The notes under the pieces: generated by a model | What the model was told of the DNA's origin: nothing | What the model saw: the letters and a program-made list of their open reading frames with translations, nothing else | Databases searched by the model: none | Source of the DNA: Mangrovicoccus sp. HB161399 | Lineage (GTDB): Bacteria; Pseudomonadota; Alphaproteobacteria; Rhodobacterales; Rhodobacteraceae | Assembly (NCBI RefSeq): GCF_013184745.1 | Contig: NZ_JAATVU010000039.1 | Span: 1 to 52,540, forward strand | Direction of reading: 5' to 3' | Length of the DNA stretch: 52,540 nt | Made by a program: the position numbers and the translations under genes | In this document: piece by piece, positions 1-52,540 of the stretch | Position numbering within the stretch: position 1 is the first letter of the stretch | Layout: every line of letters starts with the position of its first letter

Positions 1-1454
1 GCTTCTCACGCTTTCCGGCCATTCCGCAGTCTTCCTGTCCACCGAAATCCAACCGGACTTCACGCATCGTGGGTGGACCACTTCAAAGGGGCTGGCTCAG
101 ATGCAGGCCGGCCTGCGACCGGCCACGGACCCGGCGGCGCCCGGAGCTGCCCATCGCGGCGCCACCGGCGCGTTCCTCGGACCTGCGACGGAACACGCCT
201 CATGTCCATCAGCGCCTGCCCGAGGAAGCCCGGCATCGCGCCGGTGCCGGGCGGCTTCCGGCAGAGCCGCGCCTGCGGACCGGGGGCCGAGGCATGCGTC
301 GCGTTGGGACGCTTCCCGCCCCTGAAACCGGTTTCGGCATTGCGGCTGTGGCTGGCGGGGCGGGGCATCGGGCGGGGTTCCGGACCGGTCCAGCGGGGCG
401 GCGCCGCGTGCCGGAGGATCGCCGCCCTCCTTCGGCCGCATGCTCTTCATCGTCGCCCGGGCCTCCGCCAGCGTTCCGCCGGCCGGGAAATGGCCGTCCG
501 GCAGCAGCGGGGCTGCGCCCGTCCAGGGCCGGAATCCGTCCGCCGGACAGATTGCCGGGCGCCCTCCGCCCCGGACGGGATCGCCGATGCCCAGGCCGGC
601 AGACCAGCGGAACGGCAGGTCGCCGTCCAGCTGCGCCACCGGCTGCCGTCCGGAGCGGACGGAACGGAGGATCTGCAGCAGGCTCGCACGGATCGGGCGC
701 AGCGGGTGCCAGGTCGGGACGCGTCTCGAGACCGGCAGAGCCGGACAACGATCCGCCCGTCCCGTCCGTCCCGCGCATGGCTGTCTCCGCCGAGGATCCG
801 CCGAGACGAAACTCGTTCCGCAAACAGCGTCGGAGACTGACGATTTCAGAACGCTGCCGGGGCAGCTGCGGCAGCCCCGCGGTTCCGGTGACGCGGCGCC
901 AGCGTTCCCCGCCCTCCTGCGCCAGCCCCCAGACGATCTCCCTGGCGCCGCCGCCGGGTCTTCCGCTGCAAGCCACGGATAGCCGATCCGGGCCAGCCCT
1001 TCCGCCTCCCGGGCCGGCACCGTGCCGCAGCTGCCGCTTCCGGCGAAGACGGCGAAGACGGCGAAGACGGCGAAGACGGCGAAGACGGCGAAGACGGCGA
1101 AGACGCAGAGTTCCGGCCCGCCGCCGCCGGTCAAGCTGCCTTCGATCCGCTGTTCAAGCCGCCGCGAGGGCCGCAGGACAGACTCCGGATTGCCGTGCCT
1201 TCCGCCATGCCTCCCTTCCGCTTGGTCAGCGCCCGGACAGGCTGGCAGCGAACGCGAAGCGCGGCAAGCCATCAGTCCGCCATCGGTCCGAGGAGCCGCC
1301 AGCGGATGCGCCACCGGTCAGAGCGCCGCCGGCGACGGCGAGCGGCCGCGGGACCGGGGAGGATCGGGAAGCGATCCGCGGATCATTTCCGCGACGGAGC
1401 CCAAGGTCCCCTTGGGACAACCTAGGAAAGGCCATCTCCGGCTGAAGGTCAAGG
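1..1454. other. GC-rich stretch without a supportable gene
   Basis: Open frames exist in several overlapping phases on both strands, but none has a recognisable domain, a convincing ribosome-binding site or amino-acid usage like the neighbouring genes; their translations are rich in Arg, Pro, Ala and Gly, as expected of random GC-rich DNA. The only structured element is the 9 bp tandem repeat at 1042-1104. The decayed transposase immediately downstream suggests that this is old, eroding accessory DNA. A strongly diverged gene cannot be excluded by eye. Confidence 0.6.
1042..1104. repeat. Perfect 9 bp tandem repeat, 7 copies
   Basis: The unit GGCGAAGAC is repeated seven times without a mismatch. 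Because the unit is a multiple of three it stays open in every frame, giving runs of Ala-Lys-Thr, Arg or Glu-Asp-Gly on one strand and Val-Phe-Ala on the other. No supportable gene contains it. Copy number of such a perfect array is expected to vary by slippage. Confidence 0.95.
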
Positions 1455-1457
1455 ACC

Positions 1458-2060
1458 GTGGCGTCGGCGGCGCCCCGGGATGGCTGCTGTGTCCGTCTCG
1501 GGCCGGAGCGGCCGCACCACGTCCGGTCCTGCGATTCCGTGGAGAGCCGGACCGCCGCCATCGGCTTCCGGACCGATTGCGCGACGATGGCAACCGGCAG
1601 GACATTCCGCATGCTTGACCTGCCCGGCGCATTCGCCGGGATGTGCCTGGCGATCCGCGTCAGCTGGCGGTTGAACCCGGCCGATGTCACCGACGTGCCG
1701 GCCGGCCAATCCAGATCTCCGCGGTGTCCCGGGACATGTCCGGTCCGAGTGGTCCATCGCCGCGCCGTCGTCGGAGCCCGGGCCGCCATATCGAGCCGGG
1801 CAGCCCTTGGGAGAACGGGCATTGCGAGAGCTTAATCGCCCGGCCCCGCGGCGAACGCCTAGATGGCGAGGTCTTCTGCAGCCTCGCGGAGGCGGAGGTC
1901 GCCATCGAGTGGTGGCGGCGACACTATGAGCAACACCAAGCGCCCGAATTCCTCTTTGGGCTGCCGGCCGCCTGCGCCCAAGGTCGCGCAATGGCCGGCT
2001 CCGCCGGCCGTCCAGGCCGTGGCACCGAAGCCGTCATGCACCGAGATTGAACCCGGACCA
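1458..2060 (+). pseudogene. Decayed IS3-family (IS407-like) transposase orfB
   Basis: Pieces of an IS3-family DDE transposase can be read in order, but in different frames. They are a segment with PERPHHV near 1500 and FRMLDL...CLAIRV near 1600-1660, then RGVPGHVRS near 1710-1735, then IEPGSPWENGHCES near 1790-1830 with a W-R-R-H-Y motif near 1915, and finally NTKRPNSSLGCRPPAP near 1935-1980. The SDNGPEF motif expected between RGVPGHVRS and the IEPGSPWENG block is missing, and at least two frameshifts separate the blocks, one of them near 1930 just after H-Y. The start, the orfA partner and clear terminal inverted repeats were not found, so this is a dead remnant. Family assignment rests on the motif order of IS3/IS407 transposases. 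Confidence 0.8.
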
Positions 2061-2139
2061 CCCGATCGCGGCAGGCCATGCCAATCTTGGCTGTCATGCG
2101 TTTTCACTATTGGTTCTGACCGGGCTGGGTCGCTTCGGC

Positions 2140-2742
2140 ATGAGCGAAATGTGCCCTGCATTTGGAACACTGCCAATCTTCGCAGCCCTACCGCCGCTGT
2201 CGAACGGTCTGCTCGACGCCCTGTCCTATTCGGTGACGCCCAGCCTGCTTACCTGGGGCTTCGGCCGCGGGATCCACGCCGCGTGGCTGGGCAGCATCGA
2301 TCTATTCACCGCCATTGCCCTGTTCCCTGCGCTCGGCCATGCCATCACCGCGCTGCTGGGTCTGATGGCCTGGGACTGGCGGGCCGGTCTTCGATCTCGG
2401 CGCCACGCTGACCCGGCTGCACAACTATCCCGGATCCGAGGCCTTGCTGATTATCGCCATGGCCTGCTCCACCCTGCTGCCCACCGGGCTGCATGCGCTG
2501 ATCGGGCTGGTCAACTTGCAAGCTTGGGCGCCGGAGGGCTGGCAGCAGCCATAGGACAGACCGCAAGCCGCCCCGGCCCCGCACTCGGCCTCGTCGCCCT
2601 CTGGACCGTTCCGGTTCTGCTGGCCGCGCTTTCCTGCTGCGGACTATACGAAGCGGCGACCCTCGTCTTCGATACCGAGATGCTGACCGCCTACCCAGGC
2701 CTGCTCTACAGCTTCGGCCTGCAGGTCGGTGCCATCCCCTGA
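2140..2742 (+). pseudogene. Frameshifted membrane-protein remnant
   Basis: The translation from 2140 is hydrophobic (segments around LFTAIALFPALGHAITALLG) up to about 2385. There the sensible reading moves by one base to a second frame (VFDLGATLTRLHNYPGS, then LLIIAMACSTLLPTGLHALI) that stops at 2552-2554. A hydrophobic tail (LGLVALWTVPVLLAALSCCG) continues in the first frame from about 2560 to 2742. Read across both shifts it would be a roughly 200-residue protein with four to five membrane segments. I do not recognise the family. Either it is a broken gene next to the IS remnant, or two sequencing errors are present. Confidence 0.5.
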
Positions 2743-2809
2743 CGGCCGGCCTTGCCAAATCCGCCCCCGCTGCCCAAGGTGCCGCGGAGCCCGGACCGGA
2801 GGGAGCCCG

Positions 2810-3265
2810 ATGCGCAAGTTTCTCGTCGTCCTCGACGACAGCCGCGAATGCCTCAACGCCATGCGTTTCGCCGCGATGCGCGCCGCCCATTCCGGCGGCG
2901 CGGTGGTGATCCTCTCTGTGATCCCGCCCGAGGAATTCAACCACTGGATCGGCGTCGGCGACATCATGCGCGCCGAGGCCCGCGAACGCATCACCGCGCA
3001 TTTCGAGGTCTTCGCCAAATGGATGCGCGACCGCCAGGGAGTCGATCCCGAACTCGTGATCCGCGAGGGCGAACCCTATCACGAGGTGCTGGAGCAGATC
3101 GCCGAGGACACCGAGATCGGCGTCGTCGTGCTCGGCGCCTCCACCGAATCGAACGGCCCCGGCCCGCTGGTGACCCAGCTGATCAAGTCGATGCCCGCCC
3201 TGCGCGTCCCGGTCACCGTGGTGCCGGGCAACCTGTCGAAGGAGCAGCTCGAGGACATCACCTGA
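2810..3265 (+). CDS. Universal stress protein (UspA) family
   Basis: A 151-residue single-domain Usp protein. The N-terminus (MRKFLVVLDDS) is the typical first beta strand with the Asp that contacts nucleotide in this family. The C-terminal part (VVVLGAS near residue 109, then a final VPVTVVPG strand) follows the Usp fold, but the canonical Gly-rich ATP loop is only loosely kept, so nucleotide binding is uncertain. The ATG at 2810 was chosen because GGAGGGAG lies just before it; an upstream in-frame ATG at 2729 would add an unlike Pro/Arg-rich leader. It lies before nfu but is separated from it by a hairpin repeat, so co-transcription is not certain. These proteins are cytoplasmic and usually serve in stress or stationary-phase responses. 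Confidence 0.88.
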   Translation: MRKFLVVLDDSRECLNAMRFAAMRAAHSGGAVVILSVIPPEEFNHWIGVGDIMRAEARERITAHFEVFAKWMRDRQGVDPELVIREGEPYHEVLEQIAEDTEIGVVVLGASTESNGPGPLVTQLIKSMPALRVPVTVVPGNLSKEQLEDIT

Positions 3266-3270
3266 GCGCC

Positions 3271-3314
3271 GCGCCCTCCCTCTCCCCGCCGGGGAGAGGG
3301 CCGGGGTGAGGGGG
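3271..3314. repeat. 44 bp REP-like hairpin repeat, copy A
   Basis: This segment is the exact reverse complement of 50587-50630. Its core is CCCTCTCCCC-gcc-GGGGAGAGGG, a perfect 10 bp stem with a 3-base loop. It begins five bases after the usp stop, so it may also serve as a transcript end or 3-prime stabiliser. Similar extragenic palindromes translate spuriously as PLTPALSPAGRG in GC-rich genomes. Confidence 0.85.
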
Positions 3315-3401
3315 ACGCGCCGCCGCCGGAGCAGTTTAGAACGGTTCCAAACCTTGACTCCGCGCCCCGCCCCGCGCATATCGGTCGAAACGGAGGCGCG
3401 C

Positions 3402-3965
3402 ATGTTTATCCAGACCGAGTCCACGCCGAACCCGGCGACCATGAAATTCCTGCCCGGCCAGTCCGTGCTGCAGGCGGGCACGGCCGATTTCCCCTCTGCC
3501 GAATCTGCCTCGAAATCGCCGCTGGCATCCCGCATCTTCGAGGTCGACGGCGTCAACGCCGTCTTCTTCGGCCATGACTTCGTCACCGTCACCAAGGACG
3601 AGGCAACCGAGTGGGACCACATCAAGCCCGCCATCCTCGGCGCGGTGATGGAACATTTCCAGTCCGGCGCCCCGGTGATGGAAGGCGAGACCTCCGCAGC
3701 TGCGGGCCATGCCGACCATGACGGGCCGGATGCCGAGATCGTCACCCAGATCAAGGACCTGCTCGACACCCGCGTGCGTCCCGCAGTGGCCCAGGACGGC
3801 GGCGACATCACCTTCCACGGCTTCGAGAAGGGCGTCGTCTACCTGCACATGCAGGGCGCCTGCGCAGGCTGCCCCTCCTCCACGCTGACGCTGAAGATGG
3901 GCATCGAGAACCTGCTGCGCCACTACATCCCCGAAGTCATCGAAGTGCGCCCGGTCGCCGTCTGA
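3402..3965 (+). CDS. nfu: Nfu-type iron-sulfur cluster carrier (NifU-like)
   Basis: A 187-residue protein with an N-terminal Nfu_N domain (MFIQTESTPNPATMKFLPG, about residues 1-88), an acidic linker and a C-terminal NifU-type domain (about 110-185). That domain carries the cluster-binding C-x-x-C pair at Cys154 and Cys157 in ACAGCPSS. Proteins of this family receive and deliver 4Fe-4S clusters in the cytoplasm to enzymes such as aconitase or lipoyl synthase; the sdh and lipoate-dependent enzymes elsewhere in the window are typical clients of Fe-S supply. The start at 3402 has a CGGAGG site at 3391-3396. The next gene begins two bases after the stop, which implies translational coupling. Confidence 0.93.
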   Translation: MFIQTESTPNPATMKFLPGQSVLQAGTADFPSAESASKSPLASRIFEVDGVNAVFFGHDFVTVTKDEATEWDHIKPAILGAVMEHFQSGAPVMEGETSAAAGHADHDGPDAEIVTQIKDLLDTRVRPAVAQDGGDITFHGFEKGVVYLHMQGACAGCPSSTLTLKMGIENLLRHYIPEVIEVRPVAV

Positions 3966-3967
3966 CC

Positions 3968-4576
3968 TTGCCCGCGCTTCTCGCCTTCGACACATCCGGC
4001 GCGCATTGCGCCGCGGCCGTCCTCCGGGACGGCCTTGTCGTTGCGGCCCGCTGCGAAGCCATGGCCAAGGGCCAGGCGGAGCGGCTGATGCCGCTGGTCT
4101 CGGAAACCCTGGCCGAGGCCGGGCTCAAGTTCTCCGATCTCGGGGCCATTGCCGTCGGCATCGGCCCCGGCAATTTCACCGGCATCCGGCTCTCGGTCGC
4201 CGCCGCGCGCGGCCTGTCGCTGTCGCTGGGCATCCCGGCAATCGGCGTCTCGACGCTGGAGGCCCTGGCCGAGGGCGGACCGCGGCCGATGCTGGCGCTT
4301 GCGGATGCGCGCCGCGGCGCAGCCTATGCCCAGGTGTTCCGGACGGGCGGCGCGGAGGATCCGGCACTGGTGGAGGATGCCGCGGACCTGCCCGCGGACC
4401 TGCCGCGGATCGGCGACGGTCCGGGCGCCTTGCCCGCCGCCCTGCCGCTGGCAGAGGCGATCGCGCGGGTTGCCGCCGCGCGCCCCGGACCGGACCACCC
4501 GCGCCCGGCGCCGCTCTACATCCGCCCGGCCGATGCCGCCCCGCCGCGCGATCCGGCGCCCGCGATCCTCGGATGA
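3968..4576 (+). CDS. tsaB: tRNA threonylcarbamoyladenosine modification protein TsaB
   Basis: A 202-residue ASKHA-fold protein (LAFDTSGAHCAAAVLRDG at the N-terminus, IGPGNFTGIRLSVAAARGLS near residues 60-80), diagnostic of TsaB/YeaZ. With TsaD and TsaE it forms the complex that makes t6A37 in tRNAs reading ANN codons; the family member itself is a scaffold rather than the catalyst. It starts with TTG, two bases after nfu, and ends in an ATGA overlap with rimI. The protein is at the short end for the family, mainly in the C-terminal region. The tsaB-rimI pairing is common in bacteria and supports both calls. Confidence 0.9.
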   Translation: MPALLAFDTSGAHCAAAVLRDGLVVAARCEAMAKGQAERLMPLVSETLAEAGLKFSDLGAIAVGIGPGNFTGIRLSVAAARGLSLSLGIPAIGVSTLEALAEGGPRPMLALADARRGAAYAQVFRTGGAEDPALVEDAADLPADLPRIGDGPGALPAALPLAEAIARVAAARPGPDHPRPAPLYIRPADAAPPRDPAPAILG

Positions 4577-5001
4577 CCCCCGCCGAAATGGCCGCGCTGC
4601 ACGCGGCCTGCTTCGTCACTCCCCGCCCCTGGAGCGAGGCGGAAATTGCCGGTCTCCTCGACGGTCCCGGCTGCTTTGCAGTGGCCGGTCCGGGCGGCTT
4701 CGCGATGGGCCGCGCCATCGCCGGGGAAGCCGAGCTGCTGACCATCGCCGTCGATCCCGCCTGCCGCCGCACCGGGCTGGGCCGCCGCCTGCTGGACGCC
4801 TTCGAGGCCGCGGCGCGGAAGCGCGGCGCAGACACCGCATTCCTCGAGGTCTCGGCCGCGAACGCCGCCGCCCGCGCGCTCTATGTCGCTGGCGGCTATG
4901 CGGAAACCGGGCGGCGCAAGGGCTACTACCGCGCCCCGGACGGCAGCCGCATCGACGCGCTGGTGATGTCCCGCAAATTTTCCCCGCCGGAGCTGCCTTG
5001 A
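4573..5001 (+). CDS. rimI: Ribosomal protein S18-alanine N-acetyltransferase-like GNAT protein
   Basis: A 142-residue GNAT acetyltransferase. The acetyl-CoA loop appears as CRRTGLGRRLLDAF (about residues 65-78), followed by FLEVSAANAAARALYVAGGY, the motif B region of RimI proteins. The start overlaps the tsaB stop (ATGA), and adjacency to tsaB is the usual RimI context. Family members acetylate the N-terminal Ala of ribosomal protein S18; specificity here is inferred from the context and similarity, and another N-terminal acetylase role is possible. Confidence 0.82.
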   Translation: MTPAEMAALHAACFVTPRPWSEAEIAGLLDGPGCFAVAGPGGFAMGRAIAGEAELLTIAVDPACRRTGLGRRLLDAFEAAARKRGADTAFLEVSAANAAARALYVAGGYAETGRRKGYYRAPDGSRIDALVMSRKFSPPELP

Positions 5002-5059
5002 AACAGGGCATCTGCCCGAAACGGCATCCCGGCAGCCTGCCGCACCTTCCCGAAAACGG

Positions 5060-5088
5060 TTGACCGTGCCGGCGGGCTGCGGCTCTAT
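5060..5088 (+). promoter_or_regulatory. Candidate promoter of the BMP transporter operon
   Basis: TTGACC at 5060-5065 is a near-consensus -35 hexamer; 17 bases on lies CTCTAT, a poor -10. It sits about 70 bases before the binding-protein start, in the only gap between rimI and the transporter operon. The -10 match is weak, so this is tentative. Confidence 0.3.
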
Positions 5089-5160
5089 CGGCTCAAACCG
5101 GGTGCGACTGCCCGCGACGCGCGGGACGGCTGCGGCCCGCGACCAACAAGGGGAAGACCA

Positions 5161-6156
5161 ATGAACATGATGAAGACTCTCCTCGGCGCGAGTGCCGCGC
5201 TGGCCATGGCGGCAACCGCGGCGCTGGCCGAGCCGGGCCTGATCATCGACCTCGGCGGCAAGTTCGACAAGTCCTTCAACGAAAGCGCCTATACCGGCGC
5301 GCAGCGCTACATCACCGAGAAGGGCGGCTCCTACAAGGAGACCGAACTGCAGTCCGAAGCGCAGCGCGAGCAGTCGATGCGCCGCATGGCGGAAAGCGGG
5401 GCGAACCCGGTCATCACCATCGGCTTCATGAACATCTCGGTCCTCGACAAGATCGCGCCCGACTATCCGGAGGTGAACTTCGCGATCATCGACGGCGTGG
5501 TCGACCAGCCGAACGTCAAGTCCGTGGTCTTCGAAGAGCACCAGGGCAGCTTCCTCGTCGGCGTCCTCGCCGCAATGGCGACCAAGACCGGCACGGTCAG
5601 CTTCGTCGGCGGCATGGATGTTCCGCTGATCTCGAAATTCGCCTGCGGCTATGCCCAGGGCGTCAAGGCGGTGAAGCCGGACGCCAAGGTGATCGTCAAC
5701 ATGACCGGCACCACCCCGGCGGCCTGGAACGATCCGGTGAAGGGTGCCGAGCTGACCCGCGCGCAGATCGCCCAGGGGTCGGACGTGGTCTATGCGGCTG
5801 CGGGCGGCACCGGCGTCGGCGTGCTGCAGGCGGCGGCTGACGAGGGCATCTACTCGATCGGCGTCGACAGCAACCAGAACTACATGCATCCCGGCTCGGT
5901 CCTGACCTCGATGCTCAAGCGGGTCGACAACGCGGTCTACCAGATCTTCGACGAGGGCGCGACCGACAGCTTCGTCCCCGGCATCCAGGTCATGGGCCTG
6001 AAGAACCAGGGCGTCGACTGGGCGCTGGACGAGTACAATGCCGACCTCATCACCCCCGAGATGAAGGCGACCGTCGAGGCCACCAAGGAAAAGATCATCG
6101 ACGGCGAGATCGAGGTCCACGACTTCACCACCGACGGCGCCTGCCCGGCATTCTGA
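5161..6156 (+). CDS. BMP-family ABC transporter substrate-binding protein
   Basis: A 331-residue periplasmic protein. A cleavable signal peptide (MNMMKTLLGASAALAMAATA, cut after ALA near residue 23) is followed by GLIIDLGGKFDKSFNESAYTG, the hallmark start of the Med/BMP/PnrA family. There is no lipobox Cys, so it is soluble rather than a lipoprotein. BMP proteins mostly bind purine or other nucleosides, and this is the first gene of an operon with a double ATPase and two permeases of the matching type. A stable hairpin follows the gene, which could raise its dose relative to the membrane components. Nucleoside is the likely ligand; the exact compound cannot be read from sequence. Confidence 0.9.
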   Translation: MNMMKTLLGASAALAMAATAALAEPGLIIDLGGKFDKSFNESAYTGAQRYITEKGGSYKETELQSEAQREQSMRRMAESGANPVITIGFMNISVLDKIAPDYPEVNFAIIDGVVDQPNVKSVVFEEHQGSFLVGVLAAMATKTGTVSFVGGMDVPLISKFACGYAQGVKAVKPDAKVIVNMTGTTPAAWNDPVKGAELTRAQIAQGSDVVYAAAGGTGVGVLQAAADEGIYSIGVDSNQNYMHPGSVLTSMLKRVDNAVYQIFDEGATDSFVPGIQVMGLKNQGVDWALDEYNADLITPEMKATVEATKEKIIDGEIEVHDFTTDGACPAF

Positions 6157-6163
6157 TCCCTGC

Positions 6164-6188
6164 CCGGCGCGTCCCCCGGGCGCGCCGG
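6164..6188 (+). promoter_or_regulatory. Hairpin between binding protein and rest of ABC operon
   Basis: CCGGCGCG at 6164-6171 pairs with CGCGCCGG at 6181-6188 around a 9-base loop. No U-tract follows. Such intercistronic hairpins after a binding-protein gene commonly protect the upstream message or attenuate readthrough, giving excess binding protein. Confidence 0.5.
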
Positions 6189-6213
6189 CCACACGTCCCG
6201 AGTGAGGCCCGCC

Positions 6214-6561
6214 ATGGCTGACACCCACCCGCTCCTGCGCCTTCTCGAAGCCTGGGGCGCCCCCTCCTCCGCCGAGCGCTACCGCATCGTCGCCGAAGTG
6301 ACCTCGGAGGATTTCTACTATGCCGATCCGCATAGCGGCCCGCTGACCGACCGCGCGGCCTTCATCGGCTTCCTCAACACCTTCAAGACCCGCCTGCCCG
6401 ACGGCCGCATCGAGCCCGCGGGCCCCGTCGACCAGCACGAGACCCACGCCCGCGTGCCCTTCACGCTGGCGCGCGACGCCGGCCCGGTGCGCCAGGGGCT
6501 CTACGTCGCCGATCTCGACGCGCAGAACAACGTCACCCGCCTGGTGGGATTCCTCGAATGA
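6214..6561 (+). CDS. NTF2-like (SnoaL-type) small protein
   Basis: A 115-residue protein with the NTF2-like pattern: an N-terminal helical part (HPLLRLLEAWGA), then YYADPHSGPLTDRAAFIGFLNTF and a terminal strand VADLDAQNNVTRLVGFLE. The ATG at 6214 is preferred over GTG at 6202, because GTGAGG lies seven bases before it. It overlaps the ATPase gene by ATGA, so it is made with the transporter. Its role is unknown; it may bind or modify the imported substrate. This family includes isomerases, lyases and pure binding proteins, so no reaction is assigned. Confidence 0.75.
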   Translation: MADTHPLLRLLEAWGAPSSAERYRIVAEVTSEDFYYADPHSGPLTDRAAFIGFLNTFKTRLPDGRIEPAGPVDQHETHARVPFTLARDAGPVRQGLYVADLDAQNNVTRLVGFLE

Positions 6562-8090
6562 CCGACGCCCCCGCCATCGAGCTGCGCCGCATTTCCAAGG
6601 CCTTCGGGCCGGTGCAGGCCAACAAGGACATCTCTCTGAAGGTCATGCCGGGCACGATCCACGGCATCATCGGCGAGAACGGCGCCGGGAAATCGACGCT
6701 GATGTCGATCCTCTACGGCTTCTACAAGGCCGATAGCGGCGAGATCCTGGTGAACGGCCGCGAGACGCCGATCCCCGACAGCCAGGCCGCGATCAAGGCC
6801 GGGATCGGCATGGTGTTCCAGCATTTCAAGCTGGTGGAGAATTTCTCGGTCCTGGAAAACGTCGTGCTCGGTGCCGAGGAAGGCGCCTTCCTGCGCCCGA
6901 CGCTGGCCAAGGCGCGCAGGCACCTGACCGAGCTGGCGCGCGAATACGAGATGAATGTCGATCCCGATGCCAAGATCGAGGATCTGAGCGTCGGCCACCA
7001 GCAGCGCGTGGAGATCCTCAAGGCGCTCTACCGCGAGGCCAACATCCTGATCCTCGACGAGCCGACCGGCGTGCTGACGCCGGCAGAGGCCGACCACCTG
7101 TTCCGCATCCTGCGCGGGCTGAAGGCCGAGGGGAAGACGATCATCCTGATCACCCACAAGCTGCGCGAGATCATGGAGATCACCGACACGGTCAGCGTGA
7201 TGCGCCGCGGCGAGATGACCGACACGGTCAGGACCGCGGACACCAGCCCGCAGGACCTCGCCGAGCGCATGGTCGGCCGCAAGGTCCTGCTGCGCGTCGA
7301 CAAGACGCCCGCCCAGCCCGGCAAGACCGTGCTGGAGGTCAAGGGCCTGCGGGTCACCGACAGCCAGGGCGTCGAGCGGCTGAAGGGCATCGACCTGACC
7401 GTCCGCGCGGGCGAGATCGTCGGCATCGCGGGCGTGGCCGGGAACGGCCAGTCCGAGCTGCTGGACGTGCTGGGCGGCATCCGCGCCGCCACCGGCGAGA
7501 TCACGCTGAACGGCCAGCCGCTGAGCCTGTCGGGCCCCGGATCGGATGCCCGCGCGCGGCGCCGCGCCGGGATCACCCATGTGCCGGAGGACCGCCACCG
7601 GCTAGGGCTGATCCTCGATTTCAAGGCCTGGGAAAACACCGGCTTCGGCTACCAGGACCTGCCGAAATACTGCGCGGGGCTGATGATGGACAACCGCGCG
7701 CTGCGCGAGGACACGGATGCCAAGATGGGCCGCTTCGACGTGCGCCCGCATGATCCGAACCTGGCCGCGAAAAGCTTCTCGGGCGGCAACCAGCAGAAGA
7801 TCGTGCTGGCCCGCGAGATCGAGGCCGACCCGGACCTCCTGCTGATCGGCCAGCCGACGCGCGGGGTGGATATCGGCGCGATCGAGTTCATCCACCAGCG
7901 CATCGTCGAGCTGCGCGACGCGGGCAAGGCGATCCTGCTGGTCTCGGTCGAGCTCGACGAGATCATGTCGCTGTCGGACCGCATCGCGGTGATGTTCGAC
8001 GGGCGCATCATGGGCGAGCGCCTGCCCGCCGAAACCGACGAGACCGAACTGGGCCTGCTGATGGCCGGGATGGAAGGACGTGCCGCCTGA
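6558..8090 (+). CDS. ABC transporter ATPase, two fused nucleotide-binding domains
   Basis: A 510-residue protein with two ATPase domains, as in the ribose/nucleoside (RbsA/YufO/NupO) class. The first domain is canonical: Walker A GENGAGKS at 39-46, signature LSVGHQQR near 143, Walker B LILDEPTG near 166 and switch His in ITHK. The second has a degenerate P-loop (GVAGNGQSE), a signature FSGGNQQK and GQPTRGVD in place of the usual Walker B Asp-Glu. This asymmetry is normal for the class. It couples ATP hydrolysis to import by the two permeases that follow; ATGA and TGATG overlaps link it to both neighbours. Confidence 0.92.
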   Translation: MTDAPAIELRRISKAFGPVQANKDISLKVMPGTIHGIIGENGAGKSTLMSILYGFYKADSGEILVNGRETPIPDSQAAIKAGIGMVFQHFKLVENFSVLENVVLGAEEGAFLRPTLAKARRHLTELAREYEMNVDPDAKIEDLSVGHQQRVEILKALYREANILILDEPTGVLTPAEADHLFRILRGLKAEGKTIILITHKLREIMEITDTVSVMRRGEMTDTVRTADTSPQDLAERMVGRKVLLRVDKTPAQPGKTVLEVKGLRVTDSQGVERLKGIDLTVRAGEIVGIAGVAGNGQSELLDVLGGIRAATGEITLNGQPLSLSGPGSDARARRRAGITHVPEDRHRLGLILDFKAWENTGFGYQDLPKYCAGLMMDNRALREDTDAKMGRFDVRPHDPNLAAKSFSGGNQQKIVLAREIEADPDLLLIGQPTRGVDIGAIEFIHQRIVELRDAGKAILLVSVELDEIMSLSDRIAVMFDGRIMGERLPAETDETELGLLMAGMEGRAA

Positions 8091-9187
8091 TGCAGAAGCT
8101 GCCGACCTGGGCCGATGTGGTCCTGATCCCCGTCATCAACCTGGCGCTCGCCTTCCTCGTGTCGGGCCTGGTGATCCTCTATATCGGCGAGAACCCGGTC
8201 CACGCGCTGGAGGTGATGGTCAACGGCGCGATGGGATCGACCCGCGGCTGGGGCTACACGCTGTTCTTCGCCACCAACTTCATCTTCACCGGCCTCGCGG
8301 TCGCGGTCGCCTACCACGCCTCGCTGTTCAATATCGGCGGCGAGGGACAGGCGGCGCTCGGGGGGCTGGGCGTCGCGCTCGTGTGCCTCGCCGTCGACTG
8401 GCCGTTCTGGTGGCTCGCCCTGCCCTTCGCGGTGATCGGCGGCGCGCTCTTCGGCGCCGCCTGGGCGGCGATCCCGGCCTGGCTGAACGCCAAGCGCGGC
8501 AGCCACATCGTGATCACCACGATCATGTTCAACTTCATCGCCTCGGCGCTGATGGTCTACCTTCTGGTGAACATCCTCAAGGCACCGGGCATGGCGCCCG
8601 AGAGCCGCGGCTTCCCGGACGGCACGAACCTGCCCACGGCCTTCGACGTGCTCGGCCTCTTCGGCATCCCATTCAACAAGTTCGCGCCGCTCAACGTCGC
8701 CTTCCTGGTGGCGCTGGCGGCCTGCTGGGGCGTCTGGGTGCTGATCTGGCGGACCCGGCTGGGCTATGAAATCCGCGCCTACGGCAAGTCGGAGCCGGCC
8801 GCCGTCTATGCCGGGATCAGCCCGGTGCGGATCATCATGGTCACCATGCTGATCTCGGGCGGCCTGGCGGGGCTGATGGGCGTCAACGCGGTGATGGGCG
8901 AGGCCGAGCGGCTGACCCTCGACTCCGTCCAGGGCGCGGGCTTCGTCGGCATCGCCGTGGCGCTGATGGGGCGCAACCATCCGGTAGGCGTGTTCCTCGC
9001 CGCGGTGCTGTTCGGCGCGCTCTACCAGGGCGGGATCGAGCTGGAATTCGAGATCCCGGCGATCAGCCGCGAGATGATCCTGGTCATCCAGGCGCTGGTG
9101 ATCCTGTTCACCGGGGCGCTCGACGGCATGGTGCGCACGCCGCTGGAGCGGCTCTTTGTCAGCCTGCGCAGGAAGGGAGCCGCGTGA
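8090..9187 (+). CDS. ABC transporter permease (BPD_transp_2 type), first subunit
   Basis: A 365-residue inner-membrane protein with about eight to nine hydrophobic segments. The family-specific loops SLFNIGGEGQAALGGLG and later SVQGAGFVGIAVALMGRNHPVG are typical of nucleoside/BMP-linked permeases. It begins in a TGATG overlap with the ATPase and ends in TGATG with the second permease. It should pair with the following protein as a heterodimeric channel. Confidence 0.9.
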   Translation: MQKLPTWADVVLIPVINLALAFLVSGLVILYIGENPVHALEVMVNGAMGSTRGWGYTLFFATNFIFTGLAVAVAYHASLFNIGGEGQAALGGLGVALVCLAVDWPFWWLALPFAVIGGALFGAAWAAIPAWLNAKRGSHIVITTIMFNFIASALMVYLLVNILKAPGMAPESRGFPDGTNLPTAFDVLGLFGIPFNKFAPLNVAFLVALAACWGVWVLIWRTRLGYEIRAYGKSEPAAVYAGISPVRIIMVTMLISGGLAGLMGVNAVMGEAERLTLDSVQGAGFVGIAVALMGRNHPVGVFLAAVLFGALYQGGIELEFEIPAISREMILVIQALVILFTGALDGMVRTPLERLFVSLRRKGAA

Positions 9188-10152
9188 TGGATCTCAATAC
9201 CGTCCTCCTGATCCTCGACTCCACGCTGCGCCTGGCCACGCCGCTGCTCTTCGCCTGCCTCGCCGGGCTGTTCTCGGAGCGTGCTGGCGTGTTCGACATC
9301 GGGCTCGAGGGCAAGATGCTGATCGCGGCCTTCTTCTCGGCCGCCGCAGCGGCGCTGACCGGCAATGTCTGGCTCGGCCTGCTGGCGGGCTGCGCCGCCT
9401 CGATGGCGCTGGCGGCGATCCACGGGCTGGCCTCGATCACCTTCCGCGGCAACCAGCTGATTTCCGGCGTGGCGATCAACTTCCTCGCCACCGGCCTGAC
9501 CGTGCTGATCGCCCAGGACTGGTTCCAGCAGGGCGGCCGCACGCCCCAGCTGGAGGGCGGCGCGCGGTTCCAGCCGATCACCCTGCCCTTCGCCGAGACC
9601 CTGCGCGACGTGCCCGTCTTCGGCCAGATCTACTACGACCTGATCTCGGGCCACACGATCCTGGTCTATGCCGGCTTCCTGGCGGTTCCGGCCACCTGGT
9701 ACGTGCTGTTCCGCACCCGCTTCGGCCTGCGGCTGCGCGCGGTGGGCGAGAACCCGGGCGCGGTCGACACGGCGGGCGTCTCGGTGACCGGGCTGCGCTA
9801 CGGCGCGGTGATGATCTGCGGGCTGCTCTGCGGCTTCGCCGGCGCCTACCTGTCCACCGGGCTCTCGGCGGGCTTCGTCAAGGACATGAGCGCGGGCCGC
9901 GGCTTCATTGCGCTGGCGGCGCTGATCTTCGCCAAGTGGCGCCCGTGGTCGGCGCTCGGCGCCTGCCTGCTCTTCGGCCTGCTCGACGCGCTCGGCAACC
10001 GCTTCCAGTCGATCGAGATCGCGGGGATTGCGCTTCCCGTGCAGTTCATGCAGGCCCTGCCCTACATCCTGACCGTGGTGATCCTCGCGGGCTTCGTCGG
10101 CAAGGCCATTCCGCCGCGCGCCGGCGGCGAGGCCTATGTGAAGGAACGGTGA
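9187..10152 (+). CDS. ABC transporter permease (BPD_transp_2 type), second subunit
   Basis: A 321-residue integral membrane protein with the motifs RAGVFDIGLEGKMLIAAFF near residue 35 and AGRGFIALAALIFAKWRPW near residue 235, both characteristic of the second permease of BMP-type nucleoside importers. The ATG at 9187 was chosen over GTG at 9184 because it forms the same TGATG coupling seen one gene earlier. The next gene follows after 22 bases. Confidence 0.9.
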   Translation: MDLNTVLLILDSTLRLATPLLFACLAGLFSERAGVFDIGLEGKMLIAAFFSAAAAALTGNVWLGLLAGCAASMALAAIHGLASITFRGNQLISGVAINFLATGLTVLIAQDWFQQGGRTPQLEGGARFQPITLPFAETLRDVPVFGQIYYDLISGHTILVYAGFLAVPATWYVLFRTRFGLRLRAVGENPGAVDTAGVSVTGLRYGAVMICGLLCGFAGAYLSTGLSAGFVKDMSAGRGFIALAALIFAKWRPWSALGACLLFGLLDALGNRFQSIEIAGIALPVQFMQALPYILTVVILAGFVGKAIPPRAGGEAYVKER

Positions 10153-10174
10153 GACCGCAAGACGAGGAGCCCGA

Positions 10175-11095
10175 ATGACGATCTACCTTCCCATCGCGGA
10201 AGTCTCGGTCAATGCCTTCCTGCTTCTGGGGCTGGGCGGCATCGTGGGCATCCTTTCGGGCATGTTCGGCGTCGGCGGGGGCTTCCTGCTGACGCCGCTG
10301 CTCTTCTTCATCGGCATTCCCCCGGCCGTCGCCGTGGGCACCCAGGCCAACCAGATCGTCGCCTCCTCCTTCTCCGGCGTGCTGGCGCATTTCAAGCGCA
10401 GGACGGTCGACCTGAAGATGGGATGGGTGCTGCTGGCGGGCGGGCTCGCCGGCGCGGCGATCGGCGTGAAGATCTTCGAGATGCTGACCGAGATCGGCCA
10501 GGTCGACCTGATGGTGCAGCTCTGCTACGTGCTGTTCCTCGGCGTGATCGGGCTGCTGATGTTCATCGAGAGCTGGAACGCGATCCGCCGCTCGAAGGAC
10601 AAGGCCTACAAGCCCAGGAAGCGCCCCGAGAAGGGCTGGGTCCACACCTGGCCCCTGAAGATGAAGTTCCGCACCTCGGGGCTCTACATCTCGGCGATCC
10701 CGGTAGTGATGGTCGGCGCGCTGGTCGGCGTGCTCTCGGCGGTGATGGGCGTGGGCGGCGGCTTCATCATGGTGCCGGCGATGATCTACCTGCTGCACAT
10801 GCCCACCAAGGTCGTGGTCGGCACCTCGCTGTTCCAGATCATCTTCGTCGCCGCCTTCACCACGATCATGCATGCCACGACCAACTACACGGTCGATGCG
10901 GTACTGGCGGTGCTGCTGCTGATCGGCGGCGTGATCGGCGCGCAGATCGGATCGATCATCGCGGTCCGGCTGAAGGCCGAGCAGCTGCGCATCCTGCTCG
11001 CCGGCATGGTGCTTCTGGTCTGCTTCAAGATCGCGCTCGACCTGCTGCTGACGCCGGCCGAGCTCTTTTCCATCGCCCAGGAGGCCGGAAAGTGA
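10175..11095 (+). CDS. TauE/SafE-family sulfite/organosulfonate exporter-like permease
   Basis: A 306-residue membrane protein with the two internally repeated halves of the TauE/SafE family. Each half carries a Gly-rich loop (GMFGVGGGFLLTPLLFF near residue 28; VMGVGGGFIMVPAMIYL near residue 190), separated by a charged cytoplasmic loop (RRSKDKAYKPRKRPEKGW). GAGGAG precedes the start. Known members export sulfite, sulfoacetate or related anions; the substrate here is not determined. It overlaps the next gene (GTGA), and this pair is a recurrent combination in Rhodobacteraceae as far as I recall. Confidence 0.88.
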   Translation: MTIYLPIAEVSVNAFLLLGLGGIVGILSGMFGVGGGFLLTPLLFFIGIPPAVAVGTQANQIVASSFSGVLAHFKRRTVDLKMGWVLLAGGLAGAAIGVKIFEMLTEIGQVDLMVQLCYVLFLGVIGLLMFIESWNAIRRSKDKAYKPRKRPEKGWVHTWPLKMKFRTSGLYISAIPVVMVGALVGVLSAVMGVGGGFIMVPAMIYLLHMPTKVVVGTSLFQIIFVAAFTTIMHATTNYTVDAVLAVLLLIGGVIGAQIGSIIAVRLKAEQLRILLAGMVLLVCFKIALDLLLTPAELFSIAQEAGK

Positions 11096-11850
11096 GGCGT
11101 CTTCTCCTGCTGCTCCTGCTTCTGCTGCCCGTCTCCGCAGCGGCCGAGGAAGTCGTGCTGGGCCTCAGCCAGGACGAGGTGGCGATCACCGCGACCTTCG
11201 ACGGCTCCAGCATCCTGATCTTCGGCGCGGTGAAGCGCGATGCGCCGCCGCCCTCGGAACTGCCGCTCGACGTGGTGATCGCGGTGCAGGGGCCGATGGA
11301 GACGGTGACGGTGCGCAAGAAGGCGCGGCGCTTCGGCATCTGGGTGAATACCAGCGCGGTGGAGATCGACGTTGCGCCCAGCTTCTACGCCGTGGCCACC
11401 ACGCGGCCGCTTTCCGTGGCGCTGAGCCAGACCGAGGACCTGCGCCACCGCATCTCGCTCGACCGCGCGGTGCAGGCGATCGGCGCGGCCGAGGAGGCCG
11501 CCGATGCCCCCTCCTACCTCGCCGCGCTCAAGCGGCTGAGGATCGCCGACGGCAGCTACCTGATCCGCGAGGGCGCCGTTGCGCTCGACCAGGAGACGCT
11601 GTTCCGCACCTCGATCCGCATGCCCGCGAACCTGACGGTGGGCAACTACAAGACGCGCATCTTCCTGACCCGCGGCGGCCAGGTCGTCGACGAGTACGAA
11701 ACGGTGATCTACGTGCACAAGGTCGGGCTGGAGCGCTTCCTCTTCAGCCTCGCACAGGAACAGCCGCTGATCTATGGCGGGCTGTCCCTGGTCATCGCCA
11801 TCGCCGCCGGCTGGGCCGCCTCCGCCGCCTTCGCGATACTGCGCCGCTGA
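11092..11850 (+). CDS. TIGR02186 / Alph_Pro_TM family membrane-anchored protein
   Basis: A 252-residue protein starting with GTG inside the stop of the upstream permease gene. It has a Leu-run signal peptide (RRLLLLLLLLLPVSAAAEE), a long periplasmic domain with FGAVKRDAPPPSELPLDVVI and VRKKARRFGIWVN, and one C-terminal membrane span (LIYGGLSLVIAIAAGWAASA) before a short RR tail. This architecture matches the alphaproteobacterial family TIGR02186. Its function is unknown; the overlap with the TauE-like gene implies that they act together, perhaps as an accessory subunit of the exporter. Confidence 0.82.
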   Translation: MRRLLLLLLLLLPVSAAAEEVVLGLSQDEVAITATFDGSSILIFGAVKRDAPPPSELPLDVVIAVQGPMETVTVRKKARRFGIWVNTSAVEIDVAPSFYAVATTRPLSVALSQTEDLRHRISLDRAVQAIGAAEEAADAPSYLAALKRLRIADGSYLIREGAVALDQETLFRTSIRMPANLTVGNYKTRIFLTRGGQVVDEYETVIYVHKVGLERFLFSLAQEQPLIYGGLSLVIAIAAGWAASAAFAILRR

Positions 11851-11930
11851 TCCGCCGCTTTCCCGATTGACCGGCCAAGGGCGCAGGCGCATCGTGGCCT
11901 GCATTAGCCTTGTTCGGTCCGGAGATTTCG

Positions 11931-12365
11931 ATGATGCGATTGCCCCTGCCCGCGGCAGCCCTTGCAGCCCCCGTCTCTGCCGCCGCCGGCCGGATCGACG
12001 CCCGCTCTTTCCGTCAGCAGGCCTGCGGCCCGCGCCGGATCGGAGCCGGCGATGCAGACCGCGGCGCCGTGCCGGCGCTGCCGGAGGCCGCCGCCTTCTC
12101 CGGCATCCGGATCGGCCCGTTCCGCCGCGATTCCGCGGTTCTCCAGCCGGAACTCGCGGCATCGCGGAGCGCACCGGCGACCGGGGGATCGTCCGGCCCG
12201 GCCCGGCAACCGAACTGACTTCGCCCCATGCGTGGTTGGACGCCGCGTTGTCCGAGGTCCCGCTTCCCGTCCCGCCCGGCCCCGCGCTCGGCGGGATCGC
12301 CGTCCTGGCCGCCTTCGCCCGCACCGCCCCGGGGGACCGGGGACGGCGCGGAGGGTCCGGCGGCG
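11931..12365 (+). pseudogene. Possible eroded exported protein with VPLPA-like tail
   Basis: ATG codons at 11931/11934, seven bases after CCGGAG, open a signal-peptide-like start (MMRLPLPAAALAAPVSAAAG) that ends at 12218. In another frame, about 12245-12350, stands SEVPLPVPPGPALGGIAVLAAF followed by Arg-rich residues. This resembles the VPLPA-CTERM sorting tail (VPLP, hydrophobic span, Arg cluster) of Rhodobacteraceae exported proteins. Joining the two needs a frameshift, and the middle has no recognisable domain, so this may be a dead remnant or chance. Otherwise the stretch 11851-12365 holds no gene I can support. Confidence 0.3.
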
Positions 12366-12827
12366 TCAGGCCACCTGCGCAGCCAGCGCCGGGACGAAGC
12401 GCAGCTTGAACCGCGCCGCAAGCGCGTCGATCTCGGCCGGACCCGCGGGTGCCTCGGATTCCACTGCGGCGAAGAAGCCTTCGAAACCGCCGGGCGTGAC
12501 CATGCACAGCAGCCGCCCGGTCGAGGTCCCCACATTCTGGAACCGGTGGACCGCGCCGCGCGGCACCACCAGCACGCCGCCGACCTCCAGCTCGACATGG
12601 TCGCTGCCGCACCAGAAGGCGAAGCGGCCTTCGGCCACCTGCAGGATTTCGTCCTCCTTCTCGTGGACATGCGGCGGCGGGCCCTCGCCCGGCGGCACCT
12701 CGGCCTCGAACACGCCCAGCCGGCCGCCGGTTTCGGCCGCCGTGATCCGGATCAGATGCGGTCCGAACCCCATCGCCCTGCGCCCGGCACCCGCTGCGGA
12801 CCAGGCCGCCCTGTCAAAACTCTCCAT
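12366..12827 (-). CDS. Cupin-domain protein
   Basis: A 153-residue single-cupin protein. Motif 1 is PPPHVHEKEDEILQVAEG (about residues 45-62) and motif 2 is VVPRGAVHRFQN (near residue 84); the two His and the Glu of motif 1 plus the His of motif 2 form the usual metal site. GGGGAAG precedes the ATG at 12827. It is divergent from a LysR-type regulator 106 bases away, so the regulator probably controls it. Family members are small dioxygenases, isomerases or sensors; no substrate can be assigned. Confidence 0.85.
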   Translation of the reverse strand: MESFDRAAWSAAGAGRRAMGFGPHLIRITAAETGGRLGVFEAEVPPGEGPPPHVHEKEDEILQVAEGRFAFWCGSDHVELEVGGVLVVPRGAVHRFQNVGTSTGRLLCMVTPGGFEGFFAAVESEAPAGPAEIDALAARFKLRFVPALAAQVA

Positions 12828-12933
12828 CTCGCTTCCCCTGAATTGACTGTTCCGAAGTGAGTGCAAGCTAGCTTTCCCGCGGGCGGGCGATAAGTCGGCC
12901 GGATCCCGCAACTCTGTCCGGGATATCCGCCGA
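12828..12933. promoter_or_regulatory. Divergent cupin/LysR control region with AAGCTAGCTT palindrome
   Basis: The 106-base gap contains a perfect 10 bp palindrome AAGCTAGCTT at 12865-12874 and a TTGACT hexamer at 12843-12848. LysR-type proteins normally bind dyads in exactly this position to repress their own gene and control the divergent one. The assignment is positional; no match to a known consensus is claimed. Confidence 0.4.
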
Positions 12934-13848
12934 ATGAAGACCGTCGATCCGCTGCACGGCATCTCCGCCTTCCTTGCCGTTGCCGACCATTCCAGCTTCA
13001 CCCGCGCCGCCGAAGCGCTCGGCCTGACCCGCGCCACGGTCAGCGCCCAGGTCGCCGAGCTGGAGGAGCGGCTGGGCGCGCGCCTGTTCCACCGCACCAC
13101 CCGCGCAGTCCGCCTGACCCCGTCCGGCGAGGCCTACCGCGAGGGGCTTGCCGACATGCGCGCCCGCGTTGCCGCCGCCGAACGGGCCGCCCGGGCGCAG
13201 CATTCCGAGCCCGAGGGACGGCTGCGCGTCACCGCGCCGCCCGACCTGGGCCAGCGCTTCCTGATCCCCTGGGTGCACGAGTTCCTGGAAACCCATCCCG
13301 GCATCCGGATGGAGCTGGAACTGTCCAACAGCGCCCGCCACCTGATCGAGGAGCAGTTCGACCTCGCGCTGCGCGGCACGCTGGCGATCGAGGAGAACCT
13401 GGTCACCCGCCAGATCGGCCAGTCGCGGCTGCATACCTGCGCGAGCCCAGACTACCTCGCCGCGCACGGCATGCCCGCGGCGCCCGAAGGGCTGGCCGGA
13501 CACCGCATCCTGCATTTCAGCCCGATCCGCCGCGGCCGCCGCTGGCGCTTCGAGCGCGGCGGCGAGCAGCGCGAAGTCCCGGTCGAGCCGCGGCTGGAAC
13601 TGAGCGATGGCTGGGCGCTGAGGCTTGCCGCGCTGGAAGGCGCCGGCATCTGCCAGCTGCCGGGCTTCTCGGTCGGCGGCGACCTGCGCAGCGGGCGGCT
13701 GGTGGAGATCCTGCCGGACTGGCGCGCCGGGCAGATCCCGCTCCACGCCGTCTATCCCGACAACCGGCGTATCGCGCAGCGGGTCCGCGCCTTCACCAGC
13801 TTCCTCGCGCGCAAGGCGAAGGCCGAACCCGACCTGCAGGAAGGCTGA
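12934..13848 (+). CDS. LysR-family transcriptional regulator
   Basis: A 304-residue LTTR. The N-terminal winged helix (ISAFLAVADHSSFTRAAEALGLTRATVSAQVAELEERLGARLFHRTTR) spans about residues 9-58, and the linker helix and the effector domain (LRVTAPPDLGQRFLIPWVHEF onward) follow. The effector domain looks like the CrgA/AaeR-like group that begins with RVTAP. It is transcribed away from the cupin gene, its likely target. The gene ends two bases before the stop of the helicase on the other strand. Confidence 0.92.
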   Translation: MKTVDPLHGISAFLAVADHSSFTRAAEALGLTRATVSAQVAELEERLGARLFHRTTRAVRLTPSGEAYREGLADMRARVAAAERAARAQHSEPEGRLRVTAPPDLGQRFLIPWVHEFLETHPGIRMELELSNSARHLIEEQFDLALRGTLAIEENLVTRQIGQSRLHTCASPDYLAAHGMPAAPEGLAGHRILHFSPIRRGRRWRFERGGEQREVPVEPRLELSDGWALRLAALEGAGICQLPGFSVGGDLRSGRLVEILPDWRAGQIPLHAVYPDNRRIAQRVRAFTSFLARKAKAEPDLQEG

Positions 13849-13850
13849 GT

Positions 13851-15404
13851 TCAGCCCGGCAGGGCCGCCTGCCCGTCCGGCTCCTCCACCGCCGGCAGCA
13901 GCGGCGGCGGCGGGACCTTCAGATCGGCGGTGGACAGGCCGTCCTTCGGCTTGGCCAGCCGGTAGCGGGTCACCCAGTGCAGCCGCTCTTCGGCGCGGGT
14001 GATGGCGACATAGGCCAGCCGCTTCCACAGCGGCAGCCCGGCCTCGTTCCGTCCGGCCCGCGCGGCGGCATAGATGTCGGGCGAGAAGACCTGCACCTCG
14101 GACCACTGCGAGCCCTGCGCCTTGTGGATCGTCACCGCCGCGCCATGCAGGAAGCTCGCCCCCATCCGCGCCGCGGAGGCGATCAGCGGCTCGTCCTCCT
14201 CGGGCTGCTCGATCTTGATGATCGAGGCCGCCGAGACCTGAGGATCGGGCGCGCCCAGCACGTGCAGCCGGGCGAAACCGGGCTTCTGGCCCGGGCCGAG
14301 ATAGATCACCTGGGCGCCCTTGATCAGCCCCCGCGCCTCCAGGTCGAGCCGCTTCTTGCGGTGCTTCAGCGGCAGCTCGATGCCGTCGCAGATCAGCGGC
14401 TCGCCGGACATCAGCCCGTCCGCTGGCACCTGGTGCGCGGCGCGGAATGCGGTGATCAGGCGGACGCGGGTGTTGTTGCGCCAGCACAGGACCGGCGAGC
14501 GGGCCATCAGGTCGCAATTCACCCGCTCGGCCACGACCACGCGGTCGTCGCGCCGGGCCGCCTGCTCGACCATCCGCTCGAACTGCTCGAATCCCAGATC
14601 CGGGTCGCCGAGCGCATGCGCGAGGTCGAGAATCGGGTTGCCGCCCTCCTGGCGGTGGATGCGGCTGAGCGTGACGCGGTCGGGGGCGGGCAGCCGGTCG
14701 AAGACCATCTCGCCCGACAGCCCCACCGGCGCCAGCTGCGCCGGATCACCGAACAGCACGAGGGTCGGGAAGATTTCCTTCAGATCCTCGAACTGGCGCT
14801 CGTCGAGCATCGAGCTCTCGTCGACGAAGCCGATGTCGAGCGGCTCCTCCCGCCGCTTCCAGCCCGAGATGAAATCGGAGCCGCGCATGCCGATGGCGGC
14901 CATCGCGCCGGGGATCGACTGGTAGAGCTCGTAGAAGGCCTTGGCGCGGTCCAGCGCCTCGGGCGCGACGCCCTCGACCTCGGGCCTGGTCGCGTTCTGG
15001 CCTGCCAGCCATTCGGCGATCTGCTCGTATTCGGGATTGTAGACCGGGGTGTAGAGGATCCGGTGGATCGTGGTCGCCGGCACGCCGCGCAGGCGCAGCA
15101 CGGAGGCCGCCTTGTTGGTCGGCGCCAGGATCGCCAGGCTGCGGCGTTCCTTGGTGCGCTTGGGCTCGTAGTCGCCGCTGACGATGTCGATGCCCATGTC
15201 GCGCAGCTTGGCGCAGAGCTGCGCCAGCAGCAGCGTCTTGCCGGAGCCGGCCTTGCCGAGCACGGCGATCGCGGTGTTCTCGTCGGTGGGAAGACCTGCG
15301 GTTTCCGCATCCAGGTCGACACCGGCACGGGCCAGCGCTGCCGCCACATGGGCGAAGGCGGTTTCCTGATCGGGCGAGAGCGTCGGGGACGGGGTCGGCT
15401 GCAT
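13851..15404 (-). CDS. RecD-like ATP-dependent DNA helicase (SF1)
   Basis: A 517-residue superfamily 1 helicase: motif I GKAGSGKT at 50-57, motif Ia LAPTNKAA, motif II FVDESSML near 194, motif III FGDPAQLAP near 215, motif V TIHKAQGSQW near 424, and motif VI VAITRAEERLHW near 467. It is shorter than RecD2 and lacks its N-terminal tandem hairpins, matching the stand-alone RecD-like/UvrD_C_2 helicases found in many Rhodobacteraceae and phages. It should unwind DNA in the 5'-3' direction by analogy. It lies 41 bases downstream of luxI on the same strand and may be read from the same transcript. Confidence 0.88.
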   Translation of the reverse strand: MQPTPSPTLSPDQETAFAHVAAALARAGVDLDAETAGLPTDENTAIAVLGKAGSGKTLLLAQLCAKLRDMGIDIVSGDYEPKRTKERRSLAILAPTNKAASVLRLRGVPATTIHRILYTPVYNPEYEQIAEWLAGQNATRPEVEGVAPEALDRAKAFYELYQSIPGAMAAIGMRGSDFISGWKRREEPLDIGFVDESSMLDERQFEDLKEIFPTLVLFGDPAQLAPVGLSGEMVFDRLPAPDRVTLSRIHRQEGGNPILDLAHALGDPDLGFEQFERMVEQAARRDDRVVVAERVNCDLMARSPVLCWRNNTRVRLITAFRAAHQVPADGLMSGEPLICDGIELPLKHRKKRLDLEARGLIKGAQVIYLGPGQKPGFARLHVLGAPDPQVSAASIIKIEQPEEDEPLIASAARMGASFLHGAAVTIHKAQGSQWSEVQVFSPDIYAAARAGRNEAGLPLWKRLAYVAITRAEERLHWVTRYRLAKPKDGLSTADLKVPPPPLLPAVEEPDGQAALPG

Positions 15405-15445
15405 GGCCGGACCCTATCGCCGCAGGCGCGGATATTCCAGCGGGA

Positions 15446-16087
15446 TCAGGCCACCACGAGCCGCGGACGGCCCAGCCGGGCGGCGCGGTCCATGGCCAGG
15501 TGGTACCAGCTGCGGCTGCGCGCGCGCGCGATGCCCGCCTTCGCAGCCAGCCGGTCGGCGACCTCCTCGGAATAGTGCCACAGCCCGGCCGAGATCGCGT
15601 CGCGGCCTTCGCCGGTGCTGCCTAGGATCGCCGGGCTCCAGCCCAGCCGGCCGTAGATGCGGACCATGCGCGCATCGAAGACGCCGACCGAAAAATCCAG
15701 CCCGCGGCCGAGGCCCAGCTCCGCGCCGCCCAGCATCAGCGCGGCCGAGACGTTCGGCGCGGCGCCGCGGGACAGGCAGAAGCGCGTGCATTCCCAGATG
15801 CGGTCGTTGTGCAGCGGGCGGCCGTCGAGGAGGCCGAGGAAATGCTCGTTGATCATGGTGCGTCCTGAGGTCGGCAGGAAGCGCATGGACCCGCCGTGGC
15901 GGCCCCCGGTCTCCCAGATGACGTAGAGCGGGTTGAGATCGTCATACTGGTCCCGCTCCTCGCCATGTTCGGTGACGGAGACCTCCCAGCCCAGCCGCGT
16001 GCGGAACTGGTCGGCGCGGTCGCGGAACATGGAGTCGCGCAGCTCGGGTTGGGTGTGAAGCTGGTCGGCGTGAAGGAAGTGAAGCAT
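15446..16087 (-). CDS. luxI: Acyl-homoserine-lactone synthase (LuxI family)
   Basis: A 213-residue autoinducer synthase. The invariant residues of the family are in place: Arg25, Phe28 and Trp34 in FRDRADQFRTRLGW, the acidic cluster Asp46/Asp49/Asp50 in DQYDDLNPLY, Arg69 in SMRFLP, and Glu99/Arg102 in IWECTRF. It makes an N-acyl-homoserine lactone from S-adenosylmethionine and an acyl carrier; the chain length cannot be read by eye. A luxR gene lies 93 bases upstream on the same strand, giving a complete quorum-sensing module. The ribosome-binding site (GGGGGG, eight bases before the ATG) can be paired in a hairpin. Confidence 0.93.
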   Translation of the reverse strand: MLHFLHADQLHTQPELRDSMFRDRADQFRTRLGWEVSVTEHGEERDQYDDLNPLYVIWETGGRHGGSMRFLPTSGRTMINEHFLGLLDGRPLHNDRIWECTRFCLSRGAAPNVSAALMLGGAELGLGRGLDFSVGVFDARMVRIYGRLGWSPAILGSTGEGRDAISAGLWHYSEEVADRLAAKAGIARARSRSWYHLAMDRAARLGRPRLVVA

Positions 16088-16093
16088 TTTCTT

Positions 16094-16119
16094 GTCCCCC
16101 CAGACATTTGCTGTGGGAC
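16094..16119 (-). promoter_or_regulatory. Hairpin that can sequester the luxI ribosome-binding site
   Basis: In the transcript GUCCCACAG (16119-16111) can pair with CUGGGGGGAC (16103-16094): five plus three base pairs with a small internal loop and a 7-base apex. The 3-prime arm contains the only Shine-Dalgarno-like purine tract of luxI. This is visible in the sequence; regulatory use is inferred. Confidence 0.4.
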
Positions 16120-16180
16120 GAGCATTGCGGCTGCCGCCTTGCCCAAAGGTATCGGCAGCGGCCTCTCCGTTAACCTTCCG

Positions 16181-16894
16181 TTAAAGAATTATCAGCCCGT
16201 GGCTGAGCGCGAGCGCAACGGCATGGGTCGTGTTCTGCGCCCCGAGCTTCAGCCGCGCCGCCTCGATATAGACCCGCAGCGTATGCTCGGAGATGCCGAG
16301 CGTTTCCGAGGCCTGGCCGCGCGACTGGCCGTTGGCGAGCAGGCTCAGCGCGTCGACTTCCCTGGGCGAAAGCTGTCGGCCGAGCGTGCGGTCATCGGGG
16401 CCGCCGAATTCCAGCGCCTTCTGGTTCATGAAGTGGGAAACCAGCAGGAGGTCGCTCAGATGGTCGCTGGTGAAGCGCTGCCAGCTGTCATCCCCTGCCT
16501 TGGCACTGACGGTGAACATGGCGAACTGGCCGTTGGGCCCGCGGATCGGGACCGAGAGCCCCTGGTTGCCGACGCCGGCGGAGATCGCCTCGCCGAGGAA
16601 ACTTCGGGCGGACTTTCCGCTCCAGTCCAGCTGCTTCCAATTGACCGGGTGGAACCTCTGGTAGCAGCCCTGCACAACCGGATCGATGCGGGCATAGTCC
16701 TTCTCGATGTAGCGGCCGACCCAGTCCTCGCCATAGGTGAGCGCCGCATAGGGTTCCTCTGACTGGTTGACGGAGTGATAGACGACGTGATCGACGTCGT
16801 AGTGGTCGCGCAGCAGGAAAACCGCGTCCTGCAGGTCAGCTCGGCTGCTTGCCTCCTGCAACCTGGCAATCAGTGTCTCGAGCTTCCCGTTCAT
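16181..16894 (-). CDS. luxR: LuxR-family quorum-sensing regulator
   Basis: A 237-residue regulator with an N-terminal autoinducer-binding domain that keeps the ligand-pocket signature Trp58, Tyr62, Asp71, Pro72 and Trp91 (DWVGRYIEKDYARIDPVV). A C-terminal GerE-type helix-turn-helix (LSPREVDALSLLANGQSRGQ, ISEHTLRVYIEAARLKLGA, about 172-228) follows. The ATG at 16894 gives the usual LuxR length; an in-frame ATG at 16948 would add an atypical tail. It sits upstream of luxI and should respond to its product. The 5-prime end overlaps a small upstream ORF by 59 bases in another frame. Confidence 0.9.
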   Translation of the reverse strand: MNGKLETLIARLQEASSRADLQDAVFLLRDHYDVDHVVYHSVNQSEEPYAALTYGEDWVGRYIEKDYARIDPVVQGCYQRFHPVNWKQLDWSGKSARSFLGEAISAGVGNQGLSVPIRGPNGQFAMFTVSAKAGDDSWQRFTSDHLSDLLLVSHFMNQKALEFGGPDDRTLGRQLSPREVDALSLLANGQSRGQASETLGISEHTLRVYIEAARLKLGAQNTTHAVALALSHGLIIL

Positions 16895-17048
16895 GGTCCA
16901 TCCCGGGTTCGCGACCTCGATGCGCCGCGAGGTCGGCAGCGGCGACAATCAGAGTGTCGTCGAGCTGTTCGGACAAGGCGAACATGCCGTTCTGCTGAGC
17001 AAAGCTCCTGAGATCCGAGAGGACGTCCAACACCCATTCTTGTTGCAT
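16836..17048 (-). CDS. Small protein preceding luxR
   Basis: A 70-residue protein whose first 45 residues (WVLDVLSDLRSFAQQNG, MFALSEQLDDTLIVAAADLA) look like a compact two-helix domain. Short proteins with a similar start are, as I recall, found next to luxR genes in other Rhodobacteraceae. The 3-prime third overlaps the start of luxR in another frame and reads less protein-like, so translation termination here may be coupled to luxR initiation. The function is unknown. No strong ribosome-binding site is visible. Confidence 0.6.
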   Translation of the reverse strand: MQQEWVLDVLSDLRSFAQQNGMFALSEQLDDTLIVAAADLAAHRGREPGMDHEREARDTDCQVAGGKQPS

Positions 17049-17275
17049 TAGAGGATTCCCAGTCAGTGGTTAACAGAAGATTAATACAACTCTAGCACGA
17101 ACGCGATTGACCCGAAAACTCACGGGATTTCCCTCCCCAGAAATAGCGGGGCCCGTTTTTTCAACTTCCTGACAATCAACGGCATGGATCTCCGGCCCTC
17201 CGTTCGGACGGGCGGCGCGGCGGTTCCGCGGCCATTCCCGCTCCCGTCTGTCGCACGGCGAAGTTAAGATCGCGC

Positions 17276-17304
17276 AAAAAAAGGGCCGCCCCGGCGGGCA
17301 GCCC
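17276..17304 (-). terminator. Rho-independent terminator of ccr
   Basis: On the minus strand a GC-rich hairpin (17304-17283, outer arms GGGCTGCC and GGGCGGCCC) is followed directly by seven T residues (17282-17276). It lies 25 bases after the ccr stop and points the right way. It also separates ccr from the luxR/luxI unit downstream. Confidence 0.75.
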
Positions 17305-17329
17305 CCAAATTTGCGCGCAGATGCGGCGC

Positions 17330-18622
17330 TCAGGTGGTCGGGCGCGCCTCCAGCGCGTCCTCGAAGGTCCGCAGGCCGGTCTTCGGCGCCTGGACAAGCA
17401 CCGACATGTTGCCCGGCTTGTGCTGGTTGCGCAGCATCTTCATGTGCGCGTCCGGGATCTCCGCCCAGGGGAAGACCTCGGACATCACCGGATCGAGGCG
17501 GCGCTCGATCATCAGCTTGTTGGCCGCCGAAGCCTGCTTGAGATGGGCGAAGTGGCTGCCCTGCAGGCGCTTCTGGTGCATCCACATGTAGCGCACGTCG
17601 AAGGTGCAGTTGAAGCCGGTCGTGCCCGCGCAGATCACCACCATGCCGCCCTTCTTGCAGACGAAGGTCGAGACCGGGAAGGTCGACTCGCCGGGATGCT
17701 CGAACACGATGTCGACGTTGTTGCCCTTGCCGGTGATGTCCCAGATCGCCTTGCCGAACTTGCGGACCTCGTTGAACCAGGTCTTGTATTCCGGCGTGTT
17801 GACCGTCGGCAGCTGGCCCCAGCAGTTGAAATCCTTGCGGTTCAACACGCCCTTGGCGCCCAGCCCCATCACGAAGTCGCGCTTGTCCTCGTCCGAGATC
17901 ACCGCGATCGCATTGGCGCCGGCCGTGTTGATCAGCTGGATCGCGTAGGAGCCGAGGCCGCCCGAGGCGCCCCAGACCAGCACGTTGTGCCCGGGCTTCA
18001 GCTCGTGCGGCTCATGGCCGAACAGCATCCGGTAGGCGGTGGCGAGTGTCAGCGTGTAGCAGGCGGACTCCTCCCAGGTCAGGTGCCTGGGCCGCGGCAT
18101 GAGCTGCTGCGCCTGCACGCGGGTGAACTGCGCGAAGGAGCCGTCCGGCGTCTCGTAGCCCCAGATCCGCTGGGTCGGCGAGAACATCGGGTCGCCGCCG
18201 TTGCATTCCTCGTCGTCGCCGTCGTCCTGGTTGCAGTGGATCACCACCTCGTCGCCGACTTTCCAGCGCTTCACCCGGTCGCCCACCGCCCAGACGATGC
18301 CCGAGGCGTCGGACCCGGCGATGTGATAGGGTTCGCCATGGCCGTCGAAGGGCGAGATCGGCACGCCGAGACCGGCCCAGATGCCATTGTAGTTCACGCC
18401 CGCGGCCATCACCAGGACCAGCACCTCGTGGCTGTCCAGCTTCGGCACGTCGACCACCTCGACCTGGAAGGACTTGTCCGGCTCTCCGTGCCGCTCGCGG
18501 CGGATCGCCCAAGCGTACATGGATTTCGGAACATAGCCCATCGGGGGCATTTCGCCGATCTCGTAGAGGTCCTTCTCGGGCGCTTCATACGCCGCGATCG
18601 CCGGGTTGGTGTCGAGAGCCAT
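17330..18622 (-). CDS. ccr: Crotonyl-CoA carboxylase/reductase
   Basis: A 430-residue medium-chain-reductase enzyme that reductively carboxylates crotonyl-CoA to ethylmalonyl-CoA with NADPH and CO2, the committed step of the ethylmalonyl-CoA pathway. Diagnostic stretches are MGYVPKSMYAWAIRRERHG at the N-terminus, HCNQDDGDDEECNGGDPMFS near 130-150, and the nucleotide loop VWGASGGLGSYAIQL near 213. Length and the absence of the zinc-ligand Cys set fit Ccr rather than an alcohol dehydrogenase. The start at 18622 has AAGGAGG before it; the open frame extends upstream but without Ccr similarity. It is divergent from ecm, the next enzyme group of the pathway. Confidence 0.95.
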   Translation of the reverse strand: MALDTNPAIAAYEAPEKDLYEIGEMPPMGYVPKSMYAWAIRRERHGEPDKSFQVEVVDVPKLDSHEVLVLVMAAGVNYNGIWAGLGVPISPFDGHGEPYHIAGSDASGIVWAVGDRVKRWKVGDEVVIHCNQDDGDDEECNGGDPMFSPTQRIWGYETPDGSFAQFTRVQAQQLMPRPRHLTWEESACYTLTLATAYRMLFGHEPHELKPGHNVLVWGASGGLGSYAIQLINTAGANAIAVISDEDKRDFVMGLGAKGVLNRKDFNCWGQLPTVNTPEYKTWFNEVRKFGKAIWDITGKGNNVDIVFEHPGESTFPVSTFVCKKGGMVVICAGTTGFNCTFDVRYMWMHQKRLQGSHFAHLKQASAANKLMIERRLDPVMSEVFPWAEIPDAHMKMLRNQHKPGNMSVLVQAPKTGLRTFEDALEARPTT

Positions 18623-19048
18623 CAGAGCCTCCTTGATAGAACAGTCGTGCCGCACTGCGGAAAGATGCGTCTCCCCGCTCTCTAGAGGGTCCCGCGCAAC
18701 TTCGCAATCAGGAAATCGAACTTTTTGAAATTTTATGTCTTCGATCATCGGCAACATTGCCAGATCAGCCGCGACCCTGCGCATTCGCGCCGGACCGCGG
18801 GCAAAAACATCCCGCAACAGCAAGATCACGTTCCCAGGGACCGCACATCCTGTACCATAGTGCAGAATCGCCCTGTTTGCGCGGAACATCTCCGTCAAGG
18901 CGCGGAAAGCGTCCGGAAAGCGCTGCAGGCCGCCCCTGCGGCAACTTCCCCGCCCCGCCGCAACGCGGCGAATTGACAGGGACACTTTATTCCGACTATC
19001 AGGCTTGTGACGCATGATTATTGCTCAGAAATGAATCGCGAGGCCCCC
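18623..19048. promoter_or_regulatory. Divergent ccr/ecm control region
   Basis: This 426-base gap separates two EMC-pathway genes and must hold both promoters. Visible elements are AACTTCGCAA at 18698-18707, one base off the AACTTTGCAA core of RamB sites described in actinobacteria, and the inverted repeat GGCAA-CA-TTGCC at 18750-18761. An AT-rich patch around 18716-18740 could hold the ccr promoter. RamB-type regulators are reported to control ccr in Paracoccus. No gene is evident inside. Confidence 0.5.
18973..19002 (+). promoter_or_regulatory. Candidate sigma-70 promoter of ecm
   Basis: A perfect -35 hexamer TTGACA at 18973-18978 is followed after 17-18 bases by CTATCA/TATCAG, a moderate -10. 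It lies about 47 bases before the ecm start codon. It is the best promoter match in this gap. Confidence 0.5.
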
Positions 19049-21016
19049 ATGACCGACGCACAGAAAGACAAGCCCTGGCTCTTCCGCACCTATGCCGGCC
19101 ATTCCACGGCCAAGGCATCGAACGCGCTCTACCGGACCAACCTGGCCAAGGGACAGACCGGGCTTTCGGTCGCCTTCGACCTGCCGACCCAGACCGGCTA
19201 TGACAGCGACCACGAGCTGGCCAGGGGCGAGGTCGGCAAGGTCGGCGTGCCGGTCAGCCATCTGGGCGACATGCGCGCGCTGTTCGAGGACATCCCGCTA
19301 GAGCAGATGAACACCTCGATGACGATCAACGCGACGGCGCCCTGGCTGCTCGCGCTCTATGTCGCCACCGCCGAGGAGCAGGGCGCGGACATTTCCAAGC
19401 TGCAGGGCACGGTGCAGAACGACCTGATCAAGGAATACCTGTCGCGCGGCACCTATGTCTGCCCGCCCAAGCCCTCGATCAACATGATCACCGACGTGGC
19501 GGCCTACTGCTACCAGCACATCCCGAAATGGAACCCGATGAACGTGTGTTCCTACCACCTGCAGGAGGCCGGCGCGACGCCGGAGCAGGAGCTGGCCTTC
19601 GCGCTGGCCACCGCCTGCGCGGTGCTCGACGACGTCAAGGACAAGGTCCCGGCCGAGGATTTCCCGGTCGTGGTCGGCCGCATCAGCTTCTTCGTGAATG
19701 CGGGCATCCGCTTCGTGACCGAGATGTGCAAGATGCGCGCCTTCGTCGATCTCTGGGACGAGATCTGCGCGCACCGCTACCACGTGGCCGACATAAAGTA
19801 CCGCCGCTTCCGCTATGGCGTGCAGGTGAACTCGCTCGGCCTGACCGAGCAGCAGCCCGAGAACAACGTCTACCGGATCCTGATCGAGATGCTGGCGGTG
19901 ACACTGTCGAAGAAGGCGCGCGCCCGCGCCGTGCAGCTGCCCGCCTGGAACGAGGCGCTCGGCCTGCCGCGGCCCTGGGACCAGCAATGGTCCCTGAGGA
20001 TGCAGCAGATCATGGCCTACGAAACCGACCTGCTGGAATACAACGACATCTTCGACCACAACCCGGCGATCGAGGACAAGGTCCACGAGCTCAAGGAAGG
20101 CGCCCGCGCCGAGTTGGCCAATATCGACGCGATGGGCGGGGCGATCGCCGCGATCGAATACATGAAGAGCCGGCTGGTGGAATCGAATGCCGACCGGATC
20201 AACCAGATCGAGAAGGGCGAAACCGTGGTGGTCGGGGTGAACCGCTGGACCGAGGGGGCGCCCTCGCCGCTGATGGGCGCCGACGGCGGCATCATGACTG
20301 TCGATCCGGCGGTCGAAGCCGAGCAGATCGGGCGGCTGGAGGCCTGGCGCGCCGACCGCGACGCGGCCGCAGTGCAGGCCGCGCTCGAAGGGCTGCGCAA
20401 GGCGGCCGAAACCGGCGAGAACATCATGCCGCCCTCGATCGCGGCGGCCAAGGCGGGCGTGACCACCGGCGAATGGGCGGGCGTCATGCGCCAGGTGCAT
20501 GGCCAGTACCGCGGCCCGACCGGGGTCTCGGCGGCCATGTCGAACAAGACCGAGGGGCTTGATGACATCCGCGCCGCGGTCGATGCCGCCTCGGACAAGC
20601 TGGGGCGCCGCCTGCGCTTCCTGATGGGCAAGCCCGGCCTCGACGGGCACTCCAACGGCGCCGAGCAGATCGTGTTCCGCGCCCGCGACTGCGGGATGGA
20701 AATCGACTATGCCGGCATCCGTCTGACCCCGGACGAGATCATCGCCGCCGCGAAGGAGAAGGAGCCGCATGTCATCGGCCTGTCGATCCTCTCGGGCAGC
20801 CATATCCCGCTGGTCAAGGACCTGATGGCCAAGCTGCCCGGCGCGGGGCTGGGCCATATCCCGGTCATGGTCGGCGGCATCATCCCCGACGACGATGCCG
20901 AGGCGCTGAAGGCGATGGGCGTGGCGCGGGTCTACACGCCGAAGGATTTCGAGCTGAACCGCATCATGTCCGACATCGTGGCTCTGGCCCGGCCGAAAAG
21001 CGTCGCCGCCGAGTGA
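19049..21016 (+). CDS. ecm: Ethylmalonyl-CoA mutase (coenzyme B12-dependent)
   Basis: A 655-residue mutase converting (2R)-ethylmalonyl-CoA to (2S)-methylsuccinyl-CoA. The large domain shows PWLFRTYAGHSTAKASNALY, SVAFDLPTQTGYDSDHELA and MNTSMTINATAPW. The C-terminal cobalamin domain carries the D-x-H-x-x-G motif as DGHSNG near residue 531, with SILSGSH and VMVGGIIP downstream. It is shorter than methylmalonyl-CoA mutase large subunits, as expected for Ecm, and it lies opposite ccr. The ATG at 19049 (GCGAGG six bases before it) gives the family-like N-terminus; in-frame ATG at 19031 is an alternative. Confidence 0.95.
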   Translation: MTDAQKDKPWLFRTYAGHSTAKASNALYRTNLAKGQTGLSVAFDLPTQTGYDSDHELARGEVGKVGVPVSHLGDMRALFEDIPLEQMNTSMTINATAPWLLALYVATAEEQGADISKLQGTVQNDLIKEYLSRGTYVCPPKPSINMITDVAAYCYQHIPKWNPMNVCSYHLQEAGATPEQELAFALATACAVLDDVKDKVPAEDFPVVVGRISFFVNAGIRFVTEMCKMRAFVDLWDEICAHRYHVADIKYRRFRYGVQVNSLGLTEQQPENNVYRILIEMLAVTLSKKARARAVQLPAWNEALGLPRPWDQQWSLRMQQIMAYETDLLEYNDIFDHNPAIEDKVHELKEGARAELANIDAMGGAIAAIEYMKSRLVESNADRINQIEKGETVVVGVNRWTEGAPSPLMGADGGIMTVDPAVEAEQIGRLEAWRADRDAAAVQAALEGLRKAAETGENIMPPSIAAAKAGVTTGEWAGVMRQVHGQYRGPTGVSAAMSNKTEGLDDIRAAVDAASDKLGRRLRFLMGKPGLDGHSNGAEQIVFRARDCGMEIDYAGIRLTPDEIIAAAKEKEPHVIGLSILSGSHIPLVKDLMAKLPGAGLGHIPVMVGGIIPDDDAEALKAMGVARVYTPKDFELNRIMSDIVALARPKSVAAE

Positions 21017-21022
21017 CGGCCC

Positions 21023-21063
21023 CTCCGGCCTCCCGGTGCCCGCATGCGCCCCGGAGGCCGGAG
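21023..21063. terminator. Bidirectional terminator-like hairpin after ecm
   Basis: CTCCGGCCTCC (21023-21033) is perfectly complementary to GGAGGCCGGAG (21053-21063), an 11 bp stem with a 19-base loop. It fills the gap between convergent stop codons. No T-tract follows, so efficiency is uncertain. Confidence 0.55.
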
Positions 21064-21064
21064 T

Positions 21065-21574
21065 TCACTCCGCCAGCTGCACCCGCAGCGCCGCCTTGCA
21101 GTCCGGGCAGACGCAATGCTCCGAGGGCATGAAGACACGGCCCGGATCGGCAACCGGATCGATCCAGGCGCCCTCCACGAGGAAGCGGCAGCAGACCGAG
21201 CAGCGCGGGGCGCTGACCGCCCCTTCGCCGGACACATCCTCGCCGATGTCGCGGATCACCGCGCTCCAGACCAGGCAGTGGATCAGCAGCAGGCCCTTGC
21301 CGCACGGCTCCGTCCGCATCCGGAAGCGCCGCGCCCGGTAGGGGCTGTCGCAGCGGTAGCTGCTCTCGAAGCCCTCGCCGGTGCGGCGCACATGGAAGAA
21401 TATGGCGCCGAGATAGGAACTCATGCCGATACCCTCGACGAAATCCCAGATCGGGCGGCCCTGGACCGCCTTCGACAGCGACCGCGTGCTGCCGTTGTCC
21501 AGGGCGAACCGGTCCCAGTCGCCACCGCATTCGGCGATCCGCTCGCGTTCATCGAGGCGATAGAAGCTCTGCAT
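21065..21574 (-). CDS. PAS-like protein with C-terminal Cys cluster, unknown function
   Basis: A 169-residue protein. The N-terminal 110 residues ([45 protein letters not shown]) have the strand-helix pattern of a small PAS-like sensory domain known from alphaproteobacterial uncharacterised proteins. The C-terminal part has C-S-V-C-C near 125 and C-V-C-P-D-C near 157, a likely zinc or iron-sulfur site. The ATG at 21574 follows GGAG at good spacing. It is convergent with ecm and divergent from deoD. A redox- or ligand-sensing role is only an inference. Confidence 0.65.
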
Positions 21575-21833
21575 GCATGCGTCTCCGATCGGACCGGCAC
21601 CAAACTCGCCGGGACCATCGCTTCCCATGGCAGTCCATGCGGCGGACAAGGATGAACAGTGCCACGGATCAATTGGCACACAAACATGGATTTCCGATGC
21701 ATATATCGGGAGCACCGCCGGGCGGGCCCGCTGCCGCAGAGCTGCCTGCGAGGTTGCAAGCGCCTTGCGCCGGCGGCACTCTGCGCTGGAGAAGGGCCGC
21801 CCGGCGGCCGGCCTGACCGAGCAAGGAGTTCCC

Positions 21834-22538
21834 ATGTCCATCCATATCGGCGCCAAGCCCGGCGAGATTGCCGAGACCGTCCTGATGCCCGGCGATCCGC
21901 TCCGGGCGAAATGGGCGGCCGAGACCTTCCTGCAGGATGCCGTCTGCATCAACGAGGTGCGCGGCATGCTGGGCTTCACCGGCACCTGGAAGGGCAACCG
22001 CGTGACGATCCAGGGATCGGGCATGGGGATGCCGTCGCTGTCGATCTATGCCAACGAGCTGATCCGCGACTACGGCGCGAAGACGCTGGTCCGCATCGGC
22101 TCCTGCGGCGCGATGCAGGACAGCGTCGCCTTGCGCGACATCGTCATCGGCATGGCCTGCACCGCGATGTCGACGCCGTCGCTGGGCTTCTTCAGGGAGC
22201 TGAGCTTTGCGCCCTGCGCCGATTACGGGCTCCTGCGCGCTGCCGCGGATGCCGCAGCGGCACGCGGCACGCCCACGCATGTGGGCAACATCTATTCGGC
22301 CGACGTCTTCTATGACGAGCGTCCCGACCTGAACGAGCAGATGACCCGCCACGGCGTGCTGGCCGTCGAGATGGAGGCGGCCGAGCTCTATACCGTTGCC
22401 GCGCGCTTCGGCTGCCGCGCCCTTGCCATCCTCACCGTCAGCGATCACCTTCTGCGCGGGGAGGCCCTCCCCTCGGCAGACCGCCAGACCAGCTTCGGCG
22501 ACATGGTCGAGATCGCGCTCGAGGCAGCATTTTCGTAA
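21834..22538 (+). CDS. deoD: Purine-nucleoside phosphorylase, DeoD type
   Basis: A 234-residue hexameric-type phosphorylase: [24 protein letters not shown] at the N-terminus, [16 protein letters not shown] near 62, VRIGSCGAM near 87, and the catalytic Asp in [11 protein letters not shown] near 204. It cleaves purine (deoxy)ribonucleosides with phosphate. AAGGAG precedes the ATG. It forms an apparent two-gene unit with the aldo/keto reductase 13 bases downstream. A BMP-type importer elsewhere in the window could supply its substrates, but the two loci are far apart. Confidence 0.94.
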
Positions 22539-22551
22539 GAGGTAGGACCAC

Positions 22552-23535
22552 ATGCAGAAACGCAAGCTGGGGGCAGCAGGCCCCGAAGTCGGGGCGATCG
22601 GCCTCGGCTGCATGAGCTTTGCCGGATTCTTCGGAACGGCGGATGACGAGGTCTCTCTGGCCTGTCTCGACGCCGCCGTGGAGGCGGGCATCGATTTCTG
22701 GGACACGTCGAACATCTACGGCATGGGCCGCTCGGAACGGGTGATCGGCCGCTACCTGGCGGAGAGGAAGCCCGATGTGGTGCTGGCCTCGAAGGTCGGC
22801 ATCGTTCCCGGCCCGCCGCGCAGCTTCGACAATTCCGAGGACCATATCCGCAGCGAACTGGAAGCCTCGCTGGAACGGCTGGGCCGCTCGAAGCTGGAAC
22901 TCTACTACATCCACCGCCGCGAAGCGGAGCGCCCGGTGGAAGAGGTCGCCGAGACCATGGGCAAACTGATCCAGGAAGGCCTGATCGACGCCTGGGGCCT
23001 TTCCGAGATCGCGCCCTCGACGCTGCGCCGCGCGCATGCTGTCGTGCCGGTGGCGGCAGTGCAGAACGAATATTCGCTCTGGACCCGCCAGCCCGAGCTG
23101 GGCCTGATCCGCACCTGCGAAGAGCTGGGCGTGGCCTTCATCCCGTTCTCGCCGCTCGCCCGCGGCATGTTCGGCCAGGCCCCGGTCGCGCCGGAGACCT
23201 TCGCCGACACCGATTTCCGCAAGACCAACCCGCGCTTCACCCAGCCGAATTTCGGCCATAACGAGGCGCAGATCGCGGAATTCCGAAGCTATTGCGCGGC
23301 GAAGGGCTGGACGGTCTCGGCGGCAGCGCTGGCCTGGGTGCTGGAAAAGGGCGGGCACCTGATCCCGATCCCCGGCACCCGCACGGCGGAGCATCTGCGC
23401 GAATGGCTGGGCGCGCTGGAGATCGCCTTCACCGGGGAAGAGCGTGCCGACATCGACCGCATCCTGCCCGCGGGCTTTGCCCATGGCGACCGCTACGGCG
23501 ACCACCAGATCGTCGGCGTCGAGCGCTATTGCTGA
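22552..23535 (+). CDS. Aldo/keto reductase
   Basis: A 327-residue NADPH-dependent oxidoreductase of the AKR superfamily (YghZ/Tas-like group). The catalytic tetrad is visible as Asp51 and Tyr56 in FWDTSNIYG, Lys81 in LASKVG and His121 in YYIHRR. The cofactor-binding end IPIPGTRTAEHLREW lies near residue 275. Substrate unknown. It ends in a convergent terminator shared with the DUF1989 gene. Confidence 0.92.
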   Translation: MQKRKLGAAGPEVGAIGLGCMSFAGFFGTADDEVSLACLDAAVEAGIDFWDTSNIYGMGRSERVIGRYLAERKPDVVLASKVGIVPGPPRSFDNSEDHIRSELEASLERLGRSKLELYYIHRREAERPVEEVAETMGKLIQEGLIDAWGLSEIAPSTLRRAHAVVPVAAVQNEYSLWTRQPELGLIRTCEELGVAFIPFSPLARGMFGQAPVAPETFADTDFRKTNPRFTQPNFGHNEAQIAEFRSYCAAKGWTVSAAALAWVLEKGGHLIPIPGTRTAEHLREWLGALEIAFTGEERADIDRILPAGFAHGDRYGDHQIVGVERYC

Positions 23536-23543
23536 ACCTGGCA

Positions 23544-23566
23544 GTGGAGAACCCAGGGTTCTCCAC
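23544..23566. terminator. Bidirectional terminator-like palindrome
   Basis: GTGGAGAACCC at 23544-23554 and GGGTTCTCCAC at 23556-23566 form a perfect inverted repeat in the 57-base gap between two convergent genes. The palindrome has no T-tract but its position suits a shared transcript end. Confidence 0.6.
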
Positions 23567-23592
23567 GCCTCTCCTGCGCCCCTGCCCCGGGC

Positions 23593-24423
23593 TCACAGCC
23601 CGTGGCTGCGGTCGTAGCCGCTGGCCCGGCTTTCCGGCCAGTCCGCCGCGGGTCCGTAGATTTCGATCTTGAGCGGATGGCACTGGGCGGCATCGGAGGA
23701 ATGCTCCGCCCCGCAATCGCCGCCCGGACAGGCGCTGAGCGCGCCCAGCAGGTCCATCTCGGCGAAGAATTCAAGATAGTCGCCCGGCCGGACCGGCGAG
23801 GCCTTCATGAAGTATTGGCCGGTGTCGCGGGTGAAGCCGGTGCACATGAAGACGTTCAGCACGTCATGGACGAAGGGTTCGGCCTCCGCGAGGCTCATGC
23901 CGGTTTCGGCGGCCAGCGCGCGGGTCAGGTTCGAATGGCAGCAATGGTGGTACTGCCCGCCCGAGAGAAGGCTGTGGGTGTAGGGATCGCAGCGCGTGCC
24001 GATCACGTCGTGGACCGAGCCGCCATCGGCATCGATCCCGTACCAGCCCAGCGTGTCGGCGGTGATCGCCGCCATCGGGCGCAGCGCGGGAAAGCTCGAC
24101 CACATCCGGTCGCCGACGGTCAGGTGCGTGCCGTGCAGCGCGCGGGTCTTGCCGGAATAGAACCGCTCGGACAGGTCATGGGCATTCCAGAGGTTGAAAT
24201 CGCCGACCTGCGGTCCTTCGACCGAGACAATGCGGAAAACCTGGCCCTTCGCGACGCGGAAGCAGGCGGCGTCGCGCGCGGGCACGGTCACCTCGTCCAG
24301 CAGCTGCATCTTCTCCCGCGCCGCGGACATTGCGGCAAGGTCGGGACGGGGCAGAGTGTCGTCGGGATAGCAGATCACCGCGGGGCGCGCGCGGCGCAGG
24401 GCGGCATCGTCTGGCTCGGTCAT
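23593..24423 (-). CDS. DUF1989 family protein (urea carboxylase-associated)
   Basis: A 276-residue protein of the DUF1989/urea-carboxylase-associated family, recognised by VPARDAACFRVAKGQVFRIV, the GDFNLWNAHDLSERF segment, GTHLTVGDRMWSSFPALRPM and the Cys/His-rich CDPYTHSLLSGGQYHHCCHSN. Relatives accompany urea carboxylase or amino-acid uptake genes, and some take part in aminomethyl transfer-like or guanidine/urea-related chemistry; none of these partners is present here. The gene stands alone with a small ORF 84 bases upstream. Confidence 0.85.
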   Translation of the reverse strand: MTEPDDAALRRARPAVICYPDDTLPRPDLAAMSAAREKMQLLDEVTVPARDAACFRVAKGQVFRIVSVEGPQVGDFNLWNAHDLSERFYSGKTRALHGTHLTVGDRMWSSFPALRPMAAITADTLGWYGIDADGGSVHDVIGTRCDPYTHSLLSGGQYHHCCHSNLTRALAAETGMSLAEAEPFVHDVLNVFMCTGFTRDTGQYFMKASPVRPGDYLEFFAEMDLLGALSACPGGDCGAEHSSDAAQCHPLKIEIYGPAADWPESRASGYDRSHGL

Positions 24424-24507
24424 TCGGGATCCCCTGAATCATAAACGCGCCCGTGAATACGGACGCGGACATAGGGGCAGTCAAGCCCGGTTTTCCGCGC
24501 CGCCGGA

Positions 24508-24657
24508 TCAGGCGGCTTCGGAATACTCGACCAGGGTCTCGTCGGTGGCAACCGCGGATTCGAGGACGGCTTCCGGCATGTAGTAGGAAATGGAGTCTTC
24601 GTAGATGGCGATGGCTTCGTCGGCGTCGAACTGGCGGGTCTGTGCAGCTTCGGTCAT
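24508..24657 (-). CDS. Small acidic protein, 49 residues, unknown function
   Basis: A 49-residue ORF (MTEAAQTRQFDADEAIAIYE, then DSISYYMPEAVLESAVATDE) with a good GAGAGG site before its ATG. It is strongly acidic, has no signal peptide or membrane span, and its composition is gene-like rather than random. No family is recognised. It precedes the DUF1989 gene on the same strand. Confidence 0.5.
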   Translation of the reverse strand: MTEAAQTRQFDADEAIAIYEDSISYYMPEAVLESAVATDETLVEYSEAA

Positions 24658-24812
24658 GGAACCTCTCACGGGGCTAATGATGGTCAACCTCCCGTGCCGA
24701 ACCATGTAGTCCAAAGCGATTGCGATGACCTCCCCCAATATTGCAATATCGCCATGCATATGCTGCACCGCAGCAGAAATTTTGTTTCACGGACGAAACG
24801 GGGCGGAAATCC

Positions 24813-25715
24813 TCAGCGGCGCAGCGATGCGAGCAGCGCGAGGAAAGCGCTTTCGTCCATCACCGCCACCTGCGCTCCGGCGGCCTGCATTTCCAGCACC
24901 TTGCGGTGCCTGCCGCTGATCACCGGCCCGCCCGGCGCGGCCATGTCGCGGTCGGCCACCACCAGATGGGTGAGCCCCGGCCCGATGGACGCCGCGGTTT
25001 CCAGCCCCGCCGCAGCCGCCATCACCGCGGCCTCGGTGCGGTCGAGCGCCAGCCGCCCGGTGAAGGCGACCCTGCCGCCGGCAAGCGGCCCGGCGGGATC
25101 CGGCACCGCGGCGGGCCGCCGCTTCCCCGCCCCGCCCCCTGCGGCAATCGCGCGGAAATCGCAGCCCAGCCGCGCCTCGGCCATCAGCACGACCTGCGCG
25201 GTGGCGCGCGCATCCTCGCCGGCATCGTGGTGCTCGAACTCGAGGTCGAGCCTCTGCTTCAGATGCGCCAGCCCATGGCCGCCATTGCCGCGGAACTCGG
25301 GCCAGGCGCGGCGCGCCATCAGCACGCTGTCATGCCAGGTCCAGCCCGGATGCGGCAGCCCCGCCAGGTCGCAGGCGGCATGGATCGCGCGTCGGTCGAA
25401 GCTGCTGTGCTGGATGACCGGCTGGCGGTCCAGCAGGCCGCGGAGCTCCGGCAGCAGCACGGCAAAGCGGGGCGCGCCGCGCACGGTTTCCGGCCCGATG
25501 CCGGTCAGCTGGATGTTGAAGGCGGAAAATCGGCAGGCCGGATCGACATAGGCCGCCCAGGTCTCGATCGCGCCGCCGTCGCGCACGCAGGCCAGGCCGA
25601 CCTGGCAGATGCTGGACGGATCGCTGCTGGCGGTCTCGACATCGAGGACCACGAAGCGGAAGCTGCCCTGCGGCAGGCGCATGCCCCCGGTTCCCGTGCC
25701 ATCCCTGCCGGTCAT
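24813..25715 (-). CDS. DnaQ-like 3'-5' exonuclease with C-terminal BRCT domain
   Basis: A 300-residue two-domain protein. The DEDD exonuclease domain shows Exo I as FVVLDVETAS (Asp25, Glu27), Exo II as QHSSFDRRAI near 100 and Exo III as HHDAGEDARATAQVV near 160. The C-terminal BRCT-like domain (GRVAFTGRLALDRTEAAVMA to ALLASLRR, about 215-300) is the form found in NAD-dependent ligases and PolIII epsilon-like proteins. GGAGAG precedes ATG 25715. It probably trims DNA in repair; the partner is unknown. Confidence 0.85.
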   Translation of the reverse strand: MTGRDGTGTGGMRLPQGSFRFVVLDVETASSDPSSICQVGLACVRDGGAIETWAAYVDPACRFSAFNIQLTGIGPETVRGAPRFAVLLPELRGLLDRQPVIQHSSFDRRAIHAACDLAGLPHPGWTWHDSVLMARRAWPEFRGNGGHGLAHLKQRLDLEFEHHDAGEDARATAQVVLMAEARLGCDFRAIAAGGGAGKRRPAAVPDPAGPLAGGRVAFTGRLALDRTEAAVMAAAAGLETAASIGPGLTHLVVADRDMAAPGGPVISGRHRKVLEMQAAGAQVAVMDESAFLALLASLRR

Positions 25716-25785
25716 CTGCGTCTCTCCTGCCTCTGCGCTCCGGCCGGGCATAGCCTTGCGCGGCGCCCCCGGCAAGGCGGCGGCA

Positions 25786-26001
25786 TCAGGACGCGTCCTG
25801 CGGCTTCCGGCAGATCTTGGGGGGCTTGCCGTCCCCGGTCCGGGTTTCGGCACCGCAATTCATGCAGATGAAATAGCGCCCGGCCTCGCTGTCCTTGGAG
25901 CGGTTCTCGCGCCAGCGGCAATCCTTCACCGCCTGGCGCGACCGGAAGGTGACGGCCATCCAGACGACGACGGCGATCAGGAGGAAGATGAAGACGAACA
26001 T
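25786..26001 (-). CDS. Small membrane-anchored protein with C-x-x-C motif
   Basis: A 71-residue protein: one N-terminal membrane span (MFVFIFLLIAVVVWMAVTF), a basic stretch (RSRQAVKDCRWRENRSKD), then YFICMNCGAETRTGDGKPPKIC, a half zinc-ribbon-like Cys arrangement. Its C-terminus probably faces the cytoplasm. No strong ribosome-binding site is visible. It lies 70 bases upstream of the exonuclease gene on the same strand. Function unknown. Confidence 0.65.
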   Translation of the reverse strand: MFVFIFLLIAVVVWMAVTFRSRQAVKDCRWRENRSKDSEAGRYFICMNCGAETRTGDGKPPKICRKPQDAS

Positions 26002-26079
26002 GGAAAGGTACTGCTTCCTGTACTTGAACCGGCTGGCCGGGAATGTCCGGATTGGAACCGGAGATTGCAAGGAAAGCGC

Positions 26080-26790
26080 ATGGCACATCCCGAAACTTTG
26101 ACTGTGCTCCGCCGCCGACGGATGGCGCTGGCCCGTATGTCCCGGATCAGCCCGGCGGCCGCGCCGGTCCTGGTGCATGACCCGGTTGCCCAGCTTCCGG
26201 TCCATGGCGGCGGCACGGTGCGGCGCTTCCGCGGCAGCGCCTTCGTGTGGGAACGCGGCTTCGACGGCGTCGACCCGAAGGACGCCTGCAGCGTCTGGGT
26301 GGCGTCGGACGACCGCGGCTATGCCGACATCTACCGGGCCTTCCTTGCCGAGATCTACGGGCTCGCGGATTTCAGCTGCCTCACGCGCAGCGCCCCCGCC
26401 GCCGAGCGCCACGAAATCGACCATGTCTCCGGGCGGGTCCTGCTGGCGGACAACTATGCCGACGCCAGGTCGGGCAGCCCGATCTCCGCGGACAGCCAGC
26501 GCTACCACCTGATCGAGGCCGTCCCGGCCCGCGCCAACAGCAGCAGCGGCGGAGGCGAGAAGAAGATGTCTCGGTCGCATGTCGTCTCGGCCTTCCAGCG
26601 CAGGCAGCGCCTGCTGAACTGGACGCAGCTCGTCAAGCTCTACGGCCTGATGACGCCGCGCAGCCGGGCCGACGCGCAGCGCTATGCCGAGGCCCTGCGC
26701 GTGATGTCGGCGGACGGCTGGAGCGAAGACGAGATCCGGACCGGGCTCGACGGGCTCTTCGACCTGGCGGGACACCGCCGTCCGGAATGA
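26080..26790 (+). CDS. Conserved-looking hypothetical protein
   Basis: A 236-residue protein without signal peptide or membrane span. It has a basic N-terminus, a central part with VWVASDDRGYADIYRAFLAE and EIDHVSGRVLLADNYADARS, a Ser/Gly linker (ANSSSGGGEKK), and a helical C-terminal region (RRQRLLNWTQLVKLYGLMT to LDGLFDLAG). AAGGAAAG precedes ATG 26080. The HEIDHV...LLADNY pattern resembles HNH-like neighbourhoods of phage or mobile genes, but not closely enough to name. Transcription ends at a strong hairpin shared with sdhB. Confidence 0.6.
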   Translation: MAHPETLTVLRRRRMALARMSRISPAAAPVLVHDPVAQLPVHGGGTVRRFRGSAFVWERGFDGVDPKDACSVWVASDDRGYADIYRAFLAEIYGLADFSCLTRSAPAAERHEIDHVSGRVLLADNYADARSGSPISADSQRYHLIEAVPARANSSSGGGEKKMSRSHVVSAFQRRQRLLNWTQLVKLYGLMTPRSRADAQRYAEALRVMSADGWSEDEIRTGLDGLFDLAGHRRPE

Positions 26791-26793
26791 GAA

Positions 26794-26822
26794 CGGGCCG
26801 CGGCTGGGAAAGCCGCGGCCCG
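26794..26822. terminator. Bidirectional hairpin between hypothetical gene and sdhB
   Basis: CGGGCCGCGGCT (26794-26805) and AGCCGCGGCCCG (26811-26822) form a perfect 12 bp stem with a 5-base loop. It sits in the 58-base gap between convergent genes and probably ends both transcripts, although T-tracts are absent. Confidence 0.7.
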
Positions 26823-26848
26823 CGCATTCCTGTCCCGCAGGGACGGGA

Positions 26849-27628
26849 TCAGTACTGGCGTTCCACCATCATCTTCTTGATCGACGCGATCGCCTTGGCC
26901 GGGTTCAGGCCTTTCGGGCAGGTCTGCGTGCAGTTCATGATGGTGTGGCAGCGGTAGAGCTTGAACGGGTCCTCCAGCGCGTCGAGACGCTCGCCGGTGG
27001 CCTCGTCGCGGCTGTCGATCAGCCAGCGGTAGGCATGCAGCAGCGCCGCCGGGCCGAGATAGCGGTCGCCGTTCCACCAGTAGCTCGGGCAGGAGGTCGA
27101 GCAGCTGGCGCACATCACGCATTCATAGAGGCCGTCGAGCTTCTTGCGGTCCTCGATGGACTGCCTCCACTCCTTGGCGGGGCGGTTGGTCTTGGTTTCC
27201 AGCCAGGGCATGATCGAGGCATGCTGGGCGTAGAAATGGGTCAGGTCGGGGATCAGGTCCTTGACCACCGGCATGTGCGGCAGCGGGTAGATGCGCACGT
27301 CGCCCTTGATCTCGTCGAGGCCGTAGATGCAGGCCAGCGTGTTGATCCCGTCGATGTTCATCGCGCAGGACCCGCAGATGCCCTCGCGGCAGGACCGGCG
27401 GAAGGTCAGGGTCGGGTCGACCTCGTTCTTGATCTTGATCAGCGCGTCCAGGACCATCGGACCGCATTTGTCCATGTCCAGGAAATAGGTGTCGACCCGC
27501 GGGTTCTGGCCGTCATCCGGGTTCCAGCGGTAGATCTGGAACTTGCGGACATTGGTCGCGCCTTCCGGCTTCGGCCACGTCTTGCCCGTGGTGATCTTGG
27601 AGTTCTTCGGCAGCGTGAACTGAACCAT
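26849..27628 (-). CDS. sdhB: Succinate dehydrogenase iron-sulfur subunit
   Basis: A 259-residue subunit of respiratory complex II. The 2Fe-2S motif reads CREGICGSC with a further Cys in NTLACIYG; the 4Fe-4S and 3Fe-4S motifs read [13 protein letters not shown] and [14 protein letters not shown]. It carries electrons from SdhA flavin to the membrane quinone site. It is separated from the upstream GT61 gene by 121 bases holding a hairpin, so it might have its own promoter or depend on readthrough. Confidence 0.97.
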
Positions 27629-27671
27629 GAATCTACCCTTTCTTCGCGGCGCTTTCCGCCCTGGCTTCGAT

Positions 27672-27690
27672 GGGCGGCCTCCGGCCGCCC
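27672..27690 (-). promoter_or_regulatory. Hairpin in the GT61-sdhB gap
   Basis: GGGCGGCC (27672-27679) and GGCCGCCC (27683-27690) form a perfect 8 bp stem with a 3-base loop, 44 bases before the sdhB start. It could be an mRNA-processing or partial termination site that sets sdhB expression separately. Confidence 0.45.
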
Positions 27691-27749
27691 GCGTTGCATG
27701 TCCTGCGCGCGGCTGCGCGCGATCCTGTGTTGCGGCGGGACGCGCCCGC

Positions 27750-29048
27750 TCATTCGGCCGCGGTCCGGCGGCGGGCGGCGCGGACTTCCGCGCCGCGCTC
27801 GGCCGCCCGCCTCAGAAGCGGCACGTATTCGGTCAGCCCCGATCCCATCAGGCTGCCTTCCATCAGGCGCAGCCGTTCGGCATAGGTCGAGGGATGGGCC
27901 TGGGCCGAAATCGCGTCGCCCCAGGCTTCCAGATCGGCCAGCTGCAGCCGCTCGTAGGCTTCGGCGTCCCAGCCCGGCCGCAGGTCGGTCCCGGCGGCAG
28001 CCAGACCGTCGAGCAGGAGGTCCTGATCGAAGAAGGCGAAGGCGCGCCAGCGCTCGGACACGCCCGAGGGCGAGATCGAGAACAGAACGTTGGCCCGCAC
28101 CGGGTCGATGTAGCTCAGCCGGTCGCAGCGCGGCTCCAGCCCGTCGCGCACCAGCTGCATGCCCTTGCGGCGCGAGATCACCGTGATCTCCTGCGGCAGA
28201 TGCCCCAGAAGCTGGCGCACATGCATCGCCGAGCCTTCGGCGAAGATCAGCCGCCGCGCCCGCGCGAAGGCGGCCAGCTGCGCCCCGATGCTCATGGTCT
28301 CGGGCCAGATCACCTCCACCCCGGCGGCCTGCATCCGCTCGACCAGATAGCTCTCTCCCGGCAGCGGGATCGAATAGGGGTCGAGCCGCGAGCGCGAGAC
28401 ATAGACCGTGTCCGCGGTGCCGGTCTCCAGCCCGCGCTCTTCCTGCAGGAGCGCGAGCGCCTCGAGATATTCCGGCAGCGGCCCGCACCAGCGGTAGCTG
28501 GCGAGGCTGGCGGGCTGTCCCGAAGGCTGGAACTGCTCGCCCTGGCGGAACACGCAGAGATCGCGTGCCGCCAGCGGGCGGTGGCGGATGAAGCGCACCT
28601 TGTCCCGCGGCAGGCCGAACCAGTCGCAGATGCCCCAGAAATAGCCCGGCACCTGATCTTCGCCCATGCCCTTCGGCAGGGTGAAGACGCAGGTCGCCTC
28701 CGGCATCGCCAGCCGCGTGAACAGCACGCGCTGGAACTGCTCTGCCAGGGTGTGGCCGAAATGGCTCATCACTCCGCCGCACCAGGCCAGCGGCCCGTCC
28801 GACGTCTGCTCGGGGCGCTCCGACCGCGCCGGGGCCTTGCGCCCGGGGCTGCCGTTGACCCAGTGCAGGGCCAGGTCGTCCGCCTCCATCCGCGTCCGGT
28901 CCGGCCCGGCGGGCCAGCCGCGCTTGCTGTCGGCAGGCTCGATGCGGATGTCGCGGAAACGGCGCATGAACTCGGGACGCCGGAGCGCCGCGGCCAGGGC
29001 GGCACGCCGTGCCTCCCGGCCTTCGGCGATGGGCGCGGCCCCGCTCAT
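27750..29048 (-). CDS. Glycosyltransferase family 61-like (DUF563) protein
   Basis: A 432-residue protein with the GT61/DUF563 pattern: an N-terminal region with [10 protein letters not shown] and [17 protein letters not shown], then [20 protein letters not shown], the helix [20 protein letters not shown], and [20 protein letters not shown] near residue 260. No membrane span is evident. Relatives transfer sugars to polysaccharides or proteins. It overlaps the lipoprotein gene (ATGA), which in turn overlaps sdhA, so it is expressed with succinate dehydrogenase. No functional link to complex II is known to me. Confidence 0.75.
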
Positions 29049-29371
29049 CTCAGCGGCGGCAGATCGTTGCCGCGCAGGCAGGCTTCTGCCGCGGGACGGT
29101 TGGCGATGGCGATGGCCAGGGTGCGGCGGCTCTTCTCGTTCACCGTCTTCGCCTTGCCGGCGAGGATCATCAGCTCCTCGCCGGTGGCATTCTCGGCGAC
29201 GCAATCGGCCACCTCCGCCGCGGCGGAGGCCGGATAGTCAGGGAAGCTCGCGGCGATGGATCCCGCCGCGAACGGTTCGGCTGCCTGGCGGTCCTCCGCC
29301 GTCGGCGTGCCCGGCTCCTCAGCGGCGCAGGCCGCGAGAAGCAGGACCAGGGAAACCGCCAGCGCCCGCAT
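29045..29371 (-). CDS. Small predicted lipoprotein in the sdh operon
   Basis: A 108-residue protein with a lipoprotein signal ([19 protein letters not shown]; lipobox LAAC, lipidated Cys15). A short mature domain contains a Cys pair (ADCVAENATGEELMILAGKA, then AACLRG). Its ATG overlaps the sdhA stop as TGATG and its own stop overlaps the GT61 start. It is probably anchored in the outer or inner membrane facing the periplasm. I recall an uncharacterised gene at this position in related sdh operons. Confidence 0.75.
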   Translation of the reverse strand: MRALAVSLVLLLAACAAEEPGTPTAEDRQAAEPFAAGSIAASFPDYPASAAAEVADCVAENATGEELMILAGKAKTVNEKSRRTLAIAIANRPAAEACLRGNDLPPLR

Positions 29372-31173
29372 CAGAAGGTCCGCGCCTTCGGCGCGATGGT
29401 CTTCAGGCTGATTCCGCCTTCGGCCTCGGTGGTCAGCGGATCCTTGATCACCGGACGGTAGGTCAGGTCCACCGCGTTCCCGTCCACCCGCATGACGGAA
29501 TGGACGCGCCACTTCTCGTCGTCCCGCTCCGGATAGTCCTCGTGGGCATGCGCCCCGCGGCTCTCGTGGCGGGCTTCGGCGCCGACGATGGTCGCCAGCG
29601 CGTTCGGCATCAGGTTGGTCAGCTCGAGCGTCTCCATCAGGTCCGAGTTCCAGACCAGCGAGGTGTCGGTGACCTTCAGGTCGCCGAGCTTGCCTGCGAT
29701 GGCGGTCATCTTCTCGACGCCTTCCTTCAGCGAGTCCGAGGCACGGAACACGGCCGCATCCGCCTGCATGGTGCGCTGCATTTCCAGGCGCAGATCCGCC
29801 GTCGGCGTGCCGCCCTGGGCATGGCGAAGGCCGTCGAAGCGGTCGAAGGCCTTGTCGATTTCCGACGCCGGCGCCTTCGGGATCGCCGAATTGCGGTCGA
29901 TCACCTCGCCCGCGCGGATCGCGGCGGCACGGCCGAAGACCACGAGGTCGATCAGCGAGTTGGAGCCGAGGCGGTTCGCGCCGTGCACCGAGGCGCAGCC
30001 GGCCTCGCCCACGGCCATCAGGCCCGGAACGACGGCGGTCGGGTTCTCGGCGGTCGGGTTCAGCACTTCGCCCCAGTAGTTGGTCGGAATGCCGCCCATG
30101 TTGTAGTGGACCGTCGGCAGGACCGGGATCGGCTCCTTGTTCAGGTCCACGCCGGCGAAGATCTTGGCGCTTTCCGAAATGCCCGGCAGGCGCTCGGCCA
30201 GCGTTTCCGGCGGCAGGTGGTTGAGGTGAAGGAAGATGTGGTCCTTGTGCTCGCCCACGCCGCGGCCTTCGCGGATCTCCATGGTCATCGAGCGGCTGAC
30301 ATAGTCGCGCGGCGCCAGGTCCTTGTAGGTCGGCGCGTAGCGTTCCATGAACCGCTCGCCTTCCGAGTTGGTCAGGTAGCCGCCCTCGCCGCGGGCACCC
30401 TCGGTGATCAGGCAGCCCGAGCCGTAGATGCCGGTCGGGTGGAACTGCACGAATTCCATGTCCTGCAGCGCCAGGCCAGCGCGCGCCACCATGCCGCCGC
30501 CGTCGCCGGTGCAGGTATGCGCGGAGGTCGCCGAGAAATACGCCCGGCCGTAGCCGCCGGTGGCCAGGACGACCATCTTGGCGTTGAAGACATGCATGGT
30601 GCCGTCATCGAGCTTCCAGCACAGCACGCCCTTGCAGACGCCGTCCTCCATCAGCAGGTCGATGGCGAAGTATTCGATGTAGAATTCCGCGTTGTTCTTC
30701 AGCGACTGGCCATAGAGCGTGTGCAGGATGGCGTGGCCGGTGCGGTCGGCCGCGGCGCAGGTGCGCTGCACGGGCGGGCCTTCGCCGAATTCGGTGGTGT
30801 GGCCGCCGAAGGGACGCTGGTAGATCTTGCCTTCCTCGGTGCGCGAGAACGGCACGCCGTAGTGCTCCAGCTCGTAGACCGCGGCGGGCGCGGAGCGGGC
30901 CAGGTATTCCATCGCATCGGTGTCGCCGAGCCAGTCGGAGCCCTTGACGGTGTCGTACATGTGCCACTGCCAGCTGTCCGGGCCCATGTTCGACAGCGAG
31001 GCGGCGATGCCGCCCTGGGCTGCGACGGTGTGCGAGCGGGTCGGGAAGACCTTGGTCACGCAGGCGGTCTTCAGACCCTGCTCTGCCATGCCCAGGGTCG
31101 CGCGGAGACCTGCCCCGCCAGCACCGACCACCACGACGTCGTAATCGTGGGATTCGTATTCGTAGGAAGCCAT
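29371..31173 (-). CDS. sdhA: Succinate dehydrogenase flavoprotein subunit
   Basis: A 600-residue flavoprotein that oxidises succinate to fumarate. The FAD-binding loop is [20 protein letters not shown] near residue 11; the covalent-flavin His is in [11 protein letters not shown]; substrate-binding motifs [20 protein letters not shown] and the C-terminal [14 protein letters not shown] stretch are intact. It follows sdhD by 23 bases and is coupled to the lipoprotein gene downstream. Confidence 0.97.
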
Positions 31174-31196
31174 TGTCTTCGTATGCTCCGTCTTCT

Positions 31197-31568
31197 TCAG
31201 AGGGCCAGGCGCGCGAGCGCGAACAGCCCGCAGCCGATCGCGAAGTAGGACACGCAGGTGACGGCGATGACCAGCCACTCGCGGACCATGCCGTGCGTGT
31301 AGTCTTCCAGAACCATGCGCATGCCGCGGATGAAGTGCAGGAAGCCGACGGTGATCATCAGCCCGGCAATCACCGAGGGGAAGGGCTTCGCGAAATAGGC
31401 GATGACCTCTTCGTAGGGCTTGCCCAGCTGCGGCCCGAAGGTGAAGAGGAACAGCGGCGTCAGGATGAGCAGCCCGTAGGAGCTCATGGTCATGCGCCAG
31501 AAATTGTCGGTCCCGGTCTTGGCGGACCCCATGCCAACGGCGCGCTTGCGGTCGGTGTAGAATGCCAT
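31197..31568 (-). CDS. sdhD: Succinate dehydrogenase membrane anchor subunit
   Basis: A 123-residue protein with three membrane spans (around [29 protein letters not shown] and [20 protein letters not shown]). The quinone-site motif EDYTHGMVR contains Asp89 and Tyr90, matching the Asp-Tyr of SdhD proteins. Thirteen bases separate it from sdhC. Confidence 0.92.
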
Positions 31569-31581
31569 GATGCGCGTCTCC

Positions 31582-31971
31582 TTACACGATGATCGCGGTC
31601 AGCAGGGTCAGCACGACCGAACCGCCGATGACGATCTTGCCCAGCATCTGCGCCTTTTCCAGTTCCAGGCACTTGCCCGCGTCCCAGATCAGGTGGCGCA
31701 CGCCGGCCAGCGCGTGGTACCACAGCGCCCAGACCGAGAGGAACATGACGAGGTCGCCGAGGTAGCTGGTGACGATCCAGTCGACCATGCCGAAATATTC
31801 GGGTCCGGACGCGGCGGCCAGCAGCCACCAGACGCAGAGCAGAGCGCCCACGATGAGTCCGACGCCCGCGGCGCGGTTCAGGATGGACGTCACGGAGCCG
31901 ATCTGCGGCCGGTAGTACTGTCCAAGCATGAAGGGGGAAAGCGGCCGGTTGCCCCGGTTCACATCAGCCAT
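31582..31971 (-). CDS. sdhC: Succinate dehydrogenase cytochrome b556 subunit
   Basis: A 129-residue anchor with three membrane spans. The N-terminus MADVNRGNRPLSPFMLGQYY leads to the quinone-site region RPQIGSVTSILNRAAGVG. Where enterobacterial proteins have His-Arg this one has Asn-Arg. The heme-ligand region WYHALAGVRHLIWDAG keeps His86. GAGAGGG precedes the ATG. It is the first gene of the sdh operon and lies below the paired-palindrome operator at 32098-32132. Confidence 0.92.
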   Translation of the reverse strand: MADVNRGNRPLSPFMLGQYYRPQIGSVTSILNRAAGVGLIVGALLCVWWLLAAASGPEYFGMVDWIVTSYLGDLVMFLSVWALWYHALAGVRHLIWDAGKCLELEKAQMLGKIVIGGSVVLTLLTAIIV

Positions 31972-32097
31972 GGGTTGCCCTCTCGGAGTTACGCCTTTGG
32001 TCGTTGACTTCGGTCTTAGCACCTTTTGCGGTGTTGTCATCCGCCCCACAATCGCAAAAGCGCGATCTTTTGGCGCAATCAGCGCTAACGGGACCAG

Positions 32098-32132
32098 TTT
32101 GTGATCACACGATCCAAGAGTGTGATCACAAA
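32098..32132. promoter_or_regulatory. Paired-palindrome operator upstream of sdhC
   Basis: TTTGTGATCACAC, a 9-base spacer, then GTGTGATCACAAA: perfect 13 bp inverted arms. Each arm contains the self-complementary TGTGATCACA, with centres exactly 21 bp apart, two helical turns. The same arrangement occurs upstream of sucC. The centre lies about 144 bases before the sdhC start. GTGATCAC fits the yGT-N-ACr half-site pattern of GntR-type regulators, but the regulator is not encoded nearby and remains unidentified. Confidence 0.85.
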
Positions 32133-32593
32133 TAGGAATATGAGCAAAACTCTAAGGATTGCCCGGCGCCGCTGCGGCGCGGAATGAGTCGCGGAAGCGG
32201 GCCGGCCGCCTGCCGGAATCAGTCCGGACGGCAGTCCCGGCCGTGCTCCGGCAGGACCGTGATCGCAGGAGAAAGGGTGCAGGCGCCGCCTGCGGGCCGT
32301 CAACCGGCTCCGGCCGCGATGCCGACCGAGCGGCGGCTTCCGGCCCCGGTGCCGCCTTCCTGCGCAGCAGCCTTGCCGACCTGCCGAAATCCGCGCCGGT
32401 CGCGGCAGCCGGACGGCGGGAGCCGCCAAGGCACCATCCGACGCAACGGGACGGATCGCAGCCCCGGCATGGACCATCCATGCGAAAAGCGGGATTGATC
32501 GGAGGAAACGGGAGAAGCCGGCATCCCCGGAACGTGCGTTCATTGCCGCGCCGCAGGAAGGTGCACCGCCCCTTTCCGGGCGGTGCCGCAGTG
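32133..32593. other. Gene-free stretch between sdh control region and mch
   Basis: These 461 bases lie behind the mch stop and upstream of the sdh operator. Open frames on both strands are Arg/Pro/Gly-rich and without recognisable domains or ribosome-binding sites. The first 30 bases are AT-rich (AATAGGAATATGAGC) and could belong to the sdh regulatory region. I see nothing else. Confidence 0.6.
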
Positions 32594-33631
32594 TCAGAGC
32601 GGCATCAGCGCCCAGTAGTCGAGATCGAGCAGCACTTCTGGCAGGTACTTGCCGTCCTCGCCCTTCAGCTTGCCGGCCTCGGCGCCGGCCTTGACCGCCA
32701 CCAGCCGCAGCCGGATTGCGCCGACGCCGGGGGCGGAGGTCTCCACCTTGTCGAGCACCTCGGACCAGGCCTTGACCGTCAGCCCGGAGAAGGCCGGGTT
32801 GGCATGTGCCCCGCCGTTCAGCCCGACGATCATCTGCGCGTTCGCCAGACCGTTGAAGCTGAGCGCGCGCGCCAGGCTGATGATGTGCCCGCCATAGATC
32901 AGCCGCTGGCCGTCCGGGCGGAAGGTGGCGTCGAAATGGACCTTGGCCGTGTTCTGCCACAGCCGCGTGGCCATCATGTGCTCGGCCTCTTCCAGCGTGA
33001 CGCCGTCGACATGGTCGACGATCTCGCCGATCTCGTAATCCGCCATCCGGTGCGGCTCGCCCGCCAGGGCGAAATCATAGCGGGTGAAATGCAGGCCTTC
33101 GGGAATGGCGAGGGAGCCGGGATCGACGACCTTGGCCAGCTCCGGCACGACCGGCTCCGGCGCAGGCGCGTCGAGGTTGTTCTTGCGGACCATCACCCAG
33201 CGCACGTAGTCGAGCACGACCTCTTCGCGCTGGTTCAGCCCCTTGGAGCGGACATAGACCACGCCGGACTTGCCGTTCGAGTTCTCCCGGAGCCCGATCA
33301 CCTCGGAGGTCGAACGCAGCGTGTCGCCCGGCATCACCGGCTTGAGGAACCGTCCCTCGGCATAGCCCAGGTTGGCGACAGCGTTCAGCGAGATGTCCGG
33401 CACGGTCTTGCCGAAGACCACGTGGAAGGCGATCAGGTCGTCCATCGGCGAGGCCGCGAGACCGCTGGCCCGCGCGAACTCGTCCGAGGAATAGAGCGCA
33501 TGCCGCTCCGGGTAGAGCGCATGGTACATCGCCCGCTCGCCGCCCGACACGGTGCGCGGCACGGCGTGCTCGATCACCTGGCCGATGGAATAGTCCTCGA
33601 AGAACCGTCCCGGATTGGTCTTTGCTGCCAT
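32594..33631 (-). CDS. mch: Mesaconyl-CoA hydratase (beta-methylmalyl-CoA dehydratase)
   Basis: A 345-residue double-hotdog MaoC-type enzyme that hydrates mesaconyl-C1-CoA to beta-methylmalyl-CoA in the ethylmalonyl-CoA pathway. Diagnostic stretches are GRFFEDYSIGQVIEHAVPRT at the N-terminus, GRFLKPVMPGDTLRSTSEVI near 95 and FDATFRPDGQRLIYGGHIIS near 245. The ATG at 33631 follows GGGGAG; a GTG codon directly before it is not needed. It is the last gene of an mcl2-nnrU-DUF1737-mch unit, all late EMC functions or their companions. Confidence 0.93.
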   Translation of the reverse strand: MAAKTNPGRFFEDYSIGQVIEHAVPRTVSGGERAMYHALYPERHALYSSDEFARASGLAASPMDDLIAFHVVFGKTVPDISLNAVANLGYAEGRFLKPVMPGDTLRSTSEVIGLRENSNGKSGVVYVRSKGLNQREEVVLDYVRWVMVRKNNLDAPAPEPVVPELAKVVDPGSLAIPEGLHFTRYDFALAGEPHRMADYEIGEIVDHVDGVTLEEAEHMMATRLWQNTAKVHFDATFRPDGQRLIYGGHIISLARALSFNGLANAQMIVGLNGGAHANPAFSGLTVKAWSEVLDKVETSAPGVGAIRLRLVAVKAGAEAGKLKGEDGKYLPEVLLDLDYWALMPL

Positions 33632-33653
33632 CACTGCTCCCCCGATGGTGTCT

Positions 33654-33869
33654 CTATTGCTGTCCCAGCTTCATGTCCGGCGAATAGGGCGTGTCAATGT
33701 CCTTGGTCACCGCCTGGCCGCAGCGCATCACGCCGTTCGAGGCGTCGAAGGCGTATTGCGGGTCGCCATGCAGCTCCCAGCCCTTCGACAGCGCCTCGCT
33801 CACCTTGTGGCAGAAGGCCGAGGTGTCGTCCTCGGTCAGGAAACGGTAGATCTTCATGTCGTCTTTCAT
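33654..33869 (-). CDS. DUF1737 family small protein
   Basis: A 71-residue protein with the DUF1737 pattern MKIYRFLTEDDTSAFCHKVS, then ALSKGWELHGDPQYAFDASN and CGQAVTKD. The start at 33869 overlaps the nnrU stop (ATGA); an internal Met at residue 5 is an alternative. Function unknown. The short GWxLHG fold resembles small binding domains. Its position between nnrU and mch ties it to the EMC unit. Confidence 0.85.
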   Translation of the reverse strand: MKDDMKIYRFLTEDDTSAFCHKVSEALSKGWELHGDPQYAFDASNGVMRCGQAVTKDIDTPYSPDMKLGQQ

Positions 33870-34414
33870 CCCATCGGATAGTGGCCGGTCCAGATATGGA
33901 GCGCGACCGCGGCGGCATAGAAGACGGCGCCGTAGATCACCGCCTTTAGGTCGCCGCGCTTGTCCTCGACCGGCTTTTCCCAGACCGGTTCGGAGCGGTT
34001 GATGACGATCACCTCGGCCACCGCCCAGCCCAGCATGCCGCCGAAGAGCAGGATCGAGGCGAGATCGCCGTTGACCAGCAGGTGCGCGACCGCCCAGGTC
34101 TTCACCGCCGCCAGCATCGGGTGGCGGATCCGCCGCGCGAGGCCGCCCTTGGCCGGGCCGAGCATCAAGAGGAAGGCCGCCAGGAGCATCAGCGTGTTGT
34201 TGATGTGCGTCATCATTGCGGGCGGGGTCCAGACCGCGACATAGGGCGTCGCGCGGAAGCCGAAGATCATCAGCAGCAGCGATGCCGCCAGCGCGGCGGC
34301 CACGGCGCCCTGCCCGGCCTTGCCCATGGCGGCCCGCTTCTCCGGGCAGACGCGCTTGAAGAGATGCGCCGCGCTCCAGAGCGCGATCCCGGCGAGCAGG
34401 ACAATCCAGGACAT
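33866..34414 (-). CDS. NnrU family membrane protein
   Basis: A 182-residue protein with about five membrane spans and the NnrU signature: WSAAHLFKRVCPEKRAAMG near residue 13, then RRIRHPMLAAVKTWAVAHLL near 95 and FGGMLGWAVAEVIVINRSEP near 123. NnrU was named from nitrite/nitric-oxide reductase loci and is related to isoprenylcysteine methyltransferase-like proteins, but its role here is unknown. Its start codon shares a base with the mcl2 stop. Confidence 0.85.
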   Translation of the reverse strand: MSWIVLLAGIALWSAAHLFKRVCPEKRAAMGKAGQGAVAAALAASLLLMIFGFRATPYVAVWTPPAMMTHINNTLMLLAAFLLMLGPAKGGLARRIRHPMLAAVKTWAVAHLLVNGDLASILLFGGMLGWAVAEVIVINRSEPVWEKPVEDKRGDLKAVIYGAVFYAAAVALHIWTGHYPMG

Positions 34415-35295
34415 CAGGCGACGCCTTCTTCCAGCTTGGCGATGGCCGCGGCCTTCGCGAGGGTCTGCTTGGCGGTCACGATATGCAGGTTCTCCACGAT
34501 CTTGCCGTCTACGATGGCGATGCCCAGCCCCTTGGCCTCGGCCTCTTCATAGGCCGCGATCTGGCGCTGCGCGAGATCGATGTCGGCCGAGGACGGCGCA
34601 AAGGCCTCGTTTGCGGCCTCGACCTGCGCCGGGTGGATCAGGGTCTTGCCGTCGAAGCCCATGTCGCGCCCCTGCGCGCATTCGACCTTGAAGCCCTCCT
34701 CGTCCTTGAAGGCATTGTAGACTCCGTCGACGATGGTGATTCCCGCCGCGCGGGCGGCAAGCAGGCAGAGCTGCAGCGAAGTCAGAAGCGGTTCGCGGTC
34801 TGCCCGGAATCTGGTCATCAGCTCCTTGGCCAGGTCATTCGTGCCCATCACGAATCCGCCCATCCTGGGCGCCTCGGCGATCTCGGCGGCCTTCAGGATG
34901 CCGCGCGGCGTCTCCATCATCGCCCAGATTTCCGTCGACTCGCAGCCCGGCATGGCGTCGAGCACCGCGGCGGCCTTCTCGATCGTGGCAACGCTTTCCA
35001 CCTTGGGGATCAGGATGGCATCGGGCGCGACTGCGGCCATCGCCGTCAGGTCGTCCCCGCCCCATTCCGTGTCGAAACCGTTGATGCGGCAGATCTTTAC
35101 CCTTGCACCGAAGCCGCCGGCCTTGAGCGTCTCGGCCAGCAGGCCGCGGGCGTTCACCTTTTCGTCGATTGCAACCGCATCCTCGAGATCGAAGATGATC
35201 GCGTCGACGGCCAGCGTCTTGGCTTTCTCCAGCGCCCGCTCCTTGGAGCCGGGGATATAGAGAACGGAACGATAGGGGCGTGCGCGTTGATCCAT
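34414..35295 (-). CDS. mcl2: (3S)-malyl-CoA thioesterase / malyl-CoA lyase family (Mcl2-like)
   Basis: A 293-residue HpcH/HpaI-fold protein. RPYRSVLYIPGSKERALEKA and AIIFDLEDAVAIDEK give the CoA/metal-binding N-terminus; IPKVESVATIEKA and AMMETPRGILKAAEI supply the metal-ligand Glu; GFDGKTLIHPAQVEAANEAF is near the C-terminus. The length and the RPRRSVLY-type start fit Mcl2, the (3S)-malyl-CoA thioesterase of Rhodobacter, better than the roughly 318-residue lyase Mcl1. The thioesterase releases malate from malyl-CoA at the end of the EMC pathway. GGAGGA precedes ATG 35295. A lyase activity cannot be excluded without alignment. Confidence 0.85.
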   Translation of the reverse strand: MDQRARPYRSVLYIPGSKERALEKAKTLAVDAIIFDLEDAVAIDEKVNARGLLAETLKAGGFGARVKICRINGFDTEWGGDDLTAMAAVAPDAILIPKVESVATIEKAAAVLDAMPGCESTEIWAMMETPRGILKAAEIAEAPRMGGFVMGTNDLAKELMTRFRADREPLLTSLQLCLLAARAAGITIVDGVYNAFKDEEGFKVECAQGRDMGFDGKTLIHPAQVEAANEAFAPSSADIDLAQRQIAAYEEAEAKGLGIAIVDGKIVENLHIVTAKQTLAKAAAIAKLEEGVA

Positions 35296-35612
35296 GATTC
35301 TTTCCTCCACGGGGCTGCTTTTGTACTTATATTGCGCGGAGGGAAACGCGCTCGCGGCCACTTGCCGCATCGCGGAAAGTCGGGGTGCAACATGACACTT
35401 CCATGTAGGACGCTGGACCGCGCGTGCGGCGGGTTTACCCGATCTTCGATCCCCCGCGCCCAAGCTTCCGTCCGGTGCGGTCCGGCACTGGCCGGCCGCG
35501 GCGGCGGAACGCCCGGAACACGCCCGAATACGACTTGCAACCGGGGGCCCCTCCCCCTGCCGCAACGGTCCGACCCGCAGGCAGGCAAGGCTCCTCCCGA
35601 GAGGACGTAGCG
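35296..35612. promoter_or_regulatory. Divergent control region of mcl2 and periplasmic protein gene
   Basis: No gene is seen in these 317 bases. On the minus strand TATAAG (35331-35326) is a good -10 hexamer about 31 bases before the mcl2 start, but no matching -35 is evident. GAGAGGA before 35613 serves the plus-strand gene. The middle (35430-35580) is GC-rich and featureless. Confidence 0.4.
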
Positions 35613-35924
35613 ATGAAGACGACCCTGACAAGCCTCTGCCTGGCGCTTTTCGCCACCGCGGCCTTCGCGGTCGAGGAACAGCCGAGAAACTGCGCCGACC
35701 GCGACGCCGTGCTGAAGCGGCTGTCCGGAAATTACGGCGAAACCCGCCAGAGCGTCGGCATCGGCGCGAACAACTCTCTGGTGGAGGTCTTCGCCTCCGA
35801 CAAGACCGGCACCTGGACGATCACGGTGACCATGCCCGACGGCATGACCTGCCTGATCGCGTCCGGTCAGGCCTATGAAAAGCTGATCCACGACAAGCTG
35901 CTGCAGCCCGGCGACGACGCCTGA
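35613..35924 (+). CDS. Small periplasmic protein, unknown function
   Basis: A 103-residue protein with a clear signal peptide (MKTTLTSLCLALFATAAFAV, cut after AFA). The mature part of about 84 residues has two Cys (RNCADRD, GMTCLIASG) likely forming a disulfide, and the stretch LSGNYGETRQSVGIGANNSL followed by VEVFASDKTGTWTITVTMPD, like small all-beta periplasmic proteins. A similar gene stands near mcl2 and mdh in related genomes as far as I recall. No function is assigned. Confidence 0.8.
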   Translation: MKTTLTSLCLALFATAAFAVEEQPRNCADRDAVLKRLSGNYGETRQSVGIGANNSLVEVFASDKTGTWTITVTMPDGMTCLIASGQAYEKLIHDKLLQPGDDA

Positions 35925-37357
<1,433 letters not shown>

Positions 37358-37395
37358 TCAGGGCTTGCGCTCCCCCCGGGGAGTTGCTTTCACGG

Positions 37396-37421
37396 AAGGG
37401 GCCGCATCTGCGGCCCCTTTT
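37396..37421 (+). terminator. Rho-independent terminator after mdh
   Basis: AAGGGGCCGCA (37396-37406) pairs with TGCGGCCCCTT (37409-37419) in an 11 bp stem, followed by T residues. It ends 16 bases before the next gene, so that gene either depends on readthrough or has a promoter overlapping the terminator. Confidence 0.85.
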
Positions 37422-37436
37422 GCGTGAGGAGAGACC

Positions 37437-38297
37437 ATGCCCTGGGCCACCCCCGACAGCCTCGCCCCCGCCTCCTGCGGCTTCGTGCTGGCCGCGTCGG
37501 GGCGCAAATACGCCACCGCCGCCGAGGCCGCGGCGCGCAGCCTGCGGCAGTCGAACCCGGATTTCGAGGTCGACATCTTCACCGACCAGGAGGTGGACGC
37601 CGGGCTCTTCGGACAGGTCCACAAGCTCGACAAGAGCTGGTTCCGCCCGAAATTCGAGGCGCTGATCCGCTCGCGCTTCGACCGGACGATCTATCTGGAT
37701 GTCGATCTCGTCGTACTGGGCGACATGTCGGACGTGTTCTTCATCCTCGGCAAATACGACATCGCCGCGGTGCAGGCGACGAACCGCAACCAGGGCTTCG
37801 CCTGGAAGCCGTGGCGCCTGCCCCTGCCCAACGCCTTTCCGCAGATCAACGGCGGCATGATCGCGATCCGGCGGAGCGAGGCAATGCAGCAGTTCCTGGC
37901 CGGCTGCCAGCAGGCGATGGTCGATCACGGGCTGAAGCGCGACCAGCCCGTCTTCCGCGAGATGCTGTGGACCAGCGACCTGCGGCTGCACATCCTGCCG
38001 CCCGAATACAACGTCCGAAACCGCACGCTCTGGCAATATGGCGGCTCGAAATTCGCCGCGCCGCGGGTGCTGCACCATACCGGCTTCGTCGCGCGGATGA
38101 AGGACGACCGCACGCCTGTCCGCCCGGAACAGATCTACGGGCGCGGCTTCGTCAAGCACGTGAAGCGCCTGATCGCCGCCGACCGGCAGCTGACGCCCGG
38201 CGCCAAGGGCAGCGTCCCGGCCCCGCAATACGACAACATCCTCTTCCGCGGCCGCGACTGGCTGGAGGCGAAGTTCGGCGGGAAGAAGAAGGGTTGA
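37437..38297 (+). CDS. GT-A-fold glycosyltransferase-like protein (GT8-like)
   Basis: A 286-residue protein with a GT-A nucleotide-sugar fold. The N-terminal region ATAAEAAARSLRQSNPDFEV leads to the D-x-D motif in RTIYLDVDLVVLGDMSDVFF near residue 84, and NAFPQINGGMIAIRRSEAMQ resembles the acceptor-binding region of family 8 and related transferases. A late GGSKFAAPRVLHHTGF stretch contains a likely metal-ligand His. No membrane span. Donor and acceptor unknown. It is convergent with another glycosyltransferase-like gene. Confidence 0.75.
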   Translation: MPWATPDSLAPASCGFVLAASGRKYATAAEAAARSLRQSNPDFEVDIFTDQEVDAGLFGQVHKLDKSWFRPKFEALIRSRFDRTIYLDVDLVVLGDMSDVFFILGKYDIAAVQATNRNQGFAWKPWRLPLPNAFPQINGGMIAIRRSEAMQQFLAGCQQAMVDHGLKRDQPVFREMLWTSDLRLHILPPEYNVRNRTLWQYGGSKFAAPRVLHHTGFVARMKDDRTPVRPEQIYGRGFVKHVKRLIAADRQLTPGAKGSVPAPQYDNILFRGRDWLEAKFGGKKKG

Positions 38298-38300
38298 GCC

Positions 38301-39389
38301 TCACCCCTCCGGCGGCCAGAGGCCGGCCAGTTCGGGATCGGCCCGACGCCGCGTCTCCGGCGCGCCGCAGAGCGGGCGCTTCCACCCGGTGGTCGCGGCC
38401 CGGCAGTGCAGCAGCTCGAAGCCCGGATGCGGCCGCAGCCGCTTCGTCAGCGGCGCGGCGAGCTTGTGCACTTCCCAGCCCGCGCGGCTGAGCAGGCCCC
38501 GCGGCGTGGCGCACCATTTCAGGTGGCATGGCTCGCGCGGCACGGCACGGAATACATGCGCCCGCTGCGGCTGCGGCCAGGGCAGGCCTTCCTCCGGATA
38601 GACCCAGGTGCCTCCGAGCTTCGCATGGCCCAGCGGACTGGCCGCCGCTGCGTCGAAGACCGACTGGCCGGAGACCGGGCGCAGCAGTTCGTCCACGTCA
38701 AGATTGAGCACCGCCCGCGCCCGCGCCAGCACGGTCAGCCGCGCAAGGTTCAGGCAGGCGCCCTGCAGGAAATGCGAGACCTGCCCGCGGCGGCGCGGCA
38801 ACTGCGGACCGTAGGGGAAATCCGCCTCGATCACCGCGACCGGACCGATGCCGGGGATGTCCGCCAGGCGCGGCGCGATCCCGGCCGCCGGGTACCGGAC
38901 GGAGCCGTTGTCGAAGATCGCGACCGCATCCGCGCCGTGCAGCCGGGCATGGAACCGCACCCAGTCGAGGACCCAGTCCGGCGGATTGTCCCGGCTCATG
39001 GTCAACAGCACGTTGCGACCGGCGAAGATGCCGCTGAGATCGGGACCAACCGGCAGCTCCGCGGGCCCGCCCGGAAGCTGCATGCCGAGCCGGCCGTGGC
39101 TGCCCGGCAGGAAGACCGCCTCGGAACTGGCGAAGCGGCGGCGGCGCGCGCCCGGCGGCAGCGCCGCCCGCAGCACCGGCCAGAGGTTGAACAGGCGCGG
39201 GCAGCAAAGCACGGCGCCCCGCCCGCCCGGCAGGCGCGCGGCGGCATAGGCCAGCGTGCGGCCGTCATAGGCGTCGGCATAGCCCGGCGGCTGGAGGTCC
39301 GGCGGCCAGACCGGATCGCGCCGCACTGCCGCTTCGGCGGGCAGCGCCAGTCCCTGCAGCCGCCAATGCACCGCCTGCCCCAAGGTCAC
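38301..39389 (-). CDS. Glycosyltransferase family 92/2-like protein
   Basis: A 362-residue protein. The core LLTMSRDNPPDWVLDWVRFH, then GADAVAIFDNGSVR and the D-x-D motif ARAVLNLDVDELLRP near residue 220, is typical of GT92 (DUF23) and related GT2-type transferases. The C-terminus has Cys/His residues (HLKWCATPRGLL, ELLHCRA). It has a long N-terminal part without recognised domain. It is divergent from sucC, with the paired-palindrome operator 137 bases from its start codon, so it may share that control. Confidence 0.75.
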   Translation of the reverse strand: MTLGQAVHWRLQGLALPAEAAVRRDPVWPPDLQPPGYADAYDGRTLAYAAARLPGGRGAVLCCPRLFNLWPVLRAALPPGARRRRFASSEAVFLPGSHGRLGMQLPGGPAELPVGPDLSGIFAGRNVLLTMSRDNPPDWVLDWVRFHARLHGADAVAIFDNGSVRYPAAGIAPRLADIPGIGPVAVIEADFPYGPQLPRRRGQVSHFLQGACLNLARLTVLARARAVLNLDVDELLRPVSGQSVFDAAAASPLGHAKLGGTWVYPEEGLPWPQPQRAHVFRAVPREPCHLKWCATPRGLLSRAGWEVHKLAAPLTKRLRPHPGFELLHCRAATTGWKRPLCGAPETRRRADPELAGLWPPEG

Positions 39390-39524
39390 AGCTTGCCACC
39401 CCGGCGTCCCCGCCCCCGGCGGAGCGTCTCCGCGACGCGGGTGATTCGGCGCTCCGGCCTGTTAGCGCCCGCGGCCGTCGGCACATTTTTGCCAGTCCCG
39501 CATGTCATTCCTGCAACCCGCGCC

Positions 39525-39563
39525 GATTTGTGATCACACATTTCGGGGGTGTGATCACAAATC
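39525..39563. promoter_or_regulatory. Paired-palindrome operator upstream of sucC
   Basis: GATTTGTGATCACAC and GTGTGATCACAAATC form perfect 15 bp inverted arms around a 9-base spacer. The two TGTGATCACA cores are 21 bp apart centre to centre, exactly as upstream of sdhC; the spacer sequences differ, which argues for selection on the arms. The centre lies about 126 bases before the sucC start and 155 bases from the divergent glycosyltransferase start. Confidence 0.85.
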
Positions 39564-39669
39564 CGATTTTTTTCCCTGAACGCCTCAATTGGCGGAAATT
39601 TTCTGTTCAAAGGATGCGCCGCCCGGTGTTTAGACGGAACTACAACTTGCACAAGACGGGACAGCTTTC

Positions 39670-40863
39670 ATGAACATTCATGAATACCAGGCGAAAGCCC
39701 TTCTCCGCGACTACGGCGCTCCGGTGTCGGACGGTCGCATCGTACTGAAAGCGGAGGAAGCGAAGACCGCCGCAGGCGAACTCGAGGGCCCGCTCTGGGT
39801 CGTCAAGGCGCAGATCCATGCCGGCGGCCGCGGCAAGGGTCACTTCAAGGAGGAATCCGCAGGCGAGAAGGGCGGCGTCCGCCTCGCGAAATCGGTGGAG
39901 GAAGCCGCAGAGGAAGCCCAGAAGATGCTGGGCCGCACCCTCGTCACCCACCAGACCGGCCCGGCCGGCAAGCAGGTCAACCGCGTCTACATCGAGGCAG
40001 GCTCCGGCATCGAGACCGAGCTGTACCTGGCGCTGCTCGTCGACCGCCAGACCTCGCGCATCTCGTTCGTCTGCTCGACCGAGGGCGGCATGGACATCGA
40101 GGAAGTCGCAGCCTCGACCCCCGAGAAGATCCTGTCCTTCTCCGTCGACCCGGCCACCGGCTACCAGCCGTATCACGGCCGCCGCATCGCCTTCTCGCTG
40201 GGCCTGAAGGGCCCGCAGGTGAAGCAGTGCGTCGCGCTGATGGGCAAGCTCTACCAGGCCTTCGTCGAGAAGGACATGGAGATGCTGGAAATCAACCCGC
40301 TGATCGTGGCCGAAGGCGGCGACCTGAAGGTTCTGGACGCGAAGCTGGGCTTCGACGGCAACGCCCTCTACCGCCACCAGGACATCATGTCCCTGCGCGA
40401 CGAGACCGAGGAAGACGCCAAGGAACTGGCCGCTTCCAAGTACGACCTGAACTACATCGCGCTCGACGGCGAGATCGGCTGCATGGTGAACGGCGCGGGC
40501 CTGGCCATGGCGACGATGGACATCATCAAGCTCTACGGCGCGGAGCCTGCCAACTTCCTCGACGTGGGCGGCGGCGCGACCAAGGAGAAGGTGACCGAAG
40601 CCTTCAAGATCATCACCTCGGACCCGAACGTGAAGGGCATCCTGGTGAACATCTTCGGCGGCATCATGCGCTGCGACGTGATCGCGGAAGGCGTGATTGC
40701 GGCGGTGAAGGAAGTCGGGCTGAAGGTTCCGCTGGTCGTCCGTCTCGAAGGCACCAACGTCGAGAAGGGCAAGGAGATCATCAACACCTCCGGCCTCGAC
40801 GTGATCGCGGCGGACAACCTGTCCGACGGCGCCGAGAAGATCGTGAAGGCCGTCAAAGGCTGA
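39670..40863 (+). CDS. sucC: Succinyl-CoA synthetase beta subunit (ADP-forming type)
   Basis: A 397-residue ATP-grasp subunit: [20 protein letters not shown] at the N-terminus, the nucleotide loop [14 protein letters not shown] near 50, [10 protein letters not shown] near 207 and [14 protein letters not shown] near 335. It binds nucleotide and succinate while SucD binds CoA. It follows the operator region and precedes sucD by 35 bases, which include an AAGGAG site for sucD. Confidence 0.97.
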
Positions 40864-40898
40864 GCCCCCTAGCAGTATTCCAGTAAGGAGAACGCCAC

Positions 40899-41783
40899 AT
40901 GGCTGTCCTCGTTGACGAAAACACCAAGGTCATCTGCCAGGGCATCACCGGCTCGCAGGGTACCTTCCACTCCGAGCAGGCCATCGCCTACGGCACCAAG
41001 ATGGTCGGCGGCGTGACGCCCGGCAAAGGCGGCACGACCCATCTCGACCTGCCGGTCTTCAACTCCGTGCACGAAGCCAAGCACGTGACCGAAGCCAACG
41101 CGTCGGTCATCTACGTGCCGCCGCCCTTCGCCGCGGACTCGATCCTCGAGGCGATCGACGCCGAGATGGAGCTGATCATCTGCATCACCGAGGGCATCCC
41201 GGTCCTCGACATGATGAAGGTGAAGCGCGCCCTGATCGACAGCAAGTCGCGCCTGATCGGCCCGAACTGCCCGGGCGTCATCACCCCCGACGCGTGCAAG
41301 ATCGGCATCATGCCGGGCCACATCCACAAGCGCGGCCGCGTCGGCGTCGTGTCCCGTTCGGGCACGCTGACCTACGAAGCCGTGAAGCAGACCTCGGATC
41401 TGGGCCTCGGCCAGTCCTCGGCTGTCGGCATCGGCGGCGACCCGATCAAGGGCACCGAGCATATCGACGTCCTGGAAATGTTCCTCGCCGATGACGAGAC
41501 CGACGCGATCATCATGATCGGCGAAATCGGCGGCTCGGCCGAAGAGGACGCGGCGCAGTTCCTCGCCGACGAGAAGAAGAAGGGCCGCTGGAAGCCGACC
41601 GCGGGCTTCATCGCCGGCCGCACGGCTCCTCCGGGCCGCCGCATGGGCCACGCAGGCGCCATCGTCGCCGGCGGCAAGGGCGGTGCCGAAGACAAGATCG
41701 CCGCGATGGAAGCGGCAGGCATCGTCGTCGCAGACAGCCCCGCCACCCTCGGCGAGGCCGTTCTGAAGGCAATGGGCAAGTAA
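40899..41783 (+). CDS. sucD: Succinyl-CoA synthetase alpha subunit
   Basis: A 294-residue subunit with the CoA-binding Rossmann part ([20 protein letters not shown] near residue 10), [20 protein letters not shown] near 125 and the phosphorylated His in [15 protein letters not shown] near 250. With SucC it makes ATP (or GTP) and succinate from succinyl-CoA. Two hairpins follow the gene. Confidence 0.97.
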
Positions 41784-41791
41784 ATTGCGCA

Positions 41792-41850
41792 GGCGCGCGG
41801 GAAACCGCGCGCCTCACTCCGCAGACCCGCTTGCGGTCTGTGTTTCTTTA
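41792..41850 (+). terminator. Double hairpin terminator after sucD
   Basis: GGCGCGCGG (41792-41800), loop GAAA and CCGCGCGCC (41805-41813) form a 9 bp GNRA-capped stem. CAGACC (41822-41827) and GGTCTG (41835-41840) follow, with TGTTTCTTTA directly after, a typical intrinsic terminator. It separates sucCD from sucAB. Confidence 0.75.
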
Positions 41851-42085
41851 ATACCCCGAGGCTACGTCTCAGACCAATGGGACCAGGAAACGCGATCAGA
41901 GCCCGTGACTTGCAGCCGGCAGCCCCCGTGGTGCGCCGGCCGCGCGGTCTCCGCTGGCAGTTCCGCGGATGTCCGGTGCTGACATCCGACACATTGTACC
42001 TACCTAGCACCTCAGCGTCCGGACAGTCCCTGCCCGGCTCCGCCGGACCAACTCCATTGGGTTGCAACCCCCGAGAGGCACAGCC
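41851..42085 (+). promoter_or_regulatory. Leader region of sucA
   Basis: These 235 bases after the sucD terminator should carry the sucA promoter. CTGACA at 41979-41984 is a plausible -35 but a -10 cannot be fixed. No copy of the TGTGATCACA operator is present here. GAGAGG at 42073-42078 is the ribosome-binding site of sucA. Confidence 0.4.
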
Positions 42086-45049
42086 ATGACCGAAATGAGC
42101 AAGAACGACATATTCCATGCCTCCAGCTTTCTGCAGGGCCAGAATGCGGAGTATATCGAGCAGCTCTACGCGATGTATGCGAACGACCCGGCCAGCGTGG
42201 ATGCGGCATGGGCGGACTTCTTCGCCTCGCTGGGGGATGCGGAAACCGACGTGAAGGCCGAGGCCAAGGGCGCCTCCTGGGGCCGCATGGACTGGCCGCC
42301 GACGCCGAATGACGACCTGACCCAGGCGCTGGACGGCCAGTGGGCCGCCCCGGCGGTGGAGATGAAGGCCGCGGGCGACAAGATCAAGGCGAAGGCCGCC
42401 GAGAAGGGCGTCTCGGTCTCCGACGACGCGGTGAAGCGCGCCGTGCTCGACTCGGTCCGCGCGCTGATGATCATCCGCGCCTACCGCATCCGCGGCCACC
42501 TGGTCGCCGATCTCGACCCGCTCGGCATGCGCAACCCGACGCCGCATCCCGAGCTCGACCCGAAATCCTACGGCTTCACCGATGCCGACATGGACCGGCC
42601 GATCTTCATCGACCAGGTGCTGGGCCTGCAGCTGGCGACGATGCGCCAGATCATGGCAATCGTGAAGCGCACCTATTGCGGCACCTTCGCGCTGCAGTAC
42701 ATGCACATCTCCGACCCCGAGCAGGCCGGCTGGCTGAAGGAGCGGATCGAGGGCTTCGACAAGGAGATCACCTTCACCCGCGAAGGCCGCCGGGCGATCC
42801 TGAACAAGCTGGTCGAGGCCGAGGGCTTCGAGAAGTTCCTCCATGTGAAATACATGGGCACCAAGCGCTTCGGCCTCGACGGCGGCGAAGCGCTGATCCC
42901 CGCGATGGAGCAGATCATCAAGCGCGGCGGCAACCTGGGCGTCAAGGAGATCGTCATCGGCATGCCGCACCGCGGCCGCCTGAACATCCTGGCGAACGTG
43001 ATGCAGAAGCCGTACAAGGCGATCTTCAACGAATTCCAGGGCGGCAGCTTCAAGCCTGAATCCGTCGACGGCTCGGGCGATGTGAAGTACCACCTCGGCG
43101 CCTCCTCGGACCGCGAATTCGACGGCAACTCCGTCCACCTGTCGCTGACCGCGAACCCCTCGCATCTCGAGGCGGTGAACCCGGTCGTGCTGGGCAAGGT
43201 CCGCGCCAAGCAGGACCAGTTCAAGGACCCGACCCGCACCGCCGTCATGCCGATCCTGCTGCACGGCGACGCGGCCTTCGCGGGCCAGGGCATCGTGGCG
43301 GAATGCTTCGCGCTTTCCGGCCTGCGCGGCCACCGCACCGGCGGCACCATGCATATCGTGGTGAACAACCAGATCGGCTTCACCACCGCGCCGCATTTCT
43401 CGCGCTCCTCGCCCTACCCGACCGACAACGCGCTGGTCGTCGAGGCGCCGATCTTCCACGTCAACGGCGACGACCCCGAGGCCGTGGTCCACGCCGCCAA
43501 GGTCGCGACGGAATTCCGCCAGAAATTCGGCAAGGACGTCGTTCTCGACATCTTCTGCTACCGCCGCTTCGGTCACAACGAGGGCGATGAACCGATGTTC
43601 ACGCAGCCCGAGATGTACACCAAGATCAAGCGCCACAAGACCACGCTGCAGCTCTACACCGAGCGGCTGGTCAAGGACGGGCTGATCCCCGAGGGCGAGA
43701 TCGAGGACATGAAGGCGCAGTTCCAGGCGCTGATGAACGAGGAGTTCGAGGCCGGCAAGGAATTCAAGCCGAACAAGGCCGACTGGCTGGACGGCCGCTG
43801 GTCCTCGCTCGACCAGGAAGGGCAGGAATACCAGCGCGGCCAGACCGGCATCAAGGAAGAGACCTTCCATGAAATCGGCCGCGCGCTGACCCAGATTCCG
43901 GACTCGGTGCACACCCACAAGACCATCGGCCGCTTCATCGGCGCCCGCGCCGAGATGTTCGAGACCGGCAAGGGCTTCGACTGGGCGACCGCCGAGGCAA
44001 TGGCCTTCGGCTCGCTGCAGACCGAGGGCTACCCGGTGCGCCTCTCGGGCCAGGACTGCACCCGCGGGACCTTCTCGCAGCGCCATTCCGGCCTGGTCGA
44101 CCAGAAGACGGAAGAGCGCTACTACCCGCTGAACCACATCCGCGAGGGCCAGGCCAATTACGAGGTGATCGACTCGGCGCTGTCGGAATACGCGGTGCTG
44201 GGCTTCGAATACGGCTACTCGCTGGCCGAACCGAACGCGCTGGTCCTCTGGGAAGGCCAGTTCGGCGACTTCGCCAACGGCGCGCAGATCATGTTCGACC
44301 AGTTCATCTCCTCGGGCGAACGCAAGTGGCTGCGCATGTCGGGCCTCGTCTGCCTGCTGCCGCACGGCTTCGAGGGCCAGGGTCCGGAGCACAGCTCGGC
44401 GCGCCTCGAGCGCTTCCTGCAGCTCTCGGCGGAGGACAACTGGATCGTGGCGAACTGCTCGACCCCGGCGAACTACTTCCACATCCTGCGCCGCCAGCTG
44501 CACCGCAACTTCCGCAAGCCGCTGATCCTGATGACGCCGAAATCGCTTCTGCGCCACAAGCTCTGCGTGTCGGAAACCAAGGACTTCACCGAGGGCTCCA
44601 GCTTCCACCGGGTGCTGAAGGACCATGCGGATATCGGCGAGCATCCGGCCAAGCTGGCATCCGACGACAAGATCAAGCGCGTCGTGATGTGCTCGGGCAA
44701 GGTCTACTACGACCTGCTCGAAGAGCGCGACGCGCGCGGCATCGACGATGTCTACCTGCTGCGGATCGAGCAGTTCTACCCGTTCCCGGCGATGAGCCTG
44801 GTGGACGAGCTGCAGCGTTTCCGCGGCGCCGAGATGATCTGGTGCCAGGAAGAGCCGAAGAACCAGGGCGCCTGGACCTTCATCGAGCCGAACATCGAAT
44901 GGGTGCTCGAGAAGATCGGCGCCTCCCACAAGCGGCCCCGCTATGTCGGACGCGCCGCCTCGGCCTCGCCGGCGACCGGCCTGGCCAGCCAGCACAAAGC
45001 ACAGCAGAACGCGCTCGTGAACGAAGCGCTTACGACCGAAGGGAACTGA
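42086..45049 (+). CDS. sucA: 2-oxoglutarate dehydrogenase E1 component
   Basis: A 987-residue thiamine-diphosphate enzyme. The N-terminal helix ([20 protein letters not shown]) binds E2; [15 protein letters not shown] lies near 134; the ThDP region contains [15 protein letters not shown] and [20 protein letters not shown] near 393. The C-terminal transketolase-like part has [20 protein letters not shown]. It decarboxylates 2-oxoglutarate and transfers succinyl groups to SucB lipoyl. ATG 42086 follows GAGAGG; TTG at 42062 or ATG 42095 are less likely starts. sucB begins four bases after the stop. Confidence 0.96.
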
Positions 45050-45053
45050 GAGA

Positions 45054-46544
<1,491 letters not shown>

Positions 46545-46571
46545 TCCATTCCGCACGGACGGACCGGACAC

Positions 46572-46597
46572 GGAAGGCGCCCCCCGGGGCGCCTTCC
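46572..46597 (+). terminator. Terminator hairpin after sucB
   Basis: GGAAGGCGCC (46572-46581) pairs with GGCGCCTTCC (46588-46597), extendable by two GC pairs. It lies 27 bases after the sucB stop. Only a weak T-run follows. Confidence 0.65.
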
Positions 46598-46696
46598 TGC
46601 ATTTCCGGGTCCTGCATGGAACCGGCGCCCCTGCATCCCCATATGCACGGAAGGCTCCGGCCGCGCCGGGGTTGCCCGGCAGGAGGCGGGCAGGAC

Positions 46697-47047
46697 ATGA
46701 TCACCCAGCTTTCGGACCCCGCCGATCCCGTCCTGGACATCGGCTTCACCGGCACCGTCACGGCCGAAGACTACGCCGCGGTGCTTGCCCCCGCCCTGGA
46801 GCGCGGCAGAGAGCGCATCCGCATGCGCGCGACCTTCGGCGAGGGCTTCCGCGGCTACAGCTCCGGCGCCATGATCGCCGATGCCCGGCTCGGCCTCCGG
46901 CACTGGCGCGACTTCGCCCGCGTGGCCGTCGTCTCCGACGTGCCGTGGCTCCGCTGGAGCGTCGCGGCCTTCGCCCCGCTCGTGCCGTGCGAGATCAAGC
47001 TGTTTCATCTTGCGGAACGCGACAGCGCGCGCGATTGGCTGGGCTGA
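46697..47047 (+). CDS. SpoIIAA-like (STAS/SEC14-type) protein
   Basis: A 116-residue protein with the SpoIIAA-like pattern: VLDIGFTGTVTAEDYAAVLA near residue 12, then helices and the strand-helix segment WRDFARVAVVSDVPWLRWSV near 70, and a C-terminal LFHLAERDSARDWLG. ATG 46697 is preceded by AGGAGG 12 bases upstream and CAGGAC nearer by. Such proteins are soluble and of unknown role; some bind lipids or respond to stress. Confidence 0.8.
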   Translation: MITQLSDPADPVLDIGFTGTVTAEDYAAVLAPALERGRERIRMRATFGEGFRGYSSGAMIADARLGLRHWRDFARVAVVSDVPWLRWSVAAFAPLVPCEIKLFHLAERDSARDWLG

Positions 47048-47486
47048 CGGCCGGGCGACTCCGCCAGGGCAGGCTCCTGCGGGAATCGGATCCGGCAGAG
47101 AAGTTTTTGCAAAACCCGCATTTCGGTGCGGGACTCCGCAATGAAATCGGCGGATTTCAGCCGGTTCCGAGAGATTTTCCGTCAAGGGCATAGATCAAAG
47201 ACGGAAATTTCCGTGAATTGAAAACACCTTCCAAAACGACGGAATCGGATTGAATATCCATTAATTTCATGAGGTTCCATGAACACGAAAAATTCAGCAG
47301 GATCGCGCCGATCCCAAATTTTTCACGAGGATGTGAAAACGTGATGACATCTTCGCAACAGCCCCTTCACTTTGCCTCCGCTCCCGTTTTATTCGCCGCC
47401 GACGAGCATATTTATCCATTCGGAACGCAACCGGGCCGACCAAATGAAGAATGGCTCGTCTCAACGAAGGACAAAGGAGTTCTCAA
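47048..47486 (+). promoter_or_regulatory. AT-rich leader of the outer-membrane protein gene with palindrome cluster
   Basis: This 439-base gap is far more AT-rich than the surroundings. It holds a hairpin CCCGCA...TGCGGG (47115-47132), a perfect 14 bp palindrome ACGGAAATTTCCGT (47201-47214), and further half-sites TTCCGT at 47177-47182 and ACGGAA at 47239-47244. AAAGGAG at 47473-47479 serves the downstream gene. Short reading frames in it look spurious. Confidence 0.55.
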
Positions 47487-48080
47487 ATGCGTGCAGTTTA
47501 TGCCCTCGCCGCCGCGTCCGCCCTCGGCTTTGCCGCGTCGCCGATCTTTGCCGGCGCCCTGGAAGAGCCGGTGATCGCCCCCGAGCCGACCCCGGTCGCA
47601 GCAGCGCCGATGGTCAGCCCCTGGGCAGGCTTCTACGCAGGTGGCCAGGTCGGCGCCGCATGGCTCGATGCCGACGGCGACGCAGCGAATGACGATTCCG
47701 ACGACTGGCTCGGCGGCGCACATGTCGGCTGGCAGAACGTTGCCCAGAGCGGCCTGGTCTACGGTGTCGAAGCAGACGCCAACGCCACCAACCTGGAACT
47801 CGGCGGCCATGACGTGAACAGCCTGAGCCACCTGAAGGCCAAGCTGGGCTACGACCTCGGCCGTTCGATGATCTACGCCACCGCAGGCGGCGCCTACTCG
47901 AACATCGACGACCTGGGCAGCTCCTGGGGCTACACCGGCGGCGTCGGCTATGACTACATGCTGACCAACGACCTGTCGGTCGGCGCGGAGATCCAGTACC
48001 AGTCGTTCGACGATTTCGACGGCGGCGACACCGATGTCGACGGCACCAGCGCCGTGGTCAAGGTCTCCTACCACTTCTGA
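47487..48080 (+). CDS. Outer-membrane beta-barrel protein (Omp25/porin-like family)
   Basis: A 197-residue protein with a signal peptide (MRAVYALAAASALGFAASPI, cut after IFA). A Pro/Ala-rich linker and an eight-strand barrel pattern follow: WAGFYAGGQVGAAWLDADGD, VYGVEADANATN, SHLKAKLGYDLGRSMIYATA, GVGYDYMLTNDLSVGAEIQY. It ends in the aromatic C-terminus VVKVSYHF, recognised by the BAM machinery. It has a strong ribosome-binding site and a strong terminator, suggesting high expression. Related proteins stabilise the envelope; a transport role is not indicated. Confidence 0.9.
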   Translation: MRAVYALAAASALGFAASPIFAGALEEPVIAPEPTPVAAAPMVSPWAGFYAGGQVGAAWLDADGDAANDDSDDWLGGAHVGWQNVAQSGLVYGVEADANATNLELGGHDVNSLSHLKAKLGYDLGRSMIYATAGGAYSNIDDLGSSWGYTGGVGYDYMLTNDLSVGAEIQYQSFDDFDGGDTDVDGTSAVVKVSYHF

Positions 48081-48105
48081 TCCGTCACTCCCTGTCGGAC
48101 AGGAA

Positions 48106-48133
48106 GGGGCATCGCGCAAGCGGTGCCCCTTTT
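48106..48133 (+). terminator. Rho-independent terminator of the barrel-protein gene
   Basis: GGGGCATCGC (48106-48115), loop GCAA and GCGGTGCCCC (48120-48129) form a 10 bp stem with one G-U pair, followed by TTTT. It lies 25 bases after the stop. Confidence 0.88.
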
Positions 48134-48290
48134 CCGTTCCGCCCGGATTCCGGGCAGGCATGCCGCCTATTTCCGCAAGGTCATGCTGCACTGCCGCAAA
48201 GTTTCCCCGAATTCAACGGTCCGCACCGCGCCGGCACCCGGCGGTGATACCTTGCATGGCAGGGAGGATGGCCTGCACAGGAGCCATGCC

Positions 48291-48563
48291 ATGCGTATCT
48301 GCATGATCCTTTCCCTTCCCCTGGCGCTTGCTGCCGGAACCGCCGCCGCCACTTGCAGCGAGGGGCGCGCGGGCCAGGCCTACCAGCTGGGCGAAAGCCT
48401 GGCGCGCCAGGGCGTCCCGACAAGCGCACGGAGCGAGGTCGAGCCTTCCTACGCCACCTGCTTTGCCATCGGCTACCGCGAGGGGACGCTGCAGCGCCTG
48501 CTGCGCACCAGCCAGCCGAGCCCGCCCGCCAGCGCCTTGCCGCAGCGGCCGCGCAGCAGCTGA
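48291..48563 (+). CDS. Small secreted protein, unknown function
   Basis: A 90-residue protein with a signal peptide (MRICMILSLPLALAAGTAAA). The mature domain has two Cys (TCSEGRAGQAYQLGESLARQ, SYATCFAIGYREGTLQRLL), probably a disulfide between two helices, and a Pro/Ser-rich tail. CAGGAG lies before ATG 48291. No family recognised. Confidence 0.65.
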   Translation: MRICMILSLPLALAAGTAAATCSEGRAGQAYQLGESLARQGVPTSARSEVEPSYATCFAIGYREGTLQRLLRTSQPSPPASALPQRPRSS

Positions 48564-48642
48564 GGCATCCGGCCGCCCCGCCTTGCCGGAATCGGTCCCG
48601 GGCATTACCTGCTGCCCCGACCGCCGCCGCAGGAGCCGCGCC

Positions 48643-49041
48643 ATGAGCCCCGAACTGACCGCCCTCGTGCTTGCAGCCCTGCTGCAATGCCTGCAGTTCC
48701 TCCTCGTCGCCATCCCCGCCAACCTGGAACTCGGCCCGCGGGTCACTCTCGCGCCGCGAGATGACGGCCCGCTGTCGGAAAAGGTCAGCCCGCGCATCGG
48801 CCGCCTGGCCCGCGCGCTGCAGAACCATTTCGAGGGGCTGATCCTCTTCGCCATCGCCGTGACCGCCGTGATCCTGAGCGGCAGCGCGGGCCCGCTGACC
48901 GCCGCCTGCGGCTGGATCTATCTCGCGGCGCGCATTCTCTACGTTCCGGCCTACTATTTCGGCCTCGTACCGTGGCGTTCCTGCATCTGGTCAGCAGGAT
49001 GGGCAGCCACGGTTGTCATGCTGCTGGCCGTGCTCTTATGA
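48643..49041 (+). CDS. MAPEG family membrane protein
   Basis: A 132-residue protein with four membrane spans and the MAPEG signature RLARALQNHFEGLILFAIAV near residue 53, followed by ARILYVPAYYFGLVPWRS. Eukaryotic members handle eicosanoids and glutathione; bacterial ones of this type are uncharacterised. ATG 48643 follows AGGAG. It precedes lpdA by 84 bases. Confidence 0.88.
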   Translation: MSPELTALVLAALLQCLQFLLVAIPANLELGPRVTLAPRDDGPLSEKVSPRIGRLARALQNHFEGLILFAIAVTAVILSGSAGPLTAACGWIYLAARILYVPAYYFGLVPWRSCIWSAGWAATVVMLLAVLL

Positions 49042-49125
49042 CATCTGTAAACCCGGTGGCGTCCGCCCGTTGTGGACATTAGTATACCGAAACGCCACGC
49101 CCCAATGTTTCGCCAGGAGGAAAGA

Positions 49126-50514
49126 ATGGCAGACTATGATGTGATCGTGATCGGCGCCGGACCCGGCGGCTATGTTTGTGCGATCCGCTGCGCCCAGCTG
49201 GGCCTGAAGACCGCCTGCGTCGAAGGCCGCGAGACCCTCGGCGGCACCTGCCTGAACATCGGCTGCATCCCCTCCAAGGCCCTGCTCCATGCGTCGCACG
49301 AAGTGCACGAGATGCACGAGAACTTCGCCAAGATGGGGATCAAGGCCGGCGAGCCCGAGATCGACTGGCCGCAGATGAAGGCCTACAAGGACGACGTGAT
49401 CAAGTCGAACACCAGCGGCATCGAATTCCTGTTCAAGAAGAACAAGATCGACTGGCTGAAGGGCTGGGGCTCGATTCCGAAGGCCGGCGAAGTTCAGGTC
49501 GGCGACAAGACCTACACCGCCAAGAACATCATCATCGCCTCCGGCTCGGTGCCTGCCTCGCTGCCGGGCGTCGAGGTCGACGAGAAGACCGTCGTGACCT
49601 CCACCGGCGCGCTGGAGCTTGCCGGGCTGCCGAAGAAGATGGTCGTCATCGGCGCCGGCGTGATCGGCCTGGAGATGGGATCGGTCTATGCGCGCCTCGG
49701 CGCGGAGGTCACCGTGATCGAGTATCTCGACGCCATCACCCCCGGCGCGGATGCCGAAGTCGCCCGCCAGTTCCAGAAGCTGCTGTCGAAGCAGGGGTTT
49801 GAGTTCGTCCTCGGCGCGGCCGTGCAGTCCGCGGTGCCGAAGGATGGCGGCGCCACCGTCACCTACAAGCTGAAGAAGGATGACAGCGAGCACACGGTCG
49901 AGGCCGATGTCGTGCTGGTCGCCACCGGCCGCAAGCCCTTCACCGACGGCCTGGGCCTGGCCGATATCGGCGTCGAGATGACCCAGCGCGGCCAGATCGC
50001 CACCGACGCGCACTGGCAGACCTCGGTTCCCGGCATCTACGCCATCGGCGATGCCATTGTCGGTCCGATGCTGGCGCACAAGGCCGAGGACGAGGGCATG
50101 GCCGTCGCCGAGGTGATCGCGGGCAAGCATGGCCACGTGAACTACGACGTCATCCCGGGCGTGATCTACACTTGGCCGGAAGTCGCCTCGGTCGGCAAGA
50201 CCGAGGAAGCGCTGAAGGCCGAGGGCAAGGCCTACAAGGTCGGCAAGTTCTCCTTCATGGGCAACGGCCGCGCCAAGGCCGTCTTCGCCTCCGACGGCTT
50301 CGTCAAGATGCTGGTCGACAAGGAGACGGACCGGATCCTCGGCTGCCACATCATCGGCCCGTCCGCCGGCGAGCTGATCCACGAGATCTGCGTCGGCATG
50401 GAATTCGGCGCCGCGGCCCAGGACATCGCCCTGACCTGCCACGCCCACCCGACCTTCTCCGAGGCAGTGCGCGAGGCGGCGCTGGCCTGCGGCGACGGCC
50501 CGATCCACTCCTGA
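49126..50514 (+). CDS. lpdA: Dihydrolipoyl dehydrogenase (E3)
   Basis: A 462-residue FAD-dependent disulfide oxidoreductase: FAD loop [16 protein letters not shown] at the N-terminus, redox-active Cys42 and Cys47 in [17 protein letters not shown] loop [20 protein letters not shown] near 180, [20 protein letters not shown] near 307 and the catalytic His-Glu pair in [13 protein letters not shown] near 440. It reoxidises the lipoyl groups of SucB. AGGAGG precedes the ATG. It lies 2.6 kb from sucB, with four unrelated small genes between. Confidence 0.97.
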
Positions 50515-50537
50515 TCCTTCCGGCATCCGGAAACGCG

Positions 50538-50563
50538 AACGCCCGCCATCCGGCGGGCGTTTT
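50538..50563 (+). terminator. Rho-independent terminator of lpdA
   Basis: AACGCCCGCC (50538-50547), loop ATCC and GGCGGGCGTT (50552-50561) form a perfect 10 bp stem running into TTTT. It is 23 bases after the stop. Confidence 0.9.
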
Positions 50564-50586
50564 CGCATGCCGTGCCTTGCGACGTG

Positions 50587-50630
50587 CCCCCTCACCCCGG
50601 CCCTCTCCCCGGCGGGGAGAGGGAGGGCGC
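50587..50630. repeat. 44 bp REP-like hairpin repeat, copy B
   Basis: Exact reverse complement of 3271-3314, with the same CCCTCTCCCC/GGGGAGAGGG stem. It lies in the gap between the lpdA terminator and the MFS gene stop at 50637. Both copies are therefore extragenic and just behind a stop codon. Confidence 0.85.
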
Positions 50631-50636
50631 AAGCGG

Positions 50637-51839
50637 TCAGGCCGGGACGGCGATCCCGCCGCCGGGCAGGTTGCCGCTGCCGCGCCGCGAATCGAGCCAG
50701 GCCACTGCCAGAACCCCGATCCCGCCGAGCGCCAGCACCGCGCCGACCCAGCCGGTCGCGGCCCAGCCATAGCCCGCCGCCAGCGCCATGCCGGCCAGCA
50801 GCGGCCCCAGCGCGTTGGCGAAGTTGAAGGCTGCGTGGTTCAGCGCCGCCGCCAGGTTCTGCCCGTCCGCGGCCACGTCCATCAGGCGCATCTGCAGCGG
50901 GATCACCAGCCCTGCGGTGCAGCCCAGCACCAGCAGCGAGGCGGTCATCAGCACCCAGTCGCCCATCACCATCGCATAGGCCACCGGCGCCGCCGCCATG
51001 CCGAGCAGCAGCACCAGCGCGCCGCCGAAGCGCGACCAGCTGGCCAGCCGCCCGGCCAGCTCGTTGCCGAAAGTCGCCCCCAGCCCGAAGCCCGACAGCG
51101 CCAGCGGGATCGCCCAGGACGGTGCGTCCGCCACGTCGATCATCGCCGCGGAGAAGAAGGAATAGACTGCGAAGACGCCGCCGAATCCGACCGAGCCGAC
51201 CATCAGCGTCAGCCACATGGCGCGGTTCCGCAGAACGCCGAGCTCGCGCAGCGGGCTCGCCCCGGGATCGGCCGCCTCCACCGGCGCCACCCGCCGGATC
51301 AGCAGCGCCGAGGCAAGGGCGATGCCGGTGACGATGACGAAGCACCAGCGCCAGCCGAAGCTCTGCCCGATCGCCCCGGCCAGCGGCACGCCGACGATGT
51401 TCGCGACGGTCAGCCCCATCAGCACCTTGGCCACGCCCTGCGCGCGCCGCCCCTTGGGCAGGATGTCGGCGGCGAACAGCATCGCGATCCCCAGATAGGC
51501 GCCGTGCGGAAGCCCGGAGAGGACACGCGCCCCGATCAGGAGATTCGCCGAGGGCGCCAGCGCCGTGAGCGCATTGGCGAGGGCGAAGACCGCGATCAGC
51601 GCCATGAGGAAGGTCTTGCGGGCGATCCGCGCGCCCAGAACGGCGAGGACCGGCGCGCCGATCACCACCCCGACCGCATAGGCTGATACGGCATGGCCGG
51701 CGACCGGCTCGGACACGCCGAGGTCGCGGGCGTAGTAGGGCAGCAGCCCCATGCTGGCGAATTCGGACACGCCGATGGCAAAGGCACCGAGCGCGAGCGC
51801 GAGAATGGTCCGGCGGACCTGGGCGTCCGGATAGGTCAT
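50637..51839 (-). CDS. MFS transporter (AraJ/drug-efflux type)
   Basis: A 400-residue 12-span major facilitator: RRTILALALGAFAIGVSEFA and MGLLPYYARDLGVSEPVAG open the first half, GARVLSGLPHGAYLGIAMLF gives motif-C-like helix, and the second half begins near LRELGVLRNRAMWLTLMVGS. It belongs to the DHA1 (AraJ/YdhP) exporters of sugars or drugs; substrate unknown. ATG 51839 gives a typical length; an in-frame ATG at 51869 lacks a ribosome-binding site. Confidence 0.88.
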   Translation of the reverse strand: MTYPDAQVRRTILALALGAFAIGVSEFASMGLLPYYARDLGVSEPVAGHAVSAYAVGVVIGAPVLAVLGARIARKTFLMALIAVFALANALTALAPSANLLIGARVLSGLPHGAYLGIAMLFAADILPKGRRAQGVAKVLMGLTVANIVGVPLAGAIGQSFGWRWCFVIVTGIALASALLIRRVAPVEAADPGASPLRELGVLRNRAMWLTLMVGSVGFGGVFAVYSFFSAAMIDVADAPSWAIPLALSGFGLGATFGNELAGRLASWSRFGGALVLLLGMAAAPVAYAMVMGDWVLMTASLLVLGCTAGLVIPLQMRLMDVAADGQNLAAALNHAAFNFANALGPLLAGMALAAGYGWAATGWVGAVLALGGIGVLAVAWLDSRRGSGNLPGGGIAVPA

Positions 51840-52328
51840 GGGAAAACCCCAACTGAAGTCACTGGTCATTTCGGGAACGCATCGCAACGGAGGCCCCGGA
51901 CACGCCGGAGGCTCCGCTGCAGTGCGGCATATCCAAGGCACCATGAATGGGCTGTTAGCGCAACCGACGTTTTTGCAAGGGTCCCTTTCCGCAAATGCAT
52001 GGGCCGGAAATCCGGCATCTGCTTTGGCCGATGCCGCTTCGTCTGGTTGCGGCGCGTTTTGCGGGAGTTTTGAGTCCGGATGTTTCCGGGATCAGATCAG
52101 CCTGGATGCTGCAACCGGCCCCCGACGGCATCGAGGTGCCAAGGTGGGATCGCGGCAATCCAGTTTGGCAGGCGGTCATGCCGGAGATCATCACGGCCGG
52201 GCTTTTTCCGCCGACCGGCAGGCGAATGCGCGGCAATCGCCGGGAGGCCGGCGGAGAAAGCGTTCCAGGCCCATTGCGCCGATGGCAGGGGCGCTGCAGT
52301 CCTCCGCAGGTAGCTCCGGAAAGCGTAA
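51840..52328. other. Gene-free stretch at right end
   Basis: Upstream of the MFS gene these 489 bases contain no supportable gene. The segment 51955-52030 is less GC-rich and may carry promoter elements, but no good hexamer pair stands out. The rest resembles the eroded GC-rich DNA of the left edge and leads into a transposase remnant. Confidence 0.5.
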
Positions 52329-52470
52329 GTGCTGGAGTTCTTCGCCAGGCTGCCGCCCTGCCTGGTGGCGATGGAGGCCTGCGGCGGCGCGCATTTCCGG
52401 GGCCGGGAACTGGCCCGGCCATGACATCAGGCTCGTCCCGCCCGCCCATGTGAAGATCCCATGAGGAGGA
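52329..52470 (+). pseudogene. IS110-family transposase remnant
   Basis: From 52332 the frame reads LEFFARLPPCLVAMEACGGA then HFRGRELARP. After a one-base shift near 52424 it continues as GHDIRLVPPAHVK before a stop. This corresponds to the N-terminal DEDD-domain segment of IS110-type transposases (FF..LPPCLVGMEAC, then GHEVRLMPP.YVK). Upstream and downstream parts are missing or unrecognisable, so it is a dead fragment. Confidence 0.75.
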
Positions 52471-52540
52471 GACCAGCGCCCTTCGGTCTGGAAGAGTCGG
52501 GGCGCCACCCACCCCACGGAGATCATTGCCATGCCGACGA

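Follow-up and report, generated by a model that had tools for sequence, protein, structure and literature searches.

Palindrome pairs with a 21-bp period upstream of sdhC and sucC in Mangrovicoccus sp. HB161399 are very probably landing sites of the regulator AkgR

Two palindrome pairs, one upstream of the sdh operon and one upstream of the suc operon of Mangrovicoccus sp. HB161399, are very probably landing sites of the GntR-family regulator AkgR, a known citric-acid-cycle activator, as judged from their sequence and distribution. They lie in a stretch of 52,540 nucleotides, the whole of which is called the window here. An earlier note on this stretch had described them as a shared operator; our analysis supports that observation as correct and its reading as largely right. 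The two sites were:

32098..32132, no strand assigned, predicted paired palindromic operator on the sdhC side (boxes 32100-32109 and 32121-32130, 21 bp period)
39525..39563, no strand assigned, predicted paired palindromic operator on the sucC side (boxes 39529-39538 and 39550-39559, 21 bp period)

These four boxes all read TGTGATCACA. The arms around them were perfect inverted repeats at both sites, arranged as 13+9+13 bases on the sdhC side and 15+9+15 on the sucC side, whereas the 9-base spacers (GATCCAAGA vs. ATTTCGGGG) were unlike. The distance to the start codon was 126 bp for sdhC and 106 bp for sucC. With one mismatch allowed, 0.79 matches to TGTGATCACA were expected in the window; four matches were reached by none of 100 shuffles, and no fifth was found in the window. 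The entire 7.18-Mb genome contained the exact palindrome 11 times. The seven copies outside the window sites all stood alone, with no partner at 21 bp (up to three mismatches). Six of them were within mechanically drawn open reading frames (ORFs) and the seventh (L003) was between such ORFs; the lone boxes were rejected as extra targets because they were unpaired and mostly inside ORFs. The paired pattern, with up to three mismatches, was found nowhere in the genome but at the sdhC and sucC sites. Chance as the origin of the pairs was ruled out by the shuffles, by this genome-wide search and by a reversed-pattern control across the family, described below.

Both pairs were located upstream of operons, sdh and suc, whose genes were assigned with family models:

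31582..31971, minus strand, sdhC, cytochrome b556 subunit, first gene of the sdh operon (Sdh_cyt, TIGR02970)
31197..31568, minus strand, sdhD, membrane anchor (TIGR02968)
29371..31278, minus strand, ORF containing sdhA, flavoprotein (TIGR01816, match from residue 44)
26849..27628, minus strand, sdhB, iron-sulfur subunit (NF004616)
39670..40863, plus strand, sucC, succinyl-CoA synthetase beta, first gene past the sucC-side operator (family models)
40899..41783, plus strand, sucD (family model)
42062..45049, plus strand, sucA, 2-oxoglutarate dehydrogenase E1 (family model)
45054..46544, plus strand, sucB, E2 component (family model)

The true start of sdhA is probably inside the ORF at 29371..31278.

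Most of the family members sampled share the paired layout. The sample comprised 295 genomes of the family, with roughly one for each genus; the pair was present in 258 of them, mostly with two matches each, and the reversed-pattern control in three. A class-wide sample of 142 genomes contained the pair (up to two mismatches) in two, the window genome and one of the same family, and in none of the 140 genomes of other families. At the level of single loci, 80 were gathered via SucC, the first 31 of which (L044-L074) came from Rhodobacteraceae or similar organisms. Among these relatives, two boxes 20-22 bp apart (up to four mismatches) were found upstream of sucC in 30 of 31, ending 95-119 bp before the start, and upstream of sdhC in 20 of the 21 with an sdhC match; the exceptions were Roseovarius sp. 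217 (L061) and L071, respectively. In the 49 more distant SucC loci (L075-L123), no two boxes were within 60 bp of each other. Between the arms, the bases varied among aligned relatives, while the cores and the 21-bp period were kept. Exact GTGATCAC cores with centres 10-40 bp apart formed at least 75 pairs in 71 family genomes; among the matches listed, 61/75 were spaced at 21 bp, three at 20 bp and 11 at eight other values. A looser count over all 80 SucC loci gave 45 pairs at 21 bp, four at 20 bp and three others. Genomes G009 and G069 had their pairs at 20 bp instead of 21 bp. The earlier note had described two exact sites with cores 21 bp apart and unlike spacers, and its coordinates and arms were confirmed. 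Two of the checks that it had named, whether the pair recurs at random through the genome and whether it is conserved upstream of sdhC and sucC orthologues, spoke for its reading in the genome-wide search and among the relatives.

Although 51 FCD-domain hits were found in the window genome, no FCD-domain GntR protein was encoded on the window's contig, and an FCD regulator adjoining the operators in the window could be dismissed. Nine of the 31 relatives carried a GntR/FCD gene about 8-11 kb past sucC, in the opposite orientation. Its orthologue in the window genome was located at G000:C56:3631-4260, with 77% identity to the query (next best hit: 36%). This protein has both the GntR helix-turn-helix (PF00392, 55.4 bits) and the FCD domain (PF07729, 66 bits), each above the cut-off. 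It shares these domains with McbR, PdhR and LldR, and McbR (4p9f) was its closest solved relative by sequence (E = 6.6e-20); in contrast, it scored far under the curated cut-offs of PdhR, LldR and other named NCBIfam models. The GT-N4-AC operator form served for the comparison with FCD-domain GntR regulators.

The orthologue (E ≤ 1e-45) was present in 269/295 family genomes and in none of the 140 other-family genomes of the class sample. Pair and regulator occurred together in 251 family genomes, the pair alone in seven, the regulator alone in 18 and neither in 19 (Fisher p = 1.9e-14, a value that is too small because the genomes are related). The four counts were made by hand, with six unlisted genomes placed by elimination. 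Up to 10 candidates per genome were scored, so a few misses are possible, and some misses were incomplete assemblies. The co-occurrence with a GntR/FCD regulator, which the earlier note had put forward as a check, was thus found for one orthologue, and its statement that the regulator is absent from the window is borne out for FCD-domain GntR proteins.

We take AkgR to be the protein RSP_0981, and genome G051 to be Rhodobacter sphaeroides-like, since it encodes a protein 100% identical to the reaction-centre L subunit of that species. Genome G051 carried both pairs (C4:2729961 and C4:2734765) in the order lpd, sucB, sucA, sucD, sucC, pair, mdh, several ORFs, pair, sdhC, sdhA, sdhB, a small ORF and a GntR gene on the minus strand (lpd, sucA, sucC, mdh, sdhC, sdhA, sdhB and the GntR gene by family models, the rest by eye). 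The orthologue of the window genome was identical to the product of this GntR gene at 154 of 210 residues. In the available portion of PMC4344238, the GntR protein RSP_0981 is the predicted regulator of sdh, sucCD and the 2-oxoglutarate dehydrogenase genes, with 2-oxoglutarate dehydrogenase numbered RSP_0965-62, succinyl-CoA synthetase RSP_0967-6, Mdh RSP_0968 and succinate dehydrogenase RSP_0974-6. The position of the GntR gene in G051 fits RSP_0981 in this numbering, and by gene order, sequence labels aside, the conserved regulator corresponds to RSP_0981. The GTGATCAC palindromic core, which was present at both window sites, is linked to AkgR, there termed an activator, in the excerpts at hand of PMC6365646; with the co-occurrence, this upholds the earlier inference of a GntR-type regulator. 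Because these two sources, in the parts available, tie motif and targets to AkgR/RSP_0981, this type of operator is already known. That this regulator and its motif are already described had been overlooked in the earlier reading. The core, the GntR family and the sdh, sucCD and 2-oxoglutarate dehydrogenase targets are those of the AkgR regulon of R. sphaeroides as these portions describe it; the paired 21-bp operators, the helical phasing and the family-wide occurrence may set the present sites apart.

The best explanation, which we regard as highly probable, is that AkgR, encoded outside the window at G000:C56:3631-4260, acts at both sites. The same sites might instead be used by another GntR/FCD paralogue, the equal spread of the AkgR orthologue being coincidental. 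The 51 FCD-domain hits leave room for such a protein. In addition, about 40 family genomes had a second regulator match (counted by eye), so that a paralogue could share the site; in G210 the second copy was 43% identical. A protein 32% identical to AkgR has been proposed to use the same GTGATCAC core, according to the available portion of PMC6365646. Co-occurrence with the pair was found for the AkgR orthologue, for which alone it was measured, a box often lies on the orthologue's own promoter, and its position matches RSP_0981, which makes the paralogue an improbable user of the sites.

With AkgR as the regulator, one dimer would bind each TGTGATCACA, which would place two dimers on one helix face, two turns apart, perhaps binding co-operatively and under the influence of some ligand. 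This arrangement, which the earlier note had already proposed, gains from the strict 21-bp spacing and from a predicted phasing to the sdh promoter. Alignment of the sdh upstream regions showed a GTGACA-like hexamer in common, mostly 16 bp before a TA-rich hexamer. In the window, the corresponding hexamers, conserved among the aligned relatives, were:

32013..32040, minus strand, predicted sdhC core promoter (ATGACA at 32040-32035, 16 bp, TAAGAC at 32018-32013)

Of 21 sequences, the window's and those of 20 relatives, 17 agreed within 4 bp in the distance from pair to hexamer; three more deviated by approximately one turn or two, and L074 was without the hexamer. An exact pattern of pair, 41-71 bp and GTGACA was found in 105/295 genomes. 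Within this span, beyond which larger gaps would lie, the gap was 58-59 bp in 71 and 55-62 bp in 86 of the 105. The 19 outliers (44 bp, one; 48-49 bp, five; 66-71 bp, 13) were mostly about one helical turn off. Their phase at 10.5 bp was reached by none of 200,000 random placements, periods of 10 to 11.5 bp fitting about equally well. When the sdhC transcription start was set by the usual distance from the -35 hexamer, the box centres came to lie some 98 and 119 bp ahead of it. No sucC core promoter could be placed by alignment of the relatives' upstream regions. A scan of the sdhC and sucC intergenic regions for the strict sigma-70 consensus gave no match, and shuffles likewise gave only 0.1.

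This geometry would fit an activator working from one helix face. Bound at the two boxes on the sdhC side, AkgR dimers would most likely activate a weak promoter, and sucC-sucD-sucA-sucB would be activated likewise. Alternatively, AkgR might be a repressor at the paired operators: the lone box on akgR described below resembles a repressor site, and many FCD regulators are repressors. The sdhC pair, however, is too distant from the predicted start for a direct block of the polymerase, its phase to the sdh promoter is kept, and a strong sigma-70 match is absent, though the shuffles had few as well. Since AkgR is moreover termed an activator in the excerpts of PMC6365646, we think repression unlikely to a similar degree as use by a paralogue. 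An RNA hairpin or structural DNA feature, as the perfectly inverted arms might suggest, is hardly credible. Both self-complementary cores and the 21-bp period are conserved despite variable spacers, and the sdhC transcript would not include the sdh copy, which precedes the predicted start.

A different layout was observed at the regulator gene itself. Of the 30 best-scoring orthologues, 29 loci were parsed; one box was present upstream of the regulator gene in 22 and a pair in none. The box ended 7-8 bp from the start codon in 17 of these 22, and TTGAC was found at most 35 bp ahead of it in 19. In several loci TTGAC partly overlaps the stop codon of the preceding gene, and it may therefore be kept for a coding reason. 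Eight named loci had the exact core in five cases, a core with a mismatch in one and no core in two; the box was absent at akgR of both the window genome and G051. Where present, the box would cover the predicted -10 region just ahead of the akgR start codon, suggesting that AkgR represses its own gene in many relatives and that the mRNA is near-leaderless.

We tentatively propose, as a possibility that we take seriously without favouring it outright, that a single protein works with two fixed layouts throughout the family. A phased far-upstream pair, exactly two turns between its boxes, would form an obligate dimer-of-dimers platform and activate the succinyl-CoA and succinate steps, and a single own-promoter box with an almost leaderless mRNA would serve self-repression. 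In some genera, the paired unit would move, as one module, to cycle genes nearby. The novelty is modest, since a known regulator very probably uses the operator; what the analysis adds is the strict 21-bp spacing, the pair's helical phase relative to the sdh promoter and the second, single-box layout. No description of strict pairing, phasing or the two layouts was found in the literature searched, to which the original AkgR paper did not belong. A probable operator and its regulator are hereby named for two central-metabolism operons, and they are present in most of the 294 sampled genera of the family. Since most described FCD-type GntR members repress, the sites would be a clear test case for activation by this type from far upstream.

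Third pairs were located upstream of fumC in G042 (L236) and of lpd in G289 (L246). They came from 27 genomes with at least three matches, which were searched again; 24 were among those listed. As new regulon members most third matches were rejected: eight of the 24 listed overlapped another match by 21 bp, as a third or weak box, and many others were matches with three mismatches only. Of the five third sites examined (L236, L237, L246, L247 and L248), two were next to a cycle gene, L237 and L248 were inside ORFs, and L247 was near a contig end with no clear gene. Loci L238 and L239 were the main pairs of their own genomes, not third pairs.

A possible partner site was found between the sdhC-side pair and the predicted promoter, with two mismatches to GTTAGCGCTAAC, which we take to be the CceR consensus:

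32078..32089, no strand assigned, ATCAGCGCTAAC, possible CceR site

Sequences matching this consensus with up to three mismatches were about eight times denser in the interval from -120 to +180 bp around the pairs than elsewhere (16/94 matches), which would fit joint control of sdh by AkgR and CceR. For R. sphaeroides, control of sdh by CceR (RSP_1663), the partner regulator in central carbon metabolism, is likewise predicted in the available part of PMC4344238, but CceR belongs to the LacI family and its motif (GTT-N6-8-AAC) is unlike that of AkgR. The strict form printed there, [AGT]GTTN6-8AAC[ACT], was absent before sdhC (31972-32150) and occurred once before sucC (39627-39641). Succinate dehydrogenase is part of the CceR regulon in R. 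sphaeroides and not in Paracoccus denitrificans, according to the portion of PMC11323563 at hand.

The sucC locus of Roseovarius sp. 217 (L061) had no paired operator, in contrast to the other 30 of the 31 relatives examined. Further predicted paired operators preceded other cycle genes. In one family genome (G042), a third was located upstream of fumC (locus L236, 1993-2023), the product of which is the cycle enzyme directly following succinate dehydrogenase. Another was predicted upstream of lpd in G289 (locus L246, 1490-1520), where a lone box lay upstream of akgR within the same 6 kb. Instead of a pair, four sites among the matches listed contained three consecutive boxes repeating every 21 bp, with 1-2 mismatches in the third box (genome:contig:positions):

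G285:C18:4906-4957, triple-box site
G135:C8:374317-374368, triple-box site
G125:C13:509113-509164, triple-box site
G197:C6:255056-255107, triple-box site

Between the predicted sdhC and sucC operators, the window encoded:

32594-33634, minus strand, mesaconyl-CoA hydratase-like gene
34414-35631, minus strand, HpcH/HpaI (citrate lyase-like) gene

An R.D motif was fully conserved in an alignment of 31 sequences of AkgR, the proposed GntR regulator with an FCD domain. Its aspartate appears to stand where FCD domains usually carry their final metal-binding histidine, a substitution that may be relevant to the ligand.
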